Made by a program: the position numbers and the translations under genes
Notes under the pieces: generated by a model
Told to the model about the DNA's origin: nothing
The model's database searches: none
The model's input: the letters and a program-made list of their open reading frames with translations, nothing else
Assembly (NCBI RefSeq): GCF_024505085.1
Contig: NZ_JANIBC010000017.1
Span: 1 to 53,467 of the forward strand
Reading direction: 5' to 3'
Origin: Parvularcula maris
GTDB lineage: Bacteria > Pseudomonadota > Alphaproteobacteria > Caulobacterales > Parvularculaceae
Length of the DNA: 53,467 nucleotides
In this document: in pieces, positions 1 to 53,467 of the stretch
Layout: the number at the start of each line of letters is the position of its first letter
Position numbering within the stretch: position 1 is the stretch's first letter

Positions 1-36
1 GGGGGAGCTGCCGGCAGGCTGAGGGGGACGGGGCGC
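1..36. repeat. Edge-truncated copy of palindromic repeat family R5
   Basis: The first 30 bases contain the core GAGCTGCCGGCAGGCTGAGG, which recurs at 33212-33231 as one arm of a longer inverted repeat. Only this arm lies inside the window and the partner arm would be beyond the left edge. No coding potential is seen. Repeats of this general sequence are common between genes in many alphaproteobacteria; that is background knowledge, not something checked here. Confidence 0.6.
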
Positions 37-79
37 GGCGGAAAGCTTCGCAACCCGCCCTACGGAAGAACCTTCTCTC

Positions 80-194
80 CGCCTTCCCACGGCGTAGCGA
101 AGCGGAAGACCGTGGGACCGATCTCCTGCTCGCGACGCCTATCCTGCTGTTGGGAGATGGGTCCCATGGATCGCTGCGCGACCATGGGAAGGCG
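80..194. repeat. Intergenic palindromic repeat family R1, copy 1
   Basis: This imperfect inverted repeat of about 115 nt begins CGCCTTCCCACGG (80-92) and ends CCATGGGAAGGCG (182-194). Inner arms are GTGGGACCGATCTCC (112-126) and GGGAGATGGGTCCCA (152-166). Three related copies lie at about 29887, 48320 and 53212. The whole 1-388 stretch before the first gene holds only repeats of families R5, R1 and R4, and I see no gene in it. Confidence 0.75.
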
Positions 195-231
195 TCATTG
201 AGAGCTGTAAGCTTTGAAGGCGAGTGGGAGA

Positions 232-314
232 CTGTAGGGCGGAACACCGTAGGTGGTTCGCCATGACGCGGTTGCGCCCAGGAACGGCGGCACGCTGCTC
301 GAGCCGCCCTACGG
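232..314. repeat. Intergenic palindromic repeat family R4, copy 1
   Basis: The arms CTGTAGGGCGG (232-242) and CCGCCCTACGG (304-314) face each other across about 60 nt. Single arms of the same family also appear near 55-64 (CCGCCCTACGG). A better preserved copy lies at 53080-53164 near the other end of the window. The copy sits just downstream of the acyl-activating enzyme gene, which is transcribed toward it, so it could also act as a transcript end. Confidence 0.65.
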
Positions 315-388
315 TACTGCGCTTATAGGCAGTGAATAGCTTCGCCGGTCCGACCTACGGGGCGATGCTCCCCGTATGGAGTCTGCCC

Positions 389-2209
389 CTACTCCGCTGC
401 TTGCTTCTCGTACTCTTCGCCTTCGGCGATGAGTTCCTCTGCCTGGCTCTGCAGGGTGACGTAGTCGACCTTGCCGGTGCCGAGGAGAGGGATCTCCTCG
501 ACGTGGAGCACCTTTTTCGGCACGGCGAGTTCGGGTACGCCGTGGCCTTGCGCCCAGGAGAGGAGTTCGGAGCGGTTGGGGTTCTCTTCCTCCGTAAGGA
601 GAATGATCTGCTCGCCCTTCTTGGGATCGGGCATGATGACCGCGGCGTGGACGTTGTCCGGCCAGACCACCGAGGCGCAGTTCTCGACCACGGCCAAGCT
701 GACCATCTCGCCGGAGATCTTGGCGAAGCGCTTCACCCTGCCGCGGATGGCCACATAGCCGCCGCCGTCGATCTGTACAACATCGCCCGTGTCGTGCCAG
801 CCCCCTTCGAGCGCCGTCACTTCCTTGGTATCTGGATCGAGATAGCCCGCCATGATGTTCGGCCCACGGACGAAGAGCCTTCCGCCGCCGGAGAGCCCCT
901 CGATATCCTCCAGGCGGCACTCGATGCCGGGCAGCACCTTACCTACCGTACCCGGACGGATGTCGCCGGGCTGGTTGACGGCGATAACGGGGGCGGCCTC
1001 GGTGGCGCCGTAGCCCTCGAGGACGGAGAAGCCGAACTTGCGCCGCGCCAAGTTCCTGGTCTCGTCGCGCACTTTCTCGGCGCCGCAGACGGCGTAGCGC
1101 AGGCTGCCAAGCGCTCCGTCCCTCGCCTGCTTGAGGTAGCGGGTAACGAAGGTGTCGGTGCCGAAGAGGATTGTGGCCTGGTGCTTACGGATCATCTCGG
1201 GGATGATCTTGACATGGAGCGGCGACGGGTAAGCCACCTGCTTGTGCCCGCCGATGAGCGGGAAGAGCGAGCCGCCGGTGAGACCATAGGAGTGGAAGAT
1301 CGGCAGCGGGTTGAAGAAGATGTCTTCCGGCTCGAGCTGCACATGGTCCCTGATCTGCTCGACATTGGCAACGAGGTTCTGGTGGGTCAGCACCACGCCC
1401 TTGGGCTTTCCTTCCGTACCCGACGTGAAGAGAATGACCGCGGGGGTCTCCGGCTTGACGCCGCGGCGGACGAGGAAGGGCAGCTTCTCGCCGATGGCGG
1501 CGCGGATCTTCGCGCCCTTGCCGAGGCCGTCGCGGATCTCCTCCAGGATGTGAATCTCCGCCTTCGAGGAGAGCGCATCGACGAGCCCTTCGAGGCCGCC
1601 GATCTCGATGAACTTGGAGGAGGTGATGATGTGCTTGATGTCCGCGGTCTCGAGCGCACTGAAGAGCGCCTTCTCACCGGCGGTGAAGTTCAGCATGGCC
1701 GGCACACGGCCGTCGCAGTGAAGCGCCAGAAGCGTGATGACCCCGCCCGCGCTGGTCGGCAGCAGCACGCCGACATTCTCGCCGCGCTTGGTGAACTTGG
1801 AGAACGCGCTGCCGAGGGCGAAGGCGCCCCTGACCGCGTCCTGGTAGCTGATCTCGCGGCCCTCGGGCTCGACGAAGGCGATCTTGTCGCCGCCCACCTT
1901 GCCTTTAGTCTCCATGACCTTGGCGAAGACGGTGGAGCGGGAGCGCGCCCAGATCTTGCGGCGGGAGCGCTTGGCGGCGTCCTCGCGCGCCTTCTTGGCG
2001 GCCTCGATCTCCCGCGCATCGGCGGCGGCGATCTTCGCCTCGATGGCCTGGTTCTTCTTCTCTTCTTTCTTGTCGGCCTTCTTGCTGGCCTTGTCGGCAG
2101 CCTCGGCCTCCGGCTCCTTAACGGTTTCCTTCGGCTCGTCAGAAGCTTGGCTGTTCTCTGCAGCCTCTTCTTTTACCTTGTTTTGCTTTTCTGGCGCCGC
2201 ACCGTCCAT
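389..2209 (-). CDS. AMP-dependent acyl-activating enzyme, Aas-like (acyl-ACP/acyl-CoA synthetase)
   Basis: This 606-residue ANL-superfamily adenylate-forming enzyme probably activates fatty acids. The P-loop motif FTSGTEGKPKG is at about residues 261-271, GYGATEAAP at 399-407, WHDTGD at 471-476, and the C-terminal lysine motif GTGKVDY lies near 580. The stretch HSYGLTGGSLFPL and the following SPLH and FGTDTF segments match the acyl-ACP synthetase half of Aas (acyl-glycerophosphoethanolamine acyltransferase/acyl-ACP synthetase) better than generic FadD. The membrane acyltransferase half of Aas is absent. In its place, residues 1-90 are a Lys/Glu/Ala-rich, probably disordered or helical extension. 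ATG at 2209 was chosen over GTG at 2212 because GGAGG lies 6 nt before it. Substrate (ACP or CoA) cannot be decided from sequence. Confidence 0.88.
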   Translation of the reverse strand: MDGAAPEKQNKVKEEAAENSQASDEPKETVKEPEAEAADKASKKADKKEEKKNQAIEAKIAAADAREIEAAKKAREDAAKRSRRKIWARSRSTVFAKVMETKGKVGGDKIAFVEPEGREISYQDAVRGAFALGSAFSKFTKRGENVGVLLPTSAGGVITLLALHCDGRVPAMLNFTAGEKALFSALETADIKHIITSSKFIEIGGLEGLVDALSSKAEIHILEEIRDGLGKGAKIRAAIGEKLPFLVRRGVKPETPAVILFTSGTEGKPKGVVLTHQNLVANVEQIRDHVQLEPEDIFFNPLPIFHSYGLTGGSLFPLIGGHKQVAYPSPLHVKIIPEMIRKHQATILFGTDTFVTRYLKQARDGALGSLRYAVCGAEKVRDETRNLARRKFGFSVLEGYGATEAAPVIAVNQPGDIRPGTVGKVLPGIECRLEDIEGLSGGGRLFVRGPNIMAGYLDPDTKEVTALEGGWHDTGDVVQIDGGGYVAIRGRVKRFAKISGEMVSLAVVENCASVVWPDNVHAAVIMPDPKKGEQIILLTEEENPNRSELLSWAQGHGVPELAVPKKVLHVEEIPLLGTGKVDYVTLQSQAEELIAEGEEYEKQAAE

Positions 2210-2259
2210 CACTGGCCTCCGACCTTCAACTCGTTCCGGCCTAACGCATAGGGGTTCGC

Positions 2260-2523
2260 ATGCGACCTTTCAACGACGCACAGAAGAGCCTTAATGCCAA
2301 GGCCGCGAGGACCCAAACTTTGTTTCGGATTGAGACGCTGCTGGGCAAGCTGCCGAGCGTGGCGCTGAGCCTTGTGCTTCTGGGCCTGGCGGCAGCGATC
2401 CCGGCGGCTCTCCTCACGAAGAAAGAGGTCGAGACCGTGACCCCCGCCTATCTCGAAGTTGATGTATCCGGCGAGCCTGGGCGGCTGGCGAGCTACCGCC
2501 GAGAGGCTGCCCTGCCCAACTGA
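2260..2523 (+). CDS. Small single-pass membrane protein, unknown function
   Basis: This 87-residue ORF is divergent from the acyl-activating enzyme and lies 51 nt upstream of rppH in the same direction. It has a basic N-terminus, one hydrophobic segment at about residues 34-53 (alternating Leu/Ala/Val followed by KKE), and a short polar tail, so it would be anchored in the inner membrane. A weak AGGGG precedes the ATG. I recognise no family. It could be co-transcribed with rppH. The hydrophobic segment and codon use make it plausible, but a spurious ORF is not excluded. Confidence 0.45.
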   Translation: MRPFNDAQKSLNAKAARTQTLFRIETLLGKLPSVALSLVLLGLAAAIPAALLTKKEVETVTPAYLEVDVSGEPGRLASYRREAALPN

Positions 2524-2574
2524 AGGCGGCTCACCCCTTGAACAAGATAGCGGTTTGACCGACAGGGGAGCGCC

Positions 2575-3087
2575 ATGAAGGAACTTCCCGACCTCCCCCT
2601 CTACCGCCCGAATGTCGGCATCTGCCTGTTCAACCGGCGCGGCGAGGTATGGCTCGGGGAGCGGCTGACGGCGCCGGGCTCCCGTGAGGTGAACCCCTAT
2701 CGGTGGCAGATGCCCCAGGGCGGGATCGACCCCGGCGAGGACATCGAGGAGGCCGCCTTTCGCGAGCTGCACGAGGAGACGGGTGTGCGCACGGCGCGCA
2801 TTCTTCTGACGACACCGGGCTGGCTCGCCTACGACTTTCCCCCGCGCTACCGCCGCAAGGGCAAGAAATGGATCGGCCAGCGCCAGAAATGGGTGGTCAT
2901 GCTGTTCGAGGGCTCCGACGACGAAGTCGACCTCAACGCCCACGAGCCAGCCGAGTTCGAGCGCTGGCGCTGGGCGCGGCTTGACGAGCTCGAAGGGCTG
3001 ATCGTGCCGTTCAAGCGGCAGGTCTATGCCGAGCTGGTCGATGCGTTCAGGCCGCTGGCGGCGGTGATCGAGGGCGAGCTGCGTTAG
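2575..3087 (+). CDS. rppH: RNA pyrophosphohydrolase RppH (Nudix)
   Basis: The enzyme removes pyrophosphate from the 5' triphosphate of RNAs and so starts 5'-dependent decay; family members also cleave dinucleoside polyphosphates. The 170-residue protein has a full Nudix box at residues 49-71: a GG-I-D-x-G-E start, then REL-x-EE-x-G with the metal-binding glutamates. The N-terminal YRPNVGICLFN and the central RWQMPQGG are typical RppH signatures. Length matches the alphaproteobacterial family (about 160-175). AGGGGAG lies just before the ATG. The stop overlaps the convergent regulator gene by 4 nt. Confidence 0.95.
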   Translation: MKELPDLPLYRPNVGICLFNRRGEVWLGERLTAPGSREVNPYRWQMPQGGIDPGEDIEEAAFRELHEETGVRTARILLTTPGWLAYDFPPRYRRKGKKWIGQRQKWVVMLFEGSDDEVDLNAHEPAEFERWRWARLDELEGLIVPFKRQVYAELVDAFRPLAAVIEGELR

Positions 3088-4787
3088 GCCTCGGTCAGGG
3101 CGGTCAGGACGGCGTCCGGTTTCTGGTGGAAGAGGAAGGTGCCTGCTCCTGGCACGGTGCGCTGCTCGTAGCCCTGCTCTCTGGCGAACTCGGCAACCAG
3201 GCCGGGGGCGTTCTGCCGGTCCTCCTCCCCGACCAGCATGACGACGTCGCAGGGCGCTTCGGGGAGGAGGACCTTCCAGTTGGCGCTGGCGAGGAGCAGC
3301 TCCGCCACCGCCCCCTCCGGTCCGTTCTCGAGGGCGGTCTTGGTGCCGGACTTGATCAGGCTGCCGAGATGCTCGTCCGTGATGGTCCGGTAGTCGGTAG
3401 GCGTCGCTTTGAAGTAGCGCTCGAGGAAGGTGTCGTCGTAGTCGGCGATGGTCCGCGCCAGAGTCGCTCTGGTGTAGTGGCTGGCCACCGACGGAGCGTG
3501 GCGGGCGAGGAAGAGCGGTAGGCGCTGCTCGGGGCTCATGGCGAAGAACTGACGGGTGGTGAAGATCGGGATCACCCCTCCCGCCGTGACTAGCTTGCGC
3601 ACAAGACCGGGGAAGTGGCGCGCAAAGGCGAAGGCGTAGGACGCGCCGCCATTGACGCCCAGTAGGCTGATCTTCCCTATACCGAAGTCCTGCAGAAGCG
3701 CATCGAGATCGTCCGCGAACGCCAGTGCGTGCCCTTTCCTTCCCTTCGCGCCGTCCGTGCCGCCGAGGTGAGGGCGCCAGGGAACGATGAGCCGGAGGCG
3801 CTTGTCTTGGAGAAGCTGGGCCGTTCCGGGCGCCAGGAGGTTGCCGCCGAAGAGGGGGTGGAAGACGAGGACCGGCTCACCGTCTTTCGGTCCGTAGGCG
3901 GTGTAGACGATGTTACGCCCGGACGGCGCACGGAAGCTGCGCTCCACCGGTCGTCTGCGGGCGCTGCCGACCTCCGCTGCCCCGCCGCCGTGGAGCTTCG
4001 AGTAGCCGACGAAGAGCGCGACGATGTCGAGGCGCGACTTCGCACCCAGCTTCTGCATCAGCCTCTTGGTCTGGTTGCGGACGGTGCCGAGGCTGGTCCC
4101 CCTCTCCTCCGCCACATCGCGAAGGTCCTGCCCTGCGATGATGGCCCTGGCGATGTCCCGTTCGGCGCCGCTGAGACTGAAGGTTTCAGCGAAGGCCCCG
4201 CCGCTCCTGCGGTTCCAGGTGAGGGCGATGGGCTGGGCGAGAAGCTGCTGCTCATGGGGAGGGCCGAAGGGGGTGAGGGAGAGGTGGGCGGTGCGCCCGC
4301 CCTCCTGCTCAGCCGAGAGAATGCCTGCGAAGCGCTCCCTCGTGCCGCCGCGCAGGGCCGAGGCCAGTGCCCGCTGCACCTTCTGTCCGCCAAAGGTCGC
4401 CGCCGGTAGGGGCTGGCCGGGCGTGACGGCGAGGTCGCTTTTGGCGCGCGCGTTCGCTTCGGCCACGACGCCCCGCCTGGTCAGGGTGAAGGCGGGAAGG
4501 CCGAGGCTCTCCAGCCGCTCCAGCATCTGGCGGGCCGAAGAAAGCTCCGCCCCTGCTCGCTCGAAGAGGTCGAGGGCGAAGCGGAACTCGCCCTCCACAT
4601 CGGCGAAGGGGCCGCCCTCCTGCCTCTCGGACGCTGCGTAGTAGTCGGTCAGCCGCTCCTGCAAAGCATGGGAGAGATCGGCGTAGCTCTCCGGCGCTAC
4701 CACGACGCGGTAGGCCAACGCGATCAGCTCGCCCCGGTCCGGTTTGGCCGTCGGCTCGTCAGTCGCTCGCGGCAGGGCGTTGGCCAT
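3084..4787 (-). CDS. LuxR-type regulator fused to an alpha/beta-hydrolase-fold domain with Asn at the nucleophile position
   Basis: The 567-residue cytoplasmic protein has three parts: an N-terminal region (1-195) with no recognised motif, a LuxR/GerE helix-turn-helix at about 203-260 (LSGAERDIARAI, then GTSLGTVRNQTKRLM), and an alpha/beta-hydrolase fold at about 285-567. In the hydrolase part the nucleophile elbow, normally G-x-S-x-G, reads G-V-N-G-G with Asn379. The apparent acid (GEEDRQ) and His554 (FLFHQKP) remain. This suggests a ligand-binding or sensory rather than hydrolytic domain, which is inference. The gene stands alone, with GGGAG before its ATG and a 16-bp palindrome about 60 bp upstream. 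Its target genes are unknown. Confidence 0.85.
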   Translation of the reverse strand: MANALPRATDEPTAKPDRGELIALAYRVVVAPESYADLSHALQERLTDYYAASERQEGGPFADVEGEFRFALDLFERAGAELSSARQMLERLESLGLPAFTLTRRGVVAEANARAKSDLAVTPGQPLPAATFGGQKVQRALASALRGGTRERFAGILSAEQEGGRTAHLSLTPFGPPHEQQLLAQPIALTWNRRSGGAFAETFSLSGAERDIARAIIAGQDLRDVAEERGTSLGTVRNQTKRLMQKLGAKSRLDIVALFVGYSKLHGGGAAEVGSARRRPVERSFRAPSGRNIVYTAYGPKDGEPVLVFHPLFGGNLLAPGTAQLLQDKRLRLIVPWRPHLGGTDGAKGRKGHALAFADDLDALLQDFGIGKISLLGVNGGASYAFAFARHFPGLVRKLVTAGGVIPIFTTRQFFAMSPEQRLPLFLARHAPSVASHYTRATLARTIADYDDTFLERYFKATPTDYRTITDEHLGSLIKSGTKTALENGPEGAVAELLLASANWKVLLPEAPCDVVMLVGEEDRQNAPGLVAEFAREQGYEQRTVPGAGTFLFHQKPDAVLTALTEA

Positions 4788-4846
4788 GGCACTCCCGTTC
4801 AGAGGTAACGCTTCTGGGCGAAGCGCGCCGCGGGGTCAAAGAGCAA

Positions 4847-4862
4847 TGGCCCAGATGGGCCA
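4847..4862. promoter_or_regulatory. 16-bp perfect palindrome between tlpA-like gene and LuxR-hydrolase gene
   Basis: TGGCCCAGATGGGCCA is a perfect palindrome centred about 67 bp before the LuxR-hydrolase start codon and 18 bp past the stop of the TlpA-like gene, both read leftward. It could be an operator for the downstream gene or the hairpin of a terminator (the leftward strand continues TTGCTCTTTG, only weakly U-rich). The two readings cannot be separated by eye. Confidence 0.4.
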
Positions 4863-4879
4863 ACCGTTTCCGATCCGCC

Positions 4880-5488
4880 TCAGCGCGGCAGCTCGCCCGC
4901 ACCGATGGTCCGCACCAGCCTCACCGCCTCTGGCGAGGACCAGTCAGCGGGGCGGCGGAGGACACCGATCCGTCGCCCCCTGGCATCGTAGATGGCCGTG
5001 ACGGGGAGGGTCAGCCTGCCGTCGCCCAAGGCCCGGCTGAGAGCGAGTTTCGGATCGAGAGCCACACCCAGCTCCTCCGCGCCGATCCGCTCCAGCATCG
5101 CCCTCTGTCGGCTGCCGTCGCCCCCCTCCTGAGCCGCGGCCAGCACCAGATAGTCGTCACCCAGCTCTTCCTGAAGCGCCGCCAGGGAGGGGAGCTCCTC
5201 GACACACGGCGCGCACCAGGTGGCCCAGAGGTTCAGGACCAGCACTTTTCCTGCTGCCATCTGGGACAGGCTCACCTGTCCCTCCGGCGTCTCCAAGGTG
5301 ACCTCCGGCAGGGGGGCGGAGGGAAAGCTGCGCTCGAAGCTCGCCATCTCGCCGACGATATAGCGCGGGCTGTCCGCCTCCCAGGGCTTCGGCTTGCCGC
5401 CCATGGAGGAGAGCAAGACGAAGACGAGGGCGAGACCGCCAATGCCTGCAAGGATCTTCATCAGGGTGTAGGCATCAATACGCGGCAT
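4880..5488 (-). CDS. TlpA/ResA-like thioredoxin-fold protein, membrane anchored
   Basis: The 202-residue protein has one N-terminal transmembrane segment (about residues 11-28) and a periplasmic thioredoxin fold with the redox motif WATWCAPC at about residues 88-95. This is the typical TlpA/ResA layout: a thiol-disulfide reductase acting on periplasmic proteins, often in cytochrome c maturation. No cytochrome c genes are nearby, so the substrate is unknown. AGGAG lies 10 nt before ATG 5488; a TTG at 5497 is an alternative start. It is divergent from lptM-lysA with about 70 bp between them. Downstream lies the 16-bp palindrome. Confidence 0.87.
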   Translation of the reverse strand: MPRIDAYTLMKILAGIGGLALVFVLLSSMGGKPKPWEADSPRYIVGEMASFERSFPSAPLPEVTLETPEGQVSLSQMAAGKVLVLNLWATWCAPCVEELPSLAALQEELGDDYLVLAAAQEGGDGSRQRAMLERIGAEELGVALDPKLALSRALGDGRLTLPVTAIYDARGRRIGVLRRPADWSSPEAVRLVRTIGAGELPR

Positions 5489-5559
5489 ATGGGCCAAGCT
5501 CCTTTGGGTCAGCAGCTAGTGCTTTCCCGCGGCAAAGGCCACGTGGTAGGGCGCCGCCC

Positions 5560-5679
5560 ATGAAACGCCGTATCCTTGCCGCCGCCGTCCTTCTCGTCCT
5601 CGCAGCCGGTTGCGGCAAGCGCGCTCCCCTCGACGTGCCGCCCCCGCCGCAGGGCGCCCTCGCCTCACCGGTGGGCTGA
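5560..5679 (+). CDS. lptM: LptM-like small lipoprotein
   Basis: This 39-residue lipoprotein has a basic start, a hydrophobic stretch and a lipobox LAAGC with the lipidated Cys at residue 18. A Gly/Lys/Pro-rich tail (GKRAPLDVPPPP) follows, as in the YifL/LptM family. LptM assists oxidative maturation of the LPS translocon LptD. The gene lies 3 nt before lysA, the same position as in many proteobacteria, which strengthens the call. Such short genes are easily missed by gene finders. Confidence 0.85.
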   Translation: MKRRILAAAVLLVLAAGCGKRAPLDVPPPPQGALASPVG

Positions 5680-5682
5680 GCG

Positions 5683-6921
5683 ATGCATCATTTCCAGTAC
5701 CAAAACGGCGCCCTTCACGCCGAAGAGGTTCCCCTCGCCCGCATCGCCGAAGAGGTCGGAACCCCGGTCTATGTCTACTCGGCTGCCACCCTGCGGCGGC
5801 ACGCCAGCGTCTTCCGCGAGGCCTTTCCGGCGGACACGGTGACCGCCTTCTCCGTCAAGGCGCTGTCGAACCTTCATGTGCTGAAGCTTCTCGCGAGCGA
5901 GGGCCTCGGCGCCGATGTAGTGTCGGTGGGCGAGCTGGAGCGGGCCTTGCGGGCGGGCATGAAGCCCGATCAGATCGTCTTCTCCGGCGTCGGCAAGAGG
6001 AGAGAGGAGCTGCGCGCCGCCCTTCGCGCCCGTATCCTCCAGTTCAACGTGGAGAGCGAGGCGGAGCTCCGCACCCTAAGCGAGGTGGCAGAGGAAGAGG
6101 GGATCGAGGCATCCGTCGCCCTACGGATCAATCCGGATGTGGATGCCCTCACCCTGCCGGGCATCTCCACCGGCAAGAAGGACGACAAGTTCGGCATTCC
6201 GTGGGAGCGGGCGCTGGAGACCTACACCCTCGCCCGTGACCTGCCCGGTTTGAAGCCGGATGGGCTCGATTTTCACATCGGCTCTCAGATCACCTCTCTC
6301 GGCCCCTTCGAGCGGGCGGCAGAGCGGGCGGCATCGCTGGTGCGGGAGCTGCGCGGGGCGGGCTTCGACATCCGTAGGCTCGATCTGGGCGGGGGCCTCG
6401 GCATTCCCTATGCGGATGGCGACCAGCCGCCCCTTCCCTCGGCCTATGCCGAGGCCGTGACCAAGATCACGGCAGGGCTCGATGTCCAACTCATCTTCGA
6501 GCCCGGTCGGGTCATTGCGGGCAATGCGGGGGTGCTACTGACCTCGGTGGTGCTGACCAAGCATCAGACCACGAAGAATTTCGTGGTGGTGGACGCGGCG
6601 ATGAACGACCTCATCCGCCCCGCCCTCTACGGCGCGACCCACCGCCTTCTGCCGGTAGCGCAGAAGGAGGGTGATCCCTCCGCATACGCCTTGGTAGGCC
6701 CGGTCTGCGAGAGCACGGACAAGTTCACCGACGCAGCCATGCTGGCAGACCCCCAGGCTGGGGACTTGTTGGCCTTCGGCACGGCTGGGGCCTACGGCGC
6801 GGTGCAGGCGTCGCAGTACAATACGAGGCCGCTCGTGCCCGAGGTGCTGGTGGACGGTGGTAGCTACAAGGTGATCCGCAGACGGCCTACGCTGGACGAG
6901 ATGCTGGCGTTGGAAGAGTAG
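5683..6921 (+). CDS. lysA: Diaminopimelate decarboxylase
   Basis: LysA converts meso-diaminopimelate to L-lysine, the last step of the DAP pathway, in the cytosol with PLP. The 412-residue fold-III enzyme shows the PLP lysine in FSVKALSN (Lys59), HIGSQI, the glycine loop GGGLGIPY, EPGR, the active-site cysteine motif GPVCESTD, and GAYG near the end. The length is typical. It follows lptM directly. Together with dapE in this window it covers two steps of the same pathway, though the two genes are not in one operon. Confidence 0.97.
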   Translation: MHHFQYQNGALHAEEVPLARIAEEVGTPVYVYSAATLRRHASVFREAFPADTVTAFSVKALSNLHVLKLLASEGLGADVVSVGELERALRAGMKPDQIVFSGVGKRREELRAALRARILQFNVESEAELRTLSEVAEEEGIEASVALRINPDVDALTLPGISTGKKDDKFGIPWERALETYTLARDLPGLKPDGLDFHIGSQITSLGPFERAAERAASLVRELRGAGFDIRRLDLGGGLGIPYADGDQPPLPSAYAEAVTKITAGLDVQLIFEPGRVIAGNAGVLLTSVVLTKHQTTKNFVVVDAAMNDLIRPALYGATHRLLPVAQKEGDPSAYALVGPVCESTDKFTDAAMLADPQAGDLLAFGTAGAYGAVQASQYNTRPLVPEVLVDGGSYKVIRRRPTLDEMLALEE

Positions 6922-6931
6922 TACCGAACAT

Positions 6932-7046
6932 CGTCATCCCGGCCGTAGCGGAGCGGAGCGCCGGGACCCATGGACCAGTCGGTCCTCTTAAGTTGCTACC
7001 TCCGTCCAGGGTTCCCGGATAAGCCTCGCGGCTTTCCGGGATGACG
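6932..7046. repeat. Intergenic palindromic repeat family R3
   Basis: The outer arms CGTCATCCCGG (6932-6942) and CCGGGATGACG (7036-7046) enclose inner elements CCGGGACCCATGG and CCAGGGTTCCCGG. This is one copy of a repeat type familiar from many alphaproteobacterial genomes (general knowledge). It fills the 137-nt gap between the convergent lysA and rmuC genes and may serve as a two-way transcript end. It is the only copy of this family seen in the window. Confidence 0.75.
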
Positions 7047-7058
7047 GTGTAGCTGGGA

Positions 7059-9149
7059 CTACCGCAAACGATCCTCACGCGGAGAGCTGTACGTGCCCTC
7101 CTCGTCATCATCGCTGCGGCGGCGGTCGTCGAGGTCGAAGGAGAAGCGCTCCAGCCTCGTCTCGAAGTCGCCGGAGGCGTCGAGGTCGCGGGTTCGCTCC
7201 TCGTCGGTTTCGCGGCGGCGACGCGAGGTGACGCGGTCGTCGCTGAGGGCTGCCGGGTCTCTTCGGTAGCGGCGCTCCTGGGACTCACGGCGCTCGGTAG
7301 GCTGACGGCGGCCGCCGCGCTGCTCGGAGAGCTCGCGGGCGAGCTCCTGCTCCTCCTCGCGCAGACGGCGGAGGCGGGCTTCGAGGTCCTCGGCGCGGCT
7401 CTCCTGACGGGAGCGTTCCTCCGCTCTGTAGTCGTCTTCGTCATCCTCGAAATAGAGGTCGCGGCCCCCGCCCTCATCGAAGCGCTCATAGCTGCGGCTC
7501 TGCGGCGCGTGATCGTCCTCAGGCAGAACATTGTGCAGGAGGTTCAGCGTGCCCATGAGGGTCGAGGGCGAGGTCAGCCAGACCCGCGCCCGGTGGCTGT
7601 CGCGCACGAGGTCGGGGAAGCGGTCGTGAAGGATCGTGTACGCCGCTTCCGAAGGCAGGAACAGGATCGCGCTGTCGGCGGTCTCGCCCCTCACAATGCA
7701 GCGGTCGGCCACAGAGAAGATCGAGCGTAGGACCGTTCTGCGGAAATCATCCTCGGCCTTCTTCGCCTGGGGCATGTTCTTGCGGACCGCGTCGCGGCTC
7801 GGCAGGCGGTTGAAGCTCTCGATGGGGAAGCCGCCGTCGATCGCCACCTTGGAGCGGCCGCCCGAAAGGCCGATCACGCAGTCCGCGATCTGACCGTTGG
7901 AGAGGCGGGCGTTCAGCTCGTACTCGTCATCGTCGAGGGTCGAACGGACGACCTCGGAGAGGCGCATGGTGACCGAGCCGTCGCTCTGGGCGCGCTCGAG
8001 GAAGCTGCGCTCCAGACGGCCGAAATCCTCTTTCAGCCCGTCGAAATTATCGCGGATCTGACCGATGGCGGCGTGGCTCGCCTCAACATCGCGGCGGAAG
8101 CTAAGGACCTCGTCATGCATGGAGCGAAGGTCGGCGCGGATCGGCGCCATCTCGTCGAGCCGCGTGCCAACCACGCGGGAGAGGTCGTCGAGCCGGTCGC
8201 CCTGGACCTTCATGTGATCGGTGACGCGCTCGACCATGGTGGTCAGGCTGTCGATGCGGCGGCGGGTGGCAGCCCCATCCTCGTCGTCGGTCTTGATGCC
8301 GTGCCGGTCGAGCTTGCGGTCGATGGAGGAGAGGAAGAGGTCGAGGCGGCTCGACTGCTCGTCGCGGATGCCGGTGAGCTGGCGGCGCATGTCGTCGCGC
8401 AGATCGTCGAGCCTCGAATGCTGACGACGCTCGCTCTCTTCGATGTAGTCCTTGATGAAAGGGGCCATAAACGGAGCGTCCTGGTCTTCGTAGCGTCCGG
8501 CGGAGAGCCTGTCGTCGTAGCTCGAGCTTCTCGTCTCCTGGTAAGAGGCCTGCTGCTGCGGCCTGTCCCATTCGGTACTGCTGGCTGGGGCCTGATAGAA
8601 ATCGTCCCGGCGGCTCTCGCCGATGGCCGCCTCGCGGCGCGGCTCGACCCGCGGCAGGGGCTGGGGCTCGGGGACGGGTTCCGGCTCGGGCTCGGGTTCC
8701 GGCGTTCTCAGCGGCACCACGTTCGGCGCCGCCTCGGGGTCGCGGCTCATGGGCGGGGCGGCGAGCTCCGGCTCGTCGTAATAGGGATCGGGCTCGACCT
8801 CGGTGGTCAAGGGGCCTGGCTCTGCTCGCTCTTCGCGGGTGATGCGGATCGAGGAGAAGTCGTCGTCCCGGTCGGAGAAGCCGCTCTGGCTCGCCGTGTC
8901 GAAGCCCTGATCGAACAGGTCGCCGCTATCGTCGTAGAAGTTCTTGCGCCGGTTCAGGCGGAAATAGGTGATCGCCAGGGCGCCGAGCACGGCGAGACCC
9001 ACCACCGCGAGGATGATGTATTGCAGGGTATGTCCACCACTAGCCATTGTCTCGTTCGCCCCCGTTACCTGCTCGAGCGCATCGCCCAGAGCCTCGTCCA
9101 CGACGATCTCCACGCGCTGCATCCCGAATGGGTTCAAGTTCCATGCCAT
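7059..9149 (-). CDS. rmuC: RmuC-family protein, extended, with altered D-x-K motif
   Basis: RmuC proteins are membrane-tethered and limit DNA rearrangement; the family has been assigned to the restriction-endonuclease-like superfamily. This 696-residue version has a transmembrane helix at 42-64, an acidic/proline-rich linker (about 70-230, with a Pro-Glu repeat near 151-162), a long coiled coil (235-390), the RmuC core (about 395-545: IADCVIGL, AIDGGFPIESF, SAILFLPSEAAY, WLTSPSTLMGTL) and a 150-residue Arg/Glu-rich tail. The core motif usually written D-x-K (IDSKFP or IDAKM) reads IDGGFP, so the lysine is missing. It is divergent from def-fmt-truA, the usual alphaproteobacterial order. The start is uncertain: Met1 places 41 residues before the membrane helix, while Met35 (ATG, 9047) would give a short leader. 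Confidence 0.85.
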   Translation of the reverse strand: MAWNLNPFGMQRVEIVVDEALGDALEQVTGANETMASGGHTLQYIILAVVGLAVLGALAITYFRLNRRKNFYDDSGDLFDQGFDTASQSGFSDRDDDFSSIRITREERAEPGPLTTEVEPDPYYDEPELAAPPMSRDPEAAPNVVPLRTPEPEPEPEPVPEPQPLPRVEPRREAAIGESRRDDFYQAPASSTEWDRPQQQASYQETRSSSYDDRLSAGRYEDQDAPFMAPFIKDYIEESERRQHSRLDDLRDDMRRQLTGIRDEQSSRLDLFLSSIDRKLDRHGIKTDDEDGAATRRRIDSLTTMVERVTDHMKVQGDRLDDLSRVVGTRLDEMAPIRADLRSMHDEVLSFRRDVEASHAAIGQIRDNFDGLKEDFGRLERSFLERAQSDGSVTMRLSEVVRSTLDDDEYELNARLSNGQIADCVIGLSGGRSKVAIDGGFPIESFNRLPSRDAVRKNMPQAKKAEDDFRRTVLRSIFSVADRCIVRGETADSAILFLPSEAAYTILHDRFPDLVRDSHRARVWLTSPSTLMGTLNLLHNVLPEDDHAPQSRSYERFDEGGGRDLYFEDDEDDYRAEERSRQESRAEDLEARLRRLREEEQELARELSEQRGGRRQPTERRESQERRYRRDPAALSDDRVTSRRRRETDEERTRDLDASGDFETRLERFSFDLDDRRRSDDDEEGTYSSPREDRLR

Positions 9150-9367
9150 CCCAAATCACCGGCCACCGTTCCTGCCCCATCAACCCTTATCCGAACGCGG
9201 TCGGGACAGTGCTGAGCAGGTGTTATGTCATCAAACTTTCCCCAATGCGAGACGCGTGCCACCACGCGGCGCGCGCCAGAGTTGCAGGAAAGTCTTAGAT
9301 TGTCGTTAGACTCTGGCCCGCCTCCTCAATATTGACCCCGAAGCCCCCGAAACTTAGGTGGAGTTCT

Positions 9368-9937
9368 ATGGCTGTACGCGAGATTCTCACCGTCCCCGAT
9401 CCCCGTCTGCGCGAGGTCTCGAAAGAGGTCGCCGCAGTCACCGACGAGACGCGGGCGCTCATGGACGACATGCTGGAGACCATGTACGCGGCCCCCGGCA
9501 TCGGCCTCGCCGCCATCCAGATCGGTGTGCCCGAGCGGATCATCGTCATGGACCTCGCCGATAAGCACGAGGAGCCGCAGCCGCGCTACTTCGTCAATCC
9601 GAGGATCATCGACCCGTCGGAGGATGTCGCGCCCTATGAAGAGGGCTGCCTCTCGGTGCCCGACGCCTTCGAGGAGCTCGACCGGCCCGCGCGCTGCCGG
9701 GTGGAGTATCTCGACTATGAGGGCCGCCCCCAGGTGCTGGAGGCCAAGGGGCTGCTCGCCACCTGCATCCAGCACGAGATGGACCATCTCGAGGGCATCC
9801 TCTTCATCGACCACCTGTCGCGCCTGAAGCGCGAGCGCATCCTGAAGCGGCTGAAGCGTGAGGCGAAGGCCAAGGCGGCGGAGAAGCCTGAGAAGCCGGC
9901 CAAGAAGCCCTCCCTCCCCTTCCTGGCCGCGGAGTAG
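9368..9937 (+). CDS. def: Peptide deformylase
   Basis: Def removes the formyl group from the N-terminal methionine of new proteins, using a bound metal ion. The 189-residue protein shows the three family motifs: GIGLAAIQ (44-51), EGCLSVP with metal-binding Cys94, and QHEMDHLEG with His136, Glu137 and His140. Start at ATG 9368 is supported by AGGTGGAG just before it; an upstream ATG at 9332 lacks support. The C-terminal tail is Lys/Ala/Pro-rich. It is the first gene of def-fmt-truA and lies 3 nt before fmt. Confidence 0.97.
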
Positions 9938-9940
9938 GAC

Positions 9941-10870
9941 TTGCGCGTCGTCTTCATGGGAACGCCGGGTTTTGCCGCCCAGGCGCTGAGCGAGCTCGTC
10001 GGCGCAGGCCATGACATTGCCGCTGTCTACACCCAGCCGCCCAGGCCCCGCGGGCGAGGCCATAAGCTGCAGCCCTCCGAGGTCGGTGCCCTAGCCGAGG
10101 AGTACGGGCTGGAGGTGCGGACGCCGAAGACCATGAAGGCCCCCGCCGAAGCCGAAGCGCTGCGCGCGCTGGAGGCGGATGTGGCGGTGGTGTTCGCCTA
10201 CGGTCAGATCCTTCCTCAGGCCGTGCTGGACGCGCCGAAGCTCGGCTGCCTCAACCTTCACGCCTCCCTCCTCCCCCGCTGGCGGGGTGCAGCGCCCATC
10301 CAGCGCGCCATCATGGCGGGCGACGAGGTGACCGGCGTTCAGGTCATGCGGATGGAAGCGGGGCTCGACACCGGGCCGATCCTCCTCTCCGAGACCGTGC
10401 CGATCGCCGCCGATGAGACTTTCGCTACCCTGCACGACAAGCTGGCGGGCGTCGGCGCCGGGCTCCTCCCCCGAGCCCTGGCGGCCCTCTCGCGGGGCGG
10501 GCTCGAGGAGACGCCGCAGTCCGAGGATGGGGTGACCTACGCCCGCAAGATCACCCCGGACGAGACCAAGGTCGACTGGAGCCGCCCCGCCGCGGAGGTG
10601 GACCGGCACATTCGCGGCCTCTCCCCCTTCCCCGGCGCCCATACGGCAATGGAGGGCGTCCGGCTCAAGCTGCTGATGAGTGCTATGGGCGGCGAGTCCC
10701 GCGATGCTCCGGGCACGGCGCGTCAGACCGAGGAGAGCCATCTAGCCGTCACCTGCGGCGATGGGCGCGAGGTGCTCGTCTCCCGCCTCCAGCGCTCGGG
10801 CAAGCAGGCGCAATCCGCGCCGGATTATTTTCGCGGCGCGCCGCTTCCTCTTGGTACGGTTCTTCAGTGA
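9941..10870 (+). CDS. fmt: Methionyl-tRNA formyltransferase
   Basis: Fmt formylates initiator Met-tRNA with 10-formyltetrahydrofolate, the step that Def later reverses on the finished peptide. The 309-residue protein has the N-terminal VVFMGTPGFA, the catalytic NLHASLLPRWRG loop, and GLDTGPI with the conserved aspartate, followed by the C-terminal OB-like domain. The start is TTG at 9941, three bases after the def stop; there is no better in-frame ATG before the conserved N-terminus. Its stop overlaps the GTG start of truA, so translation is probably coupled. Confidence 0.96.
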   Translation: MRVVFMGTPGFAAQALSELVGAGHDIAAVYTQPPRPRGRGHKLQPSEVGALAEEYGLEVRTPKTMKAPAEAEALRALEADVAVVFAYGQILPQAVLDAPKLGCLNLHASLLPRWRGAAPIQRAIMAGDEVTGVQVMRMEAGLDTGPILLSETVPIAADETFATLHDKLAGVGAGLLPRALAALSRGGLEETPQSEDGVTYARKITPDETKVDWSRPAAEVDRHIRGLSPFPGAHTAMEGVRLKLLMSAMGGESRDAPGTARQTEESHLAVTCGDGREVLVSRLQRSGKQAQSAPDYFRGAPLPLGTVLQ

Positions 10871-11622
10871 TCGCCGAGCCCTTCTGGCGCTACCGGCTGG
10901 AGGTCGAGTATGATGGCGGCCCCTTCGCAGGCTGGCAGCGGCAGGAGAACGCGCCCTCGGTGCAGGCTACAATCGAGGACGCAGCCCTGGTCCTCGCCCC
11001 CGGCGAGGCGCACTGCTACGGGGCGGGGCGCACCGATGCGGGGGTGCACGCCCTCGGCATGACCGCGCATCTCGACATGCAGCGCGAGATCGACCCCTTC
11101 AAGCTGCAGGGCGCCCTCAACGGAATCATGCGTCCCGCCCCTGTCAGTGTTCTGTCAGCGGAGCTTACAGACAAGGACTTCCACGCACGGTTCTCCTGCA
11201 CCGAGCGGCGCTATCTCTACCGCATCGTCTGCAGGCGTGCTCCCCTCGCGCTCGATGAAGGGCGGGCTTGGCGGGTGACCCAGGAGCTCGATGCGGAGGC
11301 CATGGCCGAGGCCGCGAAGCTGCTCGAGGGCACCCACGACTTCACCACCTTCCGAAGTGCCCATTGCCAGTCAAAATCGCCGGTGAAGTCGATCACCGAG
11401 ATCCGCGCTCAGCGGCGCGGCGAGGCCATCGACCTCCACCTCCGTGCGCCGAGCTTCCTTCACAACCAGGTGCGCTCCATCGCGGGCTCGCTAGAGCGGG
11501 TCGGCATCGGGCGGTGGAGCGTCGGTGACTTCCGTGGGGCGCTGAAAGCAAAGGACCGTACACGCTGCGGCCCCGTCGCCCCTGCCCACGGTCTCTACTT
11601 CGTAGAGGCGGTCTATAGCTGA
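10867..11622 (+). CDS. truA: tRNA pseudouridine(38-40) synthase TruA
   Basis: TruA makes pseudouridine at positions 38-40 in the anticodon arm of many tRNAs. The 251-residue protein has AGWQRQ and the catalytic GRTDAGVHA motif with nucleophile Asp57, and RRYLYRI and PSFLHNQVRS further on, as in the family. GTG at 10867 overlaps the fmt stop (GTGA). The last 10 bp overlap the 3' end of the convergent membrane-protein gene, so the two share their ends with no room for a separate terminator. Confidence 0.96.
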   Translation: MIAEPFWRYRLEVEYDGGPFAGWQRQENAPSVQATIEDAALVLAPGEAHCYGAGRTDAGVHALGMTAHLDMQREIDPFKLQGALNGIMRPAPVSVLSAELTDKDFHARFSCTERRYLYRIVCRRAPLALDEGRAWRVTQELDAEAMAEAAKLLEGTHDFTTFRSAHCQSKSPVKSITEIRAQRRGEAIDLHLRAPSFLHNQVRSIAGSLERVGIGRWSVGDFRGALKAKDRTRCGPVAPAHGLYFVEAVYS

Positions 11623-12272
11623 GCTTCGGGCTCCGAGGGCACCTCGATGGCCTCGACGGCGACCGGTTCCGGCAGAAGGCCCAGGACCGAGAAGATCGCG
11701 CTGGCCACGAGGCCTGCAAGGAGGGAGACCACCACCAAGAGCACCAACGTCCCGATGGTCGCCATGGGGGTGGTCTGGAGCGTCTCCCTCACGATCCCCC
11801 ACCGCACCCAGATGATCAGCCCGAACACGATCAGTGTTCCAAGCTCGATCAGGGCTGGGACGCCGATCAGAACCGAGAGACCCATGAGAAGCCCTAGCAG
11901 CGTCCTGAAGGCGAAGGCGGCCCAGTTGAAGGCGATGATCAGCGGGCTGATCCGCCAACCCGCCCCCCTGCGCCTTGCAAGCCTCGTCAAGACGAAGAGC
12001 TGAAGCCCGAACCCCAGGAGCAGCGTCACCGTCTGCGTGATGACGGTAACGGCGGGGCTGAGATTCGCCGCCTCGGCGAAGGGCGTGTCGACCAGAAGCT
12101 GCCGCCCCACCATCGCCGCGAGAAGGTGGCCTGGGATCATCAAAGGCAGCGCCCAGAAGCTCGCGAACACCGCCTCGGCGGAGAGGTCGCGCCGCTCCTC
12201 CCAGCCGGGCTTCTTGCGCGCGAGGTCGAAGGCGAGGCCGATGCCGTCCGCGATACGCCTTGCGCTGATCAT
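11613..12272 (-). CDS. Multi-pass inner-membrane protein, unknown function
   Basis: The 219-residue protein has about five hydrophobic segments (near residues 36-56, 72-97, 107-125, 127-150 and 165-192), a charged N-terminal region and an acidic, proline-rich C-terminal tail. The layout resembles Yip1-like or similar small membrane proteins, but I cannot assign a family. The start ATG overlaps the dapE stop (ATGA), so it is probably translated together with dapE. Its 3' end overlaps truA by 10 bp. Confidence 0.8.
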   Translation of the reverse strand: MISARRIADGIGLAFDLARKKPGWEERRDLSAEAVFASFWALPLMIPGHLLAAMVGRQLLVDTPFAEAANLSPAVTVITQTVTLLLGFGLQLFVLTRLARRRGAGWRISPLIIAFNWAAFAFRTLLGLLMGLSVLIGVPALIELGTLIVFGLIIWVRWGIVRETLQTTPMATIGTLVLLVVVSLLAGLVASAIFSVLGLLPEPVAVEAIEVPSEPEAQL

Positions 12273-13402
12273 GCGGTCAGCTTCCCGTAGCGCTCGATGA
12301 TGAGGGCGTAGATGTCCGTCAGCTTCTCGACATCTTTTGCGGGCACCTGCTCATCCACCTGGTGCATGGTGGCGCCGGGCAGGCCGAACTCGACCGTCGG
12401 GCAGACCTTCGAGATGAAACGGGCATCGGAGGTGCCGCCCGAGGTCGAGGGTTCGGGCGTCTTACCGGTCACCTCCTGTACGCTCGTCTGCACCAGGACG
12501 GTCAGTTCCTCGTCCTGGTTGAGGAACGCCTCGCCGGAGACGCGGGGGTTCCAGGACCAGCGCGCACCTTCGGCCGCGGCGTCGATGGCCTCGTGCAGGC
12601 TCTCGAGCAGACGCTCGCCGCTCCAGGTGGGGTTGAAGCGGACGTTGAAGCGCAAAGCGGCTTCCGCTGGGATCACGTTCTCCGCCGTCTCTGCCGAGGT
12701 GATCGCGGTCAGCTCAAGGTTGGAAGGCTGGAAGTGCTCGTAGCCATTGTCGAGGACCAGCACGCGGAGCGCCTCGGCAATGCGCACGGCGACGGGGATC
12801 GGGTTCTCGGCGCGGTCGGGGTAGGCGACGTGGCCCTGACGACCGGTCACGGTGACGACGCAGTTCATGGAGCCTCTGCGGCCCACCTTCATCATGTCGC
12901 CCAAGGCCTCGCGGCTGGTCGGCTCTCCTACCAGGCAGTGGTCGATCCGGTGGCCCTGCTCCTCCATCCATCCGAGCATCTTCTTGGTGCCGTCGAGGCC
13001 GGGGCCTTCCTCGTCACCGGTGATGAGGAGGGCGAGGGGCGGGGTGTCTTCGGCGCGAGCGACGGCAGCCACGAAGGCCCCGATGGCGCCCTTCATATCC
13101 GAGGCGCCGCGGCCCTTGAGCATGCCGTCCTCGACCTTCGGCTCGAAGGGATCGTTCTGCCAGTCAGCGGTTTTCCCCGGCGGCACCACATCGGTGTGAC
13201 CTGCGAAACATAGCCTTTTGCCCCCCTCCCCGCGGGTCGCATAGAGGTTCGGCACCTCGCCGAAGGTCTGGCGGTGGACGGTGAAGCCCAGCTCCTTCAG
13301 CCAGCTCTCCAGAAGGTCCTGGGCGCCCTCGTCCTTCGGGGTGACCGAGGGGCAGGCCATGAGCTTCGACGCCAGAAAGAGCGGATCGGTGAGGTCGGAC
13401 AT
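12269..13402 (-). CDS. dapE: Succinyl-diaminopimelate desuccinylase
   Basis: DapE hydrolyses N-succinyl-LL-diaminopimelate to LL-DAP and succinate in the lysine/peptidoglycan precursor pathway, with two zinc ions (M20 metallopeptidase family). The 377-residue product shows FAGHTDVVPPG (metal His and catalytic Asp), GRGASDMKGA (bridging Asp), TGDEEGPGLDG (general-base Glu-Glu), LVGEPTS and GTSDARFI. ATG 13402 gives the usual family N-terminus; ATG 13438 would add 12 residues. Neither has a clear ribosome binding site. It leads a short unit with the membrane protein. Confidence 0.95.
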   Translation of the reverse strand: MSDLTDPLFLASKLMACPSVTPKDEGAQDLLESWLKELGFTVHRQTFGEVPNLYATRGEGGKRLCFAGHTDVVPPGKTADWQNDPFEPKVEDGMLKGRGASDMKGAIGAFVAAVARAEDTPPLALLITGDEEGPGLDGTKKMLGWMEEQGHRIDHCLVGEPTSREALGDMMKVGRRGSMNCVVTVTGRQGHVAYPDRAENPIPVAVRIAEALRVLVLDNGYEHFQPSNLELTAITSAETAENVIPAEAALRFNVRFNPTWSGERLLESLHEAIDAAAEGARWSWNPRVSGEAFLNQDEELTVLVQTSVQEVTGKTPEPSTSGGTSDARFISKVCPTVEFGLPGATMHQVDEQVPAKDVEKLTDIYALIIERYGKLTA

Positions 13403-13454
13403 GGGGAGCTGTTGAGCCGCGCCGCGCCGGGGGGTCAAGGCTAGGGTCCGGACC

Positions 13455-14888
13455 CTAGGCCGCTTCGGGGCTCAGCGCCTCGCCGTAGCGGCGGATGGCG
13501 GCGATCTTGTTCTCGAAGGGCTTCCAGTCGTCGCGTTCGGCGATGGCATCCCAGATGCTTTCTACCTCTTCGAGGAGAAGGGTCTGCGGTTCGTCGGCGA
13601 AGACCGGGTGGGTGAGCCGCTCAGGCCGCAGGGGCGAGCGCTCGTCAATGCGCACAACGACGTCTTCGGCACCATAGAGTTCGGCATGGGGCGAGCGCGA
13701 GCGCTTGTCCGCCCCGGCCCTGCCGCCGAACAGGTCGAAGAAGGCTCGCTCGAAGGGCAGACCCGTGCGGTGAAGGAAGATGAAGAGGTCCGAGGCGAGT
13801 TTGTGGTCCTCCTGCGGCTCTCGCTCCTCAATCCCTAGACGACGCAGCACCGCGGCCGCGAAGGCGTCGGCGTAGTGGTCGGGGAACGTCGCCAGCGCCT
13901 CCTGCAGCGCCTTCTCCTCGCCGATCAGCGAGAGCGCATGGGCCAAGGCCGCGAGGTTCCAGTAGAAGGCCTCCGGCTGACGCCCGAAGGCGTAGAGGCC
14001 CGTATGGTCGAAATAGGCCGCCGTGAACTGAGGATCGAGGGTGGTCAGGAAGCGCCATGGTCCGTAATCGAAGCACTCGCCCGTCACGTTCATGTTGTCC
14101 GTGTTGAGAACGCCGTGCACGAAGCCCGCCGCCATCATGCCGGCCACCTGCACCGCCATGCGTTTGGTGACGGCTAGAAGGAAGCCCGGCGGGTCTTCAG
14201 CGCCCGCCTCGGTCACGAGGTGCTCACAGCTATAGCTGAGTAGCGCCTGCATCCCCTCCTCGTCATCCATGGCCATCAGGCGCTGAAAGCTGCCAAAGCG
14301 GATATGGCTGTGGCTGAGCCTGACGAGGACGGAGGATCTGGTCGGTGAGGGCTCGTCGCCGCGCACCAGGCTCTCGCCGGTCTCGATGAGGCTGAGGCTC
14401 CGTGAGGTAGGCACGCCGAGGGCTTCGAGGAGCTCGGTCGCGAGCACCTCGCGCACGCCGCCCTTGAGGGTGAGCCGCCCGTCGCCCGTGCGGCTGAAGG
14501 GGGTCTGGCCGGAGCCCTTGGTGCCGAGGTCCATAAGGCGCCCCCGGCGGTCGCGGAGCTGTGCGAAGAGGAAGCCGCGCCCGTCGCCGATCTCGGGGTT
14601 GTAGCTACGGAACTGATGGCCGTGATAGGCCAGCGCTAGGGGTTCGGGCAGATTGTCCGGAAGCGGATCGAAGCGGCCGAGATGGCGGGTCCAGTTCTCG
14701 TCGCTCAGACCGTCCAGACCCACCTCGGCGGCAGCCCGATCGTTACGGAACCGAAGGACCGTCTGCGGAAAGTCCGCAGGCTTCACCGGTACGGCGAGTG
14801 TGTCCGCGATCGTGAGGATGGGCGGGTTGGAAGTCAGTTCGGTTTCTCCCTCACGAAGTCGCCTACCTCTCCCTTCGGGAGAGGTCAA
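13455..14888 (-). CDS. selO: SelO-type protein adenylyltransferase (YdiU family)
   Basis: SelO is a pseudokinase-fold enzyme that transfers AMP to Ser/Thr/Tyr of target proteins and has been linked to redox stress. The product (477 residues if TTG 14888 is used) has YHGHQF, NPEIGDGRG, DLGTKGSGQTPFSR, GVREVL, the metal-binding stretch HGVLNTDNMN and FDYGPW. No ATG or GTG lies in frame upstream of the conserved region except GTG at residue 35. The TTG at 14888 is inside the arm of a palindromic repeat. A CTG preceded by AGGGAG (residue 18) is another candidate. The N-terminus is therefore unresolved. The normal C-terminal part looks complete, though the homologous family is often slightly longer. 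Confidence 0.9.
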   Translation of the reverse strand: MTSPEGRGRRLREGETELTSNPPILTIADTLAVPVKPADFPQTVLRFRNDRAAAEVGLDGLSDENWTRHLGRFDPLPDNLPEPLALAYHGHQFRSYNPEIGDGRGFLFAQLRDRRGRLMDLGTKGSGQTPFSRTGDGRLTLKGGVREVLATELLEALGVPTSRSLSLIETGESLVRGDEPSPTRSSVLVRLSHSHIRFGSFQRLMAMDDEEGMQALLSYSCEHLVTEAGAEDPPGFLLAVTKRMAVQVAGMMAAGFVHGVLNTDNMNVTGECFDYGPWRFLTTLDPQFTAAYFDHTGLYAFGRQPEAFYWNLAALAHALSLIGEEKALQEALATFPDHYADAFAAAVLRRLGIEEREPQEDHKLASDLFIFLHRTGLPFERAFFDLFGGRAGADKRSRSPHAELYGAEDVVVRIDERSPLRPERLTHPVFADEPQTLLLEEVESIWDAIAERDDWKPFENKIAAIRRYGEALSPEAA

Positions 14889-14988
14889 AACCTGACCAGT
14901 CAGGTTTTGGGTGAGGGCTTGCCAGATCGGTTCTTCCGAACACCCTCACTCGACATCGAAGATGTCGATCTCTCCCGCAGGGAGAGAT
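14865..14988. repeat. Composite mirror-image repeat family R2, copy A
   Basis: The element has an outer hairpin ACCTCTCCC-ttc-GGGAGAGGT (14865-14885), an inner hairpin AAAACCTGAC-ca-GTCAGGTTTT, and GTGAGGGC. A non-palindromic centre of about 25 nt follows. The second half reads CCCTCAC, TCGACATC-gaa-GATGTCGA, and ATCTCTCCC-gca-GGGAGAGAT (to 14988). A second copy in the opposite orientation is at 44253-44381. The left end overlaps the apparent selO start. Confidence 0.85.
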
Positions 14989-15006
14989 GGCCCCTGCGCC
15001 AGGCCG

Positions 15007-16413
15007 CTAGTACCGCGGGGCGTAGGGGTCGATGCGGAAGCTAAGGGGCGCGGGGTCGATGACCCTGATCCCGCCCCGGCCCAGCTCGAGCACAGCCAGC
15101 CCGCGCTCCACGACCCCTTCGGGCGTCAGGCGGAAGAGGCCGTCCGCGCCGATGAAGCCGTTGGGGTTGGTGAGCATAGCCTCCGAATAGGGGTTCGGCG
15201 CGCGGCTTTCGGCCAGGCGCGCGGCGATCAGCGTAGCATCATAGGCAAGCGAGGCGAGCCGCATGGGGCTCTCGCCGTAGGCGGCGCGGTAGCGGCTTTC
15301 GAAGCCCTTGGCCCGCTCGGGGTCGGGGGCGGCGAACCAGCCGCCGTTCAGCGCAGGCTCACCGGTCAGTCCGTCATTGTTCCAGGCGGAGACGCCGAGG
15401 AGCTTGATCTGGCGCACATCCACATCGTTATAGGGCAGAAGCGGCGCCAGCGCCCGGAGCAGCCTCCCCGATTCGGGCAGCAGCACCGCCTGGAAGCCGT
15501 TGAGCGCCGGATCGTAGCTGTCGAGCGGCACATCGGCCTGATTGAGGGGGCCGAGCCGCTGGGAAGGCGCGAGGTCACCGTAGCGGTCGGCGGTAGGCTG
15601 GCCGCCGATCTCGTCGAACGCCTCGTCGATGGCGTCCTTCTGCGGGCCGCGGGGGGTGACGTATTGCGGCACGAAGCCGGGGGCTGCGAACTCGGCCAGA
15701 CGGCGAGCCGGGTCGCGCATGGCGTCGGCGTTGCGCTCATAGACCTCCTGATGGACCAGCGTGCCGCCGCCCTCATAGATCTCGTCGCGGAAGGCATCGG
15801 ACACCCTGGCGCCGTACTCGTTAAGGGGCGCAAGCAGGCCAAACCGGGCGTAGCCCTGGGAAAGGGCGTACTGGGTCACCCGCTCGATCTCGGGCTCCGG
15901 CGGGAAGCTCAGGAGGTAGACCCCGTCCCCGGCCACCCGGCGGTCGGTGGAGAAGGCCACCACAGGCACGTTTCTGGGCCTCGCCACCGCCGCCACGGCG
16001 GACACGCTGTCGGCGTAGAGCGGACCGATGATGATGTCCGCGCCGCCTCTAATAGCGTTGGCGGCAGCGATGCGCGCGCCCTGGGGCGTGCCTTTCGTGT
16101 CCTCGGGAATCAGCAAGAAGCTCTCATTGCCGCTCTCGAAGGCCACCATCTGGGCGGCCTTCTGCATGGAGGAGGCAAGGTCCTGGATGCTCTCGTTCTG
16201 CGCGCCGAGCGGCAGGAGAAGCGCCACCCTGACGATCCGCTCCTCGTCGAGGTCGGGCAGGGTTACGGGCTCTTCAAGGCCGACGGGGTCCTCGGTGGCG
16301 ACCTCGGGCTCCTCAGGCAGGCTGGTGCGGCTCGGCGAGGTGGTCTCGCAGGCTGCGAGAACGAACGCCGCCGAGGCAGCCGCGAGGAGGGAGAGGCGGA
16401 AGGGCTGACGCAT
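15007..16413 (-). CDS. LpoA-like lipoprotein (penicillin-binding protein activator family)
   Basis: The 468-residue outer-membrane lipoprotein has a signal peptide with lipobox VLAAC (Cys22), then a Pro/Glu-rich linker. A periplasmic-binding type I fold follows, as in branched-chain amino acid receptors (VALLLPLG, GGADIIIGPLYAD, VPVVAFSTD, and GLLAPLNEYG). In gammaproteobacteria LpoA uses such a fold to activate PBP1A. The alphaproteobacterial homologues sit, as here, divergent from rsmI-yraN. The typical N-terminal TPR domain of LpoA is not evident. ATG 16413 has AGGAG 8 nt upstream and begins the signal peptide; a start at 16434 is less likely. The role as a PBP activator is inferred from the family name only. 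Confidence 0.85.
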   Translation of the reverse strand: MRQPFRLSLLAAASAAFVLAACETTSPSRTSLPEEPEVATEDPVGLEEPVTLPDLDEERIVRVALLLPLGAQNESIQDLASSMQKAAQMVAFESGNESFLLIPEDTKGTPQGARIAAANAIRGGADIIIGPLYADSVSAVAAVARPRNVPVVAFSTDRRVAGDGVYLLSFPPEPEIERVTQYALSQGYARFGLLAPLNEYGARVSDAFRDEIYEGGGTLVHQEVYERNADAMRDPARRLAEFAAPGFVPQYVTPRGPQKDAIDEAFDEIGGQPTADRYGDLAPSQRLGPLNQADVPLDSYDPALNGFQAVLLPESGRLLRALAPLLPYNDVDVRQIKLLGVSAWNNDGLTGEPALNGGWFAAPDPERAKGFESRYRAAYGESPMRLASLAYDATLIAARLAESRAPNPYSEAMLTNPNGFIGADGLFRLTPEGVVERGLAVLELGRGGIRVIDPAPLSFRIDPYAPRY

Positions 16414-16532
16414 GGAGCGGCTCCTGACAAACACGGTTCCGAAGGCTTAAACGTGCTTCGTGACGGTCACAACACGCTTTGCTAGATGAACACTCCTTCA
16501 CAAGGTGCGGCCCTCGCCCTAGGCGGACCCCA

Positions 16533-17372
16533 ATGAGCGACCGTGCCGCCATCAAACCCCTCTCTCCCGGCCTTCATGTGGTGGCGACGCCGATCGGCAA
16601 TCTCGGCGATATGACGAGGCGCGCGGTCGAGGTGCTGACCCATGCCGACCTCGTCCTCTGCGAGGACACGCGGGTCACCGGCAAGCTGCTCTCGGTGCTG
16701 GGCATCCCCAAGCGCCCGCTTCTCCCCTATCACGAGCACAATGCGGAGAAGGTCAGGCCGCAGATCCTGGCGAAGCTCGAACAGGGCGGCGCCGTGGCGC
16801 TGGTCTCGGACGCGGGCACGCCGCTCATCTCCGACCCCGGCTACCGCATCGTGCGGGAGGCCAGGGACGAGGGGCATAAGGTCTTTACCGTCCCCGGCCC
16901 CAGCGCGTTGACCGCGGCGCTCTCCATCGCGGGCGCCCCCACCGACCGGTTCAGCTTCTTCGGTTTTGTGCCCAAGGGCCAAGGCCAGCGGGAGAAGTTC
17001 CTCGGCGAGGCACTTTCACGGGGCGAAACCGTGGTGGTCTACGAGACCGGGCCTAGGCTCGCTTCGACCCTCCAGGCTTTGGGACCCGTGCCGGTCAGCA
17101 TCTGCCGCGAGCTGACCAAGCTGCATGAGGAGGTGGTCGAGGGCACCGCTGCCGAGCTGGCGGGCCGCTACGCCGAAGCCCCGCCCAACGGGGAGATCGT
17201 TCTCGTCATCCACCCGACCGAGCAGGCCGCCCCCGATCTCGACGAGGTGCTGGCCGAGCTCATGGCCGACCACTCCGTGCGCGAGGCCTCGAAGCTTGCC
17301 GCCGAGATCACCGGCCTGCCCAAGAAGGAGTGCTATGCCCGCGCCCTCGCGCTTCGCCCGTCAGAAGGCTGA
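16533..17372 (+). CDS. rsmI: 16S rRNA (cytidine1402-2'-O)-methyltransferase RsmI
   Basis: RsmI methylates the ribose of C1402 in the decoding centre of 16S rRNA using S-adenosylmethionine. The 279-residue protein shows VATPIGNLGD near the N-terminus, LCEDTR, SDAGTPLISDPG, VPGPSALTAALS and FFGFVP, all family signatures. ATG 16533 fits the usual N-terminus; a reading frame extends upstream to 16479 without support. The gene overlaps yraN by 38 nt. The 119-bp gap to the divergent LpoA-like gene should hold both promoters. Confidence 0.96.
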   Translation: MSDRAAIKPLSPGLHVVATPIGNLGDMTRRAVEVLTHADLVLCEDTRVTGKLLSVLGIPKRPLLPYHEHNAEKVRPQILAKLEQGGAVALVSDAGTPLISDPGYRIVREARDEGHKVFTVPGPSALTAALSIAGAPTDRFSFFGFVPKGQGQREKFLGEALSRGETVVVYETGPRLASTLQALGPVPVSICRELTKLHEEVVEGTAAELAGRYAEAPPNGEIVLVIHPTEQAAPDLDEVLAELMADHSVREASKLAAEITGLPKKECYARALALRPSEG

Positions 17373-17700
17373 GGCGCGCGGGCGGCTCGCCGAGCTTGCC
17401 GCCGCCTGGCTGCTTCGCCTCAAGGGCTACCGCATCCTGGCTGAACGCTTTCAAGCGAAGGGCGGCGAGATCGACATCGTCGCCCGAAAGGGCGGCGTCC
17501 TGGTCTTCGTCGAGGTGAAGCTCCGCCGCGACCTCGAAACCGCGAGGCTGGCGGTGACGGACGGCAACCAGCGCCGCATCCGCTCCGCCGCCGATGCCTG
17601 GCTTGCGCGGCATGAACGGCGGGCGGACGTGCCGCTGCGCTACGACATCGCGGCGGTGAGCCCTAGAGGCCTGAGGCACATCAAGGATGCCTTCCGCTGA
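17335..17700 (+). CDS. YraN/UPF0102 family nuclease-fold protein
   Basis: The 121-residue protein carries the UPF0102 signature: GYRILAERF, then KGGEIDIVA and LVFVEVKLR. It belongs to the restriction-endonuclease-like fold (E-I-D ... V-E-V-K as the D/E-x-K motif). The biological role is not settled. ATG 17335 lies inside the rsmI 3' end, with AAGGAG directly before it; the frame stays open much further upstream, but there it is only a shadow of rsmI. The rsmI-yraN-gshB order is conserved in the class. Confidence 0.93.
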   Translation: MPAPSRFARQKAEARGRLAELAAAWLLRLKGYRILAERFQAKGGEIDIVARKGGVLVFVEVKLRRDLETARLAVTDGNQRRIRSAADAWLARHERRADVPLRYDIAAVSPRGLRHIKDAFR

Positions 17701-17786
17701 CCGAAAATTGCACGTCCTGAGGGCAAAAAGCGTTGGAAGCGGCCCGCGAACTCCATAGATGGAACCTGCCGCCTTAGGAGGTTCCC

Positions 17787-18323
17787 ATGAACCGTCTTCC
17801 CCTTCTCGTCCTCTTTCTCGTCCTTGCCGCCTGCGCCCAGAACCGCACCTTCGGCGACCGCGTCGACGACAGCGCGGCGAGCCTCAACCTCAAATCCAAG
17901 CTGCTCTTCGACCGGAAGGTCGACACCTCCGACATCGACATGTCGATCTTCGAGGGGCGCCTGCTTCTCACCGGCACGGTCCGCTCCGACGGCGATGCGA
18001 TCCTGATCGAGGAGAAGGCCAGGGAGATTGGCCAGGTGCGGGAGGTCATCAACGAGCTGGCCGTGCTGCCCAAGACCACGGTCAAGCAGGGCGCGAAGGA
18101 CGCGCTGATCGACCAGAAACTCGAAGCCGCCCTCCTCGCCGATACGGGCGTGGCGTCCAGGAACTACCGCGTCTTGGTGAGCCAGGGCACCGTCTATCTT
18201 CTCGGCGTCGCCCAGGGCCCGAACGAGCTGCGCCGCGTCACCGGGCAGGCCCAGGCCATCGACGGCGTCACGGAGGTGGTCAGCCACGTCATCTATCTGC
18301 GCGACCCCCGGCGGGACATCTGA
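17787..18323 (+). CDS. Lipoprotein with two BON domains
   Basis: The 178-residue protein has a signal peptide with lipobox VLAAC (Cys16), then two BON domains (about 33-95 and 103-175), each with the hydrophobic-Gly pattern (FEGRLLLTGTV and SQGTVYLLGVA). This matches the DolP/OsmY type of envelope proteins thought to bind anionic phospholipid and protect outer-membrane integrity. The gene has a strong AGGAGG and lies 13 nt before gshB. Partners are not known. The neighbouring LpoA-like gene makes an envelope role consistent. Confidence 0.9.
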   Translation: MNRLPLLVLFLVLAACAQNRTFGDRVDDSAASLNLKSKLLFDRKVDTSDIDMSIFEGRLLLTGTVRSDGDAILIEEKAREIGQVREVINELAVLPKTTVKQGAKDALIDQKLEAALLADTGVASRNYRVLVSQGTVYLLGVAQGPNELRRVTGQAQAIDGVTEVVSHVIYLRDPRRDI

Positions 18324-18336
18324 TGGGCAGGCGCTC

Positions 18337-19311
18337 ATGAGGATCGCCTTCCAGACCGACCCCTTTGCAGGCCTGACGACCAAGGGAGACACCACCTTCG
18401 CCCTGGCCCTCGAAGCGCAGGCGCGGGGCTTCGAGCTTTGGGAGTACGAGCCGAGGGATCTGCGCCTCGAAGGCGATCGGGTCACGGCGAGGGCTGCCCG
18501 CCTTCTGAACCTCAAGGATCAGCAAGGCGGCCATGCGGAGCGCAGCGAGGCTGCCGATCTCGACCTCGCCGAGATGGACGTGATCCTCATCCGCCAGGAC
18601 CCGCCCTTCGACATGGTCTACATGACCGCCTGCTACATGCTGGAGAAGCTGCCCGAGAGCGTGCTAGTCCTCAACGATCCGGCGGAGATCAGGGGCGCGC
18701 CCGAAAAGCTCTTCGTCATGGACTACCCGGAGCTGATGCCCCCCACCCTCGTCACCGCCGACGAGGAGGCGCTGAGGGCCTTCCGCGACCGGCACGAGGA
18801 CATGATCCTCAAGCCGCTCTACGGAAACGGCGGTGCGGGGGTGTTCCGCGTCAGGCCCGGCGACGAGAACTTCTCCTCCCTGCTGGAGATGTTCCTCGCA
18901 GGCCCCCGCCCCCTCCCCGTCATCGCGCAAGCCTACCTCAAGGAGGTGCGCGGCGGGGACAAGCGCGTCCTGCTCCTCGACGGCGAGCCCGTCGGCGCCA
19001 TCAACCGGGTACCTGCGGAGGGCGAGGCACGCTCCAACATGCATGTGGGCGGCAGAGCCGAGCCCTGCGAGCTCTCCGAACGGGACCTCGAGATCTGCGC
19101 CGCCATCGCACCGGAGCTGAAGGAGCGCCGCCTGGTCCTCACCGGCATCGACGTCATCGGCGGCTACATGACCGAGATCAACGTCACCAGCCCCACCGGC
19201 ATCCGCGAGCTCAAACGCTTCGGCGGGCCGGACATGGCGGCGATGTTCTGGGACTGGTGCGCTCGGGAAAAGCTTCCTCTTGAGACTACGCGAGCCGAGT
19301 CTAGTCTGTAG
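18337..19311 (+). CDS. gshB: Glutathione synthetase with replaced C-terminus
   Basis: GshB joins gamma-glutamylcysteine and glycine with ATP (ATP-grasp fold). The 324-residue protein shows AFQTDPF, RQDPPFDMVY, LNDPAEIRGAPEK, ILKPLYGNGGAGVF (ATP-grasp loop) and INVTSPTGIREL. The body is normal up to WDWCARE. After 19268 the reading frame continues into low-G+C DNA and ends 13 residues later as KLPLETTRAESSL. The older terminus (WDWCARERAAEAR-stop) survives as a fragment at 21049-21129, beyond a peptidase gene. The active site lies well upstream, so activity is probably kept. It is the last gene of rsmI-yraN-BON-gshB. Confidence 0.95.
   Translation: MRIAFQTDPFAGLTTKGDTTFALALEAQARGFELWEYEPRDLRLEGDRVTARAARLLNLKDQQGGHAERSEAADLDLAEMDVILIRQDPPFDMVYMTACYMLEKLPESVLVLNDPAEIRGAPEKLFVMDYPELMPPTLVTADEEALRAFRDRHEDMILKPLYGNGGAGVFRVRPGDENFSSLLEMFLAGPRPLPVIAQAYLKEVRGGDKRVLLLDGEPVGAINRVPAEGEARSNMHVGGRAEPCELSERDLEICAAIAPELKERRLVLTGIDVIGGYMTEINVTSPTGIRELKRFGGPDMAAMFWDWCAREKLPLETTRAESSL
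19209..19268 (+). repeat. Direct repeat, left copy (3' coding end of gshB)
   Basis: These 60 bp of gshB match 21048-21107 at 58 positions. The two differences (19215 a/g and 19260 c/t) fall in third codon positions and leave Lys and Cys unchanged. The match stops sharply on both sides. It forms the left boundary of the insert. Confidence 0.9.
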
Positions 19312-19361
19312 CCTATTAATACCTACGATTTGCAGAGATTGTTCGAACGCACTCTCTCAAC

Positions 19362-20909
19362 TTAACCTACCGAACAAGAAGAACGTAGCGATACTGCTTC
19401 TACTCGCTGCGCGGTCTTCTTGAATGCAGAAAGCTGCTCCTCATTCATGTCCGGTTCTTCTCGAGGCAGCCAGGGCGCAACGAATGCCAGACTATCGCAG
19501 GCGCTTTCATGGTCGCCGTACAAGGAGAGGGCTTCGGCAATGACGAGCTGTTGAGAGGACAGGCCAGCATTGCGCCGGTAGTGCACAAGAAAGCGTACGG
19601 CCTTGATAGCTACCTCGTCAGGCTTCTCGTTCAGCTTCGTATAGGTCTCAATATAGTGTAGGTTTGCCGTTGGGTTGGTTGGGTCCAACCGAAGTTGCTG
19701 TCCGAAATACTGTCTGGACTGACGGAGATCGCTGGGATCGGCAGTCTTATCCAATTGCTCTTCAAAGCCTGTAAACCGATGGAAATGGGCGTCTCCGGCG
19801 ATCTTTAAGGCTTCCGGGTCGGACGGAAAGAGAGCCAGCGCTCGCTCACCAACCTCGATACTGCGATCGAAATCCTTCTCGGCAAAAGAAAGGGCCAGTC
19901 TCACCGCCAGTGTGGTCAGGGTCTCGCCGAACTTCCTCTCGTAGCTGCCGACCTGCTTCGTCGCCCAGTTCTTATGCCGGCTATTATCCCTCACAAAAGC
20001 CGTCATCGCACGTAGCTGAGCTGCTTGTGTTTCTTCCCCCGACAGTCGGCGGACACTGATGGATTGGCTGGAGACAGCATCGGTGAACTGAAGCTTGGCG
20101 ACTGGGTAGCTTCGGCTTGCAAAGTAGCGCTCAGCTTGCTCACCGAACTCTTCTACGCTCATCTTGAAGGCTTGCTCGAAAGCCGTAAGCGGTTCGGTAC
20201 CGCTGTTAATAAGCTCCAAGTACCTAGGAACTTCGACATTAAGCTTGTCATTGAACTGAATATAGTGAACGCCTAGCCAGCTCTGGCCATAGAAATAAGA
20301 GAGATAGTTCGGCGACTTGTTCTTGCTGCTCGGATAGGACCGCACTGCGCCGAGCACGACCTTCCAGTCGATCCAATCCTCACGGCCGCCCAGTACATAG
20401 CCGAACTTGCTACCTGGGATGCCGATCGTCACCTCGTCGCCATCGGCCTCGAAAGAACTCAGAAACTCCGCAAACCCCTCATTGTACCAACGCGGCACGT
20501 AACGCGTGGAGTACGAGTTCATGATGTGATGGGCGAACTCGTGCAGGGCAGTAGCCCGGCTTCCGCCGCGGGAGCCGAGACCATCCATCGTATCCATGAT
20601 GAAGACCGGTCCATCGCTGCCGAGCGTGTAGACACCTGAAATCCCACCCGAGCCGGTCAGCTTGGACATGCCTCGGGCGCCTTTGATCCCGAAGACCTCG
20701 ACCGGACGAGCTTCGGGCTGAGCATCCGCTCCCAAGACATTGAGAACGGTGTACCGGTAGAGCTCCAGCTCACGAACCAATCGCACGGCATCGGCTTCTT
20801 TGGCCTGCCCCGCGAAATGAAAGTTGGGGGATCGGACTTCCACCCACGATGCGGCAGCCTGCCCGGCGCACGACAGAACAACCAGTATCGGCAAGATACA
20901 GCGGTACAT
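19362..20909 (-). CDS. Secreted HExxH metallopeptidase (peptidase MA-like, gluzincin) with TPR-like region
   Basis: The 515-residue protein has a signal peptide (cleavage near AAA-SW, residue 20). A zinc-protease module follows: HEFAHH with His123, Glu124 and His127, and WYNEGFAEF with Glu144 as the likely third ligand 17 residues on. This is the gluzincin/peptidase MA pattern. Residues about 330-510 read as helical TPR-like repeats (ALALFPSDPEALKIAGDAHF, then RLDPTNPTANLHYIETY). It is exported to the periplasm or beyond; the substrate is unknown. ATG 20909 is preferred because it starts a clean signal peptide; a start at 20969 adds 20 unlikely residues. Base composition and codon use differ from all neighbours, consistent with transfer. 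Confidence 0.85.
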   Translation of the reverse strand: MYRCILPILVVLSCAGQAAASWVEVRSPNFHFAGQAKEADAVRLVRELELYRYTVLNVLGADAQPEARPVEVFGIKGARGMSKLTGSGGISGVYTLGSDGPVFIMDTMDGLGSRGGSRATALHEFAHHIMNSYSTRYVPRWYNEGFAEFLSSFEADGDEVTIGIPGSKFGYVLGGREDWIDWKVVLGAVRSYPSSKNKSPNYLSYFYGQSWLGVHYIQFNDKLNVEVPRYLELINSGTEPLTAFEQAFKMSVEEFGEQAERYFASRSYPVAKLQFTDAVSSQSISVRRLSGEETQAAQLRAMTAFVRDNSRHKNWATKQVGSYERKFGETLTTLAVRLALSFAEKDFDRSIEVGERALALFPSDPEALKIAGDAHFHRFTGFEEQLDKTADPSDLRQSRQYFGQQLRLDPTNPTANLHYIETYTKLNEKPDEVAIKAVRFLVHYRRNAGLSSQQLVIAEALSLYGDHESACDSLAFVAPWLPREEPDMNEEQLSAFKKTAQRVEAVSLRSSCSVG

Positions 20910-21047
20910 GAACACACCTACCCTTATACTCGAAGCTTCAACTACTTCTCGCTGAAATGCTAGGGCCACGCGCTATGCGATAAGCGAAAAAATCCGGAAA
21001 CCTCCCTGCACTAGGGCGTCGTTCCAACTCTCCATAGGCAACTACGG

Positions 21048-21107
21048 GCTCAAGCGCTTCGGCGGGCCGGACATGGCGGCGATGTTCTGGGACTGGTGTG
21101 CTCGGGA
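21048..21107 (+). repeat. Direct repeat, right copy
   Basis: This is the second 60-bp copy of the gshB 3' coding end (see 19209-19268), differing by two silent changes. It marks the right boundary of the low-G+C insert. The sequence just left of it (CCATAGGCAACTACGG) does not resemble gshB, so the duplication starts abruptly here. Confidence 0.9.
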
Positions 21108-21129
21108 GCGAGCTGCGGAGGCTCGGTAA
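21049..21129 (+). pseudogene. Displaced 3' end of gshB
   Basis: In the gshB frame this encodes LKRFGGPDMAAMFWDWCARE, then RAAEAR and a TAA stop: 26 residues that would be a normal gshB C-terminus. It has no start codon of its own and is cut off from the gshB body by the insert. The intact frame, stop codon and only silent differences suggest the event is recent, or that this was the native terminus. Confidence 0.85.
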
Positions 21130-21180
21130 CCTCGCCGCGGCGTGGACCGAACGCCAGGGTGAGCCACTTTGGAGACAACC

Positions 21181-21615
21181 ATGCTGCTTGCCACCGCCGC
21201 TGCCGTCGCAGCCCTCACCCTTTCCGCGCCGCAGCCGACCACGCTGATCACCGCCTACGCCGCATCGCTGCAGGAGAGCGAGGTTCTTCTCTCCGGCACC
21301 TTCGAGGGCCGCGAGGGCAAACGCGGCCAGGGTACGGCGCGGATCGTCCGCGAAGGCGAGCGGATGTTCCTTGAGTTCGAAGGCTTCCGCACCAGCCGCG
21401 GCCCGCAGCTCGAAGTCTGGATCACCGACCGCACCGTGCGCCGGAACGAGGACGTCAAAGGCTCTGGGTACGTAGATCTCGGTGATCTCGAAAGCCACCG
21501 CCGCGGTACCCAGCGCTACGAACTGCCCGAAGGCTTCGACCTCTCCAGTGCCGCTAGCGTGACGATCTGGTGCGAGCCCTTCGAGATCCTGTTCGCCTCG
21601 GCCGATCTTTCCTAG
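21181..21615 (+). CDS. Exported DM13-domain protein
   Basis: The 144-residue protein has an N-terminal signal-like hydrophobic stretch and then a DM13 domain: LSGTFEGREG, RGPQLEVWIT, YVDLGDLES and the near-terminal VTIWCEPFEILFASADL with the conserved Cys. DM13 domains have been proposed to act in redox or hydroxylation reactions through this cysteine; the partner is unknown. ATG 21181 has GGAG 6 nt upstream and is preferred over a TTG at 21169. It lies between the displaced gshB end and comM, and would have followed gshB directly before the insertion. Confidence 0.88.
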   Translation: MLLATAAAVAALTLSAPQPTTLITAYAASLQESEVLLSGTFEGREGKRGQGTARIVREGERMFLEFEGFRTSRGPQLEVWITDRTVRRNEDVKGSGYVDLGDLESHRRGTQRYELPEGFDLSSAASVTIWCEPFEILFASADLS

Positions 21616-21687
21616 GGTACTGACAAAACAGCTTGCGTTCGCGGAACGTCTCGGCAACACCGGTCCTCGGGAACGAGGGAGGCGCCG

Positions 21688-23181
21688 ATGGTTGCCGAGG
21701 TGACGAGCTTTGCCTTCGAGGGCGTGGAAGCCCGCGAAGTGACCGTGCAGGCGCATCTGACCGGTGGTCAGCCCGGCTTCGTCATCGTCGGGCTGCCGGA
21801 CAAGTCCGTGAGCGAGGCGAAGGACCGGATCAGCGCCGCGTTCTCGGCCATCGGGCTGGGGCTGCCGCCCAAGAAGATCACCGTGAACCTCGCGCCGGCC
21901 GACCTGCGCAAGGAGGGAAGCCATTTCGACCTGCCCATCGCCCTCGCGCTGATGGCCGAGATGGGGGCTATCCCCCGCGATGCGGTCGGCGGGATGGCGG
22001 TGATCGGCGAGCTAGGTCTTGACGGCTCGATCGCCAAGACCGTGGGCGCCCTGCCTGCCGCCATGGCCGCGAACGCCCTCGATCTGGGCCTCATCTGCTC
22101 GGACAAATCCGGCGCCGAGGCCGCCTGGGCCGGAGAGAGCGTGCCGCTGATCGCGGCGCCAAGCATCATCTCCCTCGCCAACCACTTCAAGGGGACGCAG
22201 ACCCTGCCTGCGCCGAAACCGGGCGCGGTGCTGACCGAGACCGGTGTTCCCGACCTCTCCGAAGTCAAAGGTCAGGAAACAGCCCGGCGAGCCCTGGAGG
22301 TCGCCGCTGCGGGTGGACACAACCTCTTGATGACCGGGCCTCCGGGCTCGGGCAAGAGCATGATGGCCGAGCGTCTGCCGGGCCTCCTGCCGCCGCTCTC
22401 CCTGACGGAGATGCTCGAGGTCTCAATGGTGCAGTCCGTGGCCGGGCTGATCGAGAACGGCGCGTTGCGCCGCACCCGGCCCTACCGCGCTCCGCACCAT
22501 TCAGCCTCCATGGCGGCCATGGTAGGGGGCGGCATCCGGGCCAAGCCTGGCGAGGCGTCCCTCGCCCACCGGGGCGTTCTCTTTCTGGACGAGCTGCCCG
22601 AGTTCAGCCCCGCCGTGCTCGACAGTCTGCGCCAGCCGCTCGAGACCGGCGACATCCTCATCGCCCGTGCCAACGCCCATGTGCGCTACCCGGCACGCTT
22701 TCAGCTCGTCGCCGCGATGAACCCCTGCCGCTGCGGCTCGGTCTGTATCCGCGGCAAGGGCTGCGGCGCGAAGTACCGGGCGCGGGTCTCCGGGCCGTTC
22801 CTGGACCGGATGGACATCTCGGTGGATACCCCGCCTGTCTCGGCCCTCGACCTGACCAGCGCCGCGGAAGGCGAGAGCACGGCGGCGGTGGCGGCGCGGG
22901 TCGCCGCGGCCAGGGCGGCTCAAGAGGAGCGGGGGGCGATCAACGCCGCCCTCGGCCAGCAGCAGCTCGGCGAGGTGGCCAGCCTCGACGAAGCCGGGCT
23001 CGGGCTTCTGCGACGGGCCTGCGAGCAGCTCAAGCTCTCCGCCCGCGGCTACACCCGCATCCTGCGGGTCGCCCGGACCCTTGCCGATCTCGAGGGTAGG
23101 GACAGCGTCGGGCGCGTCCATATCGCCGAGGCCATCAGCTTCAGAAGCGCTGAACCGGCTGCCGAAAAGGCCATGGGCTAG
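21688..23181 (+). CDS. comM: ComM/YifB-family AAA+ ATPase
   Basis: ComM is a hexameric helicase that drives branch migration when incoming DNA is integrated during natural transformation. The 497-residue protein has the N-terminal LonC-like region (VGLPDKSVSEAKDRI, then NLAPADLRKEGSHFDLPIA), Walker A GPPGSGKS (217-224), Walker B VLFLDELPEF (Asp301, Glu302) and a cysteine cluster NPCRCGSVC before SGPFLDRMDI. Length is close to the family norm (about 500). GGGAGG precedes ATG 21688. comM near gshB is a common alphaproteobacterial arrangement. Other competence genes are not in the window. Confidence 0.95.
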   Translation: MVAEVTSFAFEGVEAREVTVQAHLTGGQPGFVIVGLPDKSVSEAKDRISAAFSAIGLGLPPKKITVNLAPADLRKEGSHFDLPIALALMAEMGAIPRDAVGGMAVIGELGLDGSIAKTVGALPAAMAANALDLGLICSDKSGAEAAWAGESVPLIAAPSIISLANHFKGTQTLPAPKPGAVLTETGVPDLSEVKGQETARRALEVAAAGGHNLLMTGPPGSGKSMMAERLPGLLPPLSLTEMLEVSMVQSVAGLIENGALRRTRPYRAPHHSASMAAMVGGGIRAKPGEASLAHRGVLFLDELPEFSPAVLDSLRQPLETGDILIARANAHVRYPARFQLVAAMNPCRCGSVCIRGKGCGAKYRARVSGPFLDRMDISVDTPPVSALDLTSAAEGESTAAVAARVAAARAAQEERGAINAALGQQQLGEVASLDEAGLGLLRRACEQLKLSARGYTRILRVARTLADLEGRDSVGRVHIAEAISFRSAEPAAEKAMG

Positions 23182-23242
23182 GCAAAGGGGAGGGAAACCA
23201 TTCTGTGCCATGTTCCGCGCGGGGTTGGCGGAACGAGAGATC

Positions 23243-25171
23243 ATGACGGATACGCTCATCAAGCTGGTGCAGAGCTTCCCCTGCCCGGCCTACCTGCTCG
23301 ACAGCCGCACGGGCGTCGTCCAGGCGATCAGCCCCCCCGCCGCCGAACTCGGCATCAACGTCGCCAGCGTCTTCGCCGAAGACGAGATGCCGGAGGGGTG
23401 GTCCTTTACCAGGGGGCAGGACGATAAGAGCGGTCGGCTCGACATCGTTCGAAGAGCGCCCAAGGGTGAGGAGGAGCTGCAGCGCTTCGCCGTGATGGGG
23501 GTGCCTTCTGCCGGAAGCTGCCTCTACCTCCTTCTGCCCGCTGGCGCCGCGGGAGCGAATGGGGAACCTGGTGACAGCTCGCCTCAGCAGACGACGCAGG
23601 CAGTGGGCAGCGCTTCTGGGAAGCAAGCCGACCGATCCGGCACGGACCGGACGCTGCAGTTCCTGGCCACGATGAGCCACGAGATGCGCACGCCTCTCAA
23701 CGGCATTCTCGGCATGACCGAGCTGCTTCTCGAGACAGGGCTCGACCCGAACCAGACGAACTTCGCGGGCAACATCAAGACGAGCGGTGTGGCGCTTCTC
23801 GACATCATCAACGCCATCCTCGACTATGCCCGTCTCGATACGGACGACACAGCGCCGGTCAGCGAAGTTTTCGACGCCAGGCTCGTCTGCGAGGAGATCG
23901 CCGAACTGCTCGCGCCAAAGGCCGCGGCTAAGAACGTCGAGATCACCACCCTCATCCACCCCAGCACCCCGGCGAGGGTGCGGGGCGATGCCTCCAAACT
24001 GCGCCAGCTCCTCGTCAACCTCGTGGGCAACGCCGTGAAGTTCACCGACAAGGGCGGCATCATCGTCACTATGCAGAGCGTCAACTCGCCTGCTGGTGCG
24101 GGTGAGCTGATGATCGACGTCATCGACACTGGAACCGGCATACCGCAGTCGCTGCTTCCGCGTCTTTTCGATGCCTTCACCCGCGACAAGAAGGCGGACG
24201 ACAGGTCGATCGAGGGTACGGGCCTCGGCCTGGCCATCGTCAAACAGCTTACGGACAAACTCGGCGGATCGGTCAAGGTATCGAGCCAGGAGGGAATGGG
24301 CTCGACTTTCGTTCTCCGCCTTCCCTTTGCGGAGGCCGTCCCCGCCCCGGCGCCGAAACGCCCCCTCGAGGGAAAGCACACGCTGATCCTGACGCCCAAC
24401 CCCGTGCTGGGCCGTGCCCTCAGCCTCAAGCTGAGGCTCGCGGGTGCGCTGTCGACCGAGATCGTAGGATCAGTGGATGGAGCAGCCGAACAGTTGGGCG
24501 TAGCGGATACGGACGTTTTCCTTTGCGACTTCCCCCTCGCCGAAGCCGCCGCCCCGCTGGCGAGCAAAGCCAAGCGGTGCGTGCTGCTGCTTCCGGCGTC
24601 CGAACGTCCGCAGCTCGGCCGGTTCAAGGCGTTGGGCTACCCCGTCTACCTGACCAAGCCCATCCGCAGGCGAAGCCTCATGCGTGTGCTGAGCGATGAG
24701 GACCTCTCCATCACCCAGGCGGAACTCGACGCGATCGAGAAGCAGCGCGAGGACCATGCGAGGAAAGCTGCGCCGAGCCGCATCCTTCTGGCGGAGGACA
24801 ACGAGATCAACGCGGCCCTAGCCAAGGCCGTCATCGAGCGGGAAGGTCACCATCTGACCATCGTCAGCGACGGCGCCGCCGCCGTCGATGCCGTCCGTAC
24901 GGGATCGTTTGATATCGTGCTGATGGACATGCACATGCCCGTCATGAGCGGCATCAAGGCGGCGGCCATGATCAGGCAGGAGGAGTCCGGCAGCCGACTA
25001 CCGATCGTGGCGCTCACCGCCAACGCCCTGCCCGAGGACGAGCAGGCCTGCCGCGAGGCGGGAATGGACGCCTTCCTCAGCAAACCCTTCGATCCGAACG
25101 AGCTGGCCCGGCTTATCCTTCTCTACACCGATAAAGAGGGTAGTGCCGAGGTGAGCTCGGTCGTCAGATAG
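23243..25171 (+). CDS. Soluble hybrid histidine kinase with pseudo-receiver and receiver domains (ShkA-like architecture)
   Basis: The 642-residue cytoplasmic protein has a PAS-like N-terminal segment (about 1-100), HisKA with FLATMSHEMRTPLNG (His146), and HATPase with N263, DTGTGIP and GTGLGL. A first receiver-like domain (about 378-485) lacks the N-terminal acidic pair (LILTPNP instead of a D/E-D motif). A canonical receiver follows (LLAEDN, phospho-acceptor Asp562 in LMDMHMP, Lys614 in SKPF). This kinase/pseudo-receiver/receiver order is that of Caulobacter ShkA, where the pseudo-receiver binds cyclic-di-GMP; transfer of that property is inference. It has no membrane segment. ATG 23210 is an alternative start with AGGG upstream. 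The last 49 nt overlap hemW. Confidence 0.88.
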   Translation: MTDTLIKLVQSFPCPAYLLDSRTGVVQAISPPAAELGINVASVFAEDEMPEGWSFTRGQDDKSGRLDIVRRAPKGEEELQRFAVMGVPSAGSCLYLLLPAGAAGANGEPGDSSPQQTTQAVGSASGKQADRSGTDRTLQFLATMSHEMRTPLNGILGMTELLLETGLDPNQTNFAGNIKTSGVALLDIINAILDYARLDTDDTAPVSEVFDARLVCEEIAELLAPKAAAKNVEITTLIHPSTPARVRGDASKLRQLLVNLVGNAVKFTDKGGIIVTMQSVNSPAGAGELMIDVIDTGTGIPQSLLPRLFDAFTRDKKADDRSIEGTGLGLAIVKQLTDKLGGSVKVSSQEGMGSTFVLRLPFAEAVPAPAPKRPLEGKHTLILTPNPVLGRALSLKLRLAGALSTEIVGSVDGAAEQLGVADTDVFLCDFPLAEAAAPLASKAKRCVLLLPASERPQLGRFKALGYPVYLTKPIRRRSLMRVLSDEDLSITQAELDAIEKQREDHARKAAPSRILLAEDNEINAALAKAVIEREGHHLTIVSDGAAAVDAVRTGSFDIVLMDMHMPVMSGIKAAAMIRQEESGSRLPIVALTANALPEDEQACREAGMDAFLSKPFDPNELARLILLYTDKEGSAEVSSVVR

Positions 25172-26259
25172 TCGAGCAGCAGCCTGCCCGAAGGGGTCGC
25201 TGCGAGCCGCCCTTCCCTATGCTCAAGGTGGCCGGATGCGATGAACGGTTCCGCCGCGCGCAGAACGCTGCTCTGCCAGTCGCCTAGCCTGTGAAGACAT
25301 AGCCCGGCGACGGGCCGCAGACCCCCTGCCAACGTTTCGACGAGAACTTCCTCCTCCGTCAGGGGCGTGAAGGAGAGACGCTCATTCAAAGGCAGTGCGG
25401 CATAGCTCTTCGGTTTGGCTGCTCCCTCGGTGGCCAACCTCTCCGCCCCCTGACCGAGCCGCCCGTGGGCACCGGGGCCGATGGCGAGCCACTCCGCCCC
25501 CTGCCAGTAGAGGGAGTTGTGCACGGCTTCGGAGCCTGGACGTGCGTGGTTAGAGACCTCATAGGCTGGAAACCCCGCGGCCTGCGTGATCTCGCCCGTC
25601 AGCTCGTAGAGATCAGCCTGAAGATCGTTAGGGCTCGGAACCAGTCTTCCCCGCTCCGCCGCCAGACCGAAGGGCGTGCCCGGCTCGATGGTAAGCTGGT
25701 AGAGCGAGAGGTGGTCCATGCCGTAGCTCAGCACTTCCCGCAGTTCCGCCTCCCACGCCCGCGGGGTCTGACCCGGAAGCGCGTAGATCATATCGGCACT
25801 GACCGAGGGGAACATCCCGGTCGCCTTTATAAGCGCGTCCCTGGCTTCCCTTGCGTCGTGGTTGCGGCCCAAGAAGGTCAGACTGGCATCCGAGACGCTC
25901 TGCACACCAAGCGACAGGCGGTTGAAGCCGAGTTCGGACAGCTCCTTGAAACGCGCTGCGTCATCGGGGTTCGCCTCCACCGTCAGCTCGGCGCCGCTCT
26001 CGATCCCAAAGAGATCGTCAGCGGCACGGAATACCCGCTCCGCCACGTTGGCGGGGACCAGCGAGGGGGTACCGCCGCCGAAATAGATACTGCGCAGAGG
26101 TCGCTTTCGGGTGTACTCCGAGAGCGCCTTCAGATCTTCCGCCAACGCATCGGCCCACGCCTTCTCGTCCACCGCGCGGTTCTTGGCCACGGTGAAGTCG
26201 CAATAGGGACAGATCCGTGCACAGAAGGGCCAGTGAACATAGAGGCCGAGCGGTGTCAC
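25123..26259 (-). CDS. hemW: HemW-like radical SAM heme chaperone
   Basis: HemW resembles coproporphyrinogen III dehydrogenase (HemN) but is thought to deliver heme to respiratory proteins. The 378-residue protein opens with LYVHWPFCARICPYCDF, giving the CxxxCxxC cluster ligands Cys13, Cys17 and Cys20. FGGGTPSLV and EANPDD follow. The start is GTG at 26259 and overlaps the rdgB stop (GTGA), so rdgB and hemW are probably translationally coupled. Its 3' end overlaps the convergent hybrid kinase by 49 nt. Confidence 0.94.
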   Translation of the reverse strand: MTPLGLYVHWPFCARICPYCDFTVAKNRAVDEKAWADALAEDLKALSEYTRKRPLRSIYFGGGTPSLVPANVAERVFRAADDLFGIESGAELTVEANPDDAARFKELSELGFNRLSLGVQSVSDASLTFLGRNHDAREARDALIKATGMFPSVSADMIYALPGQTPRAWEAELREVLSYGMDHLSLYQLTIEPGTPFGLAAERGRLVPSPNDLQADLYELTGEITQAAGFPAYEVSNHARPGSEAVHNSLYWQGAEWLAIGPGAHGRLGQGAERLATEGAAKPKSYAALPLNERLSFTPLTEEEVLVETLAGGLRPVAGLCLHRLGDWQSSVLRAAEPFIASGHLEHREGRLAATPSGRLLLDYLTTELTSALPSLSV

Positions 26260-26861
26260 AGACCGAGCTCGGCGCGCAGGGCGTCGAGCGCCCTTGCCCG
26301 GTGGGAGAACCGGCGCTTCTCCTCGGCGCTCATCTCGCCGAAGGTCCGGCTCTCACCCTCCGGTACGAAGCAGGGATCGTAGCCGAAGCCCCCCTCCCCG
26401 CGCGGCGGGAAGACGAGCCGACCCCTCACCTCACCGCGGCTGAGCACCCGCCGTCCGTCCGGCCACTGCAGGATGAGAAGGGAGCGGAACGCAGCGCCCC
26501 TGTCCCCGCCTGCCGCTTCGACCTCGCGCTGAAGCCTCGCCATGGCCGCTTCGTAGTCGCGCTCCTCTCCGGCCCAGTCCGCGGAGTAGACCCCCGGTGC
26601 GCCGCTTAGTGCATCCGCGCTGAGCCCCGAATCATCGGCCAGCACGGCAAGGCCCGAAGCCTTCGAGGCGCTCTCGGCCTTCAGACCGGCGTTCTCCTCG
26701 AAGGTGGTGCCGGTCTCCTCCACCTCGGGCAGACCGAGCTCGGCGGCGGTGACGACTTCGACCCCCACACCTTCCAGCATGGCTGCGATCTCGGCGACCT
26801 TGCCTTGGTTTCTGGTGGCCAGAACCAGTCTGTTCTGCGGGAAAAGGACCATTCGCCTCAC
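26256..26861 (-). CDS. rdgB: Non-canonical purine NTP pyrophosphatase (RdgB/HAM1)
   Basis: The enzyme hydrolyses dITP, XTP and similar damaged nucleotides to monophosphates, keeping them out of DNA and RNA. The 201-residue protein has LATRNQGKVAEI, LADDSGLSADAL with the metal-binding acidic pair, GYDPCFVPEG and the C-terminal SHRARALDALR. Size is standard. It precedes hemW with a 4-nt overlap, a frequent pairing in alphaproteobacteria. The start at 26861 gives four residues before the second Met (26852), which is the alternative. Confidence 0.96.
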   Translation of the reverse strand: MRRMVLFPQNRLVLATRNQGKVAEIAAMLEGVGVEVVTAAELGLPEVEETGTTFEENAGLKAESASKASGLAVLADDSGLSADALSGAPGVYSADWAGEERDYEAAMARLQREVEAAGGDRGAAFRSLLILQWPDGRRVLSRGEVRGRLVFPPRGEGGFGYDPCFVPEGESRTFGEMSAEEKRRFSHRARALDALRAELGL

Positions 26862-27054
26862 CTATCTGTCATCTCGGGCGCAGTGCACCGGCTTGCGAGT
26901 GCATGAAGTTTCGTTCATCAACCCTCGACCCGGCGGGGCTGGAGGCGTGACGCGCAGCCTGCTTTCGCCGCTAGCAAAACGCGCCTAAGGGGCAAACCCG
27001 CCGCATCACCGCGTCGGCCCGCGAAGAGCGTGTAAAAGAGGAACGTAGCAGGGC

Positions 27055-27264
27055 GTGACCATCCGCGTAACTTTGGACAAGATGCTGGCCGAGCGCGATA
27101 TGTCGCTCACCGAGCTGTCCGAGCGTGTGGGCATCACTATCGCCAACCTCTCCATCCTCAAGACCGGCAAGGCGAAGGCCGTGCGCTTCACCACGCTGGA
27201 GAAGATCTGCCAGGTGCTCGACTGCCAGCCAGGGGACATTCTGGAGTACGAGCGTACGGAGTAG
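27055..27264 (+). CDS. Small XRE/Cro-family helix-turn-helix regulator
   Basis: The 69-residue protein consists almost only of a Cro/C1-type helix-turn-helix ([20 protein letters not shown]), ending [11 protein letters not shown], as in the YozG-like single-domain regulators. The start is GTG at 27055, with AAGAGGAA upstream. It stands alone between rdgB and rlmN, in the direction of rlmN, with 83 nt to the next start. The target is unknown; no dimerisation or sensing domain is present. The 193-nt gap before it holds no other gene that I can see. Confidence 0.88.
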
Positions 27265-27347
27265 CTTCGCTCTTCCCACGCGCCCCTGCTTCGGCTAGGG
27301 GCGGCGACCGGTTTTCCACAAGTCCTGTCACAAGGCGGAAGAGAGAC

Positions 27348-28496
27348 ATGTCCCAGACCCTCCTGAACCTCAGCCCCGAGCTGAGCACTGATCAGCGCAC
27401 CTCCCTCATCGGCCTGTCGCGGCCCGAGATCGCGAGCCAGCTCGAAGCCGATCTCGGTTTGGCCGAGAAGGAAGCCCGCATGCGGGCGCGGCAGATCTGG
27501 GGTTGGATCTACAATCTCGGGGTCACCGAGTTCTCCGCCATGACCAATATCGGCAAGGGCCTGCGCGAGAAGCTGGAGCTGTGGTACCGCATCCCGCGGC
27601 CAGAGATCGTCGAGCGCAAGGTCTCCGTGGACGGAACGCGCAAATATCTCCTGCGCTTCGCCCCCGGTATCGAGGCCGAGGCCGTCTTCATCCCCGGCGT
27701 GGGCCGCGCAGGTGCATTATGTGTCTCCAGCCAGGTAGGCTGCACGCTGAACTGCACCTTCTGCCATACGGGCACCCAGGCCTTGGTCAGGAACCTGACA
27801 GCTGAAGAGATTGTGCTGCAGGTCCTAGCGTGCAAGGACGATATCGAGGAGTGGCCCTCCGGCAAGGATGAGCGCAAGCTCTCCAACATCGTGTTTATGG
27901 GGATGGGCGAGCCGCTCTACAATCTCGAAGGCGTCGCCCGCGCCATCGACCTTATCTCCGACGGCGAGGGCATCTCCATCAGCAGGCGGCGGATCACGGT
28001 TTCGACCTCGGGCGTCGTCTCCAAGATGCACCAGCTCGGCGAGGAGACCGAGGCGATGCTGGCGATCTCGCTCCACGCCACGAATGACGAGCTGCGCGAC
28101 GAGCTGGTGCCGATCAACAAGAAGTGGCCCTTGGCCGAGCTTCTGGATGCGTGCGCCCGCTACCCCGGCACCACGAACTCGCGTCGCATCACCTTCGAGT
28201 ATGTCATGCTGAAAGGCGTGAACGACAGCGATGCCGAGGCGCGCGAGCTCGTCCGCCTGCTGAAGGGCATACCGGCGAAGATCAACCTCATCCCCTTCAA
28301 TCACTGGCCGGGCAGCGCCTATGAGTGCTCCGACTGGGGACGGATCGAAGCCTTCGCCGACATCGTCAACCAGGCGGGCTACGCCTCCCCCATCAGGACC
28401 CCGCGCGGCCGCGACGTAGGCGCGGCCTGCGGACAGCTCAAGACCGAGAGCGTCAAGAAGCGGGCTAGCGAGAGGCGGTTGGAAGCGGCGGGCTGA
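27348..28496 (+). CDS. rlmN: Dual-specificity 23S rRNA/tRNA adenine-C2 methyltransferase RlmN
   Basis: RlmN is a radical SAM enzyme that methylates C2 of A2503 in 23S rRNA and of A37 in certain tRNAs. The 382-residue protein has the cluster motif [12 protein letters not shown] (Cys132, Cys136, Cys139), [26 protein letters not shown] and a C-terminal GAACGQL cysteine that forms the transient thiol adduct. All key residues are present. The start ATG 27348 follows a purine-rich stretch. It appears to be transcribed alone or after the small XRE gene. Confidence 0.96.
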
Positions 28497-28546
28497 CGGC
28501 CCACCGGGGTCGTGCTATCCTCCTATCGCAGGCAGGAGCGTATTGG

Positions 28547-29287
28547 GTGGCAAGGAATCTGGACATCGGGCTCGGCGCCCTGACCGAGGACCTGTTCGGG
28601 CTCAACATCCGTGGGGTCAGGACGGTCGCGGCGACCTTCATCCAGCCGCGAGAAGTCTTCGACGCGGCACGCCATCCGACCTGGCTGGACCGCTACACCC
28701 CGACGATCCGGCTGGCCTTCTTCATGCTCTCGCTGACGGCCGTGTTCCGTTTCCTATGGGCCAGCGAGGAGGGTGCCTTCGCCGCTGCGATCACCGAGCA
28801 GTTCGTCGACCTCGCCGACGATCTCGGCGACGACTTCGACCCCGCGGCGGCGATGGAGCGCTATTTCGGCGTCTATGCCGCTATGATCCCGTTCGCTTGG
28901 CTTGCCACACAGTCGCTTCTATCTCTGGTCCTGCGGGTCTGGGGCAAGGGAACGGGGGCGGTACTGCGGCTGAGGCTGCATATGACAGCTCTCATTCCCA
29001 GCACGCTGTTCGGCCTTCTGTTTCTCCTGACGATGCCAGTTCTCTTCAAGGATGTCGCTGCGCTCTTGTCGGCGTGGACCTTCGCGTCCAGCGGCCTGAT
29101 GGTGGCGCTTGATGTGACGACGTCGTTCCGGGGTGGTGTCGGCGGCGAGACAAGGACCGGCCGGATCGTTCGTGCATCGACTTTCGGACTGTTTGTCTTC
29201 CTCGCCAATGTCGTCGTCAGTGTTGTAGCATCTGCCGTGGCCTACGCCGCCGTCATTCTAGGGTCCGGTCACCGAAACTTCGTGTGA
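28547..29287 (+). CDS. Multi-pass membrane protein, unknown function
   Basis: The 246-residue protein has about five hydrophobic segments (near 57-75, 106-130, 146-165, 170-190 and 212-240), with an amphipathic N-terminal region. The order of elements recalls the DUF3667-type proteins, but the zinc ribbon that begins that family is absent, so I leave it unassigned. The start is GTG at 28547, with AGGAG about 9 nt upstream. It lies between rlmN and tRNA-Pro and ends 9 nt before the tRNA gene (opposite strand). Confidence 0.75.
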   Translation: MARNLDIGLGALTEDLFGLNIRGVRTVAATFIQPREVFDAARHPTWLDRYTPTIRLAFFMLSLTAVFRFLWASEEGAFAAAITEQFVDLADDLGDDFDPAAAMERYFGVYAAMIPFAWLATQSLLSLVLRVWGKGTGAVLRLRLHMTALIPSTLFGLLFLLTMPVLFKDVAALLSAWTFASSGLMVALDVTTSFRGGVGGETRTGRIVRASTFGLFVFLANVVVSVVASAVAYAAVILGSGHRNFV

Positions 29288-29295
29288 AGGGAAAG

Positions 29296-29372
29296 TGGTC
29301 GGAGCGGCAGGATTCGAACCTGCGACCCTCTGCTCCCAAAGCAGATGCGCTACCAGGCTGCGCTACGCTCCG
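29296..29372 (-). tRNA. tRNA-Pro (TGG anticodon)
   Basis: This 77-nt cloverleaf on the minus strand includes an encoded CCA end (TGG at 29296-29298 on the plus strand). The anticodon loop reads TTTGGGA with TGG at 29338-29336, and the T-arm is GCAGGTTCGAATCCTGC. The 7-bp acceptor stem CGGAGCG/CGCTCCG is intact. The position beside the NDUFS4-like gene is a known alphaproteobacterial arrangement. Confidence 0.97.
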
Positions 29373-29456
29373 ATCAGGGCGCGGCCCTAGTGCAAAAGGC
29401 CCGGCGGCGCAACGTGCCTCTTGCGGAAGGGTGCCCGCTTCGCCACAAGCCGGGCC

Positions 29457-29765
29457 ATGTTCGCACGCATCTACCGCCCCTCCCGCACCGCCATGCAGTC
29501 CGGCAAGGCCAAGTCGGACGAGTGGGTGCTCGAGTTCGAAGAGGCCTACGCCAAACGCTTCGACCCGCTCATGGGCTGGACCTCCAGCCAGGACACCCGC
29601 GCGGGCCAGGTGCTCCTCCATTTTGAGACCAAAGACCAGGCCGTCGCCTACGCCAAGCAGCACCAGATCCCCCACCAAGTGATCGAGCCCAACCAGGGAC
29701 CGCGGACGCTGAAGGCCTATGCGGACAATTTCTCGTCCAGCAGAAGGCGCCCCTGGACGCACTGA
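29457..29765 (+). CDS. NDUFS4-like NADH dehydrogenase accessory subunit (ETC complex I conserved region)
   Basis: The 102-residue protein matches the NDUS4 family: ARIYRPSRTAMQSGKAK at the start, then WVLEFE, PLMGWTSSQDT and the C-terminal KAYADNFSSSRRRPWTH. It is an accessory subunit at the peripheral arm of respiratory complex I, shared by alphaproteobacteria and mitochondria. ATG 29457 starts the conserved region; the open frame continues upstream to 29421 without homologous sequence. No clear ribosome binding site is visible. The rest of the nuo operon is not in this window. Confidence 0.93.
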   Translation: MFARIYRPSRTAMQSGKAKSDEWVLEFEEAYAKRFDPLMGWTSSQDTRAGQVLLHFETKDQAVAYAKQHQIPHQVIEPNQGPRTLKAYADNFSSSRRRPWTH

Positions 29766-29769
29766 TTGA

Positions 29770-29837
29770 TCTCACGCCGCGCACCGCCTCCGGCGGGCGG
29801 CCTGACCGGCCGGGCACCTGCTTAGCTGCCTTCCTGC
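29770..29837. repeat. Repeat family R6, copy A
   Basis: The segment TCTCACGCCGCGCACCGCC ... GGCCTGACCGGCCGGGCACC ... GCTGCCTTCC starts 5 nt past the stop of the NDUFS4-like gene. Related copies follow tRNA-Arg (30208) and tRNA-Ala (48194). The middle contains a small hairpin (GGCCTGACCGGCC). Together with R1 copy 2 it fills the 320-nt gap up to tRNA-Arg; no gene is seen there. Confidence 0.65.
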
Positions 29838-29886
29838 GGCACCGTTATCCTTTAAAGCGTTAGCTAGTCGAGCGTTGTATTACCCA

Positions 29887-30006
29887 TGCGCTTTCCCACG
29901 GTCGCGAAAGCGATCCGTGGGACCCATCTCCTAACGCCGCCCTTCTGCGACTGACTCAGGAGTTGGGTCCCCCGTTCTCCGGCTGCGCCTACGCCGTGGG
30001 AAGGCG
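29887..30006. repeat. Intergenic palindromic repeat family R1, copy 2
   Basis: The outer arms GCGCTTTCCCACGG (29888-29901) and CCGTGGGAAGGCG (29994-30006) enclose inner arms CGTGGGACCCATCTCC and GGAGTTGGGTCCC. The arrangement is the same as copy 1 at 80-194, while the 30-nt centre differs. Confidence 0.75.
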
Positions 30007-30088
30007 TATGGCGACAGCAGTTGCGATACCCCGCACGCCAATGCCCCACTTGAGCCCATCCCCAACCCCCGCTACGTGCCGCGGTTCT

Positions 30089-30162
30089 GGCCCCTTAGCT
30101 CAGCTGGATAGAGCACTCGCCTTCTAAGCGAATGGTCGCAGGTTCGAATCCTGCAGGGGCTA
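30089..30162 (+). tRNA. tRNA-Arg (TCT anticodon)
   Basis: This 74-nt cloverleaf has the D-arm GCTCAGCTGGATAGAGC, the anticodon loop CTTCTAA with TCT at 30123-30125, and the T-arm GCAGGTTCGAATCCTGC. The acceptor stem GGCCCCT/AGGGGCT has one G-U pair at the end. CCA is not encoded (the discriminator A is followed by CTT), unlike the other two tRNAs here. The outermost anticodon-stem pair is a C-A mismatch. Confidence 0.94.
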
Positions 30163-30207
30163 CTTTTCAACTTGGCCTACCGCCTCGCTATCTGAGGCCG
30201 GTATCGT

Positions 30208-30290
30208 TCTCACGGCGCGCAGCGCCACCGGCGGGGCTGGCTTGACCGGCCTGGAACCGCAGTCGCTGTCCTTCCCGCGGCGCGGCCGGT
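30208..30290. repeat. Repeat family R6, copy B
   Basis: The segment TTCTCACGGCGCGCAGCGCC ... CTTGACCGGCCTGG ... TCCTTCCCGCGGCGCGG begins about 45 nt after tRNA-Arg. It aligns with copies A and C in the leading TCTCACG-CGC part and in the trailing CTTCCCG part. It ends just before the P1 peptidase gene, which is transcribed toward it. Confidence 0.6.
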
Positions 30291-30304
30291 TTGCGGCAGA
30301 CCTC

Positions 30305-31276
30305 CTACGACATTTCAGCGTGGTAGACCCCCCTTGCGATCGCCCGTGCCACCACGTCCCCAGCGAGACTGCCGAGCTCCGTCAGCAGCGCCAAGTTGGC
30401 GCCCTCCCCCTTCTCCGCGGTCGAGAGCGCGAAGATTACATCTCCGTCCGTCGGGCCGTGGGCGGGTCTGAGAGCCCTCGCCAAACCGTCCTGCGCCATG
30501 ATCGCCAGCCTCTTGAGGTCCGGGGCCGAGAGGGGCGCGTCGGTTGCTAGGACTACCAAGGTCGTGGCCTGGCGCACCGCAGCGGCCTTGGTGTCCGGGG
30601 GGAAGCCTTCGGCGATGGGCAGCTCTGGCCACGCCCTGCCCCCGAACTCGGCCTCTACTTCGTAGGGCGCAGCCCAGAAGGCGTTCGTGCCCGGCAGATA
30701 GGGCGAGCCGAAGCTGTTCACTGCCGCTAAAGCTCCCACGACATGGCCGTTCGCACTGCGGGCGGATGCCGTTCCCTGCCCGCCGGGATGCGCACCCGCC
30801 AGGGCGCCGAAACCTGCCCCCGCCCGGCCTTCCGGCACGATCGTGCCGATGTCGGCCAGGGCCTGAGCGGCTAAGCGCCGGTAGGGCGGGTCCGTCCCCC
30901 AAGCCTTGTCGCCGCCATTGGCGAGATCGTAGAGGATCGCGGCGGGCACGATGGGCGAAACCGGAACCCCTTCCGCCTTGCTGAGACCAAAACCCCTGCC
31001 CTTCGCGCCAAGCGCCGCCGCCACCTGGTCCGCCGCGGCCAGACCGTAGACCGAGCCGCCGGCCAGGGTCAGCGCGTCGATCCGATCGACCAGGGTCGAG
31101 AGGGCCAAGGCATCGGTCTCGCGGGTGCCGGGGCCGCCGCCGCGCACGTCGCAGGCCGCCCTCGCAGGCCGGTCCGGCAGGATGACCGTGACCCCCGTGC
31201 GCGCTTCCTCATCGGCAGCACAGCCCACTTTCAGGCCGGGAACGTCAGTCAGGCTTCCGGACGCTGCAGTTCTCAT
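30305..31276 (-). CDS. P1-family peptidase (DmpA/BapA-like N-terminal-nucleophile aminopeptidase)
   Basis: The 323-residue protein belongs to the self-processing S58/P1 family, which cleaves itself before a Ser and then acts as an aminopeptidase (often on D-amino acid or beta-amino acid peptides). The likely cleavage point is AAVNS, with Ser188 as the new N-terminal nucleophile. RGGGPGTRET, LTLAGGSVYGL and GGQGTASAR are further family landmarks. ATG 31276 has GGAGG 7 nt upstream and is chosen over an upstream start at 31339. It is divergent from ggt, with 65 bp between; both encode N-terminal-nucleophile hydrolases. No signal peptide is seen, so it is cytoplasmic. Confidence 0.9.
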   Translation of the reverse strand: MRTAASGSLTDVPGLKVGCAADEEARTGVTVILPDRPARAACDVRGGGPGTRETDALALSTLVDRIDALTLAGGSVYGLAAADQVAAALGAKGRGFGLSKAEGVPVSPIVPAAILYDLANGGDKAWGTDPPYRRLAAQALADIGTIVPEGRAGAGFGALAGAHPGGQGTASARSANGHVVGALAAVNSFGSPYLPGTNAFWAAPYEVEAEFGGRAWPELPIAEGFPPDTKAAAVRQATTLVVLATDAPLSAPDLKRLAIMAQDGLARALRPAHGPTDGDVIFALSTAEKGEGANLALLTELGSLAGDVVARAIARGVYHAEMS

Positions 31277-31341
31277 CGCTTGCCTCCTGCCTTCCGCGGG
31301 CCTTACATCCCGCATCGAACCGGGGAGAGCTGGGAGCAAGC

Positions 31342-33072
31342 ATGAAACACAGTCGTTTGTGGTGGGCCGCCTGCCTACTCGCCGCCTGTTCGAACGGCGA
31401 GGATGCGAACCGGCCCGAACCGGCGGCGGAGGTCCGGGACGAAGCCGAACTTCCCTTCGTCGTCGTCACCGCCAACCCCATGGCCACTGAGGCAGGCGCG
31501 GAGGTACTGCGCCGGGGCGGCAGCGCCCTTGATGCCGCCGTGGCCGTGCAGTCCGTCCTTGGCCTTGTCGAGCCGCAGAGCTCGGGCCTCGCAGGCGGCG
31601 CCTTCCTCCTCTTCTACGACGCCTCCAATGGCGAGGTGACCGCCTTCGACGGACGCGAGAGAGCCCCGCTCAGCACGTTCCCCGAAGTGTTCTATACGGA
31701 GGAAGGGGAGCCGATGGGCTTCTACGAGGCGGTGACCTCGGGCTTCTCCGTAGGCGTGCCCGGCGCTGTCGCCATGCTCGACACGGCCCACCGCAAGCAC
31801 GGCAGGCTCGAATGGCAGGAACTCTTCGGCGAGGCAGAGCGTCTCGCCACGGAAGGCTTTCCGGTCCCCCAGCGGATGCATGATACCATGCTGCGCTTCC
31901 GCGACTTCAGGGCCGAGCCGGGCGCCGCAGGCTATGTCACGGAGGACGGCGAGCCGAAGCCCATCGGCACCATGGTCACCAACCCCGCCTATGCGGAGAC
32001 CCTGCAGCGTATCGCCGAGGGCGGCGCCGCCGCCTTCTACACCGGCCCCATCGCCGAGGCGATCATCGCGCGGGTGAACGAGAAGACCGGCGCCGAGACC
32101 CTCACCCTTCAGGACTTCGCGGACTACCGGGTGGAAGAGCGGGAGGCCGTCTGCGCTATCGTCTTTGAGCGGAAGATCTGCTCCATGCCGCCGCCGAGCT
32201 CCGGCGGGGTGACCATGCTGCAGATCGCCAAGCTCTACGAGGCGAAGGCCGGAGCGATGCCGGTGGAGGACAGCCTTCTCGCCTATATCGAAGCCAGCCG
32301 TCTCGCCTATGCCGACCGCGGACGTTACCTTGGCGACCCCACCGCCATGGGCACGGAGAGCCTCAGCGCGGAGGACCTGACCGCTACCCTGGTCTCCGAC
32401 CGCTACCTCGAGGGCCGCGGGCAGCTTCTGGGATCGGCACCGGCGGAAGACGTGCAGCCTGGCGAGCCAGGCGGCGCCCTGATGCGAGAGGGTTTCCTCC
32501 AGGACAGTTCCTACGAGCTTCCCTCCACCTCGCACTTCTCGATCATGGATACGGACGGCAACATCGTCAGCATGACGACCACCATCGAGTTCCCCTTCGG
32601 CAGCCAGATGATGGCGGCGGGCATGGTGCTGAACAACCAGCTCACTGACTTTTCCCGCGTCCCGTCGGAGAACGGACGGGTTGCCGTCAATGCGCCGGGT
32701 CCCGGCAAGACACCGATGAGCTCGATGACCCCTGCCCTACTGTTCGAGGCGGACGGCACCCCACTCGGCGCCATCGGCAGCCCAGGCGGCCCTGCCATCA
32801 TCGGCTATGTCGCCAAGCCGCTGATCGACTTCCTGGCAGCAGGCGTGCCCCTGTCCGAAGCGGCTTTGCGGCCTCACGTGGTGGTCCCTCGCGGCACCGT
32901 CGTGGTGGAGGAAGGCCATTCGGAGCTTGCCGACGAGGTCCGCGCCCTCGGCTACGAAGTGCGTGAGAGCTCGCTCGCCTCCGGCCTCTACGGCTTCACG
33001 ATCAGCGAGGACGTCATCGACCCCGTGGTCGATCCGCGTAGGGAGGGTTCTGTGGTGGTAGGGGAGGAGTAG
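31342..33072 (+). CDS. ggt: Gamma-glutamyltransferase, lipoprotein type
   Basis: The enzyme hydrolyses or transfers the gamma-glutamyl group of glutathione and related peptides. The 576-residue precursor has a signal peptide ending in lipobox LLAAC (Cys16), so it should be anchored in the outer or inner membrane facing the periplasm. ANPMATEAGAEVLRRGG, SSGLAGGAFLL and FDGRERAP are large-subunit motifs. Autocleavage is expected before Thr396 in PSTSHFS, followed by small-subunit motifs NQLTDF and GSPGGPAII. GGGAG precedes the ATG. With gshB in the same window, both synthesis and outside breakdown of glutathione are represented. Confidence 0.94.
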   Translation: MKHSRLWWAACLLAACSNGEDANRPEPAAEVRDEAELPFVVVTANPMATEAGAEVLRRGGSALDAAVAVQSVLGLVEPQSSGLAGGAFLLFYDASNGEVTAFDGRERAPLSTFPEVFYTEEGEPMGFYEAVTSGFSVGVPGAVAMLDTAHRKHGRLEWQELFGEAERLATEGFPVPQRMHDTMLRFRDFRAEPGAAGYVTEDGEPKPIGTMVTNPAYAETLQRIAEGGAAAFYTGPIAEAIIARVNEKTGAETLTLQDFADYRVEEREAVCAIVFERKICSMPPPSSGGVTMLQIAKLYEAKAGAMPVEDSLLAYIEASRLAYADRGRYLGDPTAMGTESLSAEDLTATLVSDRYLEGRGQLLGSAPAEDVQPGEPGGALMREGFLQDSSYELPSTSHFSIMDTDGNIVSMTTTIEFPFGSQMMAAGMVLNNQLTDFSRVPSENGRVAVNAPGPGKTPMSSMTPALLFEADGTPLGAIGSPGGPAIIGYVAKPLIDFLAAGVPLSEAALRPHVVVPRGTVVVEEGHSELADEVRALGYEVRESSLASGLYGFTISEDVIDPVVDPRREGSVVVGEE

Positions 33073-33115
33073 CTCCTTTCGCCCGTTTGTAGACGCTCAC
33101 GTTTCTTGCAAACGC

Positions 33116-33241
33116 AGGTGCCCCCCTCCGCCCTCCGGGCACCTCCCCCACTCGCGTAGGGGAGGGAAGAAGTGACCGGCGCTGACTCTCATGTTGGCTC
33201 CCACTCTAGAGGGGAGCTGCCGGCAGGCTGAGGGGGAGTGG
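33116..33241. repeat. Intergenic palindromic repeat family R5
   Basis: The left part is CAGGTGCCCCCCTCCGCCC ... CCTCCCCCACTC; the right part is GAGGGGAGCTGCCGGCAGGC and TGAGGGGGAGTGG. Together they form an imperfect inverted repeat. The right arm is nearly identical to the window start (1-30). It lies between the convergent ggt and valS genes and could fold as a two-way transcript end. No gene is seen in the 218-nt gap. Confidence 0.65.
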
Positions 33242-33290
33242 CCACCAGCGCCTACGTCTCCGTCTGCATGCAAACAATGCAAACGCCTTC

Positions 33291-35948
33291 CTACAAGCTC
33301 TCCAGCCGCTTCTTCGCTTCGGTGAGCTGCGCAAGCTCCGCACCGAACTTCTCGACCCGCGCGCGCTCCTCGGCCACCACCTCCGGCGGGGCTTTGGAGA
33401 TGAAGCGCTCATTGCCGAGCTTGCCTTCGGCCTTTTTGAGCTGCCCCTGCGCCGCGCCGATCTCCTTGTCGAGACGGGCGATCTCGGCCTTCAGGTCGAT
33501 GACGTCGGCAACCGGCAGCGCGTAGGTCATACCCCCACTGACGATCTGCACCGCCCCCTTGGGCGGCTCGGCGGCAGCGGTAATGGTTTCGATCCGCGCC
33601 AGCCTCTTGATCGCCGCCTCCTGGGAGGCGAAGTCGGGCGCACCGGCGCCGATGGCATAGAGGTCCAGCTTGGCCGAGGGCGGAACATTGACCTCCGACC
33701 GGGCACTGCGGATGTCGGAGATGAGAGCGATGGCCGACGCCATCTCCTTGCTCGCCTTCTCGTCCGTGAACGCCGCTTCGGGCCAAGACGCTGCGTCCAA
33801 GCCCATGCCGCCCTCCTTCATCGCCGCGTAGAGCTCGCGCGTCACGAAGGGCATGAACGGCTCCAGCGTCAGCAGGATCGTGCCGAGGGTCATGCCCATG
33901 GCTGCGCGGGTCTCGGCTTGTGCTGCCTCGTCGCCATCGTCGAAGATGGGCTTGGCGAGCTCCAGATACCAGTCGCAGAACGTTCCCCAGGCGAACTGAT
34001 AGGCCGCCGCCGCAGCCTCGTCGAAGCGGAAGGCGTCGAGGGCGCGGGCGATCTCCGCCGTCATCTTCGCGCCCTCGCTGGCGATCCAGCGGTTGAGCGG
34101 CAGCTTGAACTCCTCCGGGTTCGGCGCTTCGGCAGGAATGGGGGCCGATTTCATCTGCATGAAGCGGGCGGCGTTCCAAAGCTTGGTACGGAAGTTGCGG
34201 TAGCCCTCGACCCGCTGCTTCGAGAGCGACAGGTCCCTCCCCTGCGTCGCCTGGCTGGCCAGGGTGAAGCGCAGGGGATCGGCGCCGAACTCGTCGATAT
34301 ACGCGAGCGGGTCCACCACATTGCCTTTGGACTTGGACATTTTCTGTCCGTGCTCGTCGCGGACGAGGGCGTGGATATAGACCGTCTCGAACGGCACCTC
34401 TTTCCTGAAATGCATCGCCATCATCATCATCCGCGCCACCCAGAAGAAGATGATGTCGAAGGCCGTGGAGAGCACGGAGGTTGGGTAGAACGCCTTCAGC
34501 TCCTCGGTGTCCTCGGGCCAGCCGAGGGTCGAGAACGGCCAGAGCGCCGAGGAAAACCACGTATCGAGAACGTCCGTGTCTTGGGTGAGGTCCACGGCCT
34601 CTTCGTAGTGCTCGGTGGCGTCGCGGTGCGCCTCGGCCTCGTTCATGGCGCAGAAGGCGTGGCCGTCCGGCCCGTACCAGACCGGCACCCGGTGACCCCA
34701 CCAGAGCTGGCGCGAGATACACCAGGGCTCGATGTTCTCCATCCAGTTATAGTAGGTCTTGGACCAGTTTTGGGGCACGAATTTCGTCTGTCCCGAGCGT
34801 ACCGCTTCGATGGCGGGACCGGCGAGGGTCTTCGCATCGACCCACCACTGATCCGTCAGCATAGGCTCGATCACCACGCCCGAGCGGTCGCCGAAGGGCT
34901 GCATGATGAGCTTGTCCTCGACCCCGCGGGAGAGGCCCAGCTCCTCGATCTCGGCGACCACCATCTTGCGGGCCTCGAAGCGGTCCACCCCGTCAAAGCG
35001 CTGCGGCACGCCGTTCTCTTCGGTGGCGATCATGTTCGCCTCCTCATCCATCAGCATGAGGAGCGGGATGTCGTGGCGCTTGGCTACCTCGAAATCGTTG
35101 AAGTCGTGGGCGCCGGTGATCTTCACCGCGCCGGTGCCGAGCTCGGGATCGGGATACTCGTCGGCGATGATGGGGATCAGGCGGTCCACGATCGGCAGGC
35201 GGACCATCTTGCCGATGAGATTCTTGTAGCGCTCATCGTCAGGATGCACCGCCACCGCGCCGTCGCCCAGCATGGTCTCGGGCCGGGTCGTGGCGATGAC
35301 GATCTCCTTGATGCCGTCCACCTCTCCATCTGCCAGCGGATAGGCGAAGTGCCACATCTTGCCCTGGACCTCGCTGTTCTCCACCTCGAGGTCGGAGATC
35401 GCGGTCTGGAACTTCGGGTCCCAGTTCACCAGCCGCTTGTCCCGGTAGATGAGATCTTCCCTGTAAAGATCGACGAAGACACGCCGCACGGCCTCGCTGA
35501 GGCCCTCATCCATGGTGAAGCGCTCACGGGACCAGTCGAGGGAGGCGCCGAGGCGTTTGAGCTGGTCCTTGATCTGCCCGCCGGACTGCTCCCTCCACTG
35601 CCAGACTTTCTCCACGAAGGCCTCGCGGCCGATATCGCGGCGGTGGGGCTCCTGGCGCTCGGCCATCTGCCGCTCGACCACCATCTGCGTGGCGATACCT
35701 GCATGATCGGTGCCGAACTGCCAGAGCACCCGCCTGCCCTGGCGGCGGCGATAGCGGCAGAGAATGTCCTGCAGCGTGTTGTTGAGCGCGTGGCCCACAT
35801 GGAGGCTGCCGGTCACATTGGGCGGGGGGATGACGATAGCGTACGGCTCGCCCTCGCCGGAGGGCTTGAACAGTCCCGCCTCCTCCTGCTCGCGGTAGAG
35901 TTCGGGCTCGCGGGTCTCGTGGTCGAAGGATTTGGGCAGGTCTCGCAT
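33291..35948 (-). CDS. valS: Valyl-tRNA synthetase
   Basis: This class I synthetase charges tRNA-Val and edits mischarged threonine. The 885-residue protein has the ATP motif PPPNVTGSLHVGH (HIGH-type motif at 50-53), the editing domain around TTRPETMLGDGAV, the tRNA-binding W-W region GGHRVPVWYG, KMSKS at 536-540 and a C-terminal coiled-coil arm (IDLKAEIARLDKEIG to the end), which is typical of ValS. It is preceded by the terminator of the TonB receptor gene, so it should have its own promoter in the 35949-36000 interval. Confidence 0.97.
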   Translation of the reverse strand: MRDLPKSFDHETREPELYREQEEAGLFKPSGEGEPYAIVIPPPNVTGSLHVGHALNNTLQDILCRYRRRQGRRVLWQFGTDHAGIATQMVVERQMAERQEPHRRDIGREAFVEKVWQWREQSGGQIKDQLKRLGASLDWSRERFTMDEGLSEAVRRVFVDLYREDLIYRDKRLVNWDPKFQTAISDLEVENSEVQGKMWHFAYPLADGEVDGIKEIVIATTRPETMLGDGAVAVHPDDERYKNLIGKMVRLPIVDRLIPIIADEYPDPELGTGAVKITGAHDFNDFEVAKRHDIPLLMLMDEEANMIATEENGVPQRFDGVDRFEARKMVVAEIEELGLSRGVEDKLIMQPFGDRSGVVIEPMLTDQWWVDAKTLAGPAIEAVRSGQTKFVPQNWSKTYYNWMENIEPWCISRQLWWGHRVPVWYGPDGHAFCAMNEAEAHRDATEHYEEAVDLTQDTDVLDTWFSSALWPFSTLGWPEDTEELKAFYPTSVLSTAFDIIFFWVARMMMMAMHFRKEVPFETVYIHALVRDEHGQKMSKSKGNVVDPLAYIDEFGADPLRFTLASQATQGRDLSLSKQRVEGYRNFRTKLWNAARFMQMKSAPIPAEAPNPEEFKLPLNRWIASEGAKMTAEIARALDAFRFDEAAAAAYQFAWGTFCDWYLELAKPIFDDGDEAAQAETRAAMGMTLGTILLTLEPFMPFVTRELYAAMKEGGMGLDAASWPEAAFTDEKASKEMASAIALISDIRSARSEVNVPPSAKLDLYAIGAGAPDFASQEAAIKRLARIETITAAAEPPKGAVQIVSGGMTYALPVADVIDLKAEIARLDKEIGAAQGQLKKAEGKLGNERFISKAPPEVVAEERARVEKFGAELAQLTEAKKRLESL

Positions 35949-35974
35949 AGGCTCTTCTAGACCAGCGCCGCGCG

Positions 35975-36008
35975 CAAAAGAAAAGGGGCGACCGAAGCCG
36001 CCCCTTCC
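35975..36008 (-). terminator. Intrinsic terminator of the TonB receptor transcript
   Basis: On the minus strand the sequence reads AAGGGGCGGCTTCGGTCGCC followed by CCTTTTCTTTTG. This is a G+C-rich stem (GGGGCG/CGCCCC plus flanking A-T pairs) closed by a CTTCGG loop and followed by a T-run. It lies about 32 nt past the receptor stop codon. A second small hairpin (AGGCCTTCGGGCCT) lies between the stop and this stem. Confidence 0.85.
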
Positions 36009-36039
36009 CCAAAGGCCCGAAGGCCTGATGCTTCTCAGC

Positions 36040-39000
36040 TTACCACTCGTAGCGGATGCCGATCCGGGCGGAGTAGAACGAGCGGTCGAGCTCGACGTCG
36101 CCGGTGTTCGGGAAGAGGCCAGTGTCGCGGTCGCTCAGGAAGTTGTTGAAGCGATAGACACAGGCGCCTTGCGTTGTGCAGGTCGTGCGCGGCGCGTCGC
36201 CTTCAAGAGCGGTGGCACCGTCGACACCGTTCGCGGCAACGTCGGCAACGGAGACGAGGTCGGCGCTGACGAGCGCTTCGTCGTTGTTGGACGGACCGTC
36301 GCGGAAGACGCCCCACTCGCTGTTCAGAAGGTTGCCGATGTTCTCGATGTCGAGAACGAACTTCAGTCGGTTACCTTCGAAACGCTTCACGCCGAAGTCC
36401 GCGAAGGGCAGGTCCTGCTCGAAGTGGAAGTCCCAGAACTGGTTCCAGGGGCTTTGGTCGTCGTTGCGGGCCTGGATGCCGGAGCTGAGACCACGGCGGT
36501 CCACTTCCGCGAAGAAGGTGTCCTGATCGAAGCCGCTGGCGAAGACCACTGCAGCATCGTTCGGACCCGTCGGAATGTAGACCGGGTTGTTGTCGAACGG
36601 CGTCTCACCGTCGCCTGCACGGCCGAACAGCGCGTTGTCCGCATCGACGTTGAAGGCATAGGTGAAGGGCGCGCCCGACTGGATGTCACCGAACAGTGCG
36701 AACTGCGTATTCAGGCCAGGGATGATCTCGACATTGTAGTCGAAGAAGATCTTGAAGGCGTGCTCGACTTCGAAGGGAGAGACACCGGCCGAGGGGAAGT
36801 TGCGGTCGATGTCGGTGATGGCGCGCCAGTTGGAGATGCCGCGCGAACTGGTGCCCGGCGTGACCGTCTCGACGTCTTGGTAGGCGTAGCTGACCTGGAA
36901 GCCGAAGCCAAAATCGTACTCCTTGGCGAGGGTGGCCGTGAAGGTGGTGCTTTCGCCTTCATCGAAGTTGTCGAGCGCGACGACGTTGGAGATCTCCAGC
37001 GCGTCGAGGTCGGCATAGATGATCCGGCCATCGGGTGCGACACCGGTCGGCTGGGTCTCGGACAGCTGCGTCTGGGCGAGGTTGCGCCAGAGGAAGCCGT
37101 TCTTCGTGCGGTTATGGAGAACCTGCAGCGTGAGCAGGTAGTCCGTGCCTAGATCGAGCGGGATACCGAAGCGGTTCAGGTCCGCATCGAAGGACTGGTC
37201 CAGGCGAAGCGAGGCCTTCCAGTCAGACGGAATCTCGAAGTCGGGCGAGATCACGTCGATCGGCACGAAGGTGTCGAGGGTGATCGCCGCCACTTCGTCC
37301 TGAAGCTCCTGCGGGATCTCCGAGACACTGGTGATGTCGAAATTGCCGCGAACGTTGGAAGCAAGACCTTGGAAGGCGTTCGAGACCCAGACCTGCGGGT
37401 TGCCGCCGGAGAAGAGGCCGAAGCCGCCGGTCAGCTTGGTGCCGTCGAAGGGGTTGTATTCGAAACCGACACGGGGCTGCCAGAGGTCCAGACCATCGAG
37501 GTTCTGGGCCGAGCTGAAGCCGTATTCGTCCTGGAAGGAAGCCGAGTCGATGGGCTCGTCATCCTGGGTGTAGAGCTCGTAGCGAAGACCGAAGTTCACC
37601 GACAGCTCGGGGATGATCTGCCACTGGTCCTGGGCCGTGAACGACCACTTGTTGAAGCCCCATTCGGCAGCCGCGTCGTTGGCATTGTTGGTCGGCGCAT
37701 TGTTGTAGTCGATGCGCACGTCCTCGCCGCTCAGGAGCTGATCGTAGCTATCAAAGCGGAACTCGCCGTTCGAACGCTGAACGAAGAGGTTGAAGAGCTC
37801 GTAGTTCTCGAACTCGACGCCGAAGCTGATGTTGTGGTCTTCGATCGTGTAGTCGGCACGGCTGAAGAACTGCAGGCGCTCGTCTTCGAAGTCGTTGGCA
37901 TGACGGAAGCGGTCGCAGGAGCCGGTCAGGAAGACATCGCGATCTGCACCACCTGCAGCAGCCGGATCGATGGCACCTTCGAGAGGCGTGCCGACAAGGT
38001 CGTCAGCGGAGAGACGAATGTCGATCTCACCTGCGTCGGGGTTGCCGCAGATCTGGTCGCGGGAGTTGTCTTTGTAGTTCACGCGGAACTGCGTGGAGAA
38101 GTCCGGCGTCCAGTCGGAGAACACTTCGGCGGTGTAGACTTCGACTTCCTGGGGAGCTTGGTACCAAGCGCTGACGAACTCGAGACTCGAGATGGAAGCA
38201 AGCTGACCTTCTTCGGTGGACTGATAGGTTACCCGCGCGCGGTGATCGTCGTTAATGTTCCACTCGAGGGTGCCAAGGAAGCGCTCGGATGTAGTTGGAG
38301 CTGAGACATTGCCAGGGCGGCCACCCATATCGATACCGTAGGTATCGAAGACGACTTGGTTCAGACCGTCGAAGAGACGCTGGGACACGCCGTCTTCGGC
38401 GTCGTCATCGGAGAAGTTGATGCCGCGCGAGCTGTCGAACTCGTCGTAGGAGACGAAGAAGAACAGCTTGTCCTTGATGATCGGACCACCGAAGGTGAAG
38501 CCGTACTCTTCTTCCTCGAACGGAGCGAGGTCGACGTCGACACCTGCGGGGCTGTCGCCACTAAAGCTTTCGTCGCGGTAGTAGTAGAAGGCCGAGCCGT
38601 GGAACTCATTGGTACCGGACTTAGTGACGGCGTTGACGAGGCCGCCGGTGAAGCCCGAAGCGAAGACCGAGTAGTCGGCGGCGACGATCGAGGCGCTCTC
38701 GATGGCGTCGAGGTTAATGGGCGAGCGGGCCGTCGGATAGGTCGAGCTCGACAGGCCGAAATCGTCCTGCAGCAGCGCACCATTGATGGCGAGGCCGTTG
38801 AAGCGCGGGTTGGCGCCGGCGACCGAGAGGTTGCCCTCGCCGCCGGACTGGGCGAGCGGGTCACGGTTCAAGGTGGCGATCAGGTCGCGCTGAACCGTCG
38901 GCTGGCTGAGGATGTCTTCGCTCGAGAAAGCCGAGCCGACACCGTTGTTGAGGTCGAGGCGGCTGCTGCGCTGTGCACGGACGACGACAACGTCGCCGGA

Positions 39001-39333
39001 TTCGACGGCGAGGGTGATCGAGTTGGTGGACGGCTGCAGACGGACGCCTTCGCGGCGCACTTCACCATCGGCCGTCTCGGCGACGATGATGTAGGGACCG
39101 CCGACGGCGAGGCCGCTTTCGAAGAACACACCGTTGGAGGAGGTGCGGGCACGAGCGACGCGGCCGGTCCTGGTGTCAGTGATGGTCACGGTGACACCGG
39201 CAACCGGGTTGCCGGAAGCGTCTAGAACCTGACCGTTAATGTCCGCAGCGGTGAACTGTGCGTGGGCTGCAGGCGTCAGCGATGCAGCGATGGCAAGGGC
39301 GGCGGCGCCGCCTGCCCAACGATGATTGATCAT
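36040..39333 (-). CDS. Oar-like TonB-dependent outer-membrane receptor with carboxypeptidase-regulatory-like N-domain
   Basis: The 1097-residue protein has a signal peptide (AHA-Q cleavage near residue 25). A carboxypeptidase-regulatory-like beta domain follows (about 30-115: GQVLDASGNPVAGVTVTITD), then a plug (about 120-240, with LNRDPLAQ, GGLVNAVTKSGTNEFHGSAF) and a 22-strand barrel ending in an aromatic residue (RIGIRYEW). This is the Oar/SusC-like layout used to import large or oligomeric substrates; the substrate is unknown and no TonB, ABC or hydrolase partner is adjacent. ATG 39333 begins the signal peptide; the frame upstream to 39474 is unsupported. It lies downstream of argS on the same strand, separated by a 157-nt leader with a strong hairpin. 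Confidence 0.9.
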   Translation of the reverse strand: MINHRWAGGAAALAIAASLTPAAHAQFTAADINGQVLDASGNPVAGVTVTITDTRTGRVARARTSSNGVFFESGLAVGGPYIIVAETADGEVRREGVRLQPSTNSITLAVESGDVVVVRAQRSSRLDLNNGVGSAFSSEDILSQPTVQRDLIATLNRDPLAQSGGEGNLSVAGANPRFNGLAINGALLQDDFGLSSSTYPTARSPINLDAIESASIVAADYSVFASGFTGGLVNAVTKSGTNEFHGSAFYYYRDESFSGDSPAGVDVDLAPFEEEEYGFTFGGPIIKDKLFFFVSYDEFDSSRGINFSDDDAEDGVSQRLFDGLNQVVFDTYGIDMGGRPGNVSAPTTSERFLGTLEWNINDDHRARVTYQSTEEGQLASISSLEFVSAWYQAPQEVEVYTAEVFSDWTPDFSTQFRVNYKDNSRDQICGNPDAGEIDIRLSADDLVGTPLEGAIDPAAAGGADRDVFLTGSCDRFRHANDFEDERLQFFSRADYTIEDHNISFGVEFENYELFNLFVQRSNGEFRFDSYDQLLSGEDVRIDYNNAPTNNANDAAAEWGFNKWSFTAQDQWQIIPELSVNFGLRYELYTQDDEPIDSASFQDEYGFSSAQNLDGLDLWQPRVGFEYNPFDGTKLTGGFGLFSGGNPQVWVSNAFQGLASNVRGNFDITSVSEIPQELQDEVAAITLDTFVPIDVISPDFEIPSDWKASLRLDQSFDADLNRFGIPLDLGTDYLLTLQVLHNRTKNGFLWRNLAQTQLSETQPTGVAPDGRIIYADLDALEISNVVALDNFDEGESTTFTATLAKEYDFGFGFQVSYAYQDVETVTPGTSSRGISNWRAITDIDRNFPSAGVSPFEVEHAFKIFFDYNVEIIPGLNTQFALFGDIQSGAPFTYAFNVDADNALFGRAGDGETPFDNNPVYIPTGPNDAAVVFASGFDQDTFFAEVDRRGLSSGIQARNDDQSPWNQFWDFHFEQDLPFADFGVKRFEGNRLKFVLDIENIGNLLNSEWGVFRDGPSNNDEALVSADLVSVADVAANGVDGATALEGDAPRTTCTTQGACVYRFNNFLSDRDTGLFPNTGDVELDRSFYSARIGIRYEW

Positions 39334-39440
39334 GATAGTACCCCGATTGATTCTGCCTTGGGTGGCAGAAGACGCGGCGCCGTTAGTCGGGACGTGTGAC
39401 AGTTTCCAGGGGGTTTTATCTCGGTTTTGTGAAGGCGTTC

Positions 39441-39470
39441 GGACTCCCTGCAAGGTGATGCAGAGAGTCC
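39441..39470 (-). promoter_or_regulatory. Strong hairpin between argS and the TonB receptor gene
   Basis: GGACTCCCTGCA-aggtga-TGCAGAGAGTCC forms an 11- to 12-bp stem with one mismatch. It begins 20 nt after the argS stop and lies 108 nt before the receptor start. On the transcribed strand it is not followed by a T-run, so it is either a Rho-assisted argS end or part of the receptor's leader. A smaller CTGCC...GGCAG stem lies closer to the receptor gene. Confidence 0.5.
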
Positions 39471-39489
39471 ACACTTTACGACAGGACGG

Positions 39490-41250
39490 TTACATTTTCG
39501 GCGGAATCTCCAGCCCAAGTTGTCCGAGAATGTCGCGGAGCTGGCGCGAGGTGAGCGCCGTGAGGGCCAGCCTGCTGTTCTTCACTTCGGCTGATTCCTC
39601 GTCGGCGATGCGGCAGGCGGCGTAGAAGCGCGAGAAGGCCTGGGCGAGGGAGAAGGCGTGCTCGCAGAGGAGATGCGGCATGCGCTTCTCGTACGCGCCG
39701 CGATGGGCGTCCTTGTAGCTCAGGAGCTGCATGGCGAGCTCGCGCTCAGCGGGCTCGGCAGGGGCCGCGGCAAACCCCAGGGCTTCCTCTTCGCTCGAAC
39801 CTGCCCGGCTCAGCACCGAGCCGATGCGCACGGCGGCGTAGAGGAGGTAGGGGCCGGTCTTGCCCTCGAAGGCGACGAAGCGGTCGACGTCGAAGACATA
39901 GTCCGTGGTCCGAGGGTTGGAGAGGTCGGCGAATTTGAGCGCCGCCAACCCTACCTGCCGGGCGACCTCGGCGCGCTCCTCGCCCGTCAGCGAGCCGTCC
40001 CCCTCCTTCAGCCGCTCCTCGGCCTTCTCATCCACCATGGCGAGAAGGTCCGAGAGGCGTAGGACGCCCCCCTCGCGGGTCTTGAAGGGGCGGCCGTCCT
40101 TCCCGTTCATCGTGCCGAAGCCCGCGTGCTCCATCCGGTCCTCCGGATAGAGCCCCATGGCGGCGGCGGCGCGGAAGACCTGGACGAAGTGCTCGGACTG
40201 GCGCTTGTCCACCACATAGACGCAGCGCTCGAAGCCGTCCCTCTTCCGCTCGACAAGGGTGGCGAGATCGGTCGAGCCGTAGCCCACCGAGCCGTTAGAC
40301 TTAACGATGAGAAGCGGCGGGATGTCCTTCTTGTCGTCCTCGCGGGCGACCCTGACCACGCGGGCGCCGTCGGAGAACTCCAGGAGGTTCTGCTCCGCCA
40401 GCTCGTCCACCATGGGCTCGATCAAATCGTGGACCGAGGCCTCGCCGCGCCAAAGCTCGAACTCGACGCCGAGCCTGCCGTAGTCCGCCCTTAGCGCCTC
40501 CTGGCTCACCGCTACGAAGTGCTGCCAGAGGGCGCGGTAGCCGGGGCGCCCCGCCTGAAGCTCGGCGGTCGCCTCCTGCGCCTCGGCCATGCGACCAGGG
40601 TCCTCCTTGCAGGCGGCCGAGGCGACGGGGTAGATCTCGGCCAGGTCCGCCACGCTCACCGGGCTCTCCTCCGGATAGCCTTCGGTCACCGCCCTGTCGA
40701 AATAGACGAGGTCCGGCTGGCGGCGTTTGATCTCGGCGATGAGCTGGCCCATCTGCAGGCCCCAGTCACCGAGATGGATGTCGCCCACCGCCTCGTCGCC
40801 CGCCCGGCGGAAGATCTGCTTCAGGCTCTGCCCGATGATCGCAGCGCGCAGGTGACCCACATGGAGCGGCTTGGCCACGTTCGGCCCGCCATAGTCGAGG
40901 ATGACCTTTTCGGACGTCTCGCGGCGATAGGCACCCTGGTGCTCGTCCTGCTGCAGCTCTCCGAGGAGCCCGTCGAGCAATCCTTGCGATGGGGTGAGGT
41001 TCAGGAAGCCCGGCCCCGCCAGGGTCACCTCGCTGAAGGCCTCATCGGCGTCGAGCTTCGCCTTCACCGCTTCGGCGAGCTGGCGCGGGTTCTGCTTCGC
41101 CTTCTTGGCCGCCGCCAGCGCGCCGTTGCACTGGTAGGGGGCGAGGTCCGGGCGGTCGGAGACCTTCACCGCGCCGTAGGAGGCGTCGAGGCCCTGCGCC
41201 TCGAAGGCTTCGCCGACGGCGGCGCTCAAGCGTTCGGAAAGGGAGAGCAT
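39490..41250 (-). CDS. argS: Arginyl-tRNA synthetase
   Basis: This class I synthetase needs its tRNA for amino-acid activation. The 586-residue protein has the N-terminal Arg-tRNA domain, GGPNVAKPLHVGHLRAA (HVGH as HIGH motif), LGDWG, the substitute for KMSKS typical of ArgRS (NGKDGRPFKTREGG) and a C-terminal DALR anticodon-binding domain with LALTALTSRQLRDIL. ATG 41250 overlaps the stop of the upstream lipoprotein gene by one base (TGATG), so the two are translationally coupled. Confidence 0.97.
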   Translation of the reverse strand: MLSLSERLSAAVGEAFEAQGLDASYGAVKVSDRPDLAPYQCNGALAAAKKAKQNPRQLAEAVKAKLDADEAFSEVTLAGPGFLNLTPSQGLLDGLLGELQQDEHQGAYRRETSEKVILDYGGPNVAKPLHVGHLRAAIIGQSLKQIFRRAGDEAVGDIHLGDWGLQMGQLIAEIKRRQPDLVYFDRAVTEGYPEESPVSVADLAEIYPVASAACKEDPGRMAEAQEATAELQAGRPGYRALWQHFVAVSQEALRADYGRLGVEFELWRGEASVHDLIEPMVDELAEQNLLEFSDGARVVRVAREDDKKDIPPLLIVKSNGSVGYGSTDLATLVERKRDGFERCVYVVDKRQSEHFVQVFRAAAAMGLYPEDRMEHAGFGTMNGKDGRPFKTREGGVLRLSDLLAMVDEKAEERLKEGDGSLTGEERAEVARQVGLAALKFADLSNPRTTDYVFDVDRFVAFEGKTGPYLLYAAVRIGSVLSRAGSSEEEALGFAAAPAEPAERELAMQLLSYKDAHRGAYEKRMPHLLCEHAFSLAQAFSRFYAACRIADEESAEVKNSRLALTALTSRQLRDILGQLGLEIPPKM

Positions 41251-41807
41251 CAGGACTCCGGGAACTTCAGGCTCTTGCCCGACCGGTTGAAGCGGTACTG
41301 CGCCTCGGTGAGCTGGAAGCCGATGGAGATCTCGAAATTGGTGCCGGAGGTGTTCTCGCCCCGGCGGGGGATGACGATCTCGTCGATGCTGCGCTCCAGA
41401 GAGACCACCCGCTCACCGGCCCTGAACGTCACGGGTACCTCGAAGACCTCCTTCTCGATCACGTCGCGATTGGTGCGCATGACGGCCACGAAGAAGGGGA
41501 TGTTGATCGTCTCCGCGGCGCTGGCATCGGCACGGCCCACCGAGAGCGCGAGGTCCACATCCGCCCGGATCGGCACGTCGGCATAGTAGCGGCAGCTCGT
41601 CTGCACGTCGTCGATCTCGCCGGAGAACTTTACCGCTTCGAGGCTCGGATCCTCGCCGCCGAACTCGACGAAGCGCGAGGCGAGGTCGAGCACGAAGATG
41701 TTCGGGCAGGGCGCGGGGTTGGCGAGCCTCGCCGCCCGCTGTCGCTCGGTGCTTGCGCAGGCGGCAACGCTCAGAAGCGCGAGAATGGTAAGAGCGGCAG
41801 CGCGCAT
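41250..41807 (-). CDS. Lipoprotein of unknown function, cotranscribed with argS
   Basis: The 185-residue protein has a signal peptide with lipobox SVAAC (Cys17). The mature part is mostly beta-strand-like, with motifs [36 protein letters not shown] and [20 protein letters not shown] do not recognise a named family, though the gene next to argS recurs in related bacteria as far as I recall. ATG 41807 has GGAGGT 5 nt upstream and starts the signal peptide; the open frame further upstream (to 41999) overlaps the divergent ispH and is rejected. Confidence 0.85.
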
Positions 41808-41904
41808 GAGGACCTCCACGGGCGGGGGTGAGAAACTTGGCGGTGGAACGCCGAAAGACTTTCCTATAGACGGGGCGGGTTCGAACGCGAACCCTGGCAG
41901 ACCA

Positions 41905-42855
41905 ATGAACGCGAAAAAACCTCTGACCCTCCGCATGGCCGCCCCCAGGGGCTTCTGTGCCGGTGTCGACCGGGCCATCGAGATGGTCGAGAAAGCCATC
42001 GAGCGCTACGGCGCGCCGGTCTATGTGCGCCACGAGATCGTCCACAACGAGACCGTGGTCGCCAGGCTCAGGGGCCTCGGCGCCGTCTTCGTGGACGAGC
42101 TCGACGACGTCCCTGACGACAGGCCCGTGCTGTTCTCCGCCCACGGGGTGCCGAAATCCATCCCCGCCGAGGCCGAGCGTCGCAAGCTTCTCTATCTCGA
42201 CGCCACCTGCCCTCTGGTCAGCAAGGTCCATATCGAGACCGAGCGCCACCATAAACGAGGCGCCCATGTCCTACTGATCGGCCATGCGGGCCATCCGGAG
42301 GTCGAGGGCACGATGGGCCAGCTCCAGGGCGGCGCCATGACTTTGATCGAGACCGAGGAGGACGCGGAGCGCTTCGAGCCTCCCGCGGGCACTCCCCTCG
42401 CCTATGTCACCCAGACCACGCTGTCGGTGGACGACACGATCAAGATCGTCCGCGTTCTGCGGCGGCGCTTCCCTGAGATCTGGGTACCGCACAAGGATGA
42501 CATCTGCTACGCGACGACGAACCGGCAGGAGGCGGTGAAGGCGATCGCCTCGGACGCCGACCTTCTCTTCGTCGTCGGCTCGCCCACCTCGTCGAACTCG
42601 CTCCGCTTGGTCGAAGTCGGCCAGCGCGCGGGCTGCCCCGTGGGGCGCCTGATCGAGAACGTAGGCGCCATCGACTGGACCATGGTCGAGGGGCTCAGCC
42701 CCACCATCGTCGCCCTCACCGCAGGCGCCTCGGCCCCCGAAAGCGCCGTGCAGGGCGTGGTGGCCGGCTTCCGCGAGCGCTACGACGTGACCGTGGAGGA
42801 GGTCGAGACCACCCGCGAGGACGTCGAGTTCAAGCTCCCCCGCGAACTCGTCTGA
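41905..42855 (+). CDS. ispH: 4-hydroxy-3-methylbut-2-enyl diphosphate reductase
   Basis: IspH performs the last step of the methylerythritol phosphate pathway, giving IPP and DMAPP, with a [4Fe-4S] cluster. The 316-residue protein has the three cluster cysteines in [11 protein letters not shown] (Cys18), [12 protein letters not shown] (Cys102) and [10 protein letters not shown] (Cys201). [13 protein letters not shown] and VGSPTSSNS are also present. ATG 41905 matches the family N-terminus; the ribosome binding site is weak. It heads ispH-thrB-rnhA, a unit conserved across alphaproteobacteria. Confidence 0.97.
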
Positions 42856-42865
42856 CCCCGCACCC

Positions 42866-43810
42866 ATGGCGGTTCTGACCGAGGTCTCGGACGAGCAGGC
42901 CGGGGCGCTCTGCCGCCTCTACGGCCTCGGCGAGCTCGACGCCCTGACCGGCATCCCCCAGGGTATCGAGAACACCAACTACAAGCTCATGGCGGGCGGC
43001 AAGCGCTATATCCTCACCCTCTTCGAGGGGCGTACGGATCTGAGCGAGCTGCCCTACTTCCTCACGCTGATGAACGAGGTGGCGGAGGCGGGACTGCCCG
43101 CGCCGCGGCCGCTCGAGCAAGCTGAAGGCGGCATGCTGACGGAAGTGGCAGGCAAGCCCGCGGCGATCCTCTCCTTCCTGAGGGGCAAGGACATCCCCGC
43201 CCCCACACCTGAGGATGCCCACGGGGCCGGAGCCTTTCTGGCCCGCCTTCATCAGGTGACCGCGAACACCAGTCTGCACCGGCCCAACAGCATGGGTGTG
43301 GCAAGCTGGCAGGTTATGGCGAAACGGCTGAGCGGTCGGTTAGACCATTTCGCAGGCGGCCTCGAAGCGGAGGTGTCCGACGTTCTTTCGGAGCTCACCG
43401 TAAGCAAGCCGTCCGGCCTGCCGCGCGGCGCGATCCATGCGGACTACTTCCCCGACAACCTCCTCTGGTCGGACGGGGCGATCTCAGGGGTCATCGACTT
43501 CTATTTTGCGTGCACGGACGACCTTGCCTATGATCTCGCCGTGGCCATGAACGCCTATACGCCGGAGGACAGGCCCGACGAGGGTCAGGGCGATGCCCTC
43601 CTCGAAGGCTACGAGACCGTCCGCCCCTTGACGAAGGCCGAGAAGGCCGCCCTCCCCGCCTTTCTCACCGGCAGCGCCTTGCGATTTTTCCTCAGCCGCG
43701 CGACGGACCTTGTCTTCCCCCCTCAAGGCGCGCTCTACCAGGGAAAGGATCCGCTGCCCTGGCTGGAGCTGATGCGGAAGAGAAGAGAGAAGATGGGAGC
43801 CGCCACATGA
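42866..43810 (+). CDS. thrB: Homoserine kinase (type II, aminoglycoside-phosphotransferase fold)
   Basis: ThrB phosphorylates L-homoserine on the way to threonine. This 314-residue form has the APH-type kinase fold used by alphaproteobacteria rather than the GHMP fold of E. coli: [13 protein letters not shown] near the start, the catalytic loop [13 protein letters not shown] and [17 protein letters not shown] with the metal-binding Asp. It starts 10 nt after ispH and overlaps rnhA by 4 nt (ATGA). Confidence 0.95.
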
Positions 43811-44238
43811 TCGAAGCGTATACGGATGGTGCCTGCTCCGGCAATCCCGGCCCCGGCGGCTGGGGCGTGCTTCTGACCGGGAAGGGAGCGGAGCGCACCT
43901 TCTGCGGCGGCGAAGCGCAGACCACGAACAACCGCATGGAGCTGATGGCGGCGATCCGCGCGCTCGAGGAGACCGCCTCGGAAGGCCCGATCAGGATCAC
44001 CACCGACAGCCAGTACGTGAAGAACGGCGTGACCACCTGGGTACACGGATGGAAACGCAATGGCTGGAAGACGGCGGCCAAGAAGCCGGTCAAGAACCAG
44101 GACCTTTGGCAGCGCCTGGACGACCTCGCCTCGTCCCGCGACGTTACCTGGGCCTGGGTCAAGGGCCATGCTGGGCACGAGGGCAACGAGGCCGCCGACC
44201 AGCTCGCGCGCGAAGGCATGGCGCCGTTCCAGGGCTAG
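43807..44238 (+). CDS. rnhA: Ribonuclease HI
   Basis: The enzyme cleaves RNA in RNA-DNA hybrids and removes R-loops and primers. The 143-residue protein has the full D-E-D-D set: Asp7 ([12 protein letters not shown]), Glu45 (NNRMELMAA), Asp67 (TTDSQYV) and Asp131 (NEAADQLA), plus His121. The basic handle [18 protein letters not shown] is present, as in the bacterial type. GGGAG lies before ATG 43807, which overlaps thrB. It is the end of the ispH-thrB-rnhA unit, followed at once by repeat R2. Confidence 0.97.
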
Positions 44239-44252
44239 GGGTCGGGCGGCTC

Positions 44253-44381
44253 ATCTCTCCCTTTGGGAGAGATCGACATCTTCGATGTCGAGTGAGGGCG
44301 AGTGGTGACTGAGCTACGGACTTAGAACGCCCTCACCCGAAGCCTGCCATGCAGCCTTCGACCTCTCCCGGAGGGAGAGGT
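44253..44381. repeat. Composite mirror-image repeat family R2, copy B
   Basis: This has the same architecture as 14865-14988 but is inverted: ATCTCTCCC-ttt-GGGAGAGAT (44253-44273), TCGACATC-ttc-GATGTCGA, GTGAGGGC, a unique centre of about 29 nt, GCCCTCAC, an inner hairpin CGAAGcCTGC-cat-GCAGcCTTCG, then ACCTCTCCC-gga-GGGAGAGGT. The inner hairpin has a different sequence from copy A yet can still pair. It fills the gap after rnhA. Confidence 0.85.
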
Positions 44382-44469
44382 GACCCTGTGACCGCCGCGA
44401 TTTGGACAAGCGGAACAAAAAGGTTAACCTCCTCGGAAACCTCAGCAGCCCCAACGACGGAGACTGTCC

Positions 44470-45072
44470 ATGCGCGCCCTGCTTCTTGCCCTCCCCCTCT
44501 GCCTGGCTGCCTGCGCGGGCGGTCCCACCGGGCCGGAGGCCGCCAAGCGGTTCGACCGTTTCGAGGCGGTCGAGACCAACGACTTTCGCAGCTACGAGCA
44601 GGTGCAGGTGATCGCCCCCGAGGCGGGCGAGGAGCTGCAGGCAAGGGCCGACCGCCGCCTGCCCACCCGCTCCTTGGAGCGGGAGATCGCCACACGCGAC
44701 ATCGAGTACAAACTCGCCGATCTGCGCGAGGAGATCGAAGAAGCGCTGGCGCGCGAGGTGGAGCTTGTCGAGGAGGGCGGCCCTGGCATCCTCACCGTGC
44801 GCACCATTCTAACCCAGCTCGAAGCCAACCGCCCGACCCAGGCGGAGCTGGCCGCTCAGCCGGGGCTCGACTTCAACTCGATCTCCGAGGGTAGGGCTTC
44901 GGTCAGGATCGAGCTCAGCGAAGACGGGCGTCTTCTCGCGGTGATCGAAGATGCCGACAACGTCACCGGCCTCAACGATCCGCGCATCCTGCCTGGGGCG
45001 GGCATCTGGACGACGGCCGACCAGCACTTCGACGCGGTGGCGCGCAAGCTCACCGCTCTTCTGAAGGGCTAG
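44470..45072 (+). CDS. DUF3313-like lipoprotein, unknown function
   Basis: The 200-residue protein has a signal peptide ending in lipobox CLAAC (Cys15). The mature protein begins with a Gly/Pro-rich stretch, then a helical Glu/Arg-rich region (LEREIATRDIEYKLADLREEI is its core) and a beta-rich end (ASVRIELSEDGRLLAVIEDA). It resembles the DUF3313 lipoproteins, whose function is unknown; the assignment is tentative. ACGGAGA precedes the ATG. It stands alone between repeats R2 and R7. Confidence 0.78.
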   Translation: MRALLLALPLCLAACAGGPTGPEAAKRFDRFEAVETNDFRSYEQVQVIAPEAGEELQARADRRLPTRSLEREIATRDIEYKLADLREEIEEALAREVELVEEGGPGILTVRTILTQLEANRPTQAELAAQPGLDFNSISEGRASVRIELSEDGRLLAVIEDADNVTGLNDPRILPGAGIWTTADQHFDAVARKLTALLKG

Positions 45073-45170
45073 AGCAACGAACCGCGAAGTGTGAACCGGT
45101 TCGCGGTGGAAAGCTGCTGCAAAAGCTAGAGCGGGTCAGTTGACCCGGTGCGGGTTCAAACCGCTCTAGC
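45072..45170. repeat. Repeat family R7 between convergent genes, possible two-way terminator
   Basis: Two hairpins occur in series: CCGCGAA ... TTCGCGG (45082-45106) and GCTAGAGCGG ... CCGCTCTAGC (45125-45170). The second encloses a perfect GGGTCA-gt-TGACCC. The wording (GTGAACCGGTTCGCGG, then a TAGAGCGG arm) is that of an intergenic repeat common in rhizobia and relatives (background knowledge). The right arm reaches into queC and encodes its last residues. Confidence 0.75.
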
Positions 45171-45863
45171 TCTGTAGGCCTCGTGCCCCTGGGCGCGCAG
45201 CTCGCAGGCCGGGCACGTGCCGCAGCCATAGCCCCAGGGGTGGCGGCGGATCCGATCGCCTAGATAGCAGGTATGCGTGTGCTCTTCGACCAGGGCGACC
45301 AGCGCTTCGCCGCCCATGTTCTCCGCCAGCCGCCAGCTCTCCTCCTTGGTGAGGTGCATGAGCGGCGTTTCGATGCGGATGTCCTGCCCCAGCCCTTCCT
45401 GGAGTGTCCGCTCCTGCGCGCGCAGCGCCGCGCTGCGGCAGTCCGGGTAGCCTGAGTAGTCCGTCTGGCACATCCCGCCGACCAGCGTGCCGATGCCGCG
45501 CCGATGGGCTAGGGCTGCGGCAGCGGTGAAGAAGGCGAGGTTGCGCCCCGGCACGAAGGTGTTGGGTAGGCCGTCCTCGGCGGTGCGGATCGTCATCTCC
45601 TCGGTCATCGCCGTGGCGCCGAGCGCACTGAGATAGCCAAGGTCGATCATATGGTCGCGGCCGAGGCGCCCTCCCCTCAACGCGGGCAGCTCACGGATCT
45701 TCTCCAGCACGATATCGCGCTGGCGAAGCTCCACTTCGTGGCGCTGGCCGTAAGTGAAGCCCACCGTCTCCACACGGGCGTAGCGCGCAAGGACGAAGGC
45801 GAGGCAGATCGCGGAGTCCTGGCCGCCGGAGAAGAGAACGAGCGCTTTGCGGTGATCGAGCAT
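45156..45863 (-). CDS. queC: 7-cyano-7-deazaguanine synthase QueC
   Basis: QueC converts 7-carboxy-7-deazaguanine to preQ0 with ATP and ammonia in the queuosine tRNA-modification pathway. The 235-residue protein has the PP-loop LFSGGQDSAICLA (10-22) and the zinc-binding cluster HTCYLG ... GCGTCPACELR. The last codons (Ala-Arg-Ala-Val-stop) are read from the outer arm of repeat R7. Other que genes are not in the window. I looked for a preQ1 riboswitch in the upstream 170 nt and saw no convincing one. Confidence 0.95.
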   Translation of the reverse strand: MLDHRKALVLFSGGQDSAICLAFVLARYARVETVGFTYGQRHEVELRQRDIVLEKIRELPALRGGRLGRDHMIDLGYLSALGATAMTEEMTIRTAEDGLPNTFVPGRNLAFFTAAAALAHRRGIGTLVGGMCQTDYSGYPDCRSAALRAQERTLQEGLGQDIRIETPLMHLTKEESWRLAENMGGEALVALVEEHTHTCYLGDRIRRHPWGYGCGTCPACELRAQGHEAYRARAV

Positions 45864-46030
45864 ATGGGCGCCGTTAGCCGAGCGGATGCTCGCCGAAAAG
45901 ATGCGGCCATTAACGGCATCTTCACGGCAGCAACCTAGGGTTGGTCATGGCCGGGAGGACATCCTTCCCTCACCAAACGCTGCAAGGGGCGCTCTCTTCC
46001 CAGTGCAGCTTCCTCGCGGCCATATCGGTG

Positions 46031-46072
46031 CGTGCTGCGGCGCAAGGGTTGCCCTGCCCCTGCCGCAGCACG
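46031..46072. other. 11-bp perfect inverted repeat between queC and the ZIP gene
   Basis: CGTGCTGCGGC (46031-46041) and GCCGCAGCACG (46062-46072) face each other across 20 nt. The structure lies 24 nt past the ZIP transporter stop on its downstream side, so it may end that transcript, although no T-run follows. It is about 170 nt before the queC start. The rest of the 233-nt gap shows nothing else I can name. Confidence 0.5.
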
Positions 46073-46096
46073 TGCCGCACTTCTTTCGTGTGATCT

Positions 46097-46888
46097 CTAG
46101 TGGCGGTGCTCCCGCGAGCCGAAATGACCGGGCGCATGCTCGTCCGCATGGGCATGGTCGTGCTGGTGGGTCGTCCACATCATCACCACCGCGAAGATCG
46201 CGCCGAACGCATAGGCCGTGATGGCCGAGCGGTAGCCGAGCTCACCGAACTCCTCCGGCAACTGGCTGGCGCCGACGAAGAGCAGCGCCCCGGCAGCAAA
46301 GCCCAGGCCCAGCGCGAGGTTCTCCTCACTCAGCTCCGGAAGCACCGACAGCGTGGCCAGTGTGCCTACGGGCGTCGTGACGGCGGCGCCGAGCAGCGCC
46401 AGAAGGACCGCGGGCACCATGGGTATCTTCGCTGTCCGCAGGATCAAGAGCAGCACGATGCCCTCGGAGAACTCGTGAATGATGAGGCCGACGGAACCCA
46501 AAAGCCCCGCCACAGGGTCGGCGGAGAAGAGAAGCCCGTACTCCATGCCGTCGATGGTGCTGTGCGCGGCGATGGCAAAGAAGGCGGCGAAGGCGCGCCC
46601 GTGCGGCCTTCTGGCGAAGCGCCCGAAGGTGAAGAAGACGAAGTAGCCCGCCAGTACCGCCAGGGGCGCCGCTTCGCTACCGGCGAAGGCCTCGGGCAGG
46701 ATGAACAGCGCCGTGCTGAGAAGGATACCGGAGGCGAGCGCCGCCAGGGTAGCGCGGTGCCGCTCCGCCACGCCGGGCCTGGTGCTGACCAGCACGATGC
46801 CGAGGGAGGCCATGAGCGCAGCCGCCACGCTGGCGACCAGCGCAGGCGGCCAGCCGAACGGCAGGGCTGTTGCCTCCAGTCCCAACAA
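46097..46888 (-). CDS. ZIP-family divalent metal transporter
   Basis: The 263-residue protein has about eight hydrophobic segments. The metal-path motifs are HSTIDGMEYG in one helix and HEFSEGIVL in the next, as in ZIP permeases that take up zinc, iron or manganese. The C-terminus is histidine-rich (HQHDHAHADEHAPGH), a typical metal-binding tail. No ATG is in frame. TTG 46888 has GGGAGG 6 nt upstream and is preferred; a TTG at 46954 would add 22 residues. A 12-bp palindrome at 46923-46934 would then lie in the promoter or leader. It appears to be a single-gene unit. Confidence 0.9.
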   Translation of the reverse strand: MLGLEATALPFGWPPALVASVAAALMASLGIVLVSTRPGVAERHRATLAALASGILLSTALFILPEAFAGSEAAPLAVLAGYFVFFTFGRFARRPHGRAFAAFFAIAAHSTIDGMEYGLLFSADPVAGLLGSVGLIIHEFSEGIVLLLILRTAKIPMVPAVLLALLGAAVTTPVGTLATLSVLPELSEENLALGLGFAAGALLFVGASQLPEEFGELGYRSAITAYAFGAIFAVVMMWTTHQHDHAHADEHAPGHFGSREHRH

Positions 46889-46922
46889 AGAAGGCCTCCC
46901 CAGACCGATCCGCCACCAGAAG

Positions 46923-46934
46923 TGCGACGTCGCA
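46923..46934. promoter_or_regulatory. 12-bp perfect palindrome upstream of the ZIP gene
   Basis: TGCGACGTCGCA lies 35 nt before the preferred TTG start of the ZIP gene and is followed by a second imperfect inverted pair, TGTC ... GACA (46938-46953). The position suits an operator for a metal-responsive repressor. The sequence does not resemble the A+T-rich Zur boxes I know, so the regulator is open. Confidence 0.4.
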
Positions 46935-47059
46935 TACTGTCGCGATTGTGACAAGGCGAAATCGAAACTGTGTAACGAAAGTCAGACTGCCCGAAAGCCC
47001 TTTTTCCTTGGCACTTTGAGCCGAACGGGGCAGCGTCGGAGGCAGCTTAGGAGAGTGTC

Positions 47060-47515
47060 ATGAAGGCTTTTCGTGATGGGACAATAACGGGAGCGCTCCT
47101 GCTTGCACTCGCGGCATGCGCGAGCGGAGAGGCTTTGGGCGACCAGGCAGCCAATGGTGCCGTGCTGCCCCAGGACGATCTGAATGTGGGCGAGGAGCTG
47201 TCCAGCGCCTGCTTCACCGGGCAGGTGAACGCCTTTGCCCAATGGGACGGCGGCGAGGGGATCATTCTGCGTCGGGGCGTGAACGACCGCTACCTTCTGA
47301 CCTTCGTCGAGCCCTGCCTGCCCTTGGGCGACGCCCAGTCCATCGCCCTCGGCAACGGCCCCGCAGGCAGTAGCTGCATCGGCAGCGGCGACCAGGTGTT
47401 CTTCTCCCGCTCCGTCTTCGGGACCAGGGGCGCCTCCCCCTTCGACCAGGGCGTGTGCCGTGTCCGTGCCGTCTTCCGCTATGACGACAGCGGCACCGGG
47501 GGGGAGACCGAATGA
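47060..47515 (+). CDS. DUF6491-like lipoprotein
   Basis: The 151-residue protein has a signal peptide ending in a LAAC lipobox (Cys20). The mature part has paired cysteines (SACFTG, VEPCLPLGDAQ, SSCIGSGD, GVCRVRAV) that could form disulfides, as in the DUF6491 family of small alpha- and gammaproteobacterial lipoproteins of unknown function. AGGAGA precedes the ATG. The stop overlaps the next start by 4 nt (ATGA), linking it to the gamma-carbonic-anhydrase-like gene. Confidence 0.8.
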   Translation: MKAFRDGTITGALLLALAACASGEALGDQAANGAVLPQDDLNVGEELSSACFTGQVNAFAQWDGGEGIILRRGVNDRYLLTFVEPCLPLGDAQSIALGNGPAGSSCIGSGDQVFFSRSVFGTRGASPFDQGVCRVRAVFRYDDSGTGGETE

Positions 47516-48072
47516 ACACCCCCCTACCCGCTCCCCTTATCCTGCCCTTTCACGGCAACACCCCGAAGATCGACCCTTCCGCCTTCGTCGCGCCTGGCGC
47601 GGTCCTGATCGGCGATGTCGAGATCGGACCTGACGCCTCGGTCTGGTACGGCTGCATCCTGCGCGGCGATACCAACAAGATCGTCGTGGGCCGCGGCTCC
47701 AACGTCCAGGACGGCACGATCTGCCACGTCGACAAGGCCTCGCGCGGCGGCACCCCAGTCCTGATCGGCGAGAACGTCCTCGTCGGTCACCGCTGCATGC
47801 TGCATGGTTGCCGCGTGGAGGATGGCGGCTTCGTTGGCATGGGCGCCACCATGCTGGACGAGGCCGTGGTGGAGAGCGGCGCCTTCCTCGCCGCCGGGGC
47901 TTTCCTATCCAACCGCAAGCGCGTCCCCTCCGGCGAACTCTGGGGCGGGATGCCCGCGAGAAAGCTACGCGATCTCAAGGAGGGGGAGGACAAGATGGCC
48001 CTGATGGGCGCGGCCTTCTATGTCGAGGAAGCCCGCCAGCACCGCGAGGCCATCGAGCAAGCAGGCGGTTGA
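47512..48072 (+). CDS. Gamma-carbonic anhydrase family protein (YrdA/PaaY type)
   Basis: The 186-residue protein is a left-handed beta-helix made of hexapeptide repeats (DASVWYGCILRGD, GSNVQDGTICHVDK, ENVLVGHRCMLHGC, GFVGMGATMLDEAVV). The histidines of ICHVD and VGHRCMLHGC fit the three metal ligands at the trimer interface. The C-terminal GMPARKLRDL is typical. Members may hydrate CO2 or act on thioesters; which applies here is unknown. It is translationally coupled to the upstream lipoprotein gene. Confidence 0.92.
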   Translation: MNTPLPAPLILPFHGNTPKIDPSAFVAPGAVLIGDVEIGPDASVWYGCILRGDTNKIVVGRGSNVQDGTICHVDKASRGGTPVLIGENVLVGHRCMLHGCRVEDGGFVGMGATMLDEAVVESGAFLAAGAFLSNRKRVPSGELWGGMPARKLRDLKEGEDKMALMGAAFYVEEARQHREAIEQAGG

Positions 48073-48110
48073 CGCTACGCGCCGGCGAGCCTAATCCGCA
48101 TCTCCCGGAT

Positions 48111-48186
48111 GGGGCTATAGCTCAGTTGGTAGAGCGCGTCGTTCGCAATGACGAGGTCAGCGGTTCGACTCCGCTTAGCTCCACCA
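48111..48186 (+). tRNA. tRNA-Ala (CGC anticodon)
   Basis: This 76-nt cloverleaf has an encoded CCA end (48184-48186). The acceptor stem is GGGGCTA/TAGCTCC (one G-U pair), the anticodon loop is TTCGCAA with CGC at 48144-48146, and the T-arm is AGCGGTTCGACTCCGCT. It follows the gamma-carbonic anhydrase gene by 38 nt. Confidence 0.96.
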
Positions 48187-48193
48187 TTTTCTG

Positions 48194-48262
48194 ATCTCAC
48201 GCGCCGCAGGCGCTCCGATGGGGCGGACCGTTACGGTCCGGGCACCCGGTCGGCTGCCTTCC
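48194..48262. repeat. Repeat family R6, copy C
   Basis: ATCTCACGCGCCGCAGGCGC ... GGACCGTTACGGTCCGGGCA ... CGGCTGCCTTCCCG starts 8 nt after tRNA-Ala. The centre holds a perfect GGACCGTtACGGTCC stem. It parallels copies A and B, both also placed just past a gene or tRNA end. Confidence 0.65.
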
Positions 48263-48319
48263 CGTTCCGCCGCCGAGCTTCGAAGGGTTTGCATTAGATG
48301 CGCTTCCGCTCTCCTTCTA

Positions 48320-48426
48320 ACGCCTCCCACGGCCTCGACCGTGGGACCCATCTCCCACCGGCGAACATTTGACAGGCTTCAGAAGATGGGTCCCACGGTC
48401 TGCGCTTCGCTTCGCCGTGGGAAGCG
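48320..48426. repeat. Intergenic palindromic repeat family R1, copy 3
   Basis: The outer arms ACGCCTCCCACGG (48320-48332) and CCGTGGGAAGCG (48415-48426) enclose inner arms CCGTGGGACCCATCTCC and GAAGATGGGTCCCACGG. It lies between tRNA-Ala and the L,D-transpeptidase gene. Apart from repeats R6 and R1 and a 19-codon ORF, the gap 48187-48593 shows no gene. Confidence 0.78.
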
Positions 48427-48537
48427 CTGAGAGAGGCTTCACTGCGACATGGGTCCCTCACAAAACCCGGCGCCCCTCGCCTGGCGGCAACCAAGCCCTC
48501 CTGCTCGTGTTCTCACGGGGCACAAAGGAGCCTGCCC

Positions 48538-48597
48538 ATGCGTCCGTTTCTTCGCCTGATCCGTCCCTTGATCGCCGCTCTCGCTAGGCTCGCCTAG
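48538..48597 (+). CDS. Possible 19-residue basic hydrophobic peptide
   Basis: A 19-codon ORF (MRPFLRLIRPLIAALARLA) has AAGGAG 7 nt before its ATG, unusually good for this genome. The peptide would be amphipathic, with four arginines and no acidic residue. Its TAG shares the bases CTAG with the stop of the convergent L,D-transpeptidase gene. It could be a small membrane peptide or toxin-like peptide, or chance. No family is recognised. Confidence 0.3.
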   Translation: MRPFLRLIRPLIAALARLA

Positions 48598-50222
48598 CGC
48601 AGGAGCGCCGCTACCTGCCGGCCCGCTTTCTGGCGTCCCTCGGATAGCGCCTGACGCAACGGCTCGTCGCGGTCGTAGATGTCTTCGAGGAACTTCACGC
48701 GTCCTTCGGTGTCCGGCCAGACGGTGAGGTAGGCGACATAGACCGGAAGCTTCTCCGGCAGGAAAATCTGCTCCCTGCGCTCGCTGGCCAGTAGCTCGTC
48801 TATCGCTTCTCGGCTCTCATAATCCGTCCCCTCCAGCACCCACTCGGCCAACTTCGCAGGCTCTTCGACCCTGATGCAGCCGTGGGAGAAGGCGCGCTCG
48901 GTGCGCCCGAACAGGCTTTCCGCCGGGCTGTCGTGGAGGTAGACGGAGTAGCGGTTGGGGAAGATGAACTTGATGAGCCCGAGCGCGTTGCTGGGACCGC
49001 CGCGCTGACGCACCCGCCAGCTCTCGTCTCCGTCTACGGATGACCAGTCGATGCTAGCCGGATCGACGAGCGGCGCCTGTTCCTGCCAGCCCTCGACCAC
49101 CTCCATGTTCTTGCGCTCGAGATAGGTCGGGTCCTTCGCCTGGGCCGGTGCCACCTCCTCGACAAGGATCGAGCGCGGAATGTTCCAGTACGGATTGGCG
49201 ACCACATACTCCATCTCGTCGGCGAAGACCGGCGTCTGGTTGTAAGTCGTACCCACCACCGTTCTGATGGAGAAGACCCGCTCCTCCCCCTCGAATGCAT
49301 CCACCGTGTAGTTGGCGATGTTGACGAAGAGATGCCGCTCCGCAAAATCTTGGGGTAGCCATCTCGCCCGTTCGAGGTTGAGACGGATCGCCTCGACCAG
49401 CTCATCCGGCGTCTCGTTCATCCGTGCAAGCGTGCTCGGCCCGACCACACCGTCCGTAGCGATCCCGCGGCTCTCTTGAAAGGCCTCGACGGCGGCTTTC
49501 AACTGCAGCGTAAAAGCGGGTTCCACCTCACTTTCGATCGGTAGGCGGTAGAAGCCCTCCGCAGCCAGGCGCTCCTCGACCGCACGGACATCGGCGCCCT
49601 CGTCGCCTTCCTCCAGCACCTCCGCGGACAGAGCCAGCGGCTCCCAGGCCTCTTCCTCCGCATAAGCTATATAGGTTCGAAGAGCCTCGTTGAGCTTCAT
49701 CTCGATGAGGTTGTCCGTTCTCAGCGACTGAAGGAAGTCGGAGACCGAGCTCGCCAAGGCTGCCTCCCGTAGAAGCTCCGCGCGTGAGGCCTCGCCTCGC
49801 TCCAGCTCCTCCTCCGTATACACGATCAGCGGGTCCGACACGCCGTCTCGAAGGTCCGAGGCCAGCGCGGTGAGGGCCAGCGCACCGGCGGCCTCGAGCC
49901 GGTCACCGCCGAGGGGCGCGGCGGTCTTCATGGCGGAGAGGCCGTAGTCTTCAGGGTTGAGGCCCGCGGCCTCCAACTTCTCGATCTCTTCGATCAGTTG
50001 ACGGATATTCTCTCTTCCCCGCTTGTCCGCGGTGAAAAGCCTCGTTCCGCCCTCGTCATAGTAGCGGTGAATCAGGTCGGGGACAGCGGCGGCGAGCACA
50101 TGCTCAGCCTGCGCTGCGACTTTCTTCTCATGATCTGACGCAGCCCCTTCGGGTGCGGCGAGACAAAGGCCGGAGATAGCAGCGAGGAGGAGAGCGGGTC
50201 GGGCTGACGCAACGATAGACAT
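48594..50222 (-). CDS. L,D-transpeptidase, YcbB/LdtD type
   Basis: The 542-residue exported enzyme cross-links peptidoglycan between two meso-DAP residues (3-3 links) or attaches proteins. The signal peptide is at 1-28, a scaffold region at about 40-200, a peptidoglycan-binding PG_binding_1 domain near 205-275 (GADVRAVEERLAAEG, then GVVGPSTLARMN) and the YkuD catalytic domain at about 300-480. The active site is SHGCIRVEEP with Cys449. The long insert before the catalytic Cys (NPYWNIPRSIL ... DESWRVRQRGG) is the lid typical of YcbB. All key residues are present. It is a single gene, with araC next upstream on the same strand. Confidence 0.94.
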   Translation of the reverse strand: MSIVASARPALLLAAISGLCLAAPEGAASDHEKKVAAQAEHVLAAAVPDLIHRYYDEGGTRLFTADKRGRENIRQLIEEIEKLEAAGLNPEDYGLSAMKTAAPLGGDRLEAAGALALTALASDLRDGVSDPLIVYTEEELERGEASRAELLREAALASSVSDFLQSLRTDNLIEMKLNEALRTYIAYAEEEAWEPLALSAEVLEEGDEGADVRAVEERLAAEGFYRLPIESEVEPAFTLQLKAAVEAFQESRGIATDGVVGPSTLARMNETPDELVEAIRLNLERARWLPQDFAERHLFVNIANYTVDAFEGEERVFSIRTVVGTTYNQTPVFADEMEYVVANPYWNIPRSILVEEVAPAQAKDPTYLERKNMEVVEGWQEQAPLVDPASIDWSSVDGDESWRVRQRGGPSNALGLIKFIFPNRYSVYLHDSPAESLFGRTERAFSHGCIRVEEPAKLAEWVLEGTDYESREAIDELLASERREQIFLPEKLPVYVAYLTVWPDTEGRVKFLEDIYDRDEPLRQALSEGRQKAGRQVAALLR

Positions 50223-50289
50223 GGAGAGCTAACCCCTCTCCGCGAGTTAAGGTTCGCCCGTGAGCGAAGAGGTCGCTTGGGGCGCCCTT

Positions 50290-51324
50290 CTAGTTGCGCA
50301 CCCGGCGCCGATGCTCGTTCGGGGTGAAGCCTGTCCAGCTCTTATAGGCGCGGGAGAAGCTTCGGACATCGGCAAAGCCGAGTTTGACGGCGATCTGGGC
50401 CAGGGGCTCGGCGGTTCGAAGCATCACCTCCGCCTTGGAGGTCAGCGCCTGGGTGCGGATGAGCCGGAAGCTCGCCCCCTCTTCGCATAAGCGGCGCCTG
50501 AGGGTCGCCACCGACATGCCCAAGGCCCTCGCGACCCCCGACTGATCGCCGGTGCCCTCCTCGATCAGAAGGCGCACGCGCCCCGCAAAGGTGCGCTCGT
50601 CCACCCGGCCTGAGAGCATCCTGATCTGCTCTTCGGCCACGGCCTCGTGGCTGAGGGTGCTGGGCGGGGGGAAGGTCTGCACACGCTCCGCCGCCGTCTG
50701 GTCGTAGAAGAGGCCGTAGCGCTCTCTGGCCAGGCGGGTCTCGGCGTAGTTGTCGAACGGGACCGGCGAGGGGCCGGTGGTGCGCCGCAGCTCCACCGCG
50801 CGGAAGCCTCCTGCCGCAGCCTGGGGGATGATGAGGCGCAGCACCGCATGGATGCGCAGCAGCGCCGTCTCCATCGAGAACTGTGCGAACTCGGGGTCGT
50901 CCTCAGGGTTGAAGAGGGCGCGATCGTCGAGCACGAAGCCGAGAAGGCCAGGCCGCGCTTCGATCTGCGCGACCTCCCGGCCCTGCTGGGCGTTCACGGC
51001 CATCGCCATGGTGCGCATGGCGTCGCGCAGCGTGCCCCTGGTCGGCAGGCGGGACATGGCGAGGTCGATGCGGCCGCCGAGAATGCCGGGGTTGTAGGAG
51101 CTCGATTCGATCGATGAGGAGAACCGACGCTCGGCCAACCGGTTGAGGCCGGACTGGAGCTGCAGGAAGCCCTTGAGCGGAAGGGTGCCGCTGCTCTGCG
51201 GCAGGGCCACGCCGATCTCGTCCGCCATGGCGTCAACATTGACGCCTGCCCGGTCCGCCCACCGGCGCAGCGCCCGGAGCGCAGCGGACGGCACTTGGTC
51301 TCCCATCGAGGTCCGATCGTCCAT
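50290..51324 (-). CDS. AraC-family transcriptional regulator (OruR/ArgR-like)
   Basis: The 344-residue protein has an N-terminal ligand-sensing region of the arabinose-binding-2 type (about 15-210) and a C-terminal AraC DNA-binding domain with two helix-turn-helices (SGVARALGMSVATLRRRL, then LAQIAVKLGFADVRSFSRAY and GFTPNEHRR). ATG 51324 has a GAAGG-type site; an upstream start at 51393 adds 23 unlikely residues. It sits 110 bp downstream of putP on the same strand. Relatives (OruR, ArgR) respond to amino acids, so control of the symporter gene is a reasonable guess only. Confidence 0.9.
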   Translation of the reverse strand: MDDRTSMGDQVPSAALRALRRWADRAGVNVDAMADEIGVALPQSSGTLPLKGFLQLQSGLNRLAERRFSSSIESSSYNPGILGGRIDLAMSRLPTRGTLRDAMRTMAMAVNAQQGREVAQIEARPGLLGFVLDDRALFNPEDDPEFAQFSMETALLRIHAVLRLIIPQAAAGGFRAVELRRTTGPSPVPFDNYAETRLARERYGLFYDQTAAERVQTFPPPSTLSHEAVAEEQIRMLSGRVDERTFAGRVRLLIEEGTGDQSGVARALGMSVATLRRRLCEEGASFRLIRTQALTSKAEVMLRTAEPLAQIAVKLGFADVRSFSRAYKSWTGFTPNEHRRRVRN

Positions 51325-51433
51325 CCTTCGCTCCCTTCCGCGCTTGAATGAGCAGATAGATCGCGCAAGCGAGAGGGAAGGCGGGAAGGCCAATCGTGAT
51401 GGATTGTTACAGCTTTCCCCAGTCTTTTCAGTT

Positions 51434-52975
51434 CTATGCGTTACGCACTACCGCTTTCACCTCGGCGTGACGGTCGAGGGTAGGACGATTGGGCTCAGTC
51501 GTGAGCAGTGATGCCCCGATCGTGGCTAAGGTGGAAAGGGCGAAGCCCGGCAGGATCGCGGCGAGAGCCTGGTGGCTGCCTTCGGGGCCGTAGATCCACA
51601 GAAGCACCACCGCCGCCCCGGTGACCATACCGGCCAAGGCTCCCGCCCTGTTCATGCGCTTCCAGAAGAGGCTCAGCAGGATCACCGGGCCGAAGGCCGA
51701 GCCGAAGCCGAACCAGGCGTTGGAGACCAGGGTGAGGATGTTCGAGCTGCGGTCGAAGGCGAGCAGGATCGCCACCAGCGCCACGCCCAGCACCGACACC
51801 CGGCCGATGGTCACGAGCTGCTTCTCGCTGGCGTCGCGCTTCAGGAAGATCTTGTAGAGGTCCTCGGTCAGGGAGCTCGATGAGACGAGAAGCTGGCTGG
51901 AGATGGTCGACATGATCGCGGCCAGGATTGCCGCCAGAAGGAAGCCCGCGACCAGCGGGTGGAAGAGGACCTGGCTGAGAAGGATGAAGATGGTCTCCGG
52001 ATCGAAGCGCTCCGCTCCGCCGCGCTCGGCGAGGTAGGAGAGTAGCTCTCCCGGCTCCTCCTCTCGGTAGGCGCGCCCGGCTAGACCCACCCCGACAGCG
52101 CCCAGGACCGAGATCAGCATCCAGCTCATGCCGATATGACGGGTCATGGCCATGTCCTTCACCGAGCGGATGGCCATGAAGCGGACGATGATGTGGGGCT
52201 GACCGAAATAGCCTAGGCCCCAGGCCAGAAGCGAGACGAGGGCGATGCCGCCGATCGCTTGCGAGCTGCCGTCCGAGGTCGCCTCGCGCATCATGGAGAG
52301 AAGCGCCGGGTTCTCGTTGTGGAGCGCCGCCGCCGCTTCCCCGATGCCCCCCAGCACCATAAGGGTGGCCACGGGCACGAGGATAAGAGCGGCGAACATG
52401 ATGCAGCCCTGGACGAAATCCGTCAGCGATACCGCCAGGAACCCGCCGAACAGCGTGTAGGCGACCACGACGCCCGCGGTGAGGAACAGCCCGAGCCGAT
52501 AGTCGAGGCCGAAGCTCGCCTCGAACAGCTTGCCCCCCGCCACCATGCCGGAGGAGGTGTAGACGGTGAAGAAGATGATGATCACCACCGCTGAGAGCAC
52601 GCGGAGCACACGGCTCGTATCGCCGAAACGCTTCTCGAAATAGTCGGGGATGGTGATCGCGTCGTCCGCCATCTCGGTATAGACGCGGAGGCGCGGGGCC
52701 ACGAGCAGGTAGTTCAGGAACGCGCCGACCAGGAGGCCCACGGCGATCCAAGACGCGCTGAGCCCCGAGACGAAGATCGCGCCCGGCAGCCCGAGCAGCA
52801 TCCAGCCCGACATGTCCGACGCCCCCGCCGACAGAGCCCCCACCGCCGGGCCGAGCTGGCGTCCGCCGAGCAGGTAGCCCGCGCTGTCATCGGTCGAGCG
52901 GCGATAGGCGTAGTAGCCGATCCCCAGCATCAGCAAGAAGTAGAGACCGAGGGAGACGAGAGCTTCGACGTTCAT
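51434..52975 (-). CDS. putP: Sodium/proline symporter (SSS family)
   Basis: The 513-residue inner-membrane protein has about 13 membrane segments and SSS-family motifs: GGRQLGPAVGALSAGASDMSG in the region after the first helix, LNYLLVAPRLR, ITIPDYFEKRF, and GGFLAVSLTDFVQG with the sodium-site residues. It would import proline with sodium for carbon, nitrogen or osmoprotection; no proline oxidase gene (putA) is in the window. ATG 52975 matches the family N-terminus; a start 7 codons earlier is possible. Proline as substrate is inferred from similarity. Confidence 0.9.
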   Translation of the reverse strand: MNVEALVSLGLYFLLMLGIGYYAYRRSTDDSAGYLLGGRQLGPAVGALSAGASDMSGWMLLGLPGAIFVSGLSASWIAVGLLVGAFLNYLLVAPRLRVYTEMADDAITIPDYFEKRFGDTSRVLRVLSAVVIIIFFTVYTSSGMVAGGKLFEASFGLDYRLGLFLTAGVVVAYTLFGGFLAVSLTDFVQGCIMFAALILVPVATLMVLGGIGEAAAALHNENPALLSMMREATSDGSSQAIGGIALVSLLAWGLGYFGQPHIIVRFMAIRSVKDMAMTRHIGMSWMLISVLGAVGVGLAGRAYREEEPGELLSYLAERGGAERFDPETIFILLSQVLFHPLVAGFLLAAILAAIMSTISSQLLVSSSSLTEDLYKIFLKRDASEKQLVTIGRVSVLGVALVAILLAFDRSSNILTLVSNAWFGFGSAFGPVILLSLFWKRMNRAGALAGMVTGAAVVLLWIYGPEGSHQALAAILPGFALSTLATIGASLLTTEPNRPTLDRHAEVKAVVRNA

Positions 52976-53079
52976 GAATGCCCCAATGCGCAACAAAGGG
53001 GCGGCATAACGAACGAGGCGCGGCGAGTCACCCGAAGCGGGCAGCAGGGAGCGAAGCTGTGCCTGAAGGGGGGATAAGG

Positions 53080-53164
53080 CCGTAGGGCGGTCAGCTCGCA
53101 GAGTTGGCCGCGTTTGCGAGACTCGGCGCTTAGAACGCGGCCAGCTTCGCTGACCGCCCTACGG
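53080..53164. repeat. Nested palindrome, repeat family R4, copy 2
   Basis: The outer arms CCGTAGGGCGGTCAGC (53080-53095) and GCTGACCGCCCTACGG (53149-53164) are perfect complements over 16 bp. Inside, TTGGCCGCGTT and AACGCGGCCAG form a second stem. The result is one 85-nt hairpin with two helices. The end region 52976-53467 holds this, R1 copy 4 and another hairpin; I see no gene in it. Confidence 0.8.
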
Positions 53165-53211
53165 GTTGGGTCCTTGTTGCAGCGCCCGTTCCTTAGCACT
53201 CACTTTCCCTA

Positions 53212-53322
53212 TAGCGCTCACCACGGCGAAGACCATGGTGCCCAGCTCCTATGGGTGCGATCATGTTCAGCCTTCAGGTGATGGGTCCCACGGTCTTCGC
53301 TGCGCTGCGCCGTGGGAAGCGG
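53212..53322. repeat. Intergenic palindromic repeat family R1, copy 4
   Basis: The right arm is well kept (GATGGGTCCCACGGTC and CCGTGGGAAGCGG, to 53322), whereas the left arm is decayed (CTCACCACGGCGAAGACCAT and GTGCCCAGCTCC). It is the most diverged of the four R1 copies. Confidence 0.6.
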
Positions 53323-53407
53323 GCTTGAGGGGCGGAGGGGTTGGGTAGCGACCAGCACCCGTAGCTGCCCGTAGGCAGTTCACCGGAAGCGGGGAGCGCG
53401 TGGGCGT

Positions 53408-53452
53408 GGCCACGGCTGGTGTTGTTGGTTCAATCTAGGGTCGGCCGTGGCC
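53408..53452. other. 9-bp inverted repeat near the right edge
   Basis: GGCCACGGC (53408-53416) and GCCGTGGCC (53444-53452) can pair across 27 nt. It may belong to another repeat or to the end of a gene beyond the window. It cannot be interpreted further from this side. Confidence 0.4.
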
Positions 53453-53467
53453 TGAAGTGACCAAACC

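Follow-up and report, generated by a model that had tools for sequence, protein, structure and literature searches.

A 1.8-kb insert with one peptidase-like gene between two copies of the gshB 3' end in Parvularcula maris

Results

Organisation of the gshB locus

The DNA that we analysed, called the window below, is the whole 53,467-nucleotide stretch of Parvularcula maris contig NZ_JANIBC010000017.1. The gshB gene (glutathione synthetase) is followed in it by an inserted segment with one gene, by a second copy of its own 3' end and by two native neighbours:

18337..19311, + strand: gshB, intact open reading frame with a changed 13-residue C-terminus (Pfam GSH-S_N and GSH-S_ATP)
19209..19268, + strand: left 60-bp repeat copy, attL-like, in frame with gshB (sequence comparison)
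19269..21047, no strand: inserted segment, 1,779 bp, 55.1% GC (base composition, end searches)
19362..20912, - strand: putatively secreted HExxH peptidase-like protein of 516 aa with weak TPR matches (open reading frame, motif ALHEFAHH...NEGFAEFL)
21048..21107, + strand: right 60-bp repeat copy, attR-like (sequence comparison)
21048..21129, + strand: former 3' end of gshB, displaced and severed from the gshB body, with TAA at 21127-21129 (sequence comparison)
21181..21615, + strand: DM13-domain gene, native neighbour, also found between gshB and comM in the relative G005 (domain match, G005 comparison)
21688..23181, + strand: comM, native neighbour (domain match, relatives)

The 3' end of gshB is present twice

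Bases 19209-19268 of gshB are found again at 21048-21107 as a direct repeat with 58 of 60 positions identical. The copies differ at position 19215 (A/G; AAA or AAG, lysine) and at position 19260 (C/T; TGC or TGT, cysteine), both differences being silent. This pair was the top direct repeat of the window in a self-blast (E 4.7e-22), and the two copies were the only gshB-tail matches in the 3.19-Mb assembly (E 1.3e-22 for the second), in which the 60-bp core has no further copy. The gshB frame stays open through the repeat and a substitute tail of 13 new residues, giving the C-terminus ...WDWCARE-KLPLETTRAESSL, while the downstream copy reads ...WDWCARE-RAAEAR and ends with the TAA at 21127-21129. 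A preliminary description of this DNA had reported the duplication with its silent differences, the new terminus and the survival of the old one downstream, and both recomputation and the translated ends confirmed it on these points. The 60-bp core ends before the stop codon and the native gshB terminus is not restored.

The gshB product is 82-84% identical to those of three other genomes of the genus (G003, G005 and G007), which end six to seven residues past WDW, and the protein with the altered tail is presumably active. The left copy carries TGC, like G003 and G007, and the displaced right copy TGT, a difference that would fit free drift of the right copy. Similarity extends weakly just upstream of the repeat (10 of 16 positions), at a marginal level that 0.4% of random pairs equal. 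Since inverted-repeat matches within the repeat were fewer than in almost all controls (12-bp score of 6/12, with 99.4% of 500 control 60-mers scoring the same or higher), nothing in it resembles paired recombinase arms.

The insert carries one gene of sporadic distribution

The GC content of the insert is 55.1%, against 66.1% in the remaining window, and the lowest value among 241 other segments of 1,779 bp (200-bp steps) was 60.3%. The insert holds one plausible gene; the remaining open reading frames of at least 60 aa overlap that gene or cross the DM13 gene in antisense, and none codes for a recombinase. The low-G+C DNA with a single gene and no recombinase that had been described between the copies was thus found as stated. 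No transposase is encoded in the insert, there being no further plausible open reading frame, and none of the 25 longest inverted repeats (out of 32 pairs) links one end of the insert to the other; moreover, 60 bp exceeds the usual target-site duplications of transposons. The end stretches of the insert had no match elsewhere in 10 genus genomes, including that of the window, and are single-copy.

The N-terminus of the encoded protein resembles a signal peptide (judged by eye), and its HExxH motif (ALHEFAHHIMN...NEGFAEFL) was kept in all 18 aligned homologues, of which five came from the family and the others from 13 of 25 other fetched loci. The TPR matches were weak. Because no family model exceeded its cut-off, it is the motif that suggests a peptidase function. 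The GC3 of the gene (0.647) is the lowest of eight genes in the window (0.765-0.880 in the others). Homologues were sporadic, occurring in five of 62 family genomes (E<=1e-10) and in two of 10 genus genomes, at different places, the window's genome being counted in both cases; an order-wide draw gave 46 of 398 genomes (E<=1e-20). The gene had no match in plasmids or phages. One contig scan also gave no relative and is insensitive, as homologues exist in another collection. The closest relative found was that of G003, in the same genus, with 47-49% identity and a tree support of 1.0. The suggestion that the insert is foreign is weakened by the place of this nearest relative. Two other genes of the window, hemW and one for a histidine kinase, share only 52-58% identity with their G003 counterparts, which makes it conceivable that the peptidase-like gene is a long resident of the genus that evolves fast.

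The duplicated end is a derived state

In a gshB tree the window grouped with G003, G005 and G007, and stood beside G005 with modest support (0.75). Each of these three genomes contains one gshB-tail match genome-wide, and the duplicated end is therefore the derived, lineage-specific state. An enoyl-CoA-hydratase-like gene lies directly after gshB in all three, followed by DM13 and comM in G005 and by comM in G003. No peptidase gene was found behind their gshB, the G007 contig stopping 468 bp past the gene. An empty site, with gshB directly before the DM13 gene, had been predicted in relatives; it was not seen in G003, G005 or G007, because the enoyl-CoA-hydratase-like gene stands there. An orthologue of this gene is missing from the window assembly, which is 99.45% complete (best match 33%), and its loss probably preceded or accompanied the insertion.

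Elsewhere in the genus (nine genomes), gshB was at most 84% identical and in no case had the peptidase-like gene beside it. We found neither the peptidase-like gene at this place without a second gshB terminus nor a duplication older than the genus, either of which would have spoken against the recent integration that had been proposed. The gshB end of G007 differs at 9% over 94 bases, while the two copies of the window differ at 2 of 60, a comparison that only hints at an insertion younger than the split from G007; the single tail in G007 is the stronger sign. As a separate observation, the gshB of G008 (L034) and G009 (L035) was only 37-40% identical to that of the window, compared with at least 64% in the other seven, reflecting either gene replacement or loose genus membership.

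Second gshB ends were found in the window only

We searched 116 sources (the slice of the window and 115 loci) and obtained a gshB match in 115, the window included, with none in L068. No second gshB end was present in the other 114 loci within the downstream DNA available for each (2 to 9,482 bp; at least 1 kb in 107, at least 1.8 kb in 80 and at least 5 kb in 72); islands that extend beyond the fetched flank would escape this search. The final 40 residues distinguish only 99 of the 114 loci, as some genomes were fetched twice. The remaining hits were the query's own overlap, matches of 18-25 bp that we took as chance and, in Azospirillum endophyticum (L186), a short local tandem repeat (about 26 bp) at the end of gshB, just past the match at 6001-6924. 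The check for other gshB genes with a second 3' end that had been proposed thus gave none at these loci.

A 39-aa gshB-tail query gave two matches (E<=0.1) in 13 of 396 order genomes, the window included; the places of the second matches were not among the matches listed, and these genomes count neither for nor against recurrence. Two gshB-tail matches at the DNA level appeared to be coding coincidences, one of 41 bp in G019 within a glutamyl-tRNA-synthetase-like open reading frame (named by eye) and one of 24 bp in G010 in an unrelated frame (...YFGGPDMAPRR...). No relatives of three recombinases from these genomes were detected (E<=0.01) in the 115 gshB-locus sources, in a search that found the query controls. 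A gshB-tail att was absent from phages, plasmids and viral contigs, the last searched by one degenerate pattern. Integration at gshB was not named in the literature searched, which is not proof of absence. Because these searches gave no second ends, no linked recombinases and no gshB-tail att, and because the insert ends are unmatched, the results argue against a cassette family.

Recombinases of the genome and tRNA-linked sites

The genome of the window has eight Phage_integrase matches, and the surroundings of five were inspected; none was tied to gshB. One tyrosine-integrase gene lies next to tRNA-Phe with its frame broken by a stop (L222 15962-17386, G000 C10), which makes it probable that elements have integrated at gene ends in this lineage. 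A 44-bp repeat near the C14 integrase was rejected as an att site, since it belongs to an intergenic palindromic repeat (CCGGGATGAC...). A family of imperfect palindromic repeats, of about 90-120 bp, lies at 29915-30003, 48309-48426 (around CCGTGGGACCCATC...GATGGGTCCCACGG) and 53203-53321 of the window and at 9130-9222 of L215; its members are 76-79% alike in aligned pairs, and for two of them a tRNA gene is no more than about 150 bp away. The window also contains a 27-bp exact repeat (2-28 and 33211-33237), whose first copy stands at the first bases of the contig and is perhaps the cause of the assembly break there.

The peptidase homologue of G003 (L071 4928-6777) follows tRNA-Leu(CAG), at a distance of 206 bp from its 3' end. 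A serine recombinase gene is found behind the same tRNA in G005 (L209 2640-3920), and the window genome and G007 carry other genes there (L210, L211), which is suggestive of a hotspot. When this neighbourhood was compared in six other genus genomes, the tRNA was in the fetched flank in four and the peptidase gene was there in none (about 1.3 kb visible). The gene as a regular cargo of tRNA ends was rejected, as 29 other homologue loci (25 + 4) had no tRNA. Direct repeats of at least 30 bp around the G003 gene and nine more peptidase loci (first 4 kb) were limited to one 73% pair, in L100, and five peptidase loci had no direct repeats at a 24-bp minimum.

Discussion

The gshB end is duplicated around a segment with a single plausible gene, the enzyme has an altered tail, this state is derived, and the enoyl-CoA-hydratase-like neighbour of the relatives is absent. 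These features are the trace of a real, derived and single event of known kind. The order of gshB body, core, cargo, core and old end is what recombination between a circular DNA and the gshB tail would produce, and we tentatively favour, with a probability of about 0.4, a lineage-specific insertion by site-specific gene-end integration, now a remnant without recombinase that resembles a cis-mobilizable element (CIME). A circular DNA molecule with a 60-bp sequence nearly identical to the gshB tail would have recombined with that tail in the chromosome, most probably in a site-specific manner at a gene-end attachment site, and would have left attL-like and attR-like copies on either side of the cargo; the 60-bp repeats are thus candidate att sites. 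The recombinase of the element may never have been on the segment or may have been lost since, leaving a 1.8-kb remnant with one peptidase-like gene, and gshB would have been kept open by the substitute 13-residue tail. The preliminary description had proposed integration into a gene end by an element that restores the target frame. Its topology and the open frame agree with our data, and the restoration does not extend to the native terminus, nor was a recombinase found. Against integration stand the missing recombinase, partner element and inverted-repeat arms and the empty site that was not seen; the absence of the enoyl-CoA-hydratase-like gene is not explained by simple integration.

A RecA-type single crossover and fill-in repair of a staggered break would yield the same sequence as site-specific integration. 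For the former, incoming DNA with a short gshB tail and the peptidase-like gene, circularised or partly degraded, would have been integrated through one crossover spanning roughly 60 bp; alternatively, in homology-facilitated illegitimate recombination, one of its ends would have been joined illegitimately at a point just upstream of the tail. Such an event, which we consider somewhat unlikely, gives the observed topology with neither a recombinase nor recurrence, and the weak match of 10/16 positions, marginal in itself, that precedes the right copy could be homeology at the junction. Integrants with flanking duplications of 109-950 bp are on record in Escherichia coli, where the available part of the source attributes them to single crossovers by molecules that had been partly degraded and had recircularised (PMC3240628). 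However, the donor would need a near-identical gshB already linked to the peptidase-like gene, an arrangement seen in none of the nine other genus genomes, 60 bp is short, and homology-facilitated illegitimate recombination usually leads to deletion rather than duplication, according to the same part of that source (PMC3240628).

That a DNA fragment was captured while a staggered break was being repaired, with fill-in, end joining and duplication of the overhang like a long target-site duplication, appears less probable still. It would account for a one-off event, an arbitrary repeat length, the lack of an att elsewhere and the lack of a recombinase, but a stagger of 60 nt is long in our judgement, and the placement at a tolerant gene end would be a coincidence helped by selection.

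The gene-end position of the insert and the related gene beside the tRNA-Leu 3' end in G003 could also point to a family of mobile mini-cassettes that target gene ends and depend for their movement on a recombinase encoded elsewhere and acting in trans. We regard this as improbable: the insert is single-copy with unmatched ends, the G003 gene and nine homologue loci lack repeats except for the 73% pair, and there is no tRNA at the 29 other homologue loci. The trans-mobilised gene-end cassette raised in the preliminary description likewise gained no support outside this locus, as no other such gshB insert and no linked recombinase came to light in the sequences searched and the insert ends are single-copy. 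Its narrower form, a minimal cassette of one cargo gene and a 60-bp gshB-tail att, moved in trans and with cargo relatives also at tRNA 3' ends, has very little to recommend it.

Whatever its origin, the locus is a clean small example of how an accessory gene can come to occupy the end of a core gene while the reading frame stays unbroken, and the scar is still readable. The present evidence documents one lineage-specific event only, with no sign of a recurring mobile cassette in the data searched; a recombinase for the gshB end, if found, would add an integration site.

Among known systems, tyrosine-integrase genomic islands at gene 3' ends leave the target in frame and displace its original end downstream. 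The gshB gene is likewise in frame with its original end downstream; the insert differs in having no integrase, in that the native C-terminus is not restored and in a core that ends before the stop codon. In the single-crossover integrants of E. coli, as far as they are described in the available part of PMC3240628, a direct duplication of the homologous tail also brackets the incoming DNA, although their duplications are of 109-950 bp and their donor plasmid is known. CIMEs, in the available account (PMC5704250), are decayed ICEs or IMEs that keep attL and attR and have lost their integration and transfer genes, and the gshB insert is similar in having neither recombinase nor transfer genes between its repeats. 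It differs from the CIMEs of that account in its size of only 1.8 kb, its single gene and its target, gshB, and no ICE or IME with a shared att was found in the assembly, viral contigs, phages or plasmids. Since neither derivation from a known ICE or IME nor an att shared with one was found, we classify the insert as CIME-like rather than as a CIME.
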